Source: Ascochyta rabiei (Eukaryota > Ascomycota > Dothideomycetes > Pleosporales > Didymellaceae). Taken from it: 64,000 nt of DNA. The notes under the pieces are model-generated. The model ran no database searches. It saw nothing but the letters and a program-made list of their open reading frames with translations, and had not been told where the DNA came from. Numbering within the stretch: the stretch's first letter is position 1; the number at the start of each line of letters is the position of its first letter. The stretch covers positions 1,054,001-1,118,000 of the forward strand of contig NC_082406.1 of assembly GCF_004011695.2 (NCBI RefSeq). Reading direction: 5' to 3'. Both the position numbers and the translations under genes were made by a program. Shown piece by piece: positions 1-64,000 of this stretch.

Positions 1-734
1 CGTCTGTGATGCCGTTAGTGAGGCTGCAATTGCGTGAATCGAGTGCGTTTTACCAAGAACCCCCGGCCAAGAGGCGAGTACGCCACGATGGGGATGTTCA
101 GCTCTGCGCATGCTTTTGCAACGCCGTTCTCGAGGATATCGGTACAGAAGAGTGAGAACTCGACCTCGACAGCCGAGATCTTGTGCACGCCGGCCGCCTT
201 GCGGATCGAGTTTGCGCCCACTTCGGACAGACTGATGCCGCCGAGCTTGCCGGCCTTGACGTACTCGGCGATGTAGCTGATAGTGTCTTCAATGGGCGTG
301 TTGGGGTCCACACGCGCACATTCGAAGAGATCAAGACTCTTCTTGCCATCGAGCCACTTCAAACACTCGTCGATACTGCGCTGCACGTTCTTCTGGCTGC
401 CATCAGGCTTCATTTGGCCCGGCAGCAAGCCGCCCTTGATGGAAAGCACAACCTTGTCCGCGTCCTCTGGGTACTTTGTGAAGTACTCGTTAAGAAGCTG
501 CAGTGAGTTGGCATCAGGAGGCCCGTACAGTTCGCCGCCGTTCCAATTGTTGGCGCCCAGAGACAGCGCCGTGCGCATCGTCTCGAAACTCTGCTCCTTG
601 GGTGGGGGGCTTTGGCGCCATGTGAGGCCTGTTGTGTGTTAATATGCAATGTTTGCGTGACGAAAAAACACGAGACACTGACCCATGAGGCCGAAGCCTA
701 TTTGTCCGACTTGCTTGCCTACGAGTTCCGGCAT
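1..734 (-). CDS. Aldo/keto reductase, pyridoxal reductase (Plr1)-like, cut by window edge
   Basis: Probable NADPH-dependent cytosolic reductase of the AKR family, of the type that reduces pyridoxal to pyridoxine in vitamin B6 salvage. I chose the start at 734 (MPELVGKQVGQIGFGLMG). Exon 1 is 734-683, intron 1 is 682-629 (GTCAGT...CAG), exon 2 is 628-54. A second intron (53-4, with CTAAC) leads to the first codon of exon 3 at the window edge, so the C-terminal part is missing. The joined N-terminus reads GLMGLTWR...NWNGGELYG, the Tyr-bearing active-site region of fungal Plr1-type AKRs. Later motifs are GGISLSEVG and AYSPLGRGFL. The family assignment is firm; the exact substrate is inferred. Confidence 0.88.
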
Positions 735-1198
735 TTTGATTGCAGGTTGTTTGATTGACCGATGAATTGATTTGAGTGTTTTGGTGGCGGTCCAAAGGCG
801 GGGCAATTCAGAATGTCGATGATATCACAAAACCTCGCGTGTTTGCTGCTTCTTTCTTATTCTTGCTACGACGCCCTCTTGAATTTATACACTGTTTTGT
901 TTCTCGACTTGAGCCCAAAATTGATGTTTCCCAAGACATGTCGGCAGCCTCGCGCTCAAAGTCTCCATCTTTGATATGGGTGGTGACGGTAGGACCCTGC
1001 TCCCGCGCTATGCCTTACCTCCTAACTCCGACCTTTACCATACACAGATGACGATGCAGATGACGACGCGAGATCTGGTTCGCTTTTCGGGCGGATAACT
1101 GTTGTCCGCTGGGGAACTGCGATGCAAGAGCAATGTGGGTTTTCAAAGGAGGGACATCTCAATGATTTGAAGACACATGGGTAAGGTTGCTAAGCATA
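735..1198. other. Intergenic, upstream of the reductase
   Basis: No gene supported. The open frame at 776-1051 has no recognisable motif and no splice logic. This is presumably the promoter and 5' leader of the minus-strand reductase. Confidence 0.5.
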
Positions 1199-1637
1199 CG
1201 AAGGAGCTCGTTTTTTTTAGTCAATCATTCGCGTGGAACATAAAAAAATCAGCAAATCCTTACCAAATTATACCCTACAAATAGTAGAATAATAACAGCA
1301 TAACGTAGTTATATCTTATAAGACTAAGCTATCTTATAAAGAAATACTTCTTTAAAAAAGTTATATAGAATTTTTTTTTTTTTTATAGTAAGAAAGTAGT
1401 AAAAGAGATCTTCTACTTCTTCTTAATAGTAGCTTTTTACACGTACTATATTAGTAGTAAAATAGATATAATTTTTATAAAAAGTAAATAACTATATAGG
1501 ACCTTACTTATACTATAAGATAGTATAAATTTAATAAGTTAATCTAGGTTACGTAGCTAGGGTGTCTACACTGAAGTAAGAGGTGTGTTTTAGTAGGTAA
1601 GGGCGCGCAATTGGCCAAAAAAAAACGAGCTCCTTCG
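1199..1637. mobile_element. Non-autonomous TIR element (MITE-like), AT-rich, TA target duplication
   Basis: The left end CGAAGGAGCTCGTTTTTTTT (1199 on) is mirrored by an inverted right end finishing AAAACGAGCTCCTTCG at 1637. Similarity extends weakly inward (AGTCAAT against GGCCAAT, then GCG). TA flanks both ends (1197-1198 and 1638-1639), as for Tc1/mariner-type insertions. The 439-bp interior is extremely AT-rich, with many TA steps, unlike the surrounding DNA, and has no coding capacity. It is best read as a RIP-decayed, deletion-derived DNA transposon. Its ends differ from the ACGTACTC ends of the pogo-type elements at the other side of the window, so it is a separate family. Confidence 0.75.
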
Positions 1638-1639
1638 TA

Positions 1640-2628
1640 CGGTAGTATGCAAGGAGAGCTACGAAAGTCACAACTCGGCACACGCAGTTTTCTTTATGAC
1701 AACCGTCCATTTGTGTCTTTCAAGTCACCACTCAAGCATGTACTGTCAACAAGTATCTATAATCTATATCCGATGAGACATTCAGATTGAGCAGCGTTAC
1801 AGGTTGATCTGGAGTTAAACTCCTTGCCACCTTATCGCTGAGCTGTCCTCCAGGTATAATACTCAGCTATTGCAGCGACAAGGTTTCGGGCCCAAGACAT
1901 CACTCACGTCAAATGGACTACTGTCTAAGTTCACAATTCAGTGTTTGGGGACATGGTTCTTGCTACTAGAGGAACTTAAGATATCGAACTGCAGAGCAAA
2001 GAATTTCCTAGTCTCATCAGCTCATCTTCAAGCACAGGTTTGATTCGTTCATCGATTCAATCCTGGGATGGCTTATTTGCTCGCTGAGGATTTCCGCATC
2101 CAAGATCTATGGTCGCATGGGCGTACTGATTAAATGCACTCACAGGAAAGCAAGGGGCCTTGGAATGCACTCAACCCACAAGAAGCTCAATCATACAGTT
2201 AGTACCAGGTTTTCATTCTTAATGTTGTCAACAAATCAACATAAATCATAGGCCGATGTCTGTTCAGTTCTGGTAAAGGATGTAAGCATGGAAATCAACA
2301 CTTCTGTCGTTAAGTTCATAGCATATACATGGTTTCTTACCTTGTTCTCACTCCATGAATATTCAATTTTAAAAACCTTAAAACCAGTGAGTCCTTCATG
2401 TAAGCTGGAAGATTATGCCTCCACTATATCCCGCGACTGTTGGATCAGATCTTTGGAAGTTCTGTTGTACTGTGTAGCCAGAAGGATGTCCACACATGAC
2501 CCAGGCGAATCTCGGCCAGGCCACACCGCTACTATCCCAACCCCCCACTTCTGGACGTCCCTTGTAAGAGACGGCTTTGTGGAGAAGGGTACCTGTCGGA
2601 CATGCCTGTTTCAAGTCTCCAAACCTAG
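1640..2628. other. Intergenic, no gene recognised
   Basis: No coding region supported. The frame at 2288-2743 runs into the tRNA gene and has no recognisable domain. Confidence 0.5.
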
Positions 2629-2636
2629 TATATTAA
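2629..2636 (+). promoter_or_regulatory. TATA-like box upstream of the interrupted tRNA-Pro
   Basis: TATATTAA lies 34-41 bp upstream of the first tRNA nucleotide at 2670, where TFIIIB would bind if transcription starts a few bases before the tRNA. It matters because the internal A box of this gene is split by an insert, so an external element may be needed. Position is seen; function is inferred. Confidence 0.4.
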
Positions 2637-2680
2637 TAGTTAATGTGAGCCCAAATTCCATCAACAAATGGTCTTGTGGT

Positions 2681-2731
2681 GTAAGTTTCAACTCATCCCT
2701 TCACCAACAACACAACCTAACAACCAATCAG
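2681..2731 (+). other. Insert 1 in tRNA-Pro: GT-AG intron-like, between tRNA nt 11 and 12
   Basis: 51 nt. It starts GTAAGT, has CTAAC at 2717-2721 (branch A 11 nt before the end) and ends ATCAG. Size and signals match protein-gene introns in this window. It contains no run of four T, so it would not stop Pol III. It separates the first part of the A box (TGGT) from the second (CTAGTGG). Confidence 0.75.
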
Positions 2732-2745
2732 CTAGTGGTATGATT

Positions 2746-2793
2746 GTAAGTTAACCCAAATCACATTAACTGTTCATTCCTAACATTCAACAG
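2746..2793 (+). other. Insert 2 in tRNA-Pro: GT-AG intron-like, between tRNA nt 26 and 27
   Basis: 48 nt. It starts GTAAGT, has CTAAC at 2780-2784 (branch A 10 nt before the end) and ends CAACAG. It lies exactly before the 5' strand of the anticodon stem. No T4 run is present. Confidence 0.75.
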
Positions 2794-2804
2794 CTCGCTT
2801 AGGG

Positions 2805-2818
2805 TACCTAAGTAAACG
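2805..2818 (+). other. Canonical tRNA intron (14 nt, position 37/38)
   Basis: TACCTAAGTAAACG sits one base after the anticodon AGG, the standard place for eukaryotic tRNA introns removed by the tRNA-splicing endonuclease. CCTA within it can pair with the anticodon region (TAGG), as expected for such introns. Confidence 0.85.
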
Positions 2819-2855
2819 TGCGAGAGGCCCCGCGTTCGAGTCGCGGCAAGACCCA

Positions 2856-2861
2856 TTTTTT
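2856..2861 (+). terminator. Pol III T6 terminator
   Basis: Six T residues begin two bases after the discriminator C of the tRNA-Pro. This is the expected Pol III stop and suggests that the locus is, or recently was, a Pol III transcription unit. Confidence 0.75.
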
Positions 2862-3802
2862 GCCAACAGAAACATACCGAGCTTTCTCAGTCATGTCAGC
2901 CTACTTTGCGCCACTAAGCACCATCGACATACTCAGGGTCGATGAATCAAGCCTACACCGCATTGTCTGGACAAAATAGCTCTCTCTTTCTGTCGGTCAA
3001 TTTTGTGAAATTCCGGTTTGGCTTGGGTTTCGACCAAAAACTCCCTTTTACTTTACTACAACCAACGAAAAAAGCAGTAGTCAGCTGCAGTAGCCTGATA
3101 GGACGCTGATGTAATCTATAGCCAGGAAAAGGTCCTGTATTTTTGTGATTTTGTTGCCGTCTTGGTTTACGGGGGGGAAGCCTCTGTCAGCACTTGTTGC
3201 TACAGTCACATTTCCCCGTCCACAACCAGATTATTTTTTATTGGCTGCGATCAGTTTTCCCTTTTGGTCGTTGACGCTCTATTACAAGATGTTTTGTATG
3301 TCATTAAAAAATGAGTTTAGGAGCGGGCGCATTGATGTCGACCGGGATCCATACGCCAAACGATGCAACACAACAGCGTTTATCAAAGGAACCGCGGAAA
3401 GAGTCACCGAACCGTCCCCCCCCCCCCCCCCCCCCTCTCTCAGAGATTGTTCGAGAGGAACAGTTGCAGCTTTTCTTTATTAGTCGTTTTTGGCACTGAT
3501 GAGGTGCATTGAACTTTAATTGGAGTCAAGACACATAGTTGCAACAAAGATGACAAGCGCCTCAAGATGCAGAAGCATCAAAGCTTTCCTTCGTTTCTAC
3601 CTTGGAAAGCATGAGCCGCAGACACCACAGGACCGCATAGATTCTGGTATGACTGTGAACGGCATGTTCGCAAGTCTAGCGCGCCACGTGGAGTTCTGGT
3701 CAAAGCTTGTCGAGCTTCACAAAACGTCGCCGCCCCAGAGACCGCGGAGAGCAATCACCAACACTCGCACGCGATAGCATCAACTTGCACGATACCAGCA
3801 GC
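2862..3802. other. Intergenic, with a C20 homopolymer tract at 3416-3435
   Basis: No gene supported. The only notable feature is an uninterrupted run of 20 C. The rest is probably the promoter of the downstream ceramidase. Confidence 0.5.
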
Positions 3803-5143
3803 ATGCAATTCCGTTGGCATTACCCGTTGTCGCCTGGTACGGGTGCTTGGGGCGCACCCAATTCGAACCATAAGTATGTCCGCGATCAGCGCGGTACCTG
3901 CATTCGCGCCGAGACATATTGCATATAGAGGCTGACTTGCTATTCTCTTATAGCTTTTGCGAAGAAGTCCGTACACAACTACGACAGATTGCGTTCGCTG
4001 AGCTCACCATACACAGGATTACAACATCACGCCTTACATTGGTGAATTTGTCAACACAGTCACCAATTCCATCTATGGTACGACCCAAGTCCTTCCACTC
4101 CTGCATGTGCACTGTGACTCACCTTTTGCAGTCTTCTACGGCATTCACGGGCTTCGCAGAGTCCAGCCTTGTAAAGATGGAGGGCTTTGGTCTACGCTAG
4201 CGTTTCCGTACTGGGGCCTCATCGGCGTTGGTCTGCTTTCGATGTGGTTTCATGCCACACTCAAGTATCACAGTCAGATGGGTAAGTCACTATCAATTTT
4301 TTACACCTTCGCCATATATCTGTCGCGAGAGAGGAAGAGTCAACAGCCGGCTGTGACTTGTGGTGATGCGGATTTACCAAAGGTCTCCGGACAGATTCAG
4401 GCTCTAAAATTGTCGTTCGACCGGACACCTTCACGCAGTTACCATGCGACCTCTACATAGGGTCTCAGATTTGACTACCCACTACAGCTCACAAATTCCA
4501 AAGATCGGACTGACCGAATATAGGTGATGATCTGTCCATGTTTCTGGCTGTCGGCGCATTGCTCCATCAGCTGCTCTGCTTTGAGGCTACGCCAGCCCAA
4601 CGGAGAAACTACACTGTTGTCATCCTTGGGATCTTGATTCCTGTTTCAACCTACCATGTCATGGCTGATGAGATCTACGTGCACGAAATCGTCTTCGCAG
4701 TGATGGTGATCATGGTGGTGCGAAAGACGCAAAAGTTGATTCGCGAACGAGTCACGAATGAAGAGCATAAGAAGCGCATGGGCCAACTGGCTACTTTTGG
4801 CATTGGTAGGTATCCAGGATGTACTTCTAGCACACCCGCGCTAATCACTGTCCCAGCCAACTTTCTCTTTGGCTACTTCCTCTGGAGCATCGATTTCCAC
4901 CTCTGCAGCTATGTCACCAAGGTCAAGCACTACGTCGGACTTCCCTGGGGTTTCCTTTTCGAACTGCATGGGTGGTGGCATATCTTCACGGGCATCGGCG
5001 CATATATTGGCATGGCTCTCACCGAGTACCTCGTCACGATCGTCGAAGGCCAAACCGACCGTGTTGAAGAAGGCTTCGTTTGGCCTGTGAAGGCTGTCCT
5101 GAGGGACCTCGATGCAGCTGGACCTACGAAGAAAGATCGATAG
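3803..5143 (+). CDS. Alkaline (phyto)ceramidase, YPC1/YDC1/ACER family
   Basis: Membrane amidase of the ER/Golgi that cleaves ceramide or phytoceramide into sphingoid base and fatty acid. Six exons: 3803-3873, 3954-3966 (13 nt), 4017-4077, 4132-4281, 4524-4805, 4857-5143. Phases agree and give 287 aa. The N-terminus reads MQFRWHYPLSPGTGAWG, then NHNFCEEDYNITPYIGEFVN, the calcium-site region of this family. The zinc and catalytic residues of CREST-type hydrolases are present: S85 and H89 (SMWFHATLKYH), D100/D101 (QMGDDLSM), and H230/H234 (ELHGWWH). Several hydrophobic segments fit the seven-TM fold, and the length is normal. The intron before exon 5 is long (242 nt) and could hide an alternative splice. 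Confidence 0.93.
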
Positions 5144-5616
5144 TGGATGTTGGGCTATCGGAGTTTTTACTTTTTCCAGCGCAGCCACTTCTCCATGATC
5201 TTCAGGTACGAGGGTCTTGGCCCACAATTGATGTAGCATTTGGAAGAGGAATTGAGTTGTCACAACTACGTCACTGCATATCTAAGCATCTGAAACAAAC
5301 GAGTTTGAAAGGTATAGGCTTTTGAAGATTTCGTCACATTTGCCCATGTCTCATCTGCATTTCCAAGTTCACAGCTACGCGTGTCGCTTTACCAGCCGAA
5401 CACGCTGTCCCCAGACGCGTTAGTGGTTGCCGGAAGGAGCGGCCCTGTTTAGGATCACCATGACGTAGTGCCTTGCTTCGCTCGGAGGCACATTCCACAC
5501 TTCAAAACCACGACAAACTCCTTACCTTTACCTCCCTTCAATCTGACCAAATTGCACATCTCTCCAAACACCACCGACCATTCAACAATTCCTCATTGAC
5601 CTTCTATCCTCTCAAC
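5144..5616. other. Intergenic between ceramidase and membrane protein
   Basis: 3' end of the ceramidase and promoter of the next gene. The stretch before 5617 is C/T-rich with short A runs, typical of fungal promoters. Nothing else seen. Confidence 0.4.
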
Positions 5617-6348
5617 ATGGACGTACGTGTTTTCTCGAAACGATGGGGAGGGACAACGGGCTGACGAGTTTGCGCAGGTCTACTACTTCTACAGCTACGG
5701 CACTGCCGCTTGGTTGGGTACATTTAAGCGTTGCGAACTTCTTGACATATGCTGACTGTATCGAAGCCACACAGGCTGCACCACTCATCGCTAGCCCCAC
5801 GATGATTGCCGCGCTGCTCTCCCCGGAAGTGCGTGACGCTACAAGTACGTTCTCCGCAAGTGTACAACCACATCGTCAGCCACTGACCCATCTGTAGTGC
5901 TTGAAGTCTACTTCTCCCGCACGCTCGGCTTCACCCTACTCACGGTGGGCGTGCTCACCGTTCTGCTCACCGGCTCTGTCCCGCTTTCGAGTAGTCTTGC
6001 AGAAGGTTCGTCTCGTGCCGGTCATGGCAGCTTGGGTTTTATCTGACATGTGCAGGTGTTTCAACAGAGAATACCGACCCCAAAGCCCCCTACGCGCTTC
6101 CCACCCTGACCATCACCGCTCTCTTCCACGCCGCCACCGCCTTTCATTGCTACGGATTGTGGACCGAGACGGGCGTCACTTCGTTCAGCCTGGGAAGCTT
6201 TGGCTCTGGGTTCTTTGCATTGGTTGCGCTGTGGTGTATTCTGTTTGCCAGCAGCAACGGCAAGATCAGCCGGAAGACGGGCGCGGACAAGAGGACGAGT
6301 GGGTTTCCTTTCAAGAATAACGAGGCCGACAAGAGAAAGGCCAGGTAG
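5617..6348 (+). CDS. Small conserved fungal integral membrane protein, function unknown
   Basis: Five exons: 5617-5622 (only Met-Asp), 5678-5717, 5767-5844, 5898-6005, 6056-6348. Phases are consistent and give 174 aa. The protein reads MDVYYFYSYGTAAWLATQ, then hydrophobic stretches around PLIASPTMIAALL, TLGFTLLTVGVLTVLL, LTITALFHAATAFHCYG and SGFFALVALWCILFA, so about four membrane segments, ending in a basic tail (DKRTSG...NEADKRKAR). I recognise it as a protein type widespread in filamentous ascomycetes but know no function. The 6-nt first exon is supported by a GTACGT donor and a GCGCAG acceptor. Confidence 0.8.
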
Positions 6349-8047
6349 AGGGTTTGCTGACGCTTTGCAAAGCTTGAACAACGACATATGAGCTGGCTGA
6401 GGGGAATGCATGTGGGAAAATGCAGATGATGGCTACGCAGCGATTGAAGCAGTTTCTGGTTGAGCCACGACAAGCTCTATGGCTGGTAGCACAAAAGAAA
6501 AGGGACATGCATATTGGCATAGGATTGGAGCGAGCATATACATTATTTGGAAAGCCAGTGAGTGAATTGGTATCGTTAAGCTGCCGTATCCTTGTGGACA
6601 CGAATCCGTGTCCTATACTACCTTTGGCATTGGCCAGAACCACAGGATGCCTCTGTGGCCATCACAAGACCCTTGTTGTGCTTTGTTGAACAGATGGAAC
6701 AGTTTGTAGTATATACTGGAAATCGAAAAAAAGTAGCGAAGCAGACGGTAGAGTTCGACGAAAAGCTTGGGAAATCACGTGCTCATAATCAGGAAGCACC
6801 ATGGGAAGTTTGAGCGGCTTTGGCCAAGCAATGGTGGATTGCTGTGTTCCTTAAGTCATTCAGAATTGGGCTCGCTGCGAACATGAAAGAAAAGACAAAA
6901 GTTGGGCTATACCTTCAGACACAAAATTCAGGATTGGCACAGACAGGCTCATTTGTAGCAGTGACAGAGTACTTGAGCCTTGAGTGCTTTAACCAAAAGG
7001 AGTTAAGGACCCTTGCCGGCCAGTGTACTAAGTCATGACGCAAAAGCTTCCAACAAACTTTCGGCGACACGCAAGCTGCGCATTTAATGGCCTTTCAAGC
7101 TGCATCATTACCAGCTATCTGGGATGCGGAGCCATGTGCTTCAGGCGTTGAGCGCTTCAATGACTAATCATTGGATTGTTTACAAGATCACAACATTGTG
7201 AATCTCGAAACCCCACTGACTCAGCCCTGATTGCAGGCAGACTGATAGTTGCGAGGCGATGATAGCAGGAGAACAAACTGCAGGCATTGCGACGTGACTT
7301 TCTTTGTTCATGAATGGATCTTGTTTCATGACGTGAAGAGTTGCACTACTTCTCTAAGAGTCGCGCAACTACACTACGTGCTCGCTATATCAGACTGTGA
7401 CAATAGTAAAATTTAGATTACACGTACAGGAATCTAGATGCTTGAAATCGTAAAGTGCGCAGAGAAGTGCTACATGCTTTACAGTGAGGAGAATGTGCGT
7501 ACCTAGGTAGATAGCTACGTATCTAAACTTAAACGACCTAACAATTACACAGTGGAAATCTATAGGAATGGTCAAAGAGCACTTGCTTGCAACATTGCAG
7601 CAATTGATTGTAGTTGCAGCTATTAATCGACGTTGTACGATGAGCTACGTGGGTGATGTTGAGAAACTGCTTATTTTGGTATGCTGGCATTTTTGTCACC
7701 CTTCGCAACTTACAGAACCAAGCTCACCCAGCAGCTCGAGGTACCGTCAGCTGGGTACATGGGCTTCGCAGTGGTCACGGCCTGTCCTATCTCTTCTTCA
7801 CAGCGTTCTAACACCAATTTGTGCAATCGGCGGGCCCAAAACATTCAGCTCGCAAGGTCACCTGAACGACAGGGCGCTCGCTCGGCGTACGGCAAGCATG
7901 CCCTCCTTTTCACAATCATCCACTTCATTCACACGCACTAGCACCTACTATATAACAGGCACATTCTCCATAGATATAACATCAATCCTAAACTCTTTTT
8001 CTGTTCTACACCGTGTTCTACGGAACCTTAGTACTAACATATCGTAG
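6349..8047. other. Long intergenic stretch upstream of the broken sugar transporter
   Basis: Several short open frames, none with recognisable motifs or convincing exon joins. I searched 7560-8047 for the missing transporter N-terminus (an FGYD-like signature) and did not find it. Confidence 0.5.
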
Positions 8048-8765
8048 GACACTTTTCAATAACCCAGCTGGTATTGCCCAAGGTATCATTGGTGCCGCCC
8101 TTGCTCTTGGCTCAGTCATTGGCTCTCTCGCCGCTGGATACGTATCAGACAAACTTGGTCGCCGTGATGCCCTGCTCTTCTCGTGTGTTTTCTGGCTCGT
8201 CGGAACGGCCCTTCAGACTGCTACCACGGGGCGTGGCATGCTGATAGGTGGGCGTATCTTGAACGGGATTACAGTCGGTATCACATCATCTCAAGTACCC
8301 GTCTACCTTGCCGAAGTTGCGAAGCACTCGCAGCGTGGCACCATCATCATCATTCAACAGCTGGCCATCGAATGGGGTATCCTCATCATGTACTTCATTG
8401 GATACGGCTGCTCGTTCATCCCAGGAGATTCGTCATTTCGAACAGCCTGGTCCATGCAGTTCATTCCTTGTGTATTCTTCATGATCGGCCTGCCCTTCCT
8501 GCCTGAGTCGCCTCGCTAGCTTGCCATGAAGGACCGCACCGAGGAAGCCATCCACATTCTTGCAAACATCCAGGCCGGAGGCGACCTCAACGATCCTTAC
8601 GTTATTGCCCAGTACGAAGAAATCGTCACTGTACTCGCTGCTGAGCGCGCTGCGCTCAAGGGATGGAGGAAGTTCGTCTACAATGGCATGTGGCGCCGAA
8701 CCCTCGCTGGCTTCTCCGTCCAGGCGTGGCAGCAACTGTCTGGCGCCAATGTAATGACATACTAC
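8048..8765 (+). pseudogene. MFS sugar transporter, 5' remnant (nonsense mutation; ends at Copia insertion)
   Basis: Encodes the front half of a hexose-type transporter: NNPAGIAQGIIGAALALGS, then GYVSDKLGRRDA (loop 2-3 signature), GRILNGITVGITSSQVPVYL and LPESPR before the central loop. In this family PESPR is followed by Trp-Leu; here TGG has become TAG at 8517-8519, after which the same frame resumes (LAMKDRTEEAI...). The change is C-to-T in a CpA context on the minus strand, the RIP signature. The frame opens after a possible acceptor (CTAAC...TCGTAG, ending about 8047), but no upstream exon with the first membrane helix is visible. The frame stops at 8765, the last base of the target duplication of the Copia element. 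Three lesions make this a pseudogene. Confidence 0.88.
8761..8765. repeat. Target-site duplication (ACTAC), left copy
   Basis: ACTAC precedes the left LTR and is repeated exactly after the right LTR at 15209-15213. Confidence 0.93.
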
Positions 8766-8927
8766 TGTTGTTCAAGACAAGCGACTATACAGTCAAACCT
8801 CAGACAAAGCGTCAAGTCTCAGACAACTGAGACATCTGGTGAAGATGTGCCTATATAAAGAGCACATCGGCCATAGTTAGATAGATAGAACTTTTATCTC
8901 AATGCAACTTAATTAGCATAAATAACA
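8766..8927 (+). repeat. Copia 5' LTR (162 bp)
   Basis: TGTTGTTCAAGAC...AATAACA, with a TATATAAA promoter motif near 8854. It differs from the 3' LTR at three positions that I can see, all C/T or G/A transitions, so the insertion is fairly recent or the pair has been lightly mutated by RIP. Confidence 0.94.
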
Positions 8928-8940
8928 GGTTATAAGCCCA
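8928..8940 (+). other. Primer-binding site, half-tRNA type (initiator Met)
   Basis: GGTTATAAGCCCA directly follows the LTR. It resembles the complement of the anticodon-arm region of initiator tRNA-Met (GGTTATGAGCCC) with one G-to-A change. This half-tRNA priming mode is known for several Copia elements. Match judged from memory of the tRNA. Confidence 0.55.
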
Positions 8941-8979
8941 GGCAATTCAACTGCCATTATAACAACCACTAACCCCTTT

Positions 8980-11900
8980 AACGCATCTGGTAACAACCTG
9001 GGTGTTAAGGACCTGTCCTCTTACAAGATCACCAAGCTTACTAGACAACAAAATTACGCCAAATAGGAACAAGACATCAAAGTTGTTGCCCAATACCTCA
9101 ACGTCTGGAACCAGATCAACAGCACTCAGATGTTAGTTGACAAACCTGAGATGCTTCTGTACCTGAAAGAAGCCTTTAAGGCTGTGCAACGTGACACTAC
9201 TAGACAAGACGACCCAAACTTAACAAACGATCAACCACTTCCAAAGCTTGCGCCACTTATTAATAGGGCCAAGAAGAGCTTTTACTAAATTATTATAATA
9301 AAGAATGCTAAGAAGAAGTACAAGCAAGCACTTAAGGAGTATAATTAAATCAAGAGGAAGGGTGGCAAGGCACTGACTCTATTGCGAATCTATGTCTTAG
9401 ACTCTATTCGCTCCATACTTAACGACTTTGCCGACGCCCACCTTGCATACTAATACCTCAGGAGGCAATACCAACTCAACAATTATTAGAACCTCCAGAT
9501 CATCCACAAGGAGATTGAAGCACTCACACTCAAGGACTGCAAGGACCTTGATGACTTCTTTAGTCAACTGGAAGACAACGTTCTGCATCTGAGGGAACTT
9601 TAAGGATTATACGACGACGTCGCAGTACAGGCCAAGATCTTCAGGTTACTTACTCCTGAGTTTAACGAGACTGCGCGCTTCATGAACCTCCTTTACAACC
9701 GACAAGGTTCAGAATGGCCTTCTCTTCACAACATTAAACGACAACTACAAGACGCTGAGATTAACATTAAGCGCAACAAGAAGGACAAGAAGGACAAAAA
9801 CACTAACGTCACTCCCGACAAAAAGAAAGACGAGGAGAAGGGCACTAAGTGTCAAGTCTAAGGTTGCAGGGGTTACAATCATAGTGAAGACAAGTGTTTT
9901 GTTAAACATCCTGAGCTTAAACTAGAGTGGCTTGTGCTTAAAGAAAAGGAACGCAACAAACACAACAACAAGTCCAGCAACAGGCCTAACAAGCAAGCAA
10001 GCTTCGTGTTCAACCTAAACAGTAGCGACATTTAACAAGCTCTTAAACAAGCCCTTAAACTCCAGCGAAGCACTTGTAAGCACACAGCATTTTACACTAA
10101 CTGTCACTCATCTAATTAGCCTAACAATAACAACGTTGTTTAATTCCAACAATCGCTTAACACAGCACACCTAGTTATGGAAAAGCTTAAGACTGTAGTC
10201 ACAACTACTACGACTGGTCCTGCCTTCCACGTCAACAGCTATTCATCTAACTGGCCCACCACGTTAACAGACGATGCTGACAACACCTTAAAGGTCCAGA
10301 ATCCTGACCAAAGCAGTACGTACTCACTCCTAGTATCCCAAAGTCCACATGCTAATACTCTAAACAGACTAAGGCATGCACTAAAGGGTATCATAGGGTT
10401 TGAGGAAAGACTGGGTTTAGGAAAGGAACTGGAACTGAATACGGTAGTTAGATTAGCTCTCACAGATGACAAATGTAATTCCTTAACGGAAGAATGGATT
10501 ATGGACTCTGGTGCAAGCATGCACCTCTGCAACAACAAGAAATAGTTTACTGAATTTGCAGACTTACCCACAAAAACAGTACATGTGGCCAACACTAAGG
10601 CTAATCTCAACATTACTGGCGGAGGTACTGTCACCCTTGACGTCCAGACTAAGGAAGAAAAGTGGAACTAAGTCACGCTTTTAAACGTACTCTACGCACC
10701 CGACGCTATGTGCAATCTCCTGTCTGTATTACAGTTAACTAGCAAAGGAGCAAAGGGCTACGTTAACAAAACATCCTTTAACATTATCTACAATGACGAC
10801 CTACTTATGGACGCCACAAGCTACAAGGGCCTTTTTAAGCTTAACATGTACACTAGCTAACTATATACCTTTGCTGGCACATTATTAACTACTGATGAAT
10901 CAGGCCAGCTCAATGCCGCTGAAAACAATGATGGGCTTGAGCAGTCTGATGCTGCCGAGAACAACGAGCCTGAACAACAAGCAGAGACGCTAGGCTTCAA
11001 TTTCAACGATCGCGTATGGGCACTCTATAGAGATCTTGGACATATAAGCCTTGAAGCTATAAGTAGGCTTGCGGACATGTTAGAAGGCATGCCAGCGTTA
11101 AAGAAGGAGATTAAGGCTTGGATAGGGCAGAGCTGTCTAGTGTGCAAGGTCACCACAGCCATCGTACGAGTACCTAGGGATCTAGCCAGCTGCACCAGCT
11201 AAACCTCAGGGGATCTCCTACACCTTAATGTATGGGGACTATATAGGATCAGGGGACATGACTTAACCAGTTACACTCTAAACGCGGTTAATAACTTCAG
11301 TCGATACTAATGGAGCCGTTTGATGAAGTCAGCTAAGTCTACTAGTCATGTCATCGACCTTCTCCGCGAACTGAGAACAGCTGAGAACTTGACTATTCGG
11401 TGCATCAAAGCTGACAATGCTCTTATCTTAAATAAGCTTAAGGAATACTGTGTAAATGAGGGCATACGCATCATTACTAGTGCCCCGTATCGTCATCAAC
11501 AGAATAGAGTCATCGAGCGAGCTATTCAAACCACACAAGACAGATCCACAGCAATGCTTAGAGACAGCTAACTTGGCGCAGACTAACTAATCTTAAAGAC
11601 GATTCTTAGGATTATCAACATCAAGACCCAAGAATTAGTAACCAACATAAACTTGTTAGAAACTCTGTAGCCTAAGGCTTAGATGCACGCTGTCTACATT
11701 AAGAACTATTCACTAACAAGGGCACTTAAATTAAAAAAGACACCTTTTAAAGCGTTGTATAACCAGAAACCCAACATGTCTAATATAAGACTGTGGGGAG
11801 CACGTGCGTACGTATTAATCCCTGACAGCGCCAAAGTACAGTACCATGCCAGCAAGCGAATCTGTAAACTGCAGCCACAGGCCTGGATAGGATACTTCAT

Positions 11901-14900
11901 GGGCTGTAAAGGCGACGCCAACTTACAAATCTAGAATCCTAAGAAGACAAAGGTAGAACGAGTTGATATCGCAGCTATCGCACGTAGTAAGAAGACTGAT
12001 GATCCTTAACTAGAGGGAACACAAACTGCGACACTGAGACGCACTGACAACAATAACAAAGACTTGTCTAATAATAAGTCTGACGCCTCCAACAATCCTA
12101 ACAGACCTAACAATCCTAACAAGTCTAGAGTTACCTTAAGACATCTCGTAGTCACACAAGAGACTAATAAATTAACCTTAACCCTAAATCCCAAATGTTG
12201 CTCTTGTGCAAAACAGGGATGCGTTTGTGACGGCACCCCTCCTTTTAACAAGAAATGTTCTAAATGCAAGAAGGCTTAACATGTGTGCGCACCTTAGAAA
12301 CAAGCTCTAGATGTTAAATGTTGCGCTTGTGCAAAGGAAGGTCGCACATGCAACAGCACCTCACCCTTCTACAAGAAATGCTCTAGTTGTAAGAAGCATC
12401 GACAGAAGTGCGTGCCCCAGGACTACTAAGGAGATGCAGGCCACCTACCTGCAAACACTAGACTACCTACTGAACAGAAGTGCAAGGAGTGTAGAATGAG
12501 GAGTCAAACATGTGATGGGGCACCACTATTTAACAAACCTTGCTGGAACTGTAAATATTGGGGCGTTGACTGTTACGCGAAAGAAATGGGACCACCTAAG
12601 TCCTGTGGAGAGATGACCTGTAAGAACAAGTGCGCTTTATGCAAGACTGCCAAGTTAGCGTGCAATAGTAAGCAGCTGTGCAGCTAATGCGTTAAGCGAC
12701 AAAAGAAGTGCGTACCTTAGAAGCTCAAAAACGCACTTAGGGAGACTAAGTGCGTTAGGTGTGGTACCAACTCCTTAATCTGTAAAGGACGACCCTGCAC
12801 TTATTACAAGAAAGAAGAAAAGGTTACCTGGTGTGTATGTCCGAACGCCAACAATACTAACACTAAATATGCCACATTAAGAAACACCTCAGAGTTCTAT
12901 AATAATCCTAAAGTGTGCAGACCATGTGTACAGTACAATCGCTCGCACACAGGACAGTAGAGGGAATGCAATAGTGAAATTCCATATAACTACTACAACA
13001 ACAATAACAAGGCAGGGCACTATGGTGCTCCTAGTGAGACACAATTCACCTAATGTACCTACGACGTTTGGGAAGGCGTTCAACTACAACTCACAGATTT
13101 CTGGAGAACTAAGAATCGTGAAGCTTCACCACTACGCGGTGAAGCTTCAGGGGACAACTCAGATTCTTACCACTCCAGCGACGACAAGGACTATGAACCT
13201 AGTTTAGATAACAACAATAACGAAACCTCAGATAATGATAGCGATGAGTCTGACTCAAACAACGACAACGACAGCGACTAAGATGACGACAAAGGTGCTA
13301 AGAATGACACTAACAATCGTGAGATTAAAGATGACGAAGAAGATTCTCTATTTATCCCCAAAGAACCAGAAAACAACTCTTAACAGCAGACTAACTAACT
13401 AACCTAATACTTGCTTATGCTTACATTAGCAGAATTAAAGTAAACAGTACAGGACTCCATCACACTTTAACAAGCCAGGAAGTTACTAGACTGGCTACAC
13501 TACCTTAATGCTATAAAGACAGAACACAGACAACTTATTAAAAACGAAACCTAGAAACTAGTTAAGCGTCCCACTGATAGAAAAGTACTTTTAGGACGAT
13601 AGGTACTTCGCACTAAGACTAGAGCAGATAGAAAGATTAAGAAATACAAGGCTTAATACGTGGCACGAGGCTTTGAACAAGTCTACCTACTAGACTACAA
13701 CGAGACCTTTGCAACAGTTATTAAAGACTTATCTTAGAGAACTCTCTTTGCACTTGCAGCACTATTTAGTTGGGACATCTATTAGATAGACTTTGTTACA
13801 GCATTCCTAAATAGCGAAGTATGTAAAGAGATCTACATAGAGCAACCTAAAGGATTTAAAGAAGGAAAGAAGGACAACGTGCTGCTACTACTTAAGGCAC
13901 TCTACAGCCTTAAGCAAGCTCCCTAAAAGTAGTATGAGAAACTAACTAACTATCTTCTACTAAGCAGCTGGATAGTATCTAAGTTTGACCTATTAGTGTA
14001 CCTTCACCCTAAGTTGAAACTACTGATAGGAGTATACGTTAATGACATACTTCTTACAGGAGCAGACATTAATTATATTAACTAAGCTAAGAAAGATCTT
14101 ACTTAGAAGTTTAAGATAAAGGACCTAGGTAAGTGTGCGTACTATCTCGGTATGCACGTTAAGTGGCTTAATAATGGTATCCTGGTTCACCAGCGCAACT
14201 ATGTTAAAAAGATCATTAAGCGACGCTAACTATAAAACCTTGTATAAACCCAAACACCATACAATGTCACAGAGCTGTCAGGCATTACAAAGAACCAAGA
14301 AGAAGCCTTAAGTAACCTTAAGAAAGAGTATTAAGCAATAGTTGGTGAGTTGCTGTATGCAGTAATAAAGACCTAACCTAACATCAGCTATATAGTCGGC
14401 GTCCTATCACGATACGCATCTAATCCCTCACAGTTCTACATGGACCAAGCGATTCGAGTGTACCAGTACCTGAACAAGACCAAGGATACTGGGATCTTCT
14501 TTCCCTACAATAACCAAAGCCCACTAGTTAGCTACACTGACAGCGACTGGGCCACTTGCAAGGATTCGCGCAAATCTACCAGCAGATAGATTGTTCAACT
14601 TGGCAACGCTCCCATTTTATACAGCTCAAAACGCCAGCGCATTATCGCACAGTCTACCTAAGAGGCTGAATATGTTGCCGCTGCAGAACTGTCGAATAAG
14701 CTAGTGTGGGTTCAGCAATTACTCTCTAAGATCCTAACTCACGTTGGTAAGAAGGATCTGGACATTAGACACATAAACACCGTTATTAAAATTAATAACA
14801 ATAGTGCACGTCTACTATCTAAGAATCCAGAGCACTATTAAGTAGCAAAGCACTTTAGGATTAGATACCACGTACTTTGACAAAGGGTTAAGGAAGGCGT

Positions 14901-15000
14901 ACTGCACCTTAATCGCGTGAACACAAAAGATAACACAGCAGACATCTTTACTAAGGCACTGAAGCGGGAGGACTTTAAGAGACTCTGCAACTAACTAGGT
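8980..15000 (+). pseudogene. Copia gag-pol polyprotein, degraded
   Basis: Read in one main frame: Gag-like helical region (about 9060-9830) with a CX4CX4HX4C knuckle near 9850-9900; protease DSGA near 10504; integrase zinc region (H near 11040, CLVC near 11132) and core (D near 11209, D in KADNA near 11411, E in VIERA near 11511); a Cys-rich array at 12196-12800; reverse transcriptase from about 13560, with the catalytic box now YVND near 14035 (family YVDD), a G-to-A loss of one catalytic Asp; RNase H with YTDSDWA near 14530 and EAEYVAAAE near 14660. All stop changes fit C-to-T mutation. Confidence 0.9.
12196..12800 (+). other. Tandem Zn2Cys6-like cysteine clusters inside the Copia frame
   Basis: Between integrase and reverse transcriptase, the frame holds at least four tandem clusters with spacing CX2CX6CX9CX2CX6C (near 12196-12288, 12319-12409, 12481-12571) and CX2CX6CX5CX2CX6C (12631-12711). 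A fifth partial one starts at 12751. This spacing falls in the fungal GAL4-type zinc cluster pattern. Each is followed by a basic stretch (KK, HRQK, KRQKK). Stop codons within are Gln-to-stop changes. It may be a DNA- or chromatin-binding array aiding integration. The pattern is seen; the role is inferred. Confidence 0.7.
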
Positions 15001-15038
15001 ATGCGTAGTCTACAAGGCTCGACTGAGAGTAGCTCGTC

Positions 15039-15046
15039 AGGGGGGG
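15039..15046 (+). other. Copia polypurine tract
   Basis: AGGGGGGG directly before the right LTR, the expected primer site for plus-strand synthesis. Confidence 0.8.
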
Positions 15047-15208
15047 TGTTGTTTAAGACAAGCGACTATACAGTCAAACCTCAGACAAAGCGTCAAGTCT
15101 CAGACAACTGAGACATCTGGTGAAGATGTGCCTATATAAAGAGCACATCGGCCATAGTTAGATAGATAGAACTTTCATCTCAATGCAACTTGATTAGCAT
15201 AAATAACA
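15047..15208 (+). repeat. Copia 3' LTR (162 bp)
   Basis: TGTTGTTTAAGAC...AATAACA, same length as the 5' LTR and near-identical to it, followed by the ACTAC target duplication. Confidence 0.94.
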
Positions 15209-16007
15209 ACTACGTCGTTTACATATTCTACATGGCAAACCTCTCAGGCAACGTCAACCTGATTGCTGGAGGTGTTCAGTATGCCCTGTTCATCATCTTC
15301 TCCTCGATCATGTTTTTCTTCGTCGACAAGATTGGCCGAAGAACGCTCTTGATCTATGGAGCTCTGGCGATGGCTTTCTGCCACTTCGTCGTTGGTGGTG
15401 TTATGGGAGCCAACGGCGTTAGCGTTCCTGAAGGTGTCAACGGTGATGTCAACATCGTGATCCGGGTTACTGGACCGCCTGCTCATACGGTCATTGCCTT
15501 CTCCTACCTTCTTATCATCATCTACGCTCTCACCCTTGCCCCCATCTGCTGGATTTACGCTGCCGAGGTCTGGCCTCTTGAGACTCGTGCCACTGGTATG
15601 GGTATTGCGGCCATCGGTAACTGGCTGGTACGTCGAATCTCACTCTTTGCATCCACCAAAATACTGACATAGAACAGTTCAACTTTGCTATCGGCCTCTT
15701 CATTCCTCCTGCCTTCCGCAATATCACACACGGCCTTTTCTTGCTCTTCGGAGCATTCTGTGTGCTGGCCGCAGTTCAGTTCTGGTTTACCTACCCCGAG
15801 ACTTGCGGCAAGACGATTGAGGAAATTGAAGTCCTCTTCAGCAACCAGGGCCCCTGTGCATGGAAGACTAAGAAGGGTTCCGAGCGTCTCCACGAGGAGA
15901 TCAACGCCGTTGCTACTGCTCAAGCCAAGGGTGTGGCTCGCGATAGCATTGAAAAGGTCATTGCCAAGGACAGTGCTCAGCACAACGAGAAGGCTGGCGT
16001 CGTTTGA
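15209..16007 (+). pseudogene. MFS sugar transporter, 3' remnant
   Basis: Continues the interrupted gene: ACTAC (second TSD copy), then GTCGTTTAC... coding VVYIFYMANLSGN, the VDKIGRRTLL loop signature, a long hydrophobic stretch (FSYLLIIIYALTLAPICWIY), the AAEVWPLETRATG motif typical of fungal hexose transporters, an intron at 15628-15677 (GTACGT...ACAG) and a C-terminal exon to 16007 with FWFTYPETCGKTIEEIEVLF. No further stop is visible here, so this half was under selection until recently. The hydrophilic tail is about 60 residues, normal for the family. Confidence 0.9.
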
Positions 16008-16759
16008 ATTCTCAAGAGCTGAAGAGCTGTTTTGTGTTCCTGCCTAGGATGACGATCAGTACGAATAGGTGTAATGTTTTGTTGTAAAAGTTGATAAATG
16101 CTTGAAGAAGATACCCAACGCGACGATCACAGCCTGGGCATTCGATGCGAGTTCTAAATATAATTTATTTAATTATTTCCCCATAACTTAGCCTCGCGAT
16201 GAAACTGGCACCATATCTGCCTGCGTGCCACCTCCATTACCAGTTATCAGTAGAGCAAAAGTCAACGTACCAGAGTTACAGGAGGTATTCAGTATCAATC
16301 TTCAGACTTCTGACAACTGGGACAACGCGCTAACAGACTAGAAATTCTTTCACCAAGACTGTAGAATACTCAGAGCTACATTCAAGGCCATTGCCAAGAT
16401 TTTTAAGGAGGCGATTACTAGGATAGTGAAGTCACACCGCATTGACAGTCGACAGAAAGACTCTCCTTCGTATGCTGCTATCACCAAATTACTTTGCACA
16501 CATCTCAAACGGAGATGAAAAGGAAGCCCTGACTCCTTGTCAGGTGTGGCTCGGTTATCTAAGCTGTGAGTCACGGCGATCTTGAACCACAGTAACAGCT
16601 CTCCAGCTGATCCAGGTTTCCACCCAGATTTTCTGAACAACAAGGTTTTCTCTCTTCTCTCATCAATCGTCCATAATCGATTCTCTACTCTGCTGACGGC
16701 CCAAATACACTAAACACCCCGTCTCCATCAAGCAGACAATTTTATCAAAAACCACCATA
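16008..16759. other. Intergenic, no gene recognised
   Basis: 3' end of the transporter remnant followed by an AT-rich patch (16160-16180) and the promoter of the next gene. No coding region supported on either strand. Confidence 0.5.
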
Positions 16760-17767
16760 ATGCCACCTCTTTTCACCATTGAAGAGATCGAGGGGACTGA
16801 CATATCGGATGTCATGTTGGCTGAAGCTGCCGCACTCTTCTCGTCGTCGTATGGAGTGTGGGGTCCACTCGCCTCGGAGAAGATGGGGAAGTCCTGCAAA
16901 CCCGGTATGAGTCTTTCTCTCTGATATCCCAATCTACTGCCTTCTCCGCCATTCAGGATTCATCGTCTCTCTACCTTCCCAAGCATCCCCTTCATCCACA
17001 ACAACCACTCCCATCATCCCCCAGTTCGCGGCTGTAAAGTTCAGACCATCTCTCCCCTTACCAACCCCCTTCTCCCCATCCCCTAATTCTCAACTGAGAA
17101 AATCCACAGGCAACCGCATCACCCTCACGCCCTCGCGCCTACGCGATCAACACCTCCCGCCCGCTGCCCCCAGCATACTAATCCGCAGCCTCTCCGCGGG
17201 CCAGCTAGCTGGCCACGCACTCGCCACGCGCTGGCAGCACGCCGGCCGCACCATCTGCTGGGTGACGCAACTCTGCGTACACCCCGCACTTCGGCGACAG
17301 CGGGTCGCTACAGAAGTACGTCTCGCCGCCGTCATCTTCTATCTGTACATCCCACCCCATCCCATCCCATCTCATCTTGAGTGTTGGGATTAGCAAAGGA
17401 TTGTTTGCATGCGCGGTACTAACACACCCACGCACAGATGCTCCGCGCGCTGAGAGAGCGCCACAGCAACGCCACCATCTTCGGGATTCTGTCGTCGCAT
17501 CCAGCGGCGATACTGGCTGCGCTGCGGGCGTTCGGGCGAGGCATCGAAGAAGACGTTGATCTGGACATGGTGCGTGGGCGCGCGAGGGGCATCATGGACG
17601 CGTCGCCGGTCGAGTACGTCAAGGGTGCGAAGCTCGTGGGGAGTTTGTTCGGGCGGGAGCGCGAAGATGGGGAGGCGAGTGTGTATTGTGCGGATACAGA
17701 GTTCTGGGTTGACCATGCCGAGCCAATGGCTGCGCTGAAGGTGGTTAGGGAGAGGGGTGTGGCGTGA
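16760..17767 (+). CDS. GNAT-like N-acetyltransferase domain protein
   Basis: Probable acetyl-CoA-dependent acetyltransferase of unknown substrate. Preferred model: exons 16760-16904, 17110-17315 and 17438-17767 (226 aa). The N-terminus MPPLFTIEEIEGTD is followed by SSYGVWGP. The central part reads CWVTQLCVHPALRRQRVATE, a match to GNAT motif A (V-x-P-x-x-R-x-x-G/R-x-A). The C-terminus is more divergent. Donors and acceptors are GTATGA/CACAG and GTACGT/CACAG, with CTAAC before the last acceptor. The long first intron (205 nt) contains an open stretch that could be an extra exon starting at about 16955, but that stretch is low-complexity Ser/Thr/Pro. Confidence 0.72.
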
Positions 17768-18366
17768 CCGTTTGGCGAGTTGCCTGAGGGATGTGAGTTC
17801 CTGGTGTTGGTTGGGAAGTAGACGAGGAACCAAATTCAACGCAGCTCAATCACTGAAGATTTGCAGGTCAAGTGGATGCAAAGCCATCAAGCCGAGTTTG
17901 TCAATCGGCACAAATTGCTATATACCGATCCGTGACTTTACTTCAGCTTTGGCTATTGATACCGCCCTCACAGCACAAAGTGAGGAACTCCATCGCTAAT
18001 GCAACAACGCCAACCATGTCAGACCCATCCAGATGTGGGGTATACGTGTACGTAAGGAAAACAGCGAGTATAGCCTTCAACAACAAAGAAGGAAGGCTGT
18101 GTACGAAGACATTACAGCAATACAAAGATACAAATTCTAGGGTTCAGAGAAACTGTTCTGCCGCGAGAGGCCACAGCCGGAAGAAAACGGGCCGTCTTGA
18201 TCTGAAGCAAGCAGAGGCGAGAGTGGAAACATGCACGTGGGTGTCGTACTCTGTGTTGAGGAGCGGCGGTTGGAGAAATGACGGCGGCGTGTAGGGTCAC
18301 CTGCTCGCACTTGTGCATCAGCTAAGATCCACAGGCAGACAGAGTAGAGTATGGATATGCACAGGA
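17768..18366. other. Intergenic between two convergent genes
   Basis: 3' flanks of the acetyltransferase (plus) and the MAPKKK (minus). Nothing recognisable. Confidence 0.5.
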
Positions 18367-21300
18367 CTAGCCGTAGTGGGAGTTTTGCCTACTGCTGCTC
18401 CCACTCTGGCTCCCCGAGTCTGTGCCGGGCGTCTGGGGCTCCAGACTGAGCTGTGCGCGCAACGTCATGATCCATTCGTGCTGGAGCAATTCGACGGCGC
18501 TGGCGCGCTTGTTCGGGTCACGGTCGAAGCACTTCATCAGGAAGTCGATGCCCTGTTCGCTGAGTTGGTCGCGGGTGGGAAGCTGCGGCGGATCGCCTTG
18601 CGCGATGTGGTACATAATGGCCCACTCATTGTCCATGGATGCCCACGGGCGGCGACCCGTTGCCATTTCAAGAATCACGCAGCCCAGCGACCAGATGTCG
18701 ACGGCGCCATGGCGACCTGTACTGCCGCCTTTGATAACTTCTGGAGACATGTACATGGGCGTGCCGGTCATGGAGCCTTGCTTCTCGCGGCGGGTGGTGT
18801 TGTCAACGGCGAGGGTTCTGCCTTGGCGGGCGATGAGCTTGGCCGCACCAAAATCGACAAACTTGATGACACCGTTGTGATCGAGAAGGATATCTGTGAG
18901 GGTTAGTAGGATACGGGAAGACCACAGAAACAATACATACTTTCAGGCTTGATGTCGCGGTGAACGACCCTTGCGTCGTGGAGATAGGCAAGACCTTCCA
19001 ACATCTGCAGCGCATAGACCATGATGACCGTCTCGTCTTCGATGCGACCGTGCTCAAGCAAGCCAGCAAGAGAACCGCCAGAGCAGTATTCCATGAAGAT
19101 GTAAACCTTGTCTCTGTGGGGCTCGATACCGTAGTACGAGACAATGTTAGGGTGGTCCAGCACCTGCAGCACACCCATCTCATCCTTGATTTGAGCAACA
19201 ATGGTAGGGATGAGCTGAGGGTCCTGGAGACGAATCTCCTTGACAGCCATAAGGTGACCAGAATCGAGGTTCATGGCGGCGTACACAGAACCGAATGTAC
19301 CTCCACCGACGAACTGGCCCTGTTGCCATCGCAAAGTAACGTTGGTTGCCGAAGAAGACAGATAAGTGAGTGCGCGATCGGCCTCATTAGAATCTTCAAG
19401 CACCCTGCCCAGCGCCTGTCGTTCGGCTTCCTTCTCTTTCCTGAAGGTATCAATCTCTTCGAGCCTCTGCATCCACTGCATCTGCGTCATCTCGATAGAC
19501 TCTTCGTCATCTTTCGAGTTCTTCGGGTCCAACAAGCTCTTGCCTGCGATGGCGTTGAGCCGTTGCCTCTCGGCTTGTGCAGCAATGGTCGACCTCGCAC
19601 CCATGATGTCGAAATGTGATATCAATACTGACATGCACCCTGCCACCTTGGCGCGTAGCTTTGTATACTCCTCGTCGCTGATAGAGAGGATGTTCTGGCC
19701 ACGCGTCATCATCATTGCGAATTCCAGCGCTACGACAGCCCATCGGAAGGTCTTTCGATCTGAGGCTACGCAGTCATCGCAGATGAAGCTGACCCAGTCC
19801 AGAGCCAGCCTGGTCAGCTTGATGTTGTTCATGGCTCGCCGGTTGTAGTCCATATACAGCACGGAACGCTGACCAAACTCAGTGGCGAAAGCGAAACAAG
19901 TCTGGATGAGATCCTGGCAGTCTAGACCGACCGTCTGCTTCCGGACAATCTCGACGCTGTTGATGATGGTGTTTGACAGCGTGTACGCCGTCTTCTTGAT
20001 CTTCTGCAGCTCCGAGTTAACACGAGGAAGGTTGGCCCTCTGGTCGATGAGTGTGTTCAAGTACATGCCGATGGCCTGCAGGAAAGATGCGTTGGCGTTG
20101 GCAAGGCGCTGTTGAGAACCGTCGGCGACTAGTCGTAACCTCCCAGCCTTCAGATCGAGGTGCGGTTCGTGAATGTTGCCGGACATCCTCTTGCCAGACC
20201 AGTAGAGGGCGTCTTCTGGTCTGATGATCAGGACGTATGGGTTCGACGGATCTTCGGGACCTTCCTCAGCGTGGTAGCAGGTGGTGAGTAAGGATTGGAT
20301 ATCGTTGGGGCGGTTCTCCAGCGTCGGCGAGGCGATGATGTAGACGCCGGCGTTGTTGCCTCCAGTCGTCTCGACGAGAAAGTGTCCGTTGGCCATGAGG
20401 CACTCGTACAAGTCGTTGAGCTGCTCATCGTCGAGGTCAATATGGTTGATGTTGTACTCGGTGCAATTCTCGAACCTCTGCGTCAGGATCCTGGAGAAAC
20501 GGAACAGCTTACGCTGGCGGACACGGACAGAGTCGAGGATCTGCTTGTACCGCTTCTCCATCTCAGCGCCTGTGAGCTCGTCGGGCCTGCGCTGCAGCTC
20601 ACGCTCAAAGTGAGCGCTGAGGCGGGTAAGTGACTTGGAGGTAAGGATACTGAACTGCTCGGCAGTCTCGACATCGCCACCCTGGAGTTGCCTGCCGAGT
20701 CTGTTGCAAAAGTCCCACTCCTGCTCGAGGATTTCAGCTTCCTTGAAAGTGTTCTTGTTGGCAGCCAGCTTCCAGTTGAGCATCCTGAAATAGAACTTCA
20801 ACGCATCGAGGACAACACTGTCGAAGTTCTCCTCAATGCAAGGGGGAAGGTCCCAGCCTGGCTCTGGCCGCGAGATGACCAGGTAGCTCTCCTTGACCTG
20901 ACCAGCCATGCGGAGCAGGATCTGGAACTGGGCAATCATCTGCTCAGCCATCATGACGCCCTGCTGTGAGGGGTCCTTGATCTTCTTTGCGTACGACAGT
21001 CGGACACGGATAATCTCCTGCAGCAGGCGCGAGGGAAAGTTGATGAGGGTGAGCAGCTCCTCGATATAGGGTGGGAGATGGCGCTCAGCGAAGCCCTCTG
21101 CATTGGTGATCAGGGTGCTCTTGGCCTTTTGGATGACCTTCTCGAGCGGGATGAGCAGGTTGGTCTCGCCCTGCAGCGACTTGAGGCCGTCCTCCTTGAG
21201 GATGCGGTCGATGAACGAGGACTCGTCGGTGAGATGGTGGTCCTGCGAGGAGCGTGGGCGGGGCTTTGTGAAGTCGAGCTCCTCGTTGCCGACCCACATC

Positions 21301-22646
21301 TTCAGGATGGCCATCTCGGTGTTGATGAGGACGGTGGTGTTGTCCCAGGCGATGACGGCGTCACAGGCGTCGTGGTAGGCAGGCGAGGCGGCCCTGGGAT
21401 AGGCAGCCTCGAGGGCCTGGCGGGTAGGGTAGGCGCTCTCGATCTTCTCGATCTTCTTGACAACGTCCTGGACCTGCTGCTGGGGCGTCTGGCCGGCCTC
21501 GGTGGCGCCCTCGACCTCGAAGGAGATGATGGTCTCGAGCAGCGTCTTGATCTTGCCGCGGGCGTCGTCGACGATGCGGCGCTGGGCCTGCAGCGAGCGG
21601 CCGCAGACGCGGGCGCGGATGCCCATCCAGATCTCGGCCTTGAGGGTGCTGTCGCCCTGCTGCTCGGTACTGCCAATCAGGCGCTTCTTCTCCTGCTTGA
21701 CGACGTCGCCGGTGAGGACGCTGGCGAGCATGGAATGCCACTCGAGGCGCTCGCGGTTCTCGGGGATCTTGAGCTCCTCGATGGAGGGCTGCATGTCGTC
21801 GTTGCCGTAGTACAGCAGCGTCTCCTGGTCGTAGGGGTCGTTCTCGGCGTAGTCTGCGGTCGAGGGCGACTCGTCGTCGGTGCCGCTGTCGGTGCTGTAG
21901 CCCAGGCTCGGGGTGCGCATGGCCGGGTCGAAGGCGTAGCCATCCTGCTCGTCGCCCTGGGTGATGCGCTGGACGTAGGCCTTCTCCTGGGCGCGGTAGT
22001 CGGCGTTGGGGTTGGGGTTGCGGCGCGAGCGCGTGGCCGAGTTGTTGCGGCCGCGGTGCGAGGCGGTGGTGTTGAGCGAGAACTGCTGCGGACGGCGGGC
22101 GGGGTTGTAGGCGTTGGAGGGCGTGCGGACGGCGCCAGGGCGGGGGGTGCGGGCAGCAGAGGCGGCGCTGGCGTGAGGGGTGTGGGCGCTGTGCTGGGCG
22201 CTGTGCTGCTGATGGGCGCCCGGCGGCGGCAGGTCGGCCGTCATGATGCGGATGCTGCGGGTGCCCTGGGGGTTCTGGGTGCTGTAGCTGTAGGGCAGCG
22301 GAGGCAGCTCGTCGGCGCCGCTGCTCATGGGTTGCACGGGCGGCGCAAATTGATACTGGCCCTCGTCCATGGGCAGCCCGCCAAGGCTCGCGTTGCCCGC
22401 GTCGGCCTCGTGCACGTAGTCCGAGTCGAAGGAGCCGTCAGTTGAGCTCGAGCTCATGCGCTCCGGCGGCGCGGGCGCGTTGACCACGACGGGCTTGGGC
22501 GAGCTCATCTTGTCGTCGGCGGCCAGCAGCGGGTTGTTGCGAGCGACGTTGAAGTGCACCCTGGCCGGGGGCGAGGACGAGGCCATGGTGATGCGGGTGC
22601 CCTCTGCCTCTGGTTGGCTGGCCTGCTGGTTCCGCGGTCCGCGCAA
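18367..22646 (-). CDS. MAP kinase kinase kinase of the HOG pathway, Ssk2/SskB/Wis4 type
   Basis: Serine/threonine kinase that passes osmotic and oxidative stress signals from the SskA response regulator to Pbs2 and Hog1. Two exons: 22646-18941 and 18893-18367; the intron is 18940-18894 (GTATGT...CTAAC...CAG). The join restores the catalytic loop HRDIKPEN. Total 1,410 aa, normal for the family. A disordered N-terminal part (about 300 aa, rich in Ser/Pro/Ala) is followed by the large helical regulatory region of Ssk2 proteins. The C-terminal kinase domain (from about 1,108) has GQFVGGGTFGSVYAA (P-loop), AVKEI, VDFGAAK (DFG), GTPMYMSPEV and DIWSLGCVILEM. A Met 19 codons downstream (MASSSPPARVHFN) is an equally plausible start. 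Confidence 0.93.
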
Positions 22647-23391
22647 CGAGTCCAGCCGCTTTCTTCTTTCTTCTTTCGTCTTTCGTCTTTCTTCTCTGCT
22701 TATTACACGGTACGCCTGCCTGCACGAACAGGGGCACTGCAGTCAACAAGTGTGTCGACGTCCGCCGCGCATTCGCTGCTGATAGACGAGCTTCTCTCTA
22801 GCGTCTGCACGCTTCCCATGGCCTCTTTCATCGGCCGATGTGAGCAGCTAGGCCACTGAGCCACCGAGCCTGCGAGCCACAGGTGGCGAATGCGCGCCAT
22901 CTGCAACAGGCCTAGCCCATCCAGGCCTGCACCGAACCTCCGCGACCTGTCCTTGCACGGCGCCTGAACAGTTTGAACGCAGCTCCAGAGTCCTCCAGAG
23001 TCCAGCGTCTCGGGATCGCCGCCAGGATGCCGCTCTCCAGCCTGCTCTGAGCCCCTGTACCAACGAGTCCAGAGCTCTTCTCGCAGGCGCCTGCAGCCTG
23101 CAGCTCGGCACTTTGCAGCCATGACACAATCTGACTTCTAACAAAGGACCATGTGAGCTGTCGAGACACAAAGAGTGAAACTCTGTGCAAATCGAGCATG
23201 GCAAAGCAAGGCTCGCGAGTCCAGGATAGAGAGCAAGAGCAAGGACGATAGTATACTATTCTCATTCTCATTCAACACCGATAACCAAAACCGTGCCAGA
23301 CTCCGCGCTAATCCAACAACGCTCAACTCGACTAAAAAACAGTGTCGTGTGAACACTTGCTGGTCGTTGGCATACATGTCTATGCCACGAC
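22647..23391. other. Intergenic, MAPKKK promoter and Dna2 3' flank
   Basis: Open frames here are short and overlap on both strands without motifs. The TTCTTTC-type repeats near 22660-22690 are in the MAPKKK leader. Confidence 0.5.
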
Positions 23392-26300
23392 TCAAAGAAG
23401 CTCCTCGTAGATGTTCCTTAACACGGCTCGTCCGTCCAGGACCCCCTTTTTGCCTGCCATGACCACCTTGCCTGGGACCTTGGTCTCAGGATATCTCTTC
23501 TTCCTCAGGCTCCTTGCGTTGGCACCGTGGGTCGAACTCGTAATATCACCCAGCGCCTTCCTCTTCTTGCTCGGACTGGCATCGGGGCTTGTCATTGCAG
23601 CATTCGCCCTCGAGCTGTGTGGCTGACTGGCTTTGACCGGCGATTTGCCCGTCTGACTGAGTCCTTCGTCGAAAGCATGGCTATCCAACATGTCGCTCTG
23701 TAGGTCGAGAACCCAGCCCTTTTCGCGACACAGCCCGACCATGTCGCGCAGCAGCTCGTTGCCAGAGAGTGTCTTCTCGCTACCCAGAATCACGAGCTTG
23801 CTCCGCGCACGTGTGAGCGCGACGTTGACTCTGCGGCGGTCCTTGAGTAGATCACCGACTGTGCCTGTTTCGTTGCTGCGCACGCACGACACAAGGATAA
23901 CTTCTTTGTCACGGCCCTGGAACTTGTCCGCTGTATGCAGTTCCACTGCAGGTGCTGCGGCTGCAGCAACAGGCGCGACGCGCTCCGAGGACTGGGTTTG
24001 CGCGTGTGTGGATGAGAGGCTGGTGCGCAGCAGTGCGAGCTGCGAGCGGTAAAAGGCTATGATGCCTATCTCGGACGCCGACACGCCAAGGCTGAGAAGC
24101 GAGATGGTGAGCTGGGTGATCAGACGGGCCTCGAGGGTGTTGATGATGCGGGAGCCGGATTGGGATTCGAGACAGGCAGAGATCGGGTCCGTGTTGATGA
24201 AGACTACTGGCTGGTCGGGCGAGAGAGAGCGAGAGAGCCAGCAGACGGGGGACTGTGGGCCCGGACACTGAGTGACCGCGGCTGAGCGAGGTGCGAGTGC
24301 CTGCCGGTGATGTGCACCAAGACCAGATGGTTTGGGCAGAGCGAGTCTTCGAGAGGCGACGCTTGGTGTGCCACACTTCAAACGACCGGAGTAGATAAAA
24401 GTGTTTGACAGGAGCATGACCTCGGCGCACATACGGTACTGATGCTCCAGGCTGACAACAGCTTGCGGATGTGACTCACACAGGAGCTTGAAGAGCGAAA
24501 CGTCCAGACCGCCCTCTATAGCTTCTTTGTTCTGGACCAATGGAGGCAGCTGATAGTGATCGCCAACAAGAATAAACTTTTGCGACATGCGGATTGGTCC
24601 CAGACAGACGGGCAGCGTGATCTGAGAGGCTTCGTCAACGATGCAGTAGTCAAAGATGCGGCGACTGAAGAGCGGATGATTGATCGTGAGACATGTGGTA
24701 GCCACGACCGGCGGTTCCATCCAAGACTTCTCGAGCTCCTCAACACTGTCTTTGGGCTCCGCTACCAGCGTCGCAAACCCACGAACTTCAGGGTGGATCT
24801 TTGCCGTTGCTCCCAGGCGGAGGATGCCGATATCGTCATCGCGAATCTTGAGCAGGATATTGTCGACCGCGGTATGGGTGTAAGAAGTAAGGAGAACGCT
24901 CTTGCCCTTCGCGACGAGAGTCCGGATGATGTGGGCAATAGTAGTCGTTTTGCCCGTGCCAGGCATACCCAAAACCAGAGCATAGTCCTTGGCAGACATG
25001 ACCTTGGCCACGGCAGCTTTTTGGTCCAAGTTCATCGACAGCTGCGACGATTGCGGAAGCTCGACAGCACTCAGAACCGGATGGAATACAGGTTTTCGTC
25101 CATCGACAATCAAGGCACGAAGATCTCGAGCTTTGTAGACGTTGTCATCCATGATCTGTATGAGGTTGTTGCGCGCTGCCGCCATACCGTTGCTGAACTC
25201 ATCCTTATCCAATCGATACAGCACCGGTTCTTCGTCGACCTCGTATTCAGCTGCAGGCTCGCCCTCCTTAGTGACCTCCATGATGCCGGCGAAAGTCTGG
25301 TTGCTGTGGGCGTCGAAGCCGGGGAGTTTTGTACGAGAATTGTGCAAGCGTCTGTCAACGGCGACCGTAATCCGTCGCTTTCGGACGTTCGTGACGTAAC
25401 CGTTCGCCAGTGCGAAGTGACCTTGCTCATCCGATACTACCACAGGTTCTCCAACAGTAAGCTGGGACTCAGTAAAGGAGAACCCTGGCGTGGAGTGTTG
25501 CTTGACGAAAGTGTAGCTGTATCGATTGATCTTCTGCCCGAGCTTCTCTTCTTGTCCTGAGCCGGGCTCTAGGATGACATTTGAAAAACAACGTCCTAGC
25601 TTCTCACGCTCGATGCTTAACATCGTCCATAGTTCCCGTCGGAACTTCATCATGTCTGTCTCCTCTTTGGTGAGCAACATGTCCCACTTCTTCATGAAGT
25701 CGCTGTCTGTGGGTTTCAGCGACTTAACAAGGTCATCGTACTTCTGCTTCGCTTTCTTGTTCAGTCGCTCACCCTCACCGTCCTCAACTAGCTTGTTGTA
25801 GAGGAAACATGACTCTTGAGCATAGCAATTGCCACACTTGAAGTCTTCTTTGAGCATTGGCGGCAATTCGATGCGATCTCGCACGTAGCATGCTAGTTCG
25901 TTGCGCTGGATGATCATATGGATGATATCATTTCGAACAGCGGGAATGCGGATAATGGCTGATGTTTCGAGGTAGTACAACATTCCGTATGCAATATCAA
26001 CATCTACACGGGTCAGTGTTATCGAGAAGGTAAGGGCTAAACATACCGTATCGGTTGGAGAGCAGCAAATTATACAAGGCTGTTTGAACAGAATGTGCAC
26101 TGTTTGACGAGTTCTTTCCTGTCTTGACTTCGAAAGGAACGGTCAGAGTGCGCTCGCCTTGATCATCTCGCATAGTCACTTGTACTGTTGCGTCGATGTT
26201 CCCCTTCAATCCATACATCGGCGACCACACATGCTCTTCAACATCGAGGAGTTTGTTGATGCTCATTGTCGACTGGGGTCCGTTGCGGTGCTGCACAACG

Positions 26301-28509
26301 CCATCGGCGCAAGGCTTGGCGCGAATGAAGATCTCGGCCCAGGCTTGCATTTCCGGCAACTTGCTGGTCATGTGCTCCTTGACCTCATTGCAGGTCGAGT
26401 TGATCTCAAGAATAGTCTCGAACTTGCTTGGAAGGAGCCTGTCAATCGTCGACAGCAAGAAGTCTGTGTCCCATTGATTCACTTTCAAGGCTTCTTGGAA
26501 AAGCTCGTGAAGAAGTGTTCCATATAGCATCGGCGCGTTTGCCCTACTGGTAGCCTTGATCCGGTCCTGCAGCACTGCTCGTCTCAAACAGCCATAGGAG
26601 TCTGCAACAACAGTAGCCGAGATCAAATGATCTGGGTGCAGAACCAGCATGTTGTGGTGATCATCGACGACGCATTGCCCATTCGATGAGAACGACCCAA
26701 TGACATGAACGTAGGCACCTACGGTACATGGTGTGTCGTACCAGGCTTGTCGTAGGGATATTTGTTTTGATATTCTTGTTTTTTCCTCGTCGACCAACAA
26801 AATCTGCCGATGTGTTAGCTAGCCAAGGTATGACTGTGTCACACTACGTACCTTCTCAGGCCTTTGTTGACCTCTCTCGACGGGGTACGAGCCTTCAATC
26901 ACCTGCTTGATGAGGTACCGTTGAATGGCCCGAGTATCCTGTTGGCTCTTACAAACTTAGTCATACAGATTCATTACGGGTAATAGCGTGTTCTACATAC
27001 ATTATTCGTCGCTGGCGTTTGAGTGGCTGCTACTTCTGCAGCGGCAAACTCATCAGGGTCTATCTCATCCCCAAAATCATCAGAGTCATCATTAACCAGA
27101 TCAACAACCGGTGCAGCGCTGACTGCGGGTGCAACCTCTGGCAGAACCTCAGACAGATCCCCAGACAGATCATTGAGCTGTGCTGGTGATTCCAGCGGCC
27201 TATCATCGAACAGAGATGCCACCTGCTCAAGGTCTGCAGCAAACACATCATCGTCGTCCTCTATTCCAAACTCGTCCTCGCTATCGGCGTAGACCAGAGG
27301 TGCTGCAACGAGTGATGATACAGGCCGTGTTACAGGCTCTGCTGGTATCGAAGCATGTCTCTGTGATCGTGGCGACACCTCAGTCTCGAGGGTACCGACA
27401 TTGACCGCATCAGCCATGTCGGTATCGAAGTCAACCTCGCCAAAGTCATCAGACGACGCAGAAGACTGCCGTTGCTCCGTAGCCCGTTGCAGACCAGCGT
27501 CATCTTCTGGAAAATCTTGATCATCGAGAGTGTCTGCCGCTTCGAGTTTGTAGTTCTCAGCTTGCATGGTTTCAGGTGCGTCTTCTTCAGCGGCTTCCCT
27601 CGGTGTATGTCTTTTGAGGGGAGATTCGGGAAACTCGATCAGTCCCTCCCCAGCGTCGGGGGGCGGAGAAGAGCTGGACGGTAGCTGTGCCTGCGAGTTC
27701 GAGATGGACTCCTTCATTCTCTGAACAATGCTGGCAAGGTTCGATGTCGGTGCGTGCCCTTGCATCACGCTGTCAGAACTCGGAGCAGCGGCAAACACGT
27801 CCTCGGCATCGTCTGGTTGATCACCGTGAAAGACGCCGTGTGTTCTGCGCTTCTTCCTCGTCGAAGCAGGGAATTCAACGCCACAGCTTGCCCAGCGCCG
27901 AAGTCCATTGACACTGCCAGCAGCAGCAGCAGCGGATCGAGGCGACGATTCGTTAATGAGGTGCGCAAAAGACACGGTCTTGTTCACGGTTGGTGTTCCT
28001 TTGTTGCTCGTGTACCGCGACCAGAGCTCCGTCGCAGGGTCAGCCTGGGGTGTTGTGAGGCCTGCCTTGAACGCATGCAGCCTTGGCTCTTCCTGTGACG
28101 GCCCAGCCGGGGAAGAGCTGCGGGCACGTTTCTTGTTCTTGCGCAGTACAGGTGTGTTGACTGGCTGCGACCCCCGCCAATACAGCTGCTCCTCAGGCGA
28201 TAGAACTGCATGCGCCGCGTGTCTGGACGTGTCGTCGATGTTGCCTACCAGATCGGCCAGTGGCAGTCTGGCGCCCGGTGTCGAGGGTGGCGGAAAGGTC
28301 TTGTTCTGGGGCAGTCGCGGTGTCTCGAAGGCGTTTTCAATGTCTCTAATGACCTTTGACGTCTTAGGCGTCTCCTTCGCCGTCGACGCCTTGTCCGGTG
28401 CAGCGGCCCGGTTCTCCTTCTCGGCCTCGCGCTCCTTTGCAGTGTCGAGGGGCAGCGTGTCGTCAAACTGGAATGCCTTTAGCTTCGTGCGCGTCTGGGT
28501 CGAGGGCAT
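23392..28509 (-). CDS. DNA2: DNA replication ATP-dependent helicase/nuclease Dna2
   Basis: Nuclear helicase-nuclease for Okazaki-flap processing and DNA-end resection. Four exons: 28509-27001, 26938-26852, 26803-26047, 26003-23392. All joins are in phase and give 1,654 aa. Start chosen at MPSTQTRTKLKAFQF; an in-frame Met at 28740 precedes it but lies beyond a low-quality stretch. The N-terminal ~500 aa is acidic and disordered. The RecB-like nuclease has GNIDATVQV and PFEVKTGK. The iron-sulphur cysteines are visible (C604 in YGCLRR; C841, C844, C850 in CGNCYAQESC). SF1 helicase motifs: GMPGTGKTTT (about 1,130), VDEASQITLP, GDHYQLPP, EHQYRM, DKFQGRDKE and VALTRARSKL. Confidence 0.95.
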
Positions 28510-29213
28510 GATAGGCGGGCCGGTTACGACGTGCCGCGCCACAGGAGCCCTGTCGCTATGCTGGTGGGGGGAGGGTGGAGCGTTGCGTTGGCGGTGCCAT
28601 TGGCCTCTGGCGTGCTGGAAAGACGGTGTGAGTGAAAGGCGAGAGGGATACGAGTCAGCAGCGGTCAACGTACCTTGGCCCGTGGATCCTGGTCGAAGAA
28701 TGACTTCTGACGTGTGGACATGAGGACATGAGAAATGCATGCGTTGGAGCGTCTAGCGGCGAGTGGAGCTCCGGGAACGCGACACGCGACGCGACTGGCA
28801 CCCCTACGCGAACGCGAACCGAACTGCGGGCGGCGCAAGCAGAGTCACGTGCTCGGCTTTGGCCGGCGATATCGGTGTTGTTTGGATGGATGGAGAGCTA
28901 GGTAGCCGTCCGTGCATGTTAACGACTGCAGGTTGCAACGCAGTCGGCCAGGCGTTTGGACGAATACGGGGATTGCTGGGCTGCAAGGCGCCCACTCCTA
29001 CGGTCCTTGAACGGCAGACCTGGGCAAAAAGAGCCTTGTCTCCCTCACCAGCAATCTGTTGATCAACCTCGCGGACGGACGCGGGCCGTGAAGCTCGGAC
29101 GTGTTGGGATATCTTCCCCAGATCTTGTCCCACTCGCTCACTTGACCGCCAGCCGCTCCTTGCTCGCACTCCCCTCCTCCTTCTTGTCCTTTCCCTCAGC
29201 CGCCGCCAGCAAC
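28510..29213. promoter_or_regulatory. Divergent promoter shared by DNA2 and the oxodicarboxylate carrier
   Basis: 704-bp spacer between two divergent starts. It includes the ACGCGA cluster described separately and a C/T-rich stretch (29120-29200) just before the carrier start. Confidence 0.6.
28777..28817. promoter_or_regulatory. Cluster of five ACGCGA motifs upstream of DNA2
   Basis: ACGCGA occurs at 28777, 28784, 28789, 28806 and 28812, five copies in 41 bp, about 270-310 bp upstream of the DNA2 start. ACGCG is the core of the MCB element bound by MBF (Mbp1-Swi6 type), which drives G1/S genes in yeasts, and DNA2 is a replication gene. The density is seen; MBF control is inferred. Confidence 0.6.
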
Positions 29214-30584
29214 ATGTCTTCCCCCGATGCGAAGCCCCTGCCTTTCGTCTACCAGTTTGCGGCTGGTAAGTCTCAATTGCCGAATCTCGGTGAAGCTCCG
29301 ATGCGCCGGTGCGACGACTCACTGTGAATATTTGCTGTTTTTGCGGGCGTCGCATAGCACGCAATTGCACTCCAGAGGTGCAGCGCTGTTGCTCACGAGC
29401 TTCTCGGGTGCTACAATGAGCCATACAGGTGCTAACAGCTGACAGGTGCCGTGGCTGGTGTGTCAGAAGTGAGTGCGCATGCGATTAGAGGGTGCAGCTC
29501 TTCCCAGACCCAATATGCTAATGGAGCATGCGCATAGATCTTGATCATGTGAGTGTTTGCTGTGTTCACAAGACGCACAGAGCAATCGCTAACTTCTTTA
29601 TCAGGTACCCGCTGGACGTCGTCAAAACCAGGATGTGAGCGAGCACACGAGCGGCTGCGCATTGCCCTTTCTAACACTATATAGACAGCTTCAGACCGGA
29701 AAGGCCACGGGTGAGGATGCCTACAATGGTATGCTGGACTGCTTCCGCAAAATCGTGAAGAATGAAGGGTAGGCTTGAAGCCCTCGGTGCGCTCGGTAAT
29801 CATACTAACGCACAGCAGCGCCTCGAGGCTGTACCGCGGAATCAGTGCGCCTATTCTTATGGAGGCACCGAAGAGGTGAGGCTGCGCCAAGCATCAACCT
29901 CTTGACTAGAACGTGGTATTGACGTGAACCAGGGCCACGAAATTCGCCGCAAACGACTCGTGGGGTACCTTCTACCGCAACCTATTTGGCCAGGCCAAGA
30001 TGAACCAGTCTCTCTCCATTCTCACCGGTGCGACAGCCGGTGCGACCGAGGCCTTTGTTGTCGTTCCCTTCGAGCTCGTCAAGATCCGTCTCCAGGACAA
30101 GGCCCAGGCGCACAAGTACAACGGCATGGTGGACTGTGTCACCAAGATCGTCAAGCAGGAGGGCCCTCTCACCCTCTACCAGGGCCTCGAGTCGACCATG
30201 TGGCGCCACATTCTCTGGAACGCTGGGTACTTTGGCTGCATCTTCCAGGTTCGCGCTCTCCTGCCCGCAGCAAAAGACAAGAAGGGCCAGATCACCAACG
30301 ACCTGCTGTCTGGTGCCGTGGGTGGTACTGTCGGCACCATCCTGAACACTCCCATGGACGTTGTCAAATCGCGCATTCAAAACTCATCAAAGGTCGTAGG
30401 CACAGTGCCCAAATACAACTGGGCATTTCCCGCTCTCGGCACAGTTTTCCGCGAAGAGGGTTTCGGTGCCCTCTACAAGGGCTTCACACCCAAGGTGCTG
30501 AGATTGGGCCCAGGTGGTGGTATTCTGCTCGTTGTCTTCACTGGCGTCATGGACTTCTTCCGCAGCATGCGCGAGGGAAAGTAG
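29214..30584 (+). CDS. Mitochondrial 2-oxodicarboxylate carrier (Odc1/2-like)
   Basis: Inner-membrane SLC25 carrier that exchanges 2-oxoadipate or 2-oxoglutarate, linked to lysine metabolism. Seven exons: 29214-29265, 29446-29468, 29538-29548 (11 nt), 29605-29634, 29685-29768, 29819-29875, 29933-30584. Phases agree and give 302 aa, the usual size. Three repeats with carrier signatures are seen: MYPLDVVKTR, VPFELVKIRLQ and TPMDVVKSRIQ. The N-terminus is MSSPDAKPLPFVYQFAAG. FVYQF...GVSEILIMYPLD and EAPKRATKFAANDSWG are typical of fungal ODC carriers. The 5' half is split by six introns around tiny exons. Confidence 0.9.
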
Positions 30585-31619
30585 GTCCATGAAGACCGAG
30601 CATAGCGAGAAGTGATTGGGTCTTTGAGTGGGCGAACGGAATCCCCATCTCTTCCTGCGAGCATACCAGCGGCAATTTTTGGCAAACGAACCGTGGTTGT
30701 AACGCTGTTCTAGCAGTCCGACAAATACATTTATCCTTCAAAAGCACAAGCTTTTATTGTTTTGAGCATCTGTGACTGAGGTCTGACTACCGTGGCTGTG
30801 CATACTCGACTCCTAGGTAGGAGTCGTTGGTAGTGTGAGCCAGATCCTTCAATAGCTGGAAAGAAAAAAGACCTGTAGTCTTTTAAGCATCTGTACACTT
30901 AAAACATCTGCGAGCTACTCCAAATGCCTGCTGATATATGAGGAACGGACGCTTGTATCCGGATGACTCATGCAACGTGAGAGCCTTTTGCCGAGCAATC
31001 GTGACGTATGTATAGACATTGCACAGCAGCGTTTCAGCAGACATCTCGAACATCGTCGACGTCATGGCCTAGAACGTTGAACGCGTTGGCATTGAGTCAG
31101 AGAGCCACGCGAAGCACAAGATCAGCCTTACAAATAAATGCACCCTCAGCGAACCTTAAAAGACGCCGAACAATGCTTTTCATCACAATGCCATTCGCTC
31201 GTTTCGCATACTGCCGAGCCAGCCGAGCCATGCAGCGCTCTCTTTCGTCGATGTCAGATCGCCTTGTGCGCTAGCGCCGATCGCGTAGAGCCGCACCGTC
31301 ATTGACTTCACGATGACTGCAGATGATGCTGAATCGAGAAAATCTCATCGAGTCTCATCGAGTCTGTCCAGAAGAAATGTGTCAAGCTAAGCTTTTCACG
31401 GCCAAGGAAAGCTTGCTATCGCGCTTGATGCTCTTAATTCGCAACATTAGCCCAGGCATCCGCGGAACCTGAAATGGTAGCCTTTGTGGTAGTCGGTCAG
31501 GGATTGTCCGGAGTGTATGATGTCAGTGTCTGGACTATGATAAAAATGATAGCTGTGCTCCCTGCGGTGTACACGGTTGATATCTCGCATCCTCGCGTAC
31601 CACCCATCGGTCAGCAGTC
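30585..31619. other. Intergenic, about 1 kb, no gene recognised
   Basis: Short frames only. A short direct repeat (TCTCATCGAG) occurs near 31344-31365. It is otherwise the carrier 3' flank and the promoter of the MFS gene. Confidence 0.5.
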
Positions 31620-33451
31620 ATGGTGGCCGACCTCATTCGCGACTCGCCGTTCGGGCATATCGTGCGTCTTGTCACTCGCAACAAATGCTTCCAGTACCCG
31701 GAGGAAAACGATCCCAACCTCTGGAAGAAATACGTCAACCAGGAAAAGTCCGGCTACGTTGCACACCACGGCAACACATCACCACCTGAGGAGGAGGTCG
31801 AGGAACTGCAACGGGCCCGCGGAGTAAGAGAACGCGAGGGTTCAGAGAGCTCGAATACAGAAGTCGGTGACGACTATAACTATGCGAGTGGCGTGAGGAT
31901 AGACCAGGAGAAGGGCAAGGACCTGCATGTCATTGACTGGTATGGACCAGACGATCCACAGGTATGTCAGCTCTCCAAGTGCTAGCATATCATCACTGAC
32001 AGCCAGCAGAACCCGCGCAACTGGAGTCGAGGAAAGCGATTCTTTGTCACTTTTGAAATCTGTTTCCTCACCTTTTCCGTCTACATTGGTTCCGCCATCT
32101 ACACTCCCGGTCTCCAGGATGTCATGACTAGCTTCGGCGTCGCCCAGGTCCCGGCTACCTTGGGTCTGACCCTTTATGTCGCAGGATATGGACTTGGTAA
32201 GCACCTATCATACATCCACACAATGAAAGCGACTAATTCCTATGTGCAGGCCCAATCATCTGGTCTCCGTTGAGTGAAATCCCCCAAGTTGGACGGCTGT
32301 GGGTGTATATTGGAACACTGTTCATCTTCTGCTGCTTCCAGCTCCCCACTGTCTATTCAGTCAACTTTGGCATGCTCCTCGCATTCCGCTTCCTGACCGG
32401 CTTCTTCGGATCTCCCGCCTTGGCTACCGGGGGCGCCACCATCGCCGACATGTATCGACCGCAGAAGCAGGCCTACGGTCTCGCTGTCTGGGGTATTGGC
32501 GCCGTCTGCGGTCCTGTTGTGGGCCCCTTGATCGGTGGGTTTGCAGTCCAGTCTGGCGGCTCTGGCGTCCTCAAGGGCTGGAAATGGACCATCTGGGAGC
32601 TGTTGTGGTTGTCATCTTTCTGTCTTATTTTCCTGTTCTTCTTCCTGCCCGAGACCAGCTCCTCCAATATCCTGCACCGCCGCACCAAGCGCCTCCGCAA
32701 GCTTACCGGCAACGACAAGTTGACGTGCGAGTCGGACATGATATCTGCGGAGATGAAGCCCATGGATGTTGTGCAAATGTCTCTCCTCAAGCCCATCACG
32801 CTCAACTTCCAAGAGCCGATCGTCTTCCTCCTGAACTTGTACATTGCCCTCATCTACGGCCTACTGTACATCTGGTTCGAGTCGTTCCCGCTCGTCTTCA
32901 CTGGGCTGTACGGTTTCAACCTCGGTCTCGAAGGCGTCGCCTTCCTTGGCATCTTGGTCGGCACGCTGATCGCTGCCGTCATCCTCTTCACATGGCTCTA
33001 CATGTACCAGGAGAAGCAGTTTGACGAAAACGGCAACATCGCCCCAGAGAAGCGCCTGATCCCAGCCATGGTCGGGTGCTGGGGGGTCCCCATTTGCCTG
33101 TTCTGGTTCGGCTGGTCGTCTCGCGCGGACGTCCCATGGATCGTGCCGATCATCGGCACGGGCTTCTTCGGCATATCGGCCTTTACCCTCTTCAACGCCG
33201 TGCTGCCCTACCTCAGCGACGCCTATCCGGACAACGTCGCCAGCGTGCTGGCCGGCAACGACCTCATGCGTAGCGCGTTCGGCGCGGGCTTTCCCCTCTT
33301 CGCTAACGCAATGTACATGCGCCTCGGCATCGACTGGGCGAGTAGTCTGCTGGGCTTTTTGGGCATTGCGTTTATCCCGATTCCGTTCTTGTTGTACAAG
33401 TTCGGTAAACAGATCAGGCAGAAGAGCAAGAACGCTCGGAAGGACATTTGA
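31620..33451 (+). CDS. MFS multidrug transporter, DHA1 type (Flr1/CaMdr1-like)
   Basis: Plasma-membrane proton antiporter of the 12-TM DHA1 family, probably exporting toxic small molecules. Three exons: 31620-31961, 32010-32196, 32250-33451 (576 aa). The long soluble N-terminus (MVADLIRDSPFGHIVRL...) is typical of Flr1/Mdr1 relatives. The first helix follows the NPRNWS signature (NPRNWSRGKRFFVTFEICFL). Other motifs: YIGSAIYTPG, RFLTGFFGSPALATGGATIADM, then GPVVGPLIGGF (antiporter motif C), and late YPDNVASVLAGNDLMRS. The substrate is not predictable. Confidence 0.9.
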
Positions 33452-33869
33452 GGATGTGAGACGTGGGTGTGGAGGTGCATTGCTGCGTTGCTGCGTTTAG
33501 CGAAACCAACTAGTGTAATGTCTTTATTAGATGCTTGAGCGCTGCTGTATGAATAATACATGTCGACTTTACTTCCACTATCTTCTCCACTACATGCCGT
33601 CGTGCGTTTGATCCTGTATCAAGAGGAGACTGGCAATGAACAGATACACGACAGAGCTGACGAAGCCTCATATTTACAACGAACGCTATAGTCCAAAAAA
33701 AAGTCCACAAGCGAACTATCATTAGAGATGCAGGGCCTCCTATAGCGCATAAGAACAGGATAGTCCTAATGGCCCCTGTGTCAGTGCGTATTCAACGCTA
33801 CTGCATTCGTATGATTCTTGGTATAGAAAGTACATCGGCTCTCTCCAGAATAGATCGATTGACGTAAAT
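33452..33869. other. Convergent 3' flanks
   Basis: Space between the ends of the MFS gene (plus) and the carrier gene (minus). Nothing recognisable. Confidence 0.5.
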
Positions 33870-35039
33870 CTACAGCAGATCAGCCTCGTCTACATTCTCC
33901 CCTCTCCGCGCCGCCAAATACACTCTTCCGCTCTCGTACGCGCCGAGATACAGTCCCGCGCCGACAAACGTCCACACGGCCCGCAGCGCCCCGCCGCGCC
34001 ACAGGCCCTTGTAGCCCTGCTCTTGGACAATCTCCTGCGTGATCTGCCACGTGCTCTTTTGATTCTGACGGGAGTTCTTGACCGACTCGCCCAGGGCATC
34101 GACAAGCCCGGTCTTCGCACCGCCGTTGGATGTGCCGTTCTTCCGTGCGGAGTCGGAGCCATGCTCGCCCGAGGCGGCGCTCAGCATGATGCGCGTCTTG
34201 AGCACATCGACGGGTGTCGTGATTACGGCTGCAACCGCGCCCGCGCTCCCTGCGCTAAACGCCGTGATCATGCCGCTCTCGACTATCGTACCCCGTGTTA
34301 ACCCTTTCTCGTCTCGGTACTCGCGGATGCCCTGCTTCAGCCGCTCGAACATGGGGAACTGCATCGCGGTGAAGGGCAGATTGCGGCCTGCTAACGAAGC
34401 GTAGCCGCGCCACAGGGCTAGAGGGTTCGAGCGAAACTTTTGAAGCGTTTGGATCGTGGCGTTGGAGGAGGAGCGGTCAGACGATACCATTTGTGCGTTT
34501 TGCTTGATGACTTCTGCTGGGGTGAGGATGGCGCAGGATACGAGTTCGGCCAGGGACGAGGCGGCAGCGTGGATGACGGGTGTGGGAAGGAAGCCATTGG
34601 GATATGAGGATGTCGAGTTGAGGTCAGTGAAGAGTGATTTTGTGCGTTCGTAGGTGGTGAAGAATGCTCCCGCTGCTGGTTGTCAGTTTGCAATTCTGAA
34701 CCCAGCATCATCGTCTTCCATTTGAAAAATTCCCGGCTCTTTCTGCACGCTCAACGAGATAGGACGTTCATACAGGAAGGTAATGTTGCGATAATCACAC
34801 TGCCGATTCCCTGATACATGCCGCGAAACAACGCGGGACTCGGCTTCCCCGTCGCCGAGTTTGTGTACAATCGTGCATAGTCTGAAGATTGGAACCGCGT
34901 CTTGAGTGTGTCGAGTGGGTATACAAGTAAGTCTACAGTGAACGCTGCAACTGCGCCAGCCTAAGCAGTGTCAATTGGTACCTTGTATGACTTGGTCAAG
35001 ACGTACAATGAGAATATCGCTATTGGTGTTACCAGACAT
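33870..35039 (-). CDS. Mitochondrial carrier, S-adenosylmethionine transporter-like (Pet8/SAMC type)
   Basis: SLC25 inner-membrane carrier; the closest type by eye is the SAM carrier. Exons: 35039-35007 (MSGNTNSDILI), 34960-34774, 34675-33870. All are in phase, 341 aa. Signatures: AGAVAAFTVDLLVYPLDTLK, then TPAEVIKQNAQM (SAM carriers show this PxEVxKxxxQ form in repeat 2) and TPVDVLKTRIM. The third repeat carries an insertion (SAASGEHGSDSARKNG...) of about 45 residues that is longer than usual. Substrate assignment is by motif resemblance only. Confidence 0.82.
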
Positions 35040-35573
35040 TTAGAGAACAAGAATTGGAAATAAATGTAGATGTCTGATTAGATTATGCATGTGGCCGATC
35101 AACTTTTCAGACGCGAGTTGACTGCAGGAACGCGACGAATCAAATACGTCACCGATTGGTCTCCGATAGGCCAAGCTGGACCGCACGTGAGCAACTCATT
35201 CACAGCAACAAGGATGCTGTTATGTACAAACCATCTAATCTGATAAACATCATTAGCAGACGGTCTGTCTGCTTATCAAGATATGTCGCGTAACGACTTC
35301 GTTTCAGTAGTTTGTATTCAGCTAAGGGGTATCTATAATTTCAACTAATAAGCACATCTCGCTGGGACTGTGTCGCTCACTCCGTGCCGTCTAATAACAT
35401 CCCGGCGAAGTTTTATACCATACAGTATCGCTGAAGGGAGGGTATTCACATCCCAGAGTCTATACCAGTGCCATGAACTCCTGTGAGAAGATGACAGTAA
35501 TGTCAGGATTCGCTTAATAATATAACGCCGGTGAAAACACTTTTCATGATTCATGTTTCATGTTGTTGCCAGG
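35040..35573. other. Intergenic, no gene recognised
   Basis: Promoter of the minus-strand carrier and 3' flank of the RING gene. Rather AT-rich near 35330-35530. No motif seen. Confidence 0.5.
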
Positions 35574-37160
35574 TCACAGCTTTGTGTCCTGTCGGGTTGA
35601 GTCACTCAGTCTCCGGTAGGGCGCAGGTAACGTTCCACTTGGCCCTGGCCGGGCACTAGGCCCTTGCGTCGTGCTGCGACTGGTCGCACCCGCGTTTGTG
35701 CTTGCAGAGGGTCTGGAAGTCGAAGTCGACGTGGAAGTGGTTCGCTGATGTATGGTTGCACTCATGAGCCAATGCAGCTGCATGCGCATGCTGTTGATGG
35801 CGGCGTTGGTGTGCAGCATCTCGTCCTTGTTGCGCTGGCTCTCATTGATGACCATCATGGTGGTGCGGCCTTCGACTTCTGTGAGCGTGTTGGCGATGCG
35901 AGACACTTCGTCGCGCAGGTTGTCGTGCAGCGTGAGGAGATGATGGATCTGCGAGTCGAAGGGTGGTTCGTTTGTGCCGTTGTCGTTGCTGTGGCCGGCG
36001 TGTGAGATTGAACCTTGCGGGAGGCGGAAGTCGGCTGCGGCATCGTTGGGATCCAAGTGATCGGCCACAGGGAACGAGGCGTCGTTTGCGTTGGACGGAT
36101 ACAGCATGTTGGTAATGTTTGTGAGGCCGTCCTCGAGGATGCCCACCTTTCTCGCCAACGGCTCCATGCGCGCTTCATTCCTCTCGATGCGAGCTTGCTG
36201 GTCCCGAAAGTGCGGGGCCATGGTGGCCATGGCGCATGCCAGCTCGTGCTGTATCACGTCGGCGCGCTCAGATCGGAACTTGCAGCCAACAATGGTACCC
36301 TGGCAGGAAACGACATGTTTCGGACACGCGTTGTTGATGTGGGACTTGAGGTCCAGTCGCAGCAGGATGGCGGCACAAAGGGCGCATGAAGTGGTGCGGT
36401 TGGGGCACAGCGCCCGCTGGTGTTCCTAACGTAATGGTTAGCCAGGGCTGGCGAGGCTGCCAGCGGGGCGGCGTACCTCGAGATCTCTCCTCATCAGCGA
36501 GGTGTGGCAGTCGTCGCAGGTGACGGTGTAGTGCAGACAGCCCTTGTGGAAGTCCTTCTGGGTGGTGTGCAGGCGGCAGTCGGCGGCCGGACACTCGACG
36601 GGCGTGTGCTCGCAGTACAGCATGACGTGGTCGTGGACATTGACGCGGTGGTCGAGCCAGGTGCAGCCGGACCTGGTGTTGGGGCACTTGACGAGCAGCT
36701 CGTCCAGCATGGTCTCGATGATCCTGGGGACGGGGCGAAGCGCGTGCTCGGCGTCGACGTGGCGGCGGCAAGTGGGACACGTCTTGCGGGCCGAGGGCTG
36801 CGGGGCCCAGGCGTGGTCGAGGCAGTCGCGGCAGAAGTAGTGCTCGCAGGGCAGCTGGACGGGGCGGTCGAAGGGGGCGTGGCAGATCAGACACACGAGG
36901 TTGCTGTCGGGCGCGGCCGGGTACTCGAGGGCGGCCATGTCCGGGGGCAGCTTGAGGCAGGTGCTCTTTCGACGCTTCGACGAGGGTGAGTGGGATGCGC
37001 GGAGGGCCAGGGGCGAGGGGGCGCTGGGAGGGCCACCGACCACACGCAGTTCGGACGGCTCGGACAGCGCGTCTGCTTCGTTGGGCAAGCCGCCGTGGCT
37101 GGAGGCCCGCGAGTTGCGCCGGTCGTTGGGCGGCGGGATGGGCGACGGCGACGACATGGC
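35574..37160 (-). CDS. RING finger plus TRAF-type zinc finger protein
   Basis: Likely E3 ubiquitin ligase or scaffold. Exons 37160-36477 and 36425-35574, intron 36476-36426 (GTACGC...GTTAG), 511 aa from MSSPSPIPPPNDRRN. The frame is open further upstream to a Met at 37340, but that adds a microsatellite-coded run of Pro, so I prefer the inner Met. A C3HC4 RING is visible (CLICHAPFDRPVQLPCEHYF, then CRDC and CPTC). TRAF-type Cys/His fingers follow (KCPNTRSGCTWLDH, CEHTPVECPAADC, CDDCHTSL, CPNRTTSCALC, CPKHVVSCQ). The C-terminal half is predicted coiled-coil with a Ser/Thr-rich tail. No TRAF/MATH domain is evident. Confidence 0.83.
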
Positions 37161-37259
37161 GGACGGGGCGCGGTCGGCGACGGGGATGAGGCTGACGAGG
37201 ACAATGAGGTCGACGGTCGACGAGGAGCAGCCGTGCGACAGTGCGGAGGTGGAGCGCGT

Positions 37260-37311
37260 TCGACGAGGAGGAGGAGGAGGAGGAGGTGGTGGTGGTGGTG
37301 GTGGTGGCCGC
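37260..37311. repeat. Trinucleotide microsatellites (GGA)n then (GGT)n
   Basis: Adjoining GGA/GAG and GGT repeats upstream of, or within, the extended RING frame. On the minus strand they would code for a run of proline. Confidence 0.85.
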
Positions 37312-37802
37312 TCAGGACAGCCGTCGTGACTGCAGGGCACCGGCGAGGGCTGTTATATGCGCGGACGGGCGGGCAGGAATGGAGGCATGGCTCTCCCCAA
37401 GCACAAGCACAAGCACAAGCACAGGCACAAGCACAGGCAGAAAGGGAGCCGCTGTGGATCAGCAATGTTGCGCCTGCGTTGTACAGAGCAGAGACATGGA
37501 CGCAGCCACTGCGGAGCCTCCGACGCGGCTATGGTCCGGGGGCCGAGGCGCGTGATTGGGCGCCGGCGGCTGTCAGCAGGGCCCATGGCCAGCATCCACG
37601 ACGACGGCCAGACAGCAGCCGACGCCAGTCCGTTGCACTTGCGCCTGTACTCGTCTGTGTGCTGCATGGGGGTGCTGTAGACCGCAGATCCATTCTACAG
37701 CCCGTGTCATTCGCACCCGCAGCCACCACGCGCGCACATCTCGCCAGCCCTCAGCCCAGCTTCGCCGTGTCTTGGGAGGCATCCATCCATCCGCACACTC
37801 CT

Positions 37803-37905
37803 CACCACCACACCACATTACACCACACCACATTACACCACACCACATTACACCACACCACATTACACCACACCACACCACACCACGCGCCACACCACGC
37901 GCCAC
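37803..37905. repeat. Minisatellite, 15-bp unit (CACCACACCACATTA)
   Basis: Four near-perfect 15-bp units, then degenerate CACCA and CGCGCCACACCA units, ending about 10 bp before the SNARE start codon. It therefore forms the 5' leader or core promoter of that gene. Strong C/A strand bias. Confidence 0.88.
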
Positions 37906-37915
37906 ACCACACGCC

Positions 37916-38756
37916 ATGTCGACCAATCCGCCGCAGCTGTTCCTGCTCGCCGACCACATCAAGCTCTCGCTGCTCGAGCGCCAGCGCGCCGTCTCCCTCA
38001 ACCTGCCCTCGCACAGCCAAGACAGCCAGATCTCGCGCTCGCTGGAGCAGTTGCGCTCGGGCATCGAATCGCTCGAGTCGCAGGTCGAGGACACATCCGA
38101 TGAGCACGACTCCCCTCTGCTCCAGCAATCGTCTGCCAAGCCTAACAACACCCAGATCCATAACGTCCCAACTCCCGCGCCTGCGCACCCAGCTCACCGA
38201 ACTCTGTGCGCAATTCCCATCCACCTCCACCTCCACCTCCACCACCTCGCCCACACTCGCCCAGCCCAACGATCCCTCGCTCTCCGCCGACTTCGCCGCC
38301 GCACAATCCAAGCCCCGCCACGCCTCCAAGAGCGTCCGCTTCACCGACAACGACGATGGAGACGCCGACCCCAACCGCTCGGCCCTCTTCAATGCACCCT
38401 ACCGCGACGACCCAGCCCGCGATCCAGAAGCGCCGCCGGACCACACCCACCTGGACAACCAGCAGATCCACGAGTACCACAGCCAGGTGCTGCGCGACCA
38501 GGACGACCAGCTGGACACGCTGAGCGCCTCGATAGGGCGGCAGCGCGAGCTGAGCATGCAGATTGGCGACGAGCTGGACGGGCAGGTGATGCTGCTGGAC
38601 GAGGTCGAGGAGGGCGTCGACCGCCACGATGCCCAGTTCCGCCGCGCGCGTGGGCGGCTGGACCGCTTCAGCAGGAAGGCGCGCGAGAACTGGAGTCTGA
38701 CGCTGATCATCGTGCTCATCGTCACTTTGGTCCTGCTCATCATCATCACAAAGTGA
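37916..38756 (+). CDS. Tail-anchored Qc-SNARE, Syn8/syntaxin-8-like
   Basis: Endosomal or vacuolar fusion SNARE. Start MSTNPPQLFLLADHIKLSLL. Exon 1 is 37916-38083. I place an intron at 38084-38192 (GTCGAG donor, CTAAC near 38142, CACCCAG acceptor), which restores phase and joins ESLESQ to LTELCAQF, 243 aa in all. The donor is weak, so this join is the least certain part. The SNARE motif runs about residues 155-215 (DQDDQLDTLSASIGRQREL...DELDGQVMLLDEVEEGVDR), with a central-layer Gln, then a C-terminal membrane anchor of about 19 hydrophobic residues ending in IIITK. Confidence 0.75.
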
Positions 38757-39536
38757 CGGACGGGCCGGGAGGGAAAAATCTCTCATGTATATATGGCGCT
38801 TCAAGCCAAGGTGCACTTTAGGCCAACGCCAACCTCCTCCCTCGCCTCGGCGCTCTGTTTCAACGTGACTGAGATTTCCACATTGGCAACGACTAGAACG
38901 TACACTACATGCCACAGATCCACCGCTCTCCGCCGCCACCACCGCCACTACCACCACCACCACAACAGCCACTGCTTCCGTCACGGCAGTCGCGAAAGCG
39001 ATTCACGCCACTGGAAAAAGAAGCAAAATAGAACGATGACGACGACGACGACGACGGCGACGATGATGATGATGATGATTGTAGGTCCCAGATAAACGCC
39101 GTTCTATGCAATGGTAAAGTGTAGGTCGTAGGAGCCAAAGGCCGTCGCTAAAGAAGAAGATGAAGAAAAAAAAAGGTAAAGGAAGATGAGGGGACCAACA
39201 CGAGGCGTGCTCAGCCTGCGCAGACGCGGGACGAGAGCAGGAAGGGTATCGCGGTGTAGAATATGCAAATGAAACGCTCTTCAATGGGAGATTCGCGGTG
39301 CTGAGCCCTGCCGCAGACAGCCAGCATGGCATGGTGACGGGTGACGGATGACGGGTGACGGGTAACGTGACCGGTGCATCGAATGAATGTCGAGTGTCGA
39401 GTGTCGGGTGTCGAGTGTCAAGTGTCGAGTGTCGAGTCCTGGCATGGGCGAGAGGACGGCCTGCTCGAGGTACGTATGGTGATGCAGTATGGTTGTGACC
39501 CATTACAAATGCATGTGTGCTTGCGCTCTCATCCGC
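38757..39536. other. Intergenic with several simple repeats
   Basis: Between the SNARE and a convergent carrier gene. Contains CCACCG/CCACCA-type repeats (38925-38965), GAC then GAT trinucleotides (39036-39078), GTGACGG-like units (39331-39365) and a 7-bp unit TGTCGAG (about 39389-39438). No gene supported. Confidence 0.6.
39389..39438. repeat. Heptanucleotide tandem repeat (TGTCGAG)n
   Basis: About seven units of TGTCGAG with single-base variants (TGTCGGG, TGTCAAG). Confidence 0.85.
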
Positions 39537-41577
39537 TCAGGGCAAGTCGAGCGCCTTCTTCGACTTGTCGTAGACCACATAGGTAATGGACACGGCGGGA
39601 ACAACCTTGAGTAGATTCGGGGTCAGGCCTCTAAACAGACCTCGAACGCCCTCGCCCTGAAGCGTCTGCCGTGTCACGTCCATGATGCCCGTGTACGTCT
39701 TGGGGTGTAGAACGGTTCCTTGGCTCTGCAGTCGAGTCCGCAGCACGTTGAGCGGGTACACCGCACTGGCTCCGAATGCGCCAGAGAAGCCACCAATGGC
39801 CGCCGTCATGAAACCGCCTGGTTCGGCGTCTGATTCGTGGCATCCGAGCTTTTTGGCGTTGCGTCTAGCGACATAGCGCTTGAGGTATTCGAAAGTCCCA
39901 AGATCGAGTGCCGCGTAGGGGAAGATTCCAAACAGACCCATTGGCAGTCCGCGATAACAGGCGACAATACCTCCACTCTGCCACATCTTCTTGGCTGTCG
40001 CCCAAATAAGGCGGTTGCCATGCAGTCCACCAGCGACCGTCTCACACTGCATCCGGCTGTAATCGATGAGTATGCGCGTTTGGCCAGGATGGTGCGGACT
40101 TACAATTTCAGGGTATCGATGGGGTAGACGGCGAACTGCGAGACCATACCCGCAACTCCGCCTGAGACGAATTTGGACCAAGAGTGGATGGCCCCTGGGT
40201 CGTTGTGGCCTTCAAATTTGGCAAATGCGCGCTTGGTAGCCTGCTCTTGTTAGGGATGCATTGGCGGCCTCTTGGTGATACTTGCCTCGTATGCGCCAAA
40301 CTTGATGGCTGACTCTGGCATCACCTTGATGACGTTCAAGCCGTTTCCTAGTATGGTTAGCTATGTTGCTGCAGGTGGAACAATCACACCTACCAGCATA
40401 GAGACTACGCATGCCGCCGGCCCGCCATAGCTCCTTCATGGCCACGGCGAGTGGCTCCCATGCGCGGACGGCGCTCTTGAAAATATTGCCAGATTTCGCC
40501 GCAGCCACGACTTCTTGCTTGACGGCGGTTTGCGCGATAAGGTACACCTTCAGTCGGTCGAGGGGAGCGGTCGATGTGCGAGATACAATGCCTGCAATGC
40601 CTCCCGCCACGAAGTAGCCTGGATTGGGAACACAACCAATCAGCATGGTTCCGAAGCTCATGATTAGCCCCCTCTGCGACTCGATGAAAGGAGAGCCAGT
40701 CTCCCCATCGTCGAAACATGGCGGGAGTCGTTGCGACATGGCGGAATGTGGAGCAGAAGCCATGTCTAGCGGTACGGCGTGATCTGATGGAAAGCCATAG
40801 CGTGGCGTCTTCGCGACTAGAAACAGGGAACCAAGAAAGAAGTGAAGAAAACGCTTTGAAGTACCTAATCCTTGTATGGTGTCGTCGCTTACGAGGACGT
40901 CGCCTTCGGCGTTGATTTTTAGTGTTGCATTGAAGTATGACATGACGGCTTGGAGGTTCGGCGCATTGACGGGTATAAAGAGCAAAAAATCGCTGTTCGG
41001 CGTCAGCGTAGTCGATGCTAGAGGTGCAGATAGCCATACCGCCATTCCTCAAAACTGATATGTCCATCCCCGTTGGTATCCACTTCGGAGAAGAAGTTAT
41101 CGAGCTTGGTGTTCGGGACCGCGAGGCCAGCGCGTCGCAACGCACTTCGAAGCTCGTCTTTGGAGAGCTTTCCGTCGCCGTTGTTATCGATGCCGCGGAA
41201 GAGCGCTAGTAGCTCTTTTTCCGTTTCCTCGACAAAGGTTCGAAATTCTGTGCATTGTCGGTCAACAGCCGTGGTCTATGTTCTCCAGGTAAGACGGACC
41301 CTTGTAGGTTATGCGACCATTGCCGTCCGTATCGACGACCTTCATGACCTCGCCAAGGAGCTCGTCCGCGTTCTTGAGAGCTGCAACACGCCTGTCAGCA
41401 CACCTCCAGCTCGCGCCTGCAGTACCCCGGTAGGTGGCGTCTCTTACGATGGTCCAGTTTGCGCAGGCCCTTCTTCAGGCCTGCGAGGTCCAGGTGGCCC
41501 TGCTTGCGCATGTCGAGGGTCGCCCATAGCTCGTCTGCCTTCGCATCGGCGACGCTTGCCGTCTTTGTGTCGTCCAT
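39537..41577 (-). CDS. Calcium-binding mitochondrial carrier, Sal1/SCaMC-like (ATP-Mg/Pi)
   Basis: Inner-membrane SLC25 carrier with an EF-hand regulatory domain facing the intermembrane space; exchanges ATP-Mg for phosphate. Exons: 41577-41448, 41380-41300, 41247-41040, 40992-40394, 40347-40286, 40240-40104, 40056-39537, all in phase. A further 48-nt intron inside exon 4 (40864-40817, GTACTT...TTTCTAG) is likely and would give 562 instead of 578 aa. EF-hand loops: DTDGNGRITYKEF, DNNGDGKLSKDEL, DTNGDGHISFEEW, plus a degenerate first. Carrier signatures: TAPLDRLKVYL, YPIDTLKFRMQ, YPLNVLRTRLQ. The intron after exon 5 has a GC donor (GCAAGT), a known minor class. Confidence 0.92.
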
Positions 41578-42128
41578 GGTGGCCTTGCTATCTTCGGTCT
41601 ATCATGACTGTGCCGCGCGACGCACGAGGAGGGACGGCTCTCGACTGTGGGCGAGGAGAATGACTGAAAGGATGGGAGCGGACAGGGAGCGGATTCGTGG
41701 GATTCGCTCGTGGGGTATGAGATCAGAGGGCTGAGGTCGGAGGGCCAGGAAAAGGCTAGCGGAGCAGGAAAGGGAAAGCCTGCAGTTCGCCGGTTTGGCG
41801 CCTCGGCTGCTATTTCCGCGCTCTCACCGGCTACCATTGTGTACTCGGCCAACGACGTATCGCGTGAATACAATCGCTAGGCTGGGGACAAGTGAGTGTC
41901 GGAGCTGCACCGTGTTCGGATCCTCGCAGCTCAGCTTGTTTGTTAGTCGCTCCTCCAACATTGGGGTGAACAGGCGTTAGGCATGTGTTGTCTGGCTCTA
42001 CGTATTCGAGCTTTCTGAACTTTGCTCTGGCTATGATTCTGACTCTCCCTCGAGGGCAAACAGGGTCTCTACCGCACGTCAAAGGGGCACGAGTCGGTGT
42101 GTTTCGTGTCCGCCATCTGAACAGCATC
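41578..42128. other. Divergent promoter between the carrier and cyclin C
   Basis: 551-bp spacer between two divergent starts. No further motif stands out. Confidence 0.5.
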
Positions 42129-43123
42129 ATGGCGTCGAATTACTGGGAGTCAACCCAGCGGAAGTTCTGGACCTTCACCAAGCAGCAGTTGGCACTGGAG
42201 CGCAAGATGATGGAAGAATCGGAACGAAATCTCGTCAGCCTGTACCCTTTACCAGACAGACGGCACTTGAGTATCTACTTCTATCACCGTACGTCGTTTT
42301 GACCATTCGCCGTGTCACAGTAGCATGCATACTAATCGGGGTAAGAGTTATCGAAGATGGCCAGACCACTGGGCATTCGACAACAGGCACTGGCTTCAGC
42401 TCAAGTCTACGTCCGGCGTTTCTACACAAAGGTCGAGATCCGCAGGTCGAACCCGGCGCTCGTCCTTGCAACGGCTCTGTATCTAGCCTGCAAGATGGAA
42501 GAGTGTCCCCAGCACATCAGGATGGTGCTGGCAGAAGCTCGGCATTGCTGGGGTGAGCGTCCTCCCGTGTACGAGATGGTGCCCTACTGACAGTCCGAGT
42601 AGACACATCCTTCAACGACATCTCCAAGATCGGCGAATGCGAGTTCAGTCTGATCTCGGAGATGAACTCGCAGCTCATCCTGCACCACCCGTACCGCAGC
42701 CTCAACGAACTACAGACGCAGTTCCAGCTCACACAGGAGGAAAACGCCCTTGCGTGGTCCATCATCAACGATCACTACCTCACCGACTTACCACTACTGC
42801 ACGCACCTCACGTCATCGCCATTACAGCCATGACTCTCGCCATTGTGCTCAAGCCCACGCAAGGCGGGCTGCAGATGAGCGCCGCAGGGACGGCAAGCGC
42901 GCTCCAGGCCCTGGGTAATGCGAGGGGTGGTGGTGGAGCCGGCGCGCAGGGCAGGGTGCAGAAGCTGATAGACTGGTTGGCGGAGAGCAACGTGGACATT
43001 GACGCTGTGGTGGAGACGACGCAGGAACTGATCAGTCTGTACGAGGTGTGGGAGAGCTACACAGACAAGACGTGCAAAGATCAGATTGCAAAGTTTGTCA
43101 AGGCAAGGGGGCTGGACAAGTGA
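42129..43123 (+). CDS. SSN8: Cyclin C, Mediator kinase-module cyclin (Ssn8/Srb11)
   Basis: Partner of Cdk8 (Ssn3) in the Mediator kinase module, which regulates RNA polymerase II. Exons 42129-42288, 42346-42552, 42603-43123, in phase, 295 aa. The N-terminus [16 protein letters not shown] is the cyclin C hallmark. The first cyclin box has [18 protein letters not shown] and [20 protein letters not shown]. The second has [21 protein letters not shown] Gly-rich insertion (about [13 protein letters not shown]) sits in the second box, as in other filamentous fungi. Length is normal. Confidence 0.95.
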
Positions 43124-43164
43124 CGGAGGATTGTGCAGCATTGACAGAGTTGAACTGCGACCTG

Positions 43165-43458
43165 ACAGAGACATGCGCGAAGTAGAAGAGTGAGTACTAG
43201 TTATAATATAATTACAGAAACATGCACGAAATAGAAGAGTGAATACTAGTTATAATACAATTACAGAAACATGCACGAAATAGAAGAGTGAATACTAGTT
43301 ATAATACAATTACAGAGACATGCGCGAAGTAGAAGAGTGAGTACTAGTTATAACATAATTACAGAAACATGCACGGAATAGAAGAGTGAATACTAGTTAT
43401 AACACAATTACAGAAGCATGCACGAAATAGAAGAGTAAATACTAGTCGCAACACAATG
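43165..43458. repeat. 49-bp tandem repeat, six copies, downstream of cyclin C
   Basis: The phrase ACAGARACATGC recurs at 43165, 43214, 43263, 43312, 43361 and 43410, exactly 49 bp apart. Each unit contains GAAGAGTGARTACTAGTTAT. Divergence is low and mostly transitions. It begins about 40 bp after the cyclin C stop, so it may lie in the 3' UTR. Confidence 0.95.
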
Positions 43459-45398
43459 ACAGGAACAAAGTAGTTCATTTACAAAGATGGGCGAGAATGC
43501 AACAGCCAGTCCCAAAGGTGCCAACACATGATGACCGTTGTACCCGAACATGGGCGACATGTTCTGAGTGGGGAGATGCTGATATGAGGTGTTTCGAGCA
43601 TGGGGAGATCAATGCGTAGCTGCTTGCTTGCTTGTCCCGCGAGTGTTTGCGCCGGGATTGGCTTGTCATTTTTGAGTCGATCATGTGAGCCCTGGCAGGC
43701 CAGCAAGCACGGGCAGGCCATGACCATGACAAGCGCAGACATGGGAATGTTTACTGTTGTGGAGGCTGTTTTGGGCAAGGCTGGCGAATTGGCATTTGGT
43801 GGGCGGCAGTTGGATTGTGCTTGAGCTCGATGGGAACGAGCAGGCCATGCGGGGAGGCGCAGCTATTTTGGTGGTCAGGGTCAGGGGCCACGATTGGTTA
43901 CCGGAGGCAGACCGAGGGTTTCGTACGTCACACAGAAGACGGTGGGGCCATGCGTGGATGACGGAGCAAGTCAGACATGGACAGCGTCTGGCCGTCTGGA
44001 CTCTGGACGAGGTGTTTGAGATGGCTGGGTGAAGATGTGTGGTTGCGCGATGCTAGTCACTGCTGCGAGGCGACGTGTGAGACATGCACCACCTCCGTGG
44101 GCGACCGTCGACCGTCGACAGATTTGATGAAGGGCGCTGGCTGCATTCCAGAACAACGGTAGGCGGCTGCATAGGGGAACGATATGCACCCGTCGCAGGG
44201 ACGAGTCACGAAAGCCAGGCAGGACTGCCCGCGCGGCTCCCGTGCTCCTATAGGCTGCAGCAGCGTCGAGGACTGGCAGCGTCGAGAGTGGAGAGAGGAG
44301 GGTGCGCGCGCCCTTGCCGGCGAGGGACCGACAGCGCACTGCTGCTCTCGCCGTGGGACGACCAGGGGGCCAGCCAGACTGCGTGGTGCAGTGGCGGCAG
44401 CGTGCCTTCCCCTGGAGGCCGACAAGAGCGCTGGGCATGCGGGCTTGGGGAGGAGCGGTCAGGCCCTCAGGGCAGCAGTGTGGACTGTGTGGTCACTGGT
44501 CGTCTGCTAGCCACTGGCCGTCTGCTAGCCACTGGCCGTCTGCTAGCCACTGGCCGCCTGCTAGCCACTGGCGAGCTGGACGAGGCTGTAGCGTGCAGCA
44601 GCGCACAAGCGTGCTTTGTTTGACCCTCCGCGCCCGCCGTCCGGGGGTGTGCGGTTGTGCGGGTGTGCGGGCGTGCAGTTGTGCGAGGACGCTCTGCTCG
44701 ACGCTCTGCTCGCCGCCCAGCTCGCCGCCTAGCTCGCCGCCCAGGGACTGGCACTGGAGGCTGCCGCCTGCTGGCTTGCTGGCCCAGGCACAGGCACAGG
44801 CGGCCGTCTGTCACAGTGTCACCGTGTCACGGCTGCTGGCAACAGTGCGCACGGCGGACCACGGGTGCGATGCGTGCGCGCCGGAGCCTCTTCGCTCGGG
44901 CGGGCGCGGGCCTGGTCGAAGACAACGAAACGAACAGACGTCCGGCCAAAGCGCCCGCCAGCCAAAGAGGCATGGTGCAGGCGCAGTGGCGAAGTGCGCG
45001 CCCAATCGCCGCCTAGCACCCACACAAGGACCCACCCTCTCGCTAGCCACGCCCGCTGACTCGCTGCGCTTGTGCGTGCCATTCAAATCGCCCCAACCCT
45101 TCCCTTCCTGCTCCTCGCTCTCGCCTGCACCCAAGCGCTCCCATTCCCACCTCCCGCCTCCCGCCTTCAAGACATCTGAAGACATCTGCTCCGCCTCGTA
45201 CCGCAACCCGCGTAGTTACCCCCCTCGCCCCTCACACCCTCGACCGCTGTCTCGCGCCCTCTGCTGCTCACCACCACTCGACGCCCCCCCTCTGCCGGCT
45301 TTGCCTGGTTGTGACACCGATCCCTCGCTCCACCGCCCTTCTGCGCAGCCCCCCGCCACCGACTTCCATCCGCTCTCCCATCAGCACGACCAGCCACC
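43459..45398. other. Long GC-rich intergenic stretch
   Basis: Nearly 2 kb with no supported gene. It includes about four tandem units of a roughly 18-bp repeat around 44500-44575 (core CTAGCCACTGGCC) and a strongly pyrimidine-rich tract (45080-45390), which looks like the promoter and 5' UTR of the next gene. Confidence 0.55.
44500..44575. repeat. Short tandem repeat, 18-bp unit
   Basis: Four adjacent copies of a unit containing GTCTGCTAGCCACTGGCC with one variant. Confidence 0.8.
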
Positions 45399-46095
45399 AT
45401 GTCACAGTTCTTCAGCTACGGTGCCCAGCACCACACCCACCACCTCAACGCCCACCAGCACAACAACAACAACAACAACACCAATAACAACAACAACCAC
45501 CACCACGGCGGCCGATCGCGGCGCGCACCTCGCATCTCGGCCCAGCACCAGCAGAAGCAGTTCCGCCAGGTCCGCACGCCCAAGGAGTTCAACGTCGAGC
45601 CTCCCACGTCCATCGCATTCAAGCGGGACTTCGAGGCCGCCCGGTCCTTTGACATTGAGGACGACGAGATGTTCTGCCCCTTCCACCTGCTCACCGAGGA
45701 TGATGTAAGTCATTCAGCCCGCGACATTCGCCACCCGGTCATGTCGTAGCATCTGCCACAACAGGCACTGACACGATGCATAGCTGCAGTCCATCCACTC
45801 TTCGGGGTCGGACCGCTCGTCACTGTCAAGCGGCTCGCCCGAGCAATCGCCGCTGCAGCATCAATTGCAGCCCACCCCCTCCTTTGTTCTGTCCACGGCA
45901 ACCAACCCATACACGCCCTCCAACTTCCAGCAGAACAACGCTTCGCAGACCAAGCTGCACCAGCCACTAGCGCAGCGCACCCGCAATGCCATCCCCATCG
46001 TCGACCCCTCGACACGAAACATTGCCAGCCCACCACCGTCCGTCTCCCCCAACCGACAGATGCAGCAGCAGTTCATGTCGCAGCGACGCTGGTAG
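45399..46095 (+). CDS. Fungal protein of unknown function, His/Asn-rich
   Basis: Two exons, 45399-45704 and 45784-46095 (205 aa), intron with GTAAGT donor and CATAG acceptor. The N-terminus MSQFFSYGAQHHTHHLN runs into Asn and His repeats, followed by a better conserved-looking segment with FRQVRTPKEFNVEP, FKRDFEAARSFDIEDDEMFC and PFHLLTEDD. The tail is Ser/Gln/Pro-rich and disordered and ends QFMSQRRW. No domain, signal peptide or membrane helix is seen. It could be a regulatory or RNA-related low-complexity protein, but I do not recognise it. Confidence 0.7.
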
Positions 46096-47736
46096 GCTTC
46101 GCAGGCACGAGGCTCGGCGACTGTCCGGTTCGGTGTTGCGGCGTCTTCCGTTGCTTGCTAGTGGCTGCCCTTCCACCAGGATCTAATTCTTCTTCTTGAT
46201 ATCCTCCGGAGGATCAACGTCTATACCATGACTCTCCCACCTGTACAAATCTACGATATCTTCTTCGACATCTTGGGTATACCACTCGCACCTGCAACGG
46301 CGTTGCACTGGCGAAACACACCATTCTCGAATAGACCGCGGGAGCCTCCTGTCTCCAAGCGATTACGCATTACGGCGGTTTGCACAATTCGGTGTTTTTG
46401 GGTCGCATTTGGGGTTATCATCAGCGTTCTAAAGACTTTGAAAATCTTCTGGGCTACAGATATCGGTGTTCTGTAGCGTTGCTGCTTACTTTGCTGTTGC
46501 CCGGCTTGCCTTCCCAGGCGGCCATTACACAGGGTAGATTTCTTTTGTCCGGTCGGTTCTCGGTTTCAGCGGTCGGTCTATACCAATTGGCGCGAATTTC
46601 GAAGCGGCGGTGTCAAAGCGTGTTGGGCTCATTGGTTCTGGGTGCATGTCGTCTGGGTGTCTGATCAATCATTGTACGACGCTGGGATGATTCTACGCAG
46701 TCACTTGGCGTGCCGGGTCTTGTTTTCCTTTTTCTTTTTTTCCTTTATTCCTTGTATGAGGCTTCACATACGACCCTATGAGCGGACGGTTGGGGCTGAT
46801 CTTCTTGGATGTTTTGGTCTCATTTTCTGGATTTCCTTGGGGATGCCGTTTTCCTCATACTTGACACGCCTCTTATCGAGGGCAGTGAAATATCTTAGGA
46901 TACGCAATCGCAACTAACCCACTCTTCATCACTCTACCTCCAATGCATTGTGACTCAGACTCAAATGATACGCACTGTTAGGAGCCTGGTCTGATGCATC
47001 AGCAACGGCAGCGGGGCATCCGAAGCTCTAGCTCCATGGCTTTGCTTTCACCGGCGTGTCACTGGTGACCGGCGACCTTCAGGAAGGTCTGGCGATATAG
47101 GAGATAGGAGACCCAGACAGCTTTGTGTGATCATGTGCGCATGCGGGGTACGTGACCATGCAGCTCAAGGGATCTCTCAAAGCAACACGAGTCTCGGGTG
47201 TGAAAACAACGACAGACCTCCCCAACACAAGGATAAAAGCAAAGCAGAACACGTTAATCCCACGCGGGGGTGCCCGTTGAGCACATGCAGGAGCACAGTA
47301 GCCCTCCCTATCCGCCCACGGCTGCGTGCCGTGGGGAATGTAAGTTCATCGGTCGCTGTCACTACCACAACAAGCCCTCCCGCCTGCGACACAATGGTCC
47401 AGGCACAGTATCTTGTGCGATGTGGGCGCGGGCCAGTGCTTTGATATTGGCGTTGCGTATTGGACGTTCGCGGCCAGACGCACCATTCGTAATGGTGATA
47501 GCTCCGTACTGACGTCATAAAGTCTTCCTTGGCCAGTACCGAGGATGGCTTCTTCAGCTTTGGTAGAGCTTGTGTTGTCCTTTCCTCCGCGAACTATCAT
47601 CACTGCAGCCAAGCCAGACTTCCCTTCTCTCAATTCCATCCACGCTGTCAATTGAGATACTTGAGGTACCACGACGCCATAATCTATCACTAGAAACTCC
47701 AACAACCTCACCGCACCTCCAAACAACACGAGCAAG
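46096..47736. other. Intergenic, about 1.6 kb, no gene recognised
   Basis: T-rich stretches around 46380-46900 suggest a long 3' UTR or spacer. The short frames lack motifs. Confidence 0.5.
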
Positions 47737-48204
47737 ATGTTCTCCGTACGCTCCATCGCCGCCCGTCGCGCGCCTTTCGTTTCCGTCAGCACTGTCCAAC
47801 GCGCTGCTTTCTCACAGTCAATAGTGCGCTGTGCGGGCAAGGAGACCAAGCTCCGTACGTGCAGTTCTGTCGACACGACGCGTGGTGCTCTCCGCGGCCG
47901 AATGACTAACACAACAACCAGACACCGAGGGCCGCGCAGATGAGGCGGAGCAGCTCAAACAGAAGCAGCTGAAGAACCAGAAGGAGGGCAAGCAGCACTG
48001 GGAGGAGGGTCTCGCCAGTGACAGCGAGAGCATTGTATGTATATCCGCATGAAGCACTCTTGAAGCTACACCTTGCGGTGCGTTTAGAGGCTATGCTAAC
48101 ACCTACGGCAGATCAAGGCTGACAGGAGCGAAACCAACGCCTCGACCGAGGACTCGATCAAGAAGCTTCAAGAAGAGACCGCCAAGGTCGCCGGCAAGAA
48201 ATAG
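47737..48204 (+). CDS. Small conserved fungal protein, probably mitochondrial
   Basis: Three exons, 47737-47854, 47922-48034, 48112-48204, in phase, 107 aa. The N-terminus MFSVRSIAARRAPFVSVS is Arg/Ser-rich without acids, a likely mitochondrial targeting sequence. The mature part is very hydrophilic and helical (EGRADEAEQLKQKQLKNQK), with the motif HWEEGLASDSES then IKADRSE, which I associate with a widespread small fungal family. Function unknown to me. It resembles an ATPase-inhibitor-like or LEA-like helix only in composition. Confidence 0.72.
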
Positions 48205-49164
48205 AGAACCCGCCCCACAAGAATTCAGCTGCCCAGGGCATAAGCGAAAAGAGGAGCGAGCAGATATCCACAGGAAGGGGCATTATACTGCCAGATGTAT
48301 ACGATCAGTTTTAACAAAGCTGAGACGAGGACATGACTGTCATATCTCTTTAAATTAACAATTCAAACGACCATGTTTCGAACCTGACGCACTTGAACAT
48401 CTGACGCTGTTTAACATAGGCTCAGTTGCACTATCAACGATGGTGACTACTCACAGCGATCACCAAACAGCAGGCCCAACGATACAGACTCAAGCCACGA
48501 ACCACGCAATCTCACTGCAGCTTCGCTAGCCTGTCACCAAGCACTGTGTATCACTCACAGCTGACTCGTCTTCAAACTACAGTCCCCGCAAAGTTTGAGT
48601 CATCTGTGGGTAACATAGGAACGGGTGTCAGCATTCTACCAGACGATGGTCGTACTTGAAACCGAGTATAGCCCATGGAGTGATTTGTCGGGGGTGTCAG
48701 ATTCTGGGTGGATGATGTGTGTGTGTGTGTGTGTGTGTGTATGTACGGTACAGATTATATACCATGTCACACATGCTTCGACGGAAGTTGGAGCCTACTG
48801 AGATGACATGGAGGCACATAGAACCCGCAATCTTTCCTAGCAAGTTGCCGGGATAACAATCCGACCGGAAGGATGCAGTCACCGACTCGATATGCGGCGA
48901 TATGCGATGGTTTAGTAAGAACCACGCACACCTTGTAGCGTGCTTGTGTTGTATCGTGTCTATTAGGGTGTTATAGATTATCTACTACTGAAGCGCCTGG
49001 GAAAAAATGCAGACTTGTTAATAAAGCAAACCGTCCCAATCTCCAGAATCAATCAAAAGGGTATATAGCGCCACAACCAACATCCCCAGCACCAGCACCA
49101 GCACCAGAGCAGCCCAAGAAAAAGAAAGAACCCCCCCCCCCCCCCCCCATCTCATATCAGGCCA
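48205..49164. other. Intergenic with (GT)n microsatellite and C18 tract
   Basis: A GT dinucleotide run at about 48716-48740 and a C18 homopolymer at 49131-49148, just beyond the stop of the minus-strand gene. No gene supported. Confidence 0.6.
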
Positions 49165-50094
49165 TCACCTCCCTTTCCCCTTGGGACTCCCCGCCCGCGC
49201 CCCAACCGGAAACCACCTAACGCCATCGCGCATCCGAATCGCAAACGCCAAATACGCCTCCAGCGCCTCCTCGGGCGTGTCGAACGTCTTGTCCCGGTGC
49301 GTCCACATCGTGAGGTACCTGTCCGACGTCGCGTCCTTGAGCGCCACGTACCACGCTCCCGAGGACCGCTGCTTGGGCACAACCGTCAGCCGCCGCCCCC
49401 CGAGCCCCGTCACGCCGGAGACTTGCTTCAGGCATGCGCTCTTCAGCATCGTGAGCGCGTCGGCGTCCGGGTCGGAGATGGGCGAGTCGACGCGCTTGGG
49501 AGGTGACTTGGACCGCTTGGATTGGGGGGGTGTCGAGGGCGTCTTTGCTGAGGCGGGTTTTGCGGCAACGGCGGGTTTTGGAGATGATGTGAGTTTGGGT
49601 GTAGAGGGAGCTTTTGCTTGGGATGCGGCTTGGCTTGATGATGTGGGTTTGGGGGATCCGATTTTGGGGGACGATGGCTTTGACGTCGGCTCCTTGGTGG
49701 CCTTTGTCTTTGAAGAGGGTTTCTTTGGTGTAGATGCTTTTGCAGGCGATGTGGTCCTCGGGAGTGTGGTCCTCGGGAGTGTTAGGTTCGGGAGTGTTGG
49801 ATTCAGAAGTGTCGTCGTCAAAACTGTTGTTGGTGGAGGTGTGGCTTTCGGGGTTGCGACCTGTAGTGTTGGTTCCTTCGTCGGCGCAGTTTTCGATGAC
49901 TTGGTCTTCGAGGACGAAGCCTGGGCGTTCGCAGGCGTGTCTTTGGAGGAGCTCTTCTTCGCTGTCGCAACACTCCCCGGTTTAGGTTCTGGCGTAAGAT
50001 CGATCAAAGACGCGACTGGGGCGCCCGTCGGTGCTGCTGAGAACTGCCCGTTGGCGATCTGGCGCGCGCGCTCCTTAACACTGACAAACATCTT
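49165..50094 (-). CDS. Hypothetical Lys/Ser/Pro/Thr-rich protein with a conserved-looking C-terminal domain
   Basis: A single open frame. I prefer the start MFVSVKERARQIANGQFS (309 aa) over an upstream Met at 50199. Residues about 20-215 are low complexity (repeated KPSSPK, TPKLTSSPKP, LPNLTLPRTT), basic and disordered. The last 80 residues look folded: LTMLKSACLKQVSGVTGLGG, then GAWYVALKDATSDRYLTMWT and DTPEEALEAYLAFAIRM. No signal peptide. It is the last gene before the AT-rich compartment. Function not recognised. A basic tail with a globular end could suit a chromatin-associated protein, but that is speculation. Confidence 0.65.
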   Translation of the reverse strand, partial: KMFVSVKERARQIANGQFSAAPTGAPVASLIDLTPEPKPGSVATAKKSSSKDTPANAQASSSKTKSSKTAPTKEPTLQVATPKATPPPTTVLTTTLLNPTLPNLTLPRTTLPRTTSPAKASTPKKPSSKTKATKEPTSKPSSPKIGSPKPTSSSQAASQAKAPSTPKLTSSPKPAVAAKPASAKTPSTPPQSKRSKSPPKRVDSPISDPDADALTMLKSACLKQVSGVTGLGGRRLTVVPKQRSSGAWYVALKDATSDRYLTMWTHRDKTFDTPEEALEAYLAFAIRMRDGVRWFPVGARAGSPKGKGR

Positions 50095-51060
50095 GGACGG
50101 AGCGGTAGAGTACACGTACAGCAGGATGACCCGGGGGATGTGCACACTTTCTATTATTCCCACGACTCGTTCAGCACGCTTTGGCCACTGTGTGCACAAG
50201 CCTGCACACCCCAGAGCTGCTAACGAGAGGCCATGTTAGAGTCAGGAGGATGGTGGCGACCGAACCGTAATTACCGCTCTAGGCACCAGGAAAAGGGGCG
50301 AAACTGTGCAACTTGAAGAGTAACCAGAATAGCTGACGGCAGAGCGCGGCTCCCGTCAGCAAGATATTATGGTCACTCTTGCAACTGTCCCCCCATGCAA
50401 TATCTCGATGCGCATGTCTTGCATGATCGCGCATGCAGTGAGAGCGTGTGGGTGGGATGCAGCCCTAACGCGTCGATCTGGTTCGCACACTAACATTCCA
50501 TCTGTGCATGAGCTTGGATCGCTATCACGTTTGATCCAAGCGTCTATGTGCGCATGCGAGCCAGTCTAAACACGGACTGTAAAATGTTGTCTTGAGCAGA
50601 GTTACCACTCCGTACTTGTGGGTCTCAATGCAGCGAAATCGCTCACGGGATTGTGGGCATGTCCACCATAATCTGACGTGTGTGCGCAGCACCGTGATTA
50701 CACGCCCAGCCTGACAAGCTCCCACTTCTATTCCCTTGTCGTCATCTTGTTTGATGCAGATGCAGCCCTAAAGGTAGTCCACGTTAGTAGCGGCTATGGA
50801 TCGTTCGATGTCTTTTCTATGACAAACGATGTCGAAGCGGTTGACTCGGTCGTTATGGGCGTATACAGTGTACCGTAATGTACGTCCACTTACAACAACA
50901 TTGAGATGCGTTGATATCTACCTAATGTTTTACGCGTAGGAACGAATCGTTCAGCAGTGCAGAGGGTTCGTGGTTCCAGCTTCGCGCTGCTTATTGTCCA
51001 ATCGAGAGCCCTGGTTCCTGCTGAGAACACCTACTGCCGACAGATGTGTGCGAGATTTAT
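50095..51060. other. Transition zone, no gene recognised
   Basis: Balanced base composition until about 51050, then an abrupt change to AT-rich DNA. Confidence 0.5.
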
Positions 51061-51110
51061 ATGAAAAGGTTTTGTATACAGACAATTTATTATATTAAAT
51101 TTCTACATAC

Positions 51111-51175
51111 AACCATAGGACGTTAAAAACAAGATCTCCTGTCTAGACGGCCGTTTGTTGTAGCACTATTTTAAG
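51111..51175 (+). pseudogene. Possible mutated 5S rRNA relic
   Basis: ACATACAACCATAGG resembles the 5' end of fungal 5S rRNA (ACATACGACCATA...), followed by AAAAACAAGATCTCCTGTC, which fits the next part of 5S if several C/T and G/A changes are allowed. Similarity fades after about 60 bases. Judged from memory, so tentative. Confidence 0.4.
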
Positions 51176-51310
51176 AAGACCGTTGTGCGCATTTTTATTT
51201 TTAGAAACTACGCCTCTAAATAAGCCAAACTTTATCTAGATTAATTTACTGACCCTCTATATTATATAAACACTGAACTAGAAATAAGGTTCTAGTCTGT
51301 AGGCTTTATA

Positions 51311-51915
51311 ACGTACTCCACAAGCGAGTAACCAGCACAAGCAAGTGACTGGAGCAATTTTACACCAAAAACTAGGATTTTTGCACTCTAATATCTCCTC
51401 CCACACTAGTTAGATCTGTCTAGAAATTTTAATTCTTAGCTGCACCTATATAATCTACAAGCTGCCTAGACAGCTAGGCTATAGCTGTTATATATGTTAA
51501 GGCCACAGCTCTGCCCACTATGCTAAGCATGCCTTAAAAAGGTAACAATGCTCACTTTGATAGTGAGACAGCGGCCAGAACAGTACTTATTGCTATTAGA
51601 GGTCAGACGTGGACGCATCCACATGCCTGAGGCTAAGAGTCTGAGGCCAAGAGCCTAACAATATACAAGAAGTTATTGAAAAAAAGCTAAAATACAGGGG
51701 TTATTTCGACCCACTCTTCTGTATCTCTACACCTGTTAAAAAATACGATTAGAGCTTTTTATAACTTAAATAATACCATTCTATAATATCTATTTTAAAA
51801 TTGAAATGAATTTTATTAAGTAGTTTAAGAGATATTAAGCTCTAGATCTTTGGTTTTCTCTAGTTGAATCGCTCCAGTTACTCGCTTGTGCCGGTCACTC
51901 GATTGTAGAGTACGT
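51311..51915. mobile_element. pogo/Fot1-type MITE, 605 bp, TA duplication
   Basis: The left end ACGTACTCCACAAGCGAGTA and the inverted right end finishing TTGTAGAGTACGT form imperfect TIRs of more than 50 bp (shared inner motif CCGGCACAAGCGAGTAA-like). TA flanks both ends (51309-51310, 51916-51917). There is no coding capacity. The outer ACGTACTC is shared with the full-length element at 57939-59801. Confidence 0.8.
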
Positions 51916-51969
51916 TAACACGCTAACTGCTAATAACTAATAAAGCTATACTGGTAACTACGCTGCCTA

Positions 51970-52090
51970 CATAAGTAAAATACAGACATAAGACCCTACA
52001 CACCCAAAATTCATTAGAATCTAACGTACACAATAAAGCGAAATACAGATATAAGACTCTACACATTAAAGATCTATTATAATCTATCTT
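51970..52090. repeat. Imperfect direct repeat, about 57 bp, two copies
   Basis: Two adjacent stretches share AAATACAGACATAAGACCCT-like text with transitions only (near 51978 and 52040). Confidence 0.6.
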
Positions 52091-52859
52091 AACCTAGCTA
52101 GGATATACCCTCCTAAGCATCCTAGAGCCTATAGACGTCTAGTTACTGCACGCTGCCTAGTTATTTAACCTGGTCTTTTGTAAAAAGAATTGAATTTGTT
52201 AAACACAGACTACTCTCTTCTTAAACTATCTTATCCTATTAAAAAAGATCTTATCTTTAAAGAATATAGAAACTAAAAAACAAACTATCTACATAATAGA
52301 TAGTACCTGTTACTGCTTAGAATAATAGAAGTCTCTAATAGGTATAGGTATTTACTGTTAGGCGCTAGGCATAGAGGTACCTCTGCTAGTCTTAGTAAGC
52401 TACTATAGGGCTAGTTAGCCCAGACTATATAAAGGTGTTAGATGTTATTACTAATACTCTAGTAATTAGTCTTATTACTACACACTACGTACCTTTATTT
52501 ACCTACTATTATCTTTAACCCTATTCTTCCTTATAATTACCTTATATACTCTTTATATTCTAATTACTCTTATATTATAATTAAAGATAGACCTAAGCTA
52601 CTATAGGTCTTAAACTAAATTATCTAGGCTTACTATCCTTAGAGAGGGACTAAGACAACCTACCTGTAGGAGAGCTAGTAGAGCGTAAGGTAACACCTCC
52701 CTTTGTAGATAAGGAGATACCTTAACAGACACTAAGTGTCTATAGTGCCTTAAGAGGATCTATAGGTCCTCTAGGTAGTATACCTTACCCTAGAATTTAT
52801 ATCTATAGGGTAGTTTTAGCTAAAGAGGGTTAGAATAGCCTAGAAGTAGGTAATTAGTA

Positions 52860-53870
52860 ATAGGAGTTAGAAAACTTGTGTAAATAGTTGTTAGAGATAA
52901 AAGACTAAAAGAAACATTCTTCTTTTTATAAATTTAGACGTAAATATAATAAAGAAGATCTAGTAATAATCCTATACTTCTAAAAAGTACTAAAAGAAGT
53001 AGAGAAACTATAATCTTCTCTATTTATATATCTTCTATAACCTAAACCTTTATAGAAGTATATAAAGCATAACTACGCTATATATAACTATTAGAAGAGA
53101 GATTATAAGAAATAATTCCTCTAATCCCTAGTTAATTTCCTTATAGAGGAGTAAAAGATTAACTTTAGTATAAGGTACCTCTTAGAGAACCTAAAGACGT
53201 TGTAGTAGGCTTACTACACAACTAACTACTGTAATTAGCTAACCTAGGAACTATTATAGTAAGAGCTAAAAAGATTTATACTAGATACTCTAGGAATACT
53301 ACCTAAATATAAGTAAGTAGTATATAAATCCTTAAAGTAATATAAGCTATAGAAATCTTAGTCTTCTATAAATCTATTAGACTTTATATGTCTACTATAG
53401 GAAGAACTAGGTAACTTATATATACTAGAGCTCTAATTCTAAAATATATTACTGTATTGCTCTCTAGTATATAAAATAACCTATTTCTAATCTCCTATAA
53501 ATAAAGAAATTCAATCCTAAGGGTTAAAAAATAAGCTAATATTATTAAATAGAGACTAGGTTATTATAGCTAACAGCTACCTAAGAAGACTCTAGCTAAG
53601 GGTAAGATAACTAACAAAGGACTATAGAAGCACTAATTTAGTAACTCTAGGTTAGAAGGGAATATAAAAACCCTAAAAAGGTTATTTTAATTCTAAGAAG
53701 TTCTGTAAGGAGCTAATAAAGGGTAAAAAGGGCTAAGACAGGCTATATAAGGGCTAAAACGCGTACCTTAAGTGTAGAGAAACTAGTTACTACTACCCTA
53801 ACTGCCTAAAGCTAAAGTTAAATTAGAAAGACCCTACTCTATATAAGTTAGGAAAAGACAAGAGGCCTAA
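52860..53870 (+). pseudogene. Gag-like fragment of a Gypsy-type element
   Basis: A plus-strand frame with many TAA/TAG codons codes a helical Gag-like protein, with a Cys-rich segment near 53765-53815 (KCRE...YYYPNC) and a basic end. It runs up to the left 224-bp LTR at 53871, so it belongs to an element interrupted there. A possible continuation (protease) is seen at 62100. Low sequence quality. Confidence 0.5.
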
Positions 53871-54094
53871 TGTAGTGGAGTAAAAGTATAAGGCCGACTA
53901 GCGAGGGCTTAGAAGGCCATTAGGGTTTAGGTGCACGTGATTATTAGGGGTGTTAACTAGCAAGGGCTTAAAGGGCTATTAGGGATTAGAGGCACGTAAT
54001 TGTTAGGAGGGTATATTAAATAATCTTAGTAAGCTATTAGGGCTTGCTATTAAAGACAACTACCTTCTTACATTAAGCAATATTCTTACCTATA
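53871..54094 (+). repeat. Gypsy 5' LTR, 224 bp
   Basis: TGTAGTGGAG...TACCTATA. Aligned by eye over its whole length with the copy at 61816; differences are C/T and G/A transitions. Confidence 0.82.
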
Positions 54095-54930
54095 AGATAG
54101 TAACTAATATACAACTTAAACACCTATAAACCTTAGCTTTAGGAAGGCTAAGGCTACTATAGCTAGTACTTAATAGGACATTAATATACAGTATATAAAA
54201 AAACAGTATCTTCTTTATAATGTCCTTTTACGTAATTATAACACAGTGTTTATAGAACAGGTCTAGTAAGCAGTTACATACTAAGCAGTAGGCCTAGAAA
54301 AACAGCATAGAGCAAAAGGTGTTAGATAGATCTAACACTAACAGTACAGAACTAAGCTATACTTAGGAATCTATTAGGACTTACAGTAAAAAGTCTACAC
54401 ATACTAGTAGTACAGAACTAAGCTAGGCTTAGGAATCTGTTATAACTTATAGTAAAAAGTCTACACATACCAGCAGTATAGAACTAAGCTAGGCTTAGGA
54501 ATCTATTAGGACTTACAGTAAAAAGTCTATACAGTTATAATAGTTACAGCCCTTACATACAGCATGCATAGTCCTAGTAAGAAAGTGTTCTTATAGTTTT
54601 GTTAATGCTATAAAACCCCTGCCTATTAGATAATTATATAGTAACAGGAAATAACAGAAAGGTATAACAGAACTAAATTATAAGGAAATACTAATAAGCT
54701 ATTAGAATATAGCCTAGTAATCCTATAGGCGTTAGAATAAGGGTAAGTAATAGTAATATAGATATAGGAGCTATAGAAGAACTAAAGAAGCCCCTTAAAG
54801 GATACGTATAGAGAACACCTAAGCAAAGACTATTTAAATAAGATAAAAGAACACCTTCTAATAAGTAACTACCTATAAATTTTAGCATTAATAAATGCCT
54901 AAAAACAAAAATAGTAACTAAAACTTGCTA

Positions 54931-57170
54931 GTATGTTAAACACTCTAACGTACAAAGCTCTCTCTAGTACCTATTAAGATGCTGTAAGGGGAGGATTTAC
55001 TAAATTACCTGTAGAAGTAGAAACTATAGCAGATTATCTCTATCCTAAAAATTTAGAGACCCTAAAAGCGTTGCTACTAAGTAATAATGCTTTAGGAGAC
55101 CTAGACTTACGCTAAATCCTTTCTATTATTGCTAATGGAGTAGGACATATTGCCTAGGAGAACCAGCGCACCTACGCTAACAAGTAAGCCCCTTTTGCAG
55201 ACGTACCCCTGGTATTTAGTAGAGAAAACATAACCTAATTCCTAAAGGAGATTGAACAACGCTCTAGTTTCTACTAATGGACTATTAAGGCAAGCTAGGT
55301 AATAGAGAAACTTAAAGCGTGTCTAATAACTACTCCTGCCTTAGTAACTATCGACTATACAGAACCTCTGCGGCTAGTAATTAGATTCGTAGACAGCAGC
55401 AAGAAAGGTTAGGGAGCAGTTATCTAATAGGAAGACCTAATAGGCTGTTAGCACCTAGTGCGTTACAAATTAGAAGTCTAGTCTACTATAGAACAAGGCT
55501 AGGACTTAGGCAAATATAAGTATAAAGCATTATTACTAGCTCTTAAAAAATTCTGGCTATAGATATATAGCATCTACTTTATTATTAAAACAGACGCCTG
55601 CACCTTAGTAGATTAGCTTAACCACAGTGCTACAGACCTTCTAGGAGCCCTAATTACCTAATAGTTAGCCTTACTTAATATATAGGAATTTAAGGTTTAA
55701 CATGTTGCAGGAAAGAAGAACGTGGTAGTAGACGCACTCTCTAGATAACTAGAGAGAAAGGGATAGAAAGCCCTAAGCTAGCCTAAGGAAGATAGTAAGG
55801 ACTTTATTAATAAGCATCTTAGATCTATAACAATATTAAACAACCTAATAAGCTATTAGGATCTGCAGCACGCATACTAGGTAAACTTAATTAACCTTAC
55901 AGTATTAGAATCTTTTTATACAGAATACTTCTGTAATATTACATAATAGCTACTTATAATAAAGAACCCTAATAGTCTTTCCTAATTAGACCTACTCAAG
56001 CTAAGAAAGAAGGCCTTAAGATTTACTGTTATTAACAACGTCCTTTAGGCAAAAGTAGCACCTAATAAACTATTAAGACAAGTTATTAATAATCCTAACT
56101 AGTAGGAGGAGATTATCTGCACCCTACATTACAAATCTAGGCATTAAGAAAGAAAAGGAATATAGTAGAAGAGCTAGTGCTAATACTTCTAGCTAAAGAT
56201 GTTTAATTAGCTTAAATAATACATTAAGGCCTGTAAAGAATGTTGGTTCTACTCTGCCTAGTAGTTTAATAAAGAACTATACTTTATAGTTAGCCCTAAT
56301 AGTCTATAGGAATAGATTATAATTAACATTATATATATACCTATTAGAAGAGAAAACTATAAATATCTAGTAGTGTCTTAGGATTACATGTCTAGATACG
56401 TAGAAGCCTAGGCAATAGTTAAGAATAACTTAGCAAGCGTGGTTTAATTCCTAGAACAGGATATCTTTGTAAGGTAGGGTCTTCCCCTAAAGATATTAAT
56501 AGACAGTAGACCTAAAAACTAAGTACTAGTTAAAGCGCTAACAAAGCTTTATAGGATTAACTAGGTAACAGTAAGTACCTTCTACCCCTAGGCCTAAGGA
56601 CTTATTAAGTAAGGACATAAAGATATTATTAGCGCGTTAAGAAGAATAACTAGTAACTAGACCTTAAACCTATACCTAGCGTTATAGGCAGACTAAGTTA
56701 CAGTAAAACAGTTAATAGGGGAGACGCTAATATACTTAGTGTGTAGGAAGGAACACATTCTACTAGTCTAATTATAGATACTAACCTAGTAGACCCTACT
56801 ATAGTCTATAATCTAGACTACTACAGAGCTACTAGCACTTAGTGCAAAACAATTTAAGTACAGGGACGAGCAGCTTAGAGAGGTAGTAGATTGTGTTATT
56901 TAACTAAGGGAACTAAATAAAGAATATTTTAATAATTAGGCAACACTTAGGATAATTCTAGTAGACTATAGAGACTTAATATTACTATAAGACGTAGTCT
57001 GTAATATTAATATAAGCTAACTAAATAAACTTATACTAAAGTAGAAAGGTCTATTTAAAATTATAAGGAAAATAGACAAAGGAACATACATACTAGAGGA
57101 GCTTAGTAGAGTAGCACTAAAAGGAACATACGGTAGAATAGGTTAACTAAGTGCTATTAATAAGAAACAA
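54931..57170 (+). pseudogene. Degraded Gypsy polyprotein: Gag-like start, RNase H, integrase
   Basis: A Gag-like N-terminal part (near 54991: FTKLPVEVETIADYLYP) continues to about 55270, then changes without a gap to the thumb/RNase H part of Gypsy RT (TTPALVTIDYTEPLRLVI near 55331, HVAGKKNVVVDALSR near 55705). The integrase zinc region (H, H, then CKEC near 56230) and core follow, ending in a KGLFKI...RKIDKGTY segment near 57050. Protease and the RT palm are absent. Stops are TAA/TAG at expected Gln or Trp. Confidence 0.78.
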
Positions 57171-57938
57171 TAGACAAAAGAACAGTGCTAGCTAAGGACT
57201 TAGAAACAGAACCTAATAGAATACTATAAATAATAGTTAGTTAGGGTCTACTTACTATAAATAATAATAAATAAGTAAACAGTAGAGTATAAAGTATAGG
57301 ATAATATTAACAAAAGCTAACTAATAGATTTTAGCTAAGGGTTAGCTAAATATTTAGGTAGGGGAAGGGGTTATAATAAGGAAATAAAAACTAAGATATT
57401 TTTAAATTTTAATACTAACAGAACTAAGGACAGCACTAGCAAAGGAACATATTAAACAGCACTAGAAGAACTACTACAGCCGCCACAACTAGATTTTTTA
57501 GGAGCATTACTAGGGCTATAGTAATAATATATAGAAGGAAGCTAGGAATAGTTATTATAACCTTAAGCTAGAGGCGTGTAAGGAGACTAAGCAGCAGGCT
57601 AAGCACCTAGGGAGCTACAAGCCAAATCGCCCTTAAGAACCTAGCTAATAGAAGAAGACTAACAGTAATAACCTAGAGGCCTATTAGGGCGTAGTAGAGA
57701 ACTAGGCAGAGAATAACAAGGGCTGCTAAAACTCTCTATAGTATCCTTAAAAACGCTAGAAGACCCCTCTTAAGAGATAGATGTAGGACTATAAGTAGAA
57801 GTAGTATAAGTTATAGAAGAGAAGCTAGCTAAGCGTATAAACTACCCTAACCTACTATTAGTAACTAGGGGAGAACTACTAGGGGTATAGAGAGGCTTAT
57901 CTAAGTCTATGTTATTAGCCTCTAATATAGTATTAGTA

Positions 57939-59801
57939 ACGTACTCCACAGGTGAGCGGATTAAACAGGTAAGCGGATCACTCTGCTAAGACTACACTAA
58001 ACCTCCACCTTACCACGTAATGCCTTAACAACAACATTAATCTACGCCCTTAAGGGAAGCTGCGATACAGCTTGCGCTCTAGGCAATTAAACAAGACGCA
58101 ACGCTTACTGTGTAACGCGCTGCAGCTATATATAACACGCCTTATAGTACACTACATACTTAATACACAGGACAACCTATATAAGCTAATTATACGCTAG
58201 TTTAATAGATTATAGACTAGACTAAGAAGGACGTAATTGCTAAGTACATCCTTAAGCTAGATACACAAGGATTTACTCCTTAGCTAGCTGCTGTAGCTAA
58301 TATAGCTAATTCTTTACGTACTAAGCGTAATATAGGCCATGTTAGCATAAACTAGCCTAACATGTTTGTTAAGCGCCGCCCTAACCTTAAAGTAAGGTTT
58401 AATTGTAAGTATAACTACAAGAGAGCCCTCTATAAGGATCTAGAGATTATTAGGGGCTAGTTTAGGCTTGTAGCGAATGTTAAAGCTAAGTATAGTATCT
58501 AGGACAATAACACATATAACTTTAATAAGACAGGCTTTATAATAGGCTAGATATTAACAGGAGCAGTTATTACAGGCTTAGAGCGTTAAGAACAGCTAAA
58601 GGTAGTGTAGTAGGGTAATTAAGAGTAGACAAGAGTTATATAGGGCATTAATAGCATAGAGTAGGCTATTCTACCCTTTATTATCTTTAAAGGCTGTAAC
58701 CACCTCTCTGCCTAGTATAAAGAGGACAATCTGCCCTATAACTAGGTTATTAGAGTCTCTAAGAACAGATAGACTACTAACAAGCTTAGTCTAGACTAGT
58801 TAAAGCACTTTAATGCCTATACAAAGACGCGCACCTAAGAAGTGTACTAGCTGCTCCTTATTAACAGCCATAAGAGCTATAACTCCCTTAACTTCTAATA
58901 ATACTATAAGAAAGTAAAGATTATTACACTGTATATACCTCTACACTTATCTTACCTCTTACAACCACTAGATATAGGTTATTTTGCCCCTCTAAAGAAG
59001 GTATATAGGCGCTAAGCTAAGAATCTTATATACAACTACATTACTTATATTACTAAAACTAAGTTCCTACTATACTTTATAGACGCCTATAAGAAGACAT
59101 TTACTTCTAGCAATATCTAAGGAGGCTTCCAAGGCACTGGAATAGTCCCCCTTAACCTAGAACGGGTTATAATAGGTCTTAATGTCCGCCTACGTACCCT
59201 ACCGCTACCTACTATAGAAGATAAGCCCTAGCAGTCCTAAACCCTAAGCACTACCCTGCAATTAGGGTCGCAATTAACGCTGGTTTAAGAGAGGATTTAA
59301 AGGCATGCAAGCAGCTTACTAACTTTAATAGATAAGGCCTTTAAAAAGCTTGCTAAAGGCGCAGCTATAGTAGCGCATAAGCTAGTGTTAGCTTAAAGGG
59401 AGATTACTAGGCTTTAAGTAGTAAATAAGGCTGCTATGTGACGTAAATCGCATAAAAGAAAGCAATTACAGCAGGAGGAAGTCCTAACAGCTAAGAAAGG
59501 CCTTTAATTAACTACTCTAACTAAGTTTAGGGCGCGTAGTAATAGTAAGAAGGCAAAGAAGCAAGTGCGCGCTAAAGGAGGGGAAGTAACCTAAAGACGC
59601 TGTATAAAGTGCTACAATATTAGACATAACTTACGTACATGTAAGAAGGCTGTAGAAGATGTTTCTAAATAATATTATATACTGCACTACTGTATATAAG
59701 GCTAAAGTAGGCTAATGCGAGCTATAATAGGGTAGAAATTTAGTGTGGTCTTAGCAGAGTGATCCGCTTACCCGTTTAATCCGCTTACCTGTAGAGTACG
59801 T
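57939..59801 (+). mobile_element. Fot1/pogo-type DNA transposon, 1,863 bp
   Basis: Inverted ends of about 54 bp: ACGTACTCCACAGGTGAGCG on the left and, reversed, ACGTACTCTACAGGTAAGCG on the right, both leading to GGATCACTCTGCTAAGAC. TA flanks both sides (57937-57938, 59802-59803). Length and coding content fit the Fot1 group; I recall the Parastagonospora element Molly as nearly this size, but identity was not checked. It is inserted within the Gypsy element, so it is younger than that. Confidence 0.88.
58020..59680 (+). pseudogene. Fot1/pogo transposase, inactivated
   Basis: A plus-strand frame with helix-turn-helix and CENP-B-like N-terminal domains (DTQGFTPQLAAVANIAN near 58260), a DDE core, and a C-terminal CCHC knuckle (CIKCYNIRHNLRTC near 59600). 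The first catalytic box, DETGF in active relatives, reads NKTGF here (58525), and the LLLxxxxSH box reads LLLINSHKSYN (near 58855). Both are G-to-A type losses of acidic residues. It also has several TAA/TAG stops. It cannot be active. Confidence 0.85.
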
Positions 59802-59803
59802 TA

Positions 59804-61815
59804 TCTATTTAGCAACTAGTATAAGAAGGTAGAGCGCTAAAAGCCTATTTATTAATACTTAAGAGAGTAATTTAAAAGCCTAAAGCCTGTAAAGGAGAAG
59901 TAAATTTCCTAGCCCTGTAAATTACTTTAGCAGCAGCAGTAACAGCCGAGAGTTAATTACAAAGGAAAGCATAAGAAGAAGTAACTAATAACCCCTTATA
60001 GCAAACTAAGTAAGAAATATCCTAAGTAGTAGAGATCTTATAGCTAAGGCTTACTACCTCTTCTTCTAAGGTTTTCTAAGAGTCCTTCTAACTAGCGGTA
60101 AAAATTTTTATTAGTAAAGTAACTGTAACTAGTAAAGGAGTTATTAGTGTCTTAGTAAGCGTAAGCTTTAGCGCAGCCTGCCTTATAGTAGTTAGCCTTA
60201 GTAGAACTAGGCATTATAGAAGTAGCGCAATAAGCAATAGCTAAGAAGAAGTTAGCAGAAATAAGGCTTAATAGGATATTAGAACTGCTAAAGAAATATT
60301 TCTTATAACTATTAGTAAAACACTTAGTATAACAGCCTAGTAGGTTAAGATTACTATTAGTATTATAAGCCTAAGCACATAGTGCAGACCTCTTCTAATA
60401 ATAATTATAGTAAGCATTAGGATAGTTAGGGTTATTGTAAGTAGAGAATTAAACAGCAGCATTAGTTATAGTAAGTAAGAACCCTTAAATAAGAGGACTA
60501 TAAGTATAAATAGTATATAGAGGTTAGGAACTATTATTAATAGCAGCTTAATTGTCCTGCTGTTAGGCGCTAAGAGTGTCTAGAGACGCAGGATTGCTAG
60601 AAACTTAGGTGCGTAAAGAATAGTAGAGGTAATAAAAGAAGTAGGGTGCCTATATATAGTATATAGTGTTAGAATTAATATAGTAATTCTCTCTAGAAGG
60701 TAGAGTGTTAAACTAGCAGATGCGTGTATAGGCAGCAGTAATATTATAAAAAAAAGAAGAAAGATTAGCTCTACTAATAAGGGCTATTGTAAGAGCTTCT
60801 ATAATGTTATGCGCTTAGGTGCCGTCTATACTGTTGTTTAGGAAAGAAAGTACTAGGAAGAACTATTATTAGCCTATTAGGGTTAAAAGAGAAGAAATAA
60901 GGGTCTTATAAATAAGCTAAGCTTATTCCTATAGGGAAAGACAACAAGCTTTAGTTAGGCTAACGCTAGACCCTATGCGGCCTTAACCTTTAGGTAGAAG
61001 CTTCTTACTACTGCTGCTACTACGCTTAACTAGGGATCTAAAAGACAAGGTAGATATAATAAAAGAGGAGGTTAAAATAAGGGCTAAAAAGCCTAATGTG
61101 TTATTAAAGGTTAAGGAAGTAGGAAGTTAAGAAGTTTAATAAAGTAGAAGTTAAAAATAATAAGGAAGAGAAGGAGTAGATCCAGGGCTGCTTATAAAAG
61201 TCCTGGCTGCTACCCCCCCTATAGCTATAGTGCTTAGATACGTTATTCTAAAGGAACCTAAAGCTAGTAAAAGTTATTTGCTATTATATTAGTAAGAGTA
61301 ATATTACCTAGTAAAAGCTAGTAGGTTGCTAGACTAGGCTAAACAACCTACTAATTAGTAGGCCTAGGGCTAGAGGGTTATAGGTTCTTAAACAGTCTAA
61401 TAGGCTATTAGGTTATCTTCCTCTAATAACATAGGCGAACAAACATACAAGTAGGAGATTTACTAGATAAATAAACAGTAGGCACCTAGAGTTACCTTAG
61501 CTGTTATAGTAAGCAGATTAGGTTACATATAAGGTTCTTTCTTAAAGTCCTAAACTAATAGGGCTTTAGGAATTAGTTATAAAAGGCCTAGATGCCTAGA
61601 TACTAGAGTAAATGTGTTTAGGTAAATGCAAACTATTAAGCAACAGCCTAATAAACTACTAGGTAGTGCTAGGAGGTTGTTTAAAGTAAAGAGGCTTAGA
61701 GGCAAATATTAGTAGGTCTTCTGTTAGGCTAGACAGTAGAGTTATAGAAGGGTAGAACAACAGATAGAGGCAGGCGTAAGCTTAAGGGGACTAAGCTCTA
61801 AGAGTAGAGGAGGAG
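59804..61815. other. 3' part of the Gypsy element, coding content unresolved
   Basis: Long Gln/Lys/Tyr-rich frames appear on the plus strand if stops are ignored, but no domain is recognisable on either strand. It may be an extra ORF after the integrase or another nested fragment. Confidence 0.4.
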
Positions 61816-62039
61816 TGTAGTAGAGTAAAAGTACAGGGTTAACTAGTAAGGGCTTAGAAGGCTATTAGGGTTAAGGTGCATGTAATTATTAGAGGTGTTA
61901 ACTAGCAAGTGCTTAAAGGGCCATTAGGGATTAGAGGCACGTAATTGTTAGGAGGGTATATCAGATAATCTTAGCAAGCCATTAGGGCTCGCTATCGAAG
62001 ACAACCACCTTCTAGCATTAAGCAATATTCTTACTTACA
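61816..62039 (+). repeat. Gypsy 3' LTR, 224 bp
   Basis: TGTAGTAGAG...TACTTACA, the same length as the 5' copy, preceded by a purine-rich tract. Confidence 0.82.
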
Positions 62040-62094
62040 ATATCTTAGATAACAGCGTTCTAAGCTAGACTTAGATTATATAGGAAGGAACACG

Positions 62095-62260
62095 CTTACT
62101 TACTCTAAGTAGCTAATAGAGAATTAATACTAAATAAACTGCTAAATAAGTTAAAATTAATAGTAGTAACCCTATAGATACAGGGGCACTATAAGGAAAT
62201 AAAACTAGGCGTCTTTATAAAGGCTACGCACAACGTTATACTATAACTTCCCTAGTTATA
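62095..62260 (+). pseudogene. Gypsy-type protease fragment
   Basis: A plus-strand frame reads ...NPIDTGALQGN, the aspartic-protease active site of Gypsy elements (DTGA/DSGA). Together with the Gag-like piece before 53871 it suggests an older element split by the LTR element in between. Confidence 0.5.
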
Positions 62261-62504
62261 AAAGCACAACCTATAGATAGATTAGGCATAAGAAAAACTT
62301 TTATTAGAAGGATGTAAATGCGGCACTAATGTATCTACGCCTACGCAGCGCACGCAGCAGCTAGTAGATAAGAAGGAGATTAACAATGTCTCTAGTACCT
62401 ACAACAAACAACAGACACCTAAAATCCTCTATTTACTTCTTAGAGCATAGGCTCGTACTATAGGACTTTAAACACATATTTACTATCCCCTTTTACAAAC
62501 ACGC

Positions 62505-63260
62505 TACAGTAGCAAAAGGGTAGAGGTTAGGTAGGCGTAGGGTACATTACGTGATGTACCCCTACACTACCCTACCTCTTCCTACGCTAATTCCTTACTA
62601 AAAGGGTAGGGGCAGGCTAGGGTAGGGTTTGGGGTAGGGTCTGTAGGGAAGAGGTAGGCCTAAGTAGGGCCCGTAGGCGTCAGCGTGTAATTCTTTAACT
62701 AAAGCAGCTATTGCAAAACTTTGTACTGCAGAGATATAGAGAAAACAAAGCGCTTTTAAACAGTCCATATATTATAAGACTTTAAGCAAACTTAGTAGGG
62801 CTAGAGTAGTTGTTATGTTAGCCTATATTATAACATCCTAGAATTACAAAACAACTACTATAATTTAACTAGTCTTACCTAAAGTCTTACAGTATATAGA
62901 CTGTCTAAAAGTGCTTCCTTTACTCTACATTTCTGCAGTACAAATTCTTATAATAGCTGCTTTAATTAAAGAGTTACACGCTAACGCCTACAGGCCCTAC
63001 TTAGGCCTACCTCTTCCCTACAGACCCTACTCTAAACCCTACCCTACCCTGCCCCTACCCCTAGTCCATGCAGACTGTACCCTACCCCTACCCTACACTA
63101 GAGGTATCTCTACCCTACTTCTACCTAACATCTGTGCAGAACCTACCCTACCCCTACCCTATGTAGACCCTACCTCTACTCTACCCCTACCTAACGTCCA
63201 TGCAGACCGTACCTAACCCCTACCTAACCCTAGGGTACCCCCTACCCTTTTGCCAGCGGA
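62505..63260. repeat. Large imperfect inverted repeat with CCCTAC/GTAGGG-rich arms
   Basis: The stretch about 62580-62740 is the reverse complement of about 62920-63065 (for example GGGAAGAGGTAGGCCTAAGT against ACTTAGGCCTACCTCTTCCC). Outer parts also match in part (GCAAAAGGGTAG against CTACCCTTTTGC). Arms are rich in CCCTAC-type words; the right arm holds about 60-bp sub-repeats (TGCAGACYGTACC at 63069 and 63201). The centre (62740-62920) is AT-rich. Confidence 0.8.
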
Positions 63261-63348
63261 AAACACGCTCCTTAAATTACTAGAGTAGCTTAAACACTCT
63301 TGTCTTATATAGTCTTAGACTTATACAGGACGTTAAACTTATTAATTA

Positions 63349-64000
63349 ACGTACTCTACAGGCGAGTCGCCTACATAGGTAAGTCGCCTACTTTTGCTAA
63401 GCCTCTACTAAACCTCACCCTATAATAGCCTAAAACACCACAAACTAGCGCTGTATAAGGCAAAATAAGCTGTAATATTACTTAGAGACTACTTCTATAT
63501 TATTCTTATATGTTTACACGTTATGTCTAGTCTTACTACACTATCTACAGTGCCTTTAGGTTAGCTTAGCCCTATTAGCGCGCACCTACTTCTTTACCTT
63601 CTTACTATTACTACGCGCCCTAAACTCTGTTAGAGCTGTTAATTACTAGCCCTCCTCTACTGTTAGGTCCCTTCTGCCTTAACCTGCTTTTATTTATATG
63701 ATTTCTGTTATGTAGCTGCCTTATTTACTATTTAAAGCTTAGTAATCTCCTATTACGCTAACACTAGCCTATACGTAATTATTACTACCCTCTTTAATAC
63801 CTTCTTAAACGCTTTAACTATAGGGGTAGGTAAGCTATCTATATACCTCTAAATCCTTATTTTTACAAGCGTTAATTACAACCTAAGTTTAAGGGTGTTG
63901 CTTAAGGTTTACAGCTGCTAGAGCATGTTATTAATAGGTAGTAGTAGTAATAGAGTGCGCATCTTTACATTAAGGCTGCTTATAACCTGTTCAAGGTTAA
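63349..64000 (-). mobile_element. Second pogo/Fot1-type element, truncated by the window end
   Basis: Starts after TA (63347-63348) with ACGTACTCTACAGGCGAGTC, the same outer end as the other pogo elements but a different inner TIR. Around 63570-63610 the minus strand matches the transposase C-terminal segment seen at 59530-59575 (GCGCGTAGTAATAGTAAGAA), so this element lies in the opposite orientation. Confidence 0.75.

Follow-up and report, generated by a model that had tools for sequence, protein, structure and literature searches.

An mRNA-type intron was reportedly described by Rogers et al. in 1993 in the nuclear genes for fungal 18S rRNA. That is also an mRNA-type intron in a non-coding RNA gene, but the host is an rRNA, a Pol I transcript, and not a tRNA. 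Fungal U6 snRNA genes, in Schizosaccharomyces pombe and others, encode a small RNA made by Pol III and contain introns of the U2 type, as the genes described below do, and in S. pombe U6 the B box is said to be located in the intron. The present case differs from fungal U6 in that the hosts are tRNAs, that at least 30 genes are involved, and that most of them also have an intron at position 37/38 for a second splicing system. The U3 snoRNA is a different RNA and, to our knowledge, has no 37/38 intron. In fungi its genes, which encode a short and structured non-coding RNA, contain normal introns of the spliceosomal kind (PMC5832005), and the same paper names U3 and U6 as the only small structured RNAs in which frequent interruption by an intron is known so far.

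For tRNAs, a 2026 review (PMC13149111) describes nuclear tRNA splicing as independent of the spliceosome. Introns outside position 37/38, sometimes several per gene, also occur in tRNAs of the red alga Cyanidioschyzon merolae, nucleomorphs and archaea (PMC3978253, PMC4090602). The nuclear tRNAs of C. merolae have up to three introns of 11–69 nt in the D, anticodon and T loops, including position 55/56 (PMC3978253). Removal in C. merolae and archaea is described as the work of the splicing endonuclease at bulge-helix-bulge (BHB) motifs, and the nucleomorph route is called unknown (PMC3978253, PMC4090602). In contrast to these ectopic introns, those reported here show BHB structures at no more than the shuffled level and have U2 signals. 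The canonical 37/38 introns, which are present in most of the same genes, differ from them in position and signals and make up a separate class in the same RNA. Spliceosomal introns in tRNAs are not described in the available text of PMC13130702 and PMC12730881, and no precedent was found in a search that covered open-licence PMC papers; a prior report may exist elsewhere. U2 introns in Pol III RNAs are already known from U6. What is new, within the literature searched, is that the hosts are tRNAs, that so many genes are affected, and that translation is implied to depend on it.

The window, by which we mean the whole 64,000-nt stretch of DNA that was analysed, contains on its forward strand a tRNA-Pro(AGG) gene (2670–2854) with two GT-AG inserts in addition to an ordinary 14-nt intron at 37/38. 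Its order is GGTCTTGTGGT, 51 nt, CTAGTGGTATGATT, 48 nt, CTCGCTTAGGG, 14 nt and TGCGAGAGGCCCCGCGTTCGAGTCGCGGCAAGACCC, followed by an A and six T. Exon 1 (nt 1–11 of the tRNA; 2670–2680), found in the sequence and by ARAGORN, is the same in all four genomic copies found. Each of these four Pro(AGG) genes also has the spliceosomal-type intron 1 (2681–2731 in the window copy, 51 nt, GTAAGT..CTAAC..CAG) at position 11/12. Exon 2 (2732–2745, 14 nt), recognized by ARAGORN after joining, is followed by the spliceosomal-type intron 2 (2746–2793, 48 nt, again GTAAGT..CTAAC..CAG) at position 26/27, which is present in two of the four genes, the other two being continuous at the exact junction. The first part of exon 3 (2794–2804) carries the anticodon AGG at 2801–2803. 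The 14-nt ordinary intron (2805–2818) has a CCTAAG complementary to the CTTAGG of the anticodon loop (6 bp), and the 3′ exon (2819–2854) provides the 3′ side of the anticodon stem, the variable loop, the T arm and the acceptor; for both of these exon parts, the sequence and ARAGORN agree.

Pol III-like elements surround and enter this gene on the same strand. A TATA-like element, TATATTAATA, lies at 2629–2638, roughly 41 to 32 nt upstream of the 5′ end of the mature tRNA. An A-box-like element, TGGTGTAAGTT, at 2677–2687 spans the border of exon 1 and intron 1, where the GTA of the 5′ splice site preserves the TRGYNNA core. The B box, CGTTCGAGTCG, at 2833–2843 is uncut within the 3′ exon, and the run of six T at 2856–2861 is a probable Pol III terminator.

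Two features of the surrounding sequence are recorded here. About 1 kb upstream of the tRNA gene, at about 1190–1650, an A-T rich stretch is flanked by an inverted repeat (ACGAAGGAGCTCGTTTTTTT / AAAAAAACGAGCTCCTTCGT) and resembles an inverted-repeat transposon that has decayed. On the other side, before the next gene-like stretch begins, a run of 20 C at 3416–3435 is followed by TCTCTC.

In the intact window no tRNA was detected by ARAGORN at default settings, and none by Rfam in the window and in 2500–3000. When long loop introns were allowed, ARAGORN misread the intact Pro gene as a tRNA-Ala. With the two inserts removed, it called a full-length tRNA-Pro(agg) with a 14-nt intron. For a chance control, any one or two U2-like segments were deleted before tRNA calling. 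This procedure gave no tRNA in any of the 334 variants obtained from 1486 pieces of 300 nt taken at random from the window. Applied to 2601–2900, it gave three calls from seven variants: the Pro(agg) at its exact coordinates, the Ala misreading, and a shifted variant with the end of intron 1 at 2735.

An earlier note on this DNA had proposed a tRNA-Pro with two spliceosomal-type introns besides the normal one. This proposal is supported, and 29 further split genes strengthen it; the sequence also agrees with the note on the coordinates of both inserts and on their GTAAGT...CTAAC...CAG form. The joined product had been called a perfect 72-nt tRNA with all stems paired. When the joined 72-mer is folded freely, its structure of minimum energy is not a cloverleaf, so that the pairing of all stems rests on the cloverleaf model. 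The inserts had been placed after nt 11 and nt 26. The first site holds (11/12), while the second is after the 25th nucleotide by plain count; it is 26/27 in standard numbering, as we applied it, because position 17 is absent.

For a wider view we surveyed the genome (40.9 Mb, 23 contigs, of which C23 carries the mitochondrial tRNA set), the one fungal genome compared. No fewer than 30 of its nuclear tRNA genes, including the Pro gene of the window, proved to be split, by 38 introns in all, alongside 91 or 92 unsplit genes, depending on which of two ways of merging duplicates was used. Searches for split genes in collections of prokaryotic and viral contigs gave none, as is to be expected of such sequences. 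The split genes were sought with B-box and terminator patterns, with joined-tRNA queries and by inspection of loci. A whole-genome search with RF00005 gave 61 matches, mitochondrial ones included, and recovered only part of the tRNAs; the B-box patterns were therefore used. Six such patterns gave 57, 6, 107, 161, 40 and 69 matches, compared with 37, 5, 8, 180, 9 and 3 for the reversed controls; for two patterns, the first 100 places among the matches listed were considered, and for all patterns the rows resembling tRNA ends were followed. A T-loop pattern gave 14 matches compared with 11 in the control, and 6 of the 14 were Arg(ACG) genes. A GTTCGAACCCCAGTCAATCCATCTGATGGATTACTGTACC-like stretch, matched by a B-box pattern at nine places on C6, C9, C14, C16, C17 and C19 with small differences, is probably a repeat and not a tRNA.

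The split genes are those for Pro(AGG) (4 genes), Pro(CGG) (2), Gln(CTG) (4), Gln(TTG) (1), Cys (2), Arg(ACG) (6), Ser(GCT) (3), Ala(CGC) (2), Leu(TAG) (1), Leu(CAG) (1), Leu(CAA) (1), Val(TAC) (1), elongator Met (1) and Asp (1). By our own reading of the exons, and in standard numbering, the introns lie at 10/11 in 5 genes, 11/12 in 9, 15/16 in 6, 19/20 in 1, 26/27 in 2, 27/28 in 2, the variable arm in 1, 53/54 in 1 and 55/56 in 6. The introns of the two Pro(CGG) genes are at 34/35, inside the anticodon, and the three introns of the Asp gene are at 9/10, 30/31 and 49/50. Removal of the 38 GT-AG segments resulted in a full-length ARAGORN tRNA for 30 of 30 genes. The ARAGORN anticodon was identical to our assignment by hand in 24 of them; in the other six (both Cys, Val, Met and two Arg), the loop was shifted and the anticodon was assigned manually. 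Before joining, there was a full-length call in 6 of the 30, each with a different anticodon; the call for SerGCT_C18 was shifted.

For several tRNAs, every gene found was split: Pro (6 of 6), Gln (5 of 5), Cys (2 of 2) and Arg(ACG) (6 of 6). Joined-sequence queries of the whole genome, which can miss short pieces, revealed no unsplit copy for Gln, Cys, Val(TAC), Ala(CGC), Pro(CGG) or Arg(ACG). The earlier note had named other intact Pro(AGG) genes covering the need as a point that would speak against function. None was found: the joined 72-mer query matched four places, none of them at full length. These queries are not exhaustive for short pieces, since they missed a known Leu(CAA) gene and the second Pro(CGG) gene (ProCGG_C5). 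A query with six approximate tRNA sequences found only three Phe loci, all unsplit, and Pro(TGG) was sought in this way alone. The census is incomplete, as no tRNA-His(GTG) was found in the whole genome with the patterns and queries used; its gene may be split inside the B box like those for Arg(ACG), or may simply have been missed.

Unsplit copies exist for Leu(CAG), Met and Asp. Ser(GCT) loci looked continuous in the joined-sequence query because the final bases of the intron resemble exon 1, and on sequence reading all three are split at 10/11. At SerGCT_C18, where the intron end happens to resemble exon 1, BLAST and ARAGORN can read a continuous gene. Two Asp loci were unusual. The split gene at C17:539222–539638 has three GT-AG introns, the second of which (96 nt) holds tandem CACGCCAGT repeats, and its exons have diverged from those of the other Asp genes. 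An Asp-like tRNA gene at C11:1337260–1337710 has an insertion or partial duplication in the T arm (GGGGTTAGATTGTTCGACTCCCC).

Comparisons between paralogues, in which the exon figures include the 37/38 intron, separated the exons from the introns. For Pro(AGG), 0 of 516 exon sites differed versus 78 of 309 in intron 1. The corresponding figures were 3 of 510 versus 71 of 311 for Gln(CTG), 4 of 88 versus 13 of 51 for Cys(GCA), and 7 of 84 versus 15 of 50 for Ala(CGC). For Arg(ACG), they were 53 of 1240, all located in the 37/38 intron by inspection, versus 234 of 813. In these five families, the exons are thus nearly identical and the introns differ at 23–30% of sites, with the GT and AG ends kept. 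The contrast was weaker for Ser(GCT) (18 of 270, with 36 gap sites, versus 24 of 162) and Pro(CGG) (18 of 101 versus 23 of 52).

Pairs with and without an intron agreed at the junctions. The joined sequence of the split Leu(CAG) gene recurs without any change in the paralogue that has no such intron, and the split and unsplit Met genes have a single difference, which is located in the 37/38 intron. One Ala(CGC) copy has the 15/16 intron and one lacks it, and the two agree at the predicted junction. The U6 snRNA of the same genome provides a parallel: an intronless gene (C14:905425–905524), with a B box just beyond its terminator, and a gene with two GT-AG introns of 66 and 53 nt (C9:1076009–1076174) are identical after joining.

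These comparisons bear on the possibility that the split genes are non-functional relics with decayed or inserted sequence, other genes meeting the need. The three-intron Asp gene would fit such a history, as its exons have diverged and at least six unsplit Asp genes exist. As a general explanation it is extremely improbable, because the searches made turned up no unsplit gene for Pro, Gln or Cys, nor any for Arg(ACG), because exons are far more alike than introns in five families, and because all 30 genes yield full tRNAs when joined. The earlier note had kept a relic as its fallback for the Pro gene; against this stand the presence of intron 1 in all four Pro(AGG) genes found and the identity of their 86-nt spliced sequences. 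Its alternative of a very recent double gain is not supported either: intron 1 is shared by four copies with the differences given above, and intron 2, shared by two copies, differs at 15 of 48 sites.

The introns resemble U2-type introns at both ends. All 38 begin with GT, the hexamers being GTAAGT (19), GTACGT (6), GTAAGC (5), GTTAGT (2), GTAGGC (2), GTACGC (2), GTATGT (1) and GTAAGA (1), and 37 end with YAG and one with AAG. In 31 of the 38, a branch-like word, mostly CTAAC, is found 10–12 nt from the intron end; in the other seven, the last match of our script was elsewhere or absent. A U2-type intron is expected to have a GTRNGT-like 5′ splice site, a branch site and a YAG end, and the tRNA introns have these. 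Their length is 48–59 nt in 36 of 38, the remaining two being 68 and 96 nt. Group I and group II self-splicing introns were considered and rejected: their catalytic core needs some hundred nucleotides, the inserts have 48–96 nt, and there was no Rfam ribozyme match in the window, the scan of 2500–3000 giving only one chance snoRNA row.

Two mRNA introns of the window, placed by the best protein match, could be used for comparison. One, in an SSK2 gene, is 47 nt long (18894–18940, GTATGT..CTAAC..CAG). The other, in Dna2, is 59 nt long (28615–28673, GTACGT..CAG) with no CTAAC near its end, and a shifted alternative scored almost equally. The earlier note had claimed that the inserts match the mRNA introns of this genome in length and signals. 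In this sample of two, lengths and ends are similar to those of the tRNA introns and CTAAC is near the end in one, so that the match is tentative. The SSK2-like protein (18903–22646) is 97% identical to that of Ascochyta clinopodiicola and 90–93% identical to proteins of Macroventuria, Didymella, Boeremia and Stagonosporopsis, and the open reading frame at 32270–33451 is 95% identical to proteins of A. lentis and A. clinopodiicola. The fungus is therefore taken to belong to the Didymellaceae, the family of these genera, and probably to Ascochyta or a close relative. Similarity between introns of different tRNA families was near the shuffled level (mean 0.12 versus 0.10), with 1 of 669 pairs above the 99.9th percentile, which gives no indication that copies of one intron have spread among the genes.

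Position and length alone would also fit ectopic tRNA introns cut out by the tRNA endonuclease at BHB motifs as in C. merolae and archaea, since the C. merolae nuclear tRNA introns match those found here in site and length (PMC3978253). A loosely scored helix was seen in 4 of 38 introns (8.4% in shuffled sequences), and a test over seven registers did not separate the two classes (loose, 21 of 38 versus 31 of 56 canonical introns; strict, 13 of 38 versus 20 of 56). In the annotated register, however, a strict central helix was found in 0 of 38. With bulges of 1–3 nt allowed, 6 of 38 scored versus 14% in shuffled sequences, whereas the canonical 37/38 introns scored in 16 of 36 versus 13% in shuffled sequences. 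Conservation of the GT and YAG ends and of the branch word, although the rest of the intron diverges, argues further against removal by the endonuclease. We regard this explanation as highly unlikely.

The polymerase was considered next to the splicing machine. Of the 30 split genes, 27 have a TATA-like word at −65 to −25, compared with 1 of 27 for a control stretch; among the unsplit genes it is 63 of 90, compared with 6 of 89 for the control. No more than 40 nt beyond the 3′ end, a run of at least four T follows all 30 split genes and 86 of 92 unsplit ones, and the DNA of all 30 split genes had a GTTCRANYC B-box word. The split genes therefore have the layout of B box, upstream TATA and T run that the unsplit genes have. 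They are not type 2 genes in the strict sense of an uninterrupted A box, an intron lying inside nt 8–18 in 21 of 30, and they may work like type 2 genes all the same. The Pol III T run was often followed by GC: 22 of 30 split genes and 58 of 92 unsplit ones have TTTTTGC in the first 40 nt of the 3′ flank, counts that are biased because some genes were found by the TTTTTGC pattern.

The TRGYNNA core of the A box is retained in the DNA of 22 of 30 split genes; those without it are both Cys, two Leu, three Ser and the Asp gene, and the two Cys genes lack it even when spliced. How it is retained depends on the intron position. Introns at 11/12 place GTA where the A box needs NNA, so the core survives, with TGGTCTAGTGG becoming TGGTGTAAGTT in the DNA, and introns at 15/16 leave nt 8–14 whole. 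Introns at 10/11 or 9/10 (LeuTAG, LeuCAG, SerGCT ×3 and Asp) lose the core in the DNA of these six genes, so the argument from the A box is partial.

For the B box, the Leu(CAA) intron at 53/54 ends with AAG, so that GTTCGAATC is still legible across the junction. The B box of the Arg(ACG) genes is interrupted at GTT|CGA (55/56) in all six, and each of the six introns itself contains GTTCRANTCC joined to the branch site. Within this element, 8 of 10 columns are invariant versus 4 of 31 other non-signal columns (Fisher p 0.0002), and the two variable columns are degenerate positions of B boxes. Three of the four other invariant columns are a CCA just before GTTCRANTCC, resembling the CCAGGTT of the true T arm. 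The intronic element may have descended from a duplicated T arm, though this is a guess. At one Arg(ACG) locus, a degenerate second T-arm/acceptor piece resembling the 3′ end of Arg(ACG) lies about 110 nt downstream of the gene and is followed by TTTTTG.

These elements can be set against transcription by Pol II, in which an mRNA-like or long non-coding RNA would be spliced and the tRNA excised later. Spliceosomal introns normally leave Pol II transcripts, and the interruption of the A box in 21 of the 30 genes could be understood in the same way. The T runs in every split gene, the TATA-like words in 27 of 30 and the layout shared with the unsplit genes argue against it, as does the replacement B box kept in six Arg(ACG) introns, for which Pol II would have no need. 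We consider transcription by Pol II very improbable.

What can be read directly in the DNA is the exon/intron anatomy, the splice signals, the paralogue pairs with and without an intron, the contrast between exons and introns, the lack of unsplit genes for several tRNAs within the searches made, and the Pol III-like signals, with the substitute B box of the six Arg(ACG) introns among them. They are best explained, with a probability that we judge to be very high, if Pol III pre-tRNAs are spliced by the spliceosome and then, where a 37/38 intron is present, by the tRNA endonuclease. Pol III, acting through TFIIIC and TFIIIB, would make a long precursor from which the spliceosome would remove the GT-AG introns as lariats. 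This step would precede tRNA folding and trimming by RNase P and RNase Z, and the tRNA endonuclease would remove the ordinary 37/38 intron, where one exists, as the last step. Introns would be retained by selection at sites that leave a B box in the DNA, be it in an exon, across a junction or inside an intron, together with an A-box core in 22 of 30 genes. Exon 1 has only 9–19 nt in 22 of 30 split genes and inner exons can be as short as 11 nt. As Pol III transcripts are uncapped, recognition of such RNAs by the spliceosome is not a given.

Genes of this kind may escape detection. To find non-canonical introns, tRNAscan-SE 2.0 applies BHB models to the candidates that its archaeal search has produced (PMC8450103). 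For this reason, our results suggest that related fungal genomes may appear short of tRNAs for Pro, Gln and Cys. The genes also make intron gain and loss visible in RNAs without a reading frame, in paralogue pairs that differ by one exact intron, and, in the Arg(ACG) B box, they offer a promoter element moved into an intron.

If these introns are spliced as proposed, 30 of the 122 nuclear tRNA genes in hand break the rule that tRNA splicing is independent of the spliceosome. The Pro, Gln, Cys and Arg(ACG) genes found would all be unreadable without U2 splicing, the 5′ splice site would serve as part of the A box, and the Arg(ACG) introns would carry a B box of their own, newly formed next to the branch site and joined to it. 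We think it highly probable, judging from the genome sequence, that translation depends directly on the spliceosome, that many tRNAs need two unrelated splicing machines in sequence, and that intron sequence has supplied the parts for a rebuilt Pol III promoter. In this fungus, the making of tRNAs for proline, glutamine and cysteine would likely depend on the machine that splices mRNA, and translation would thus be tied to mRNA splicing.
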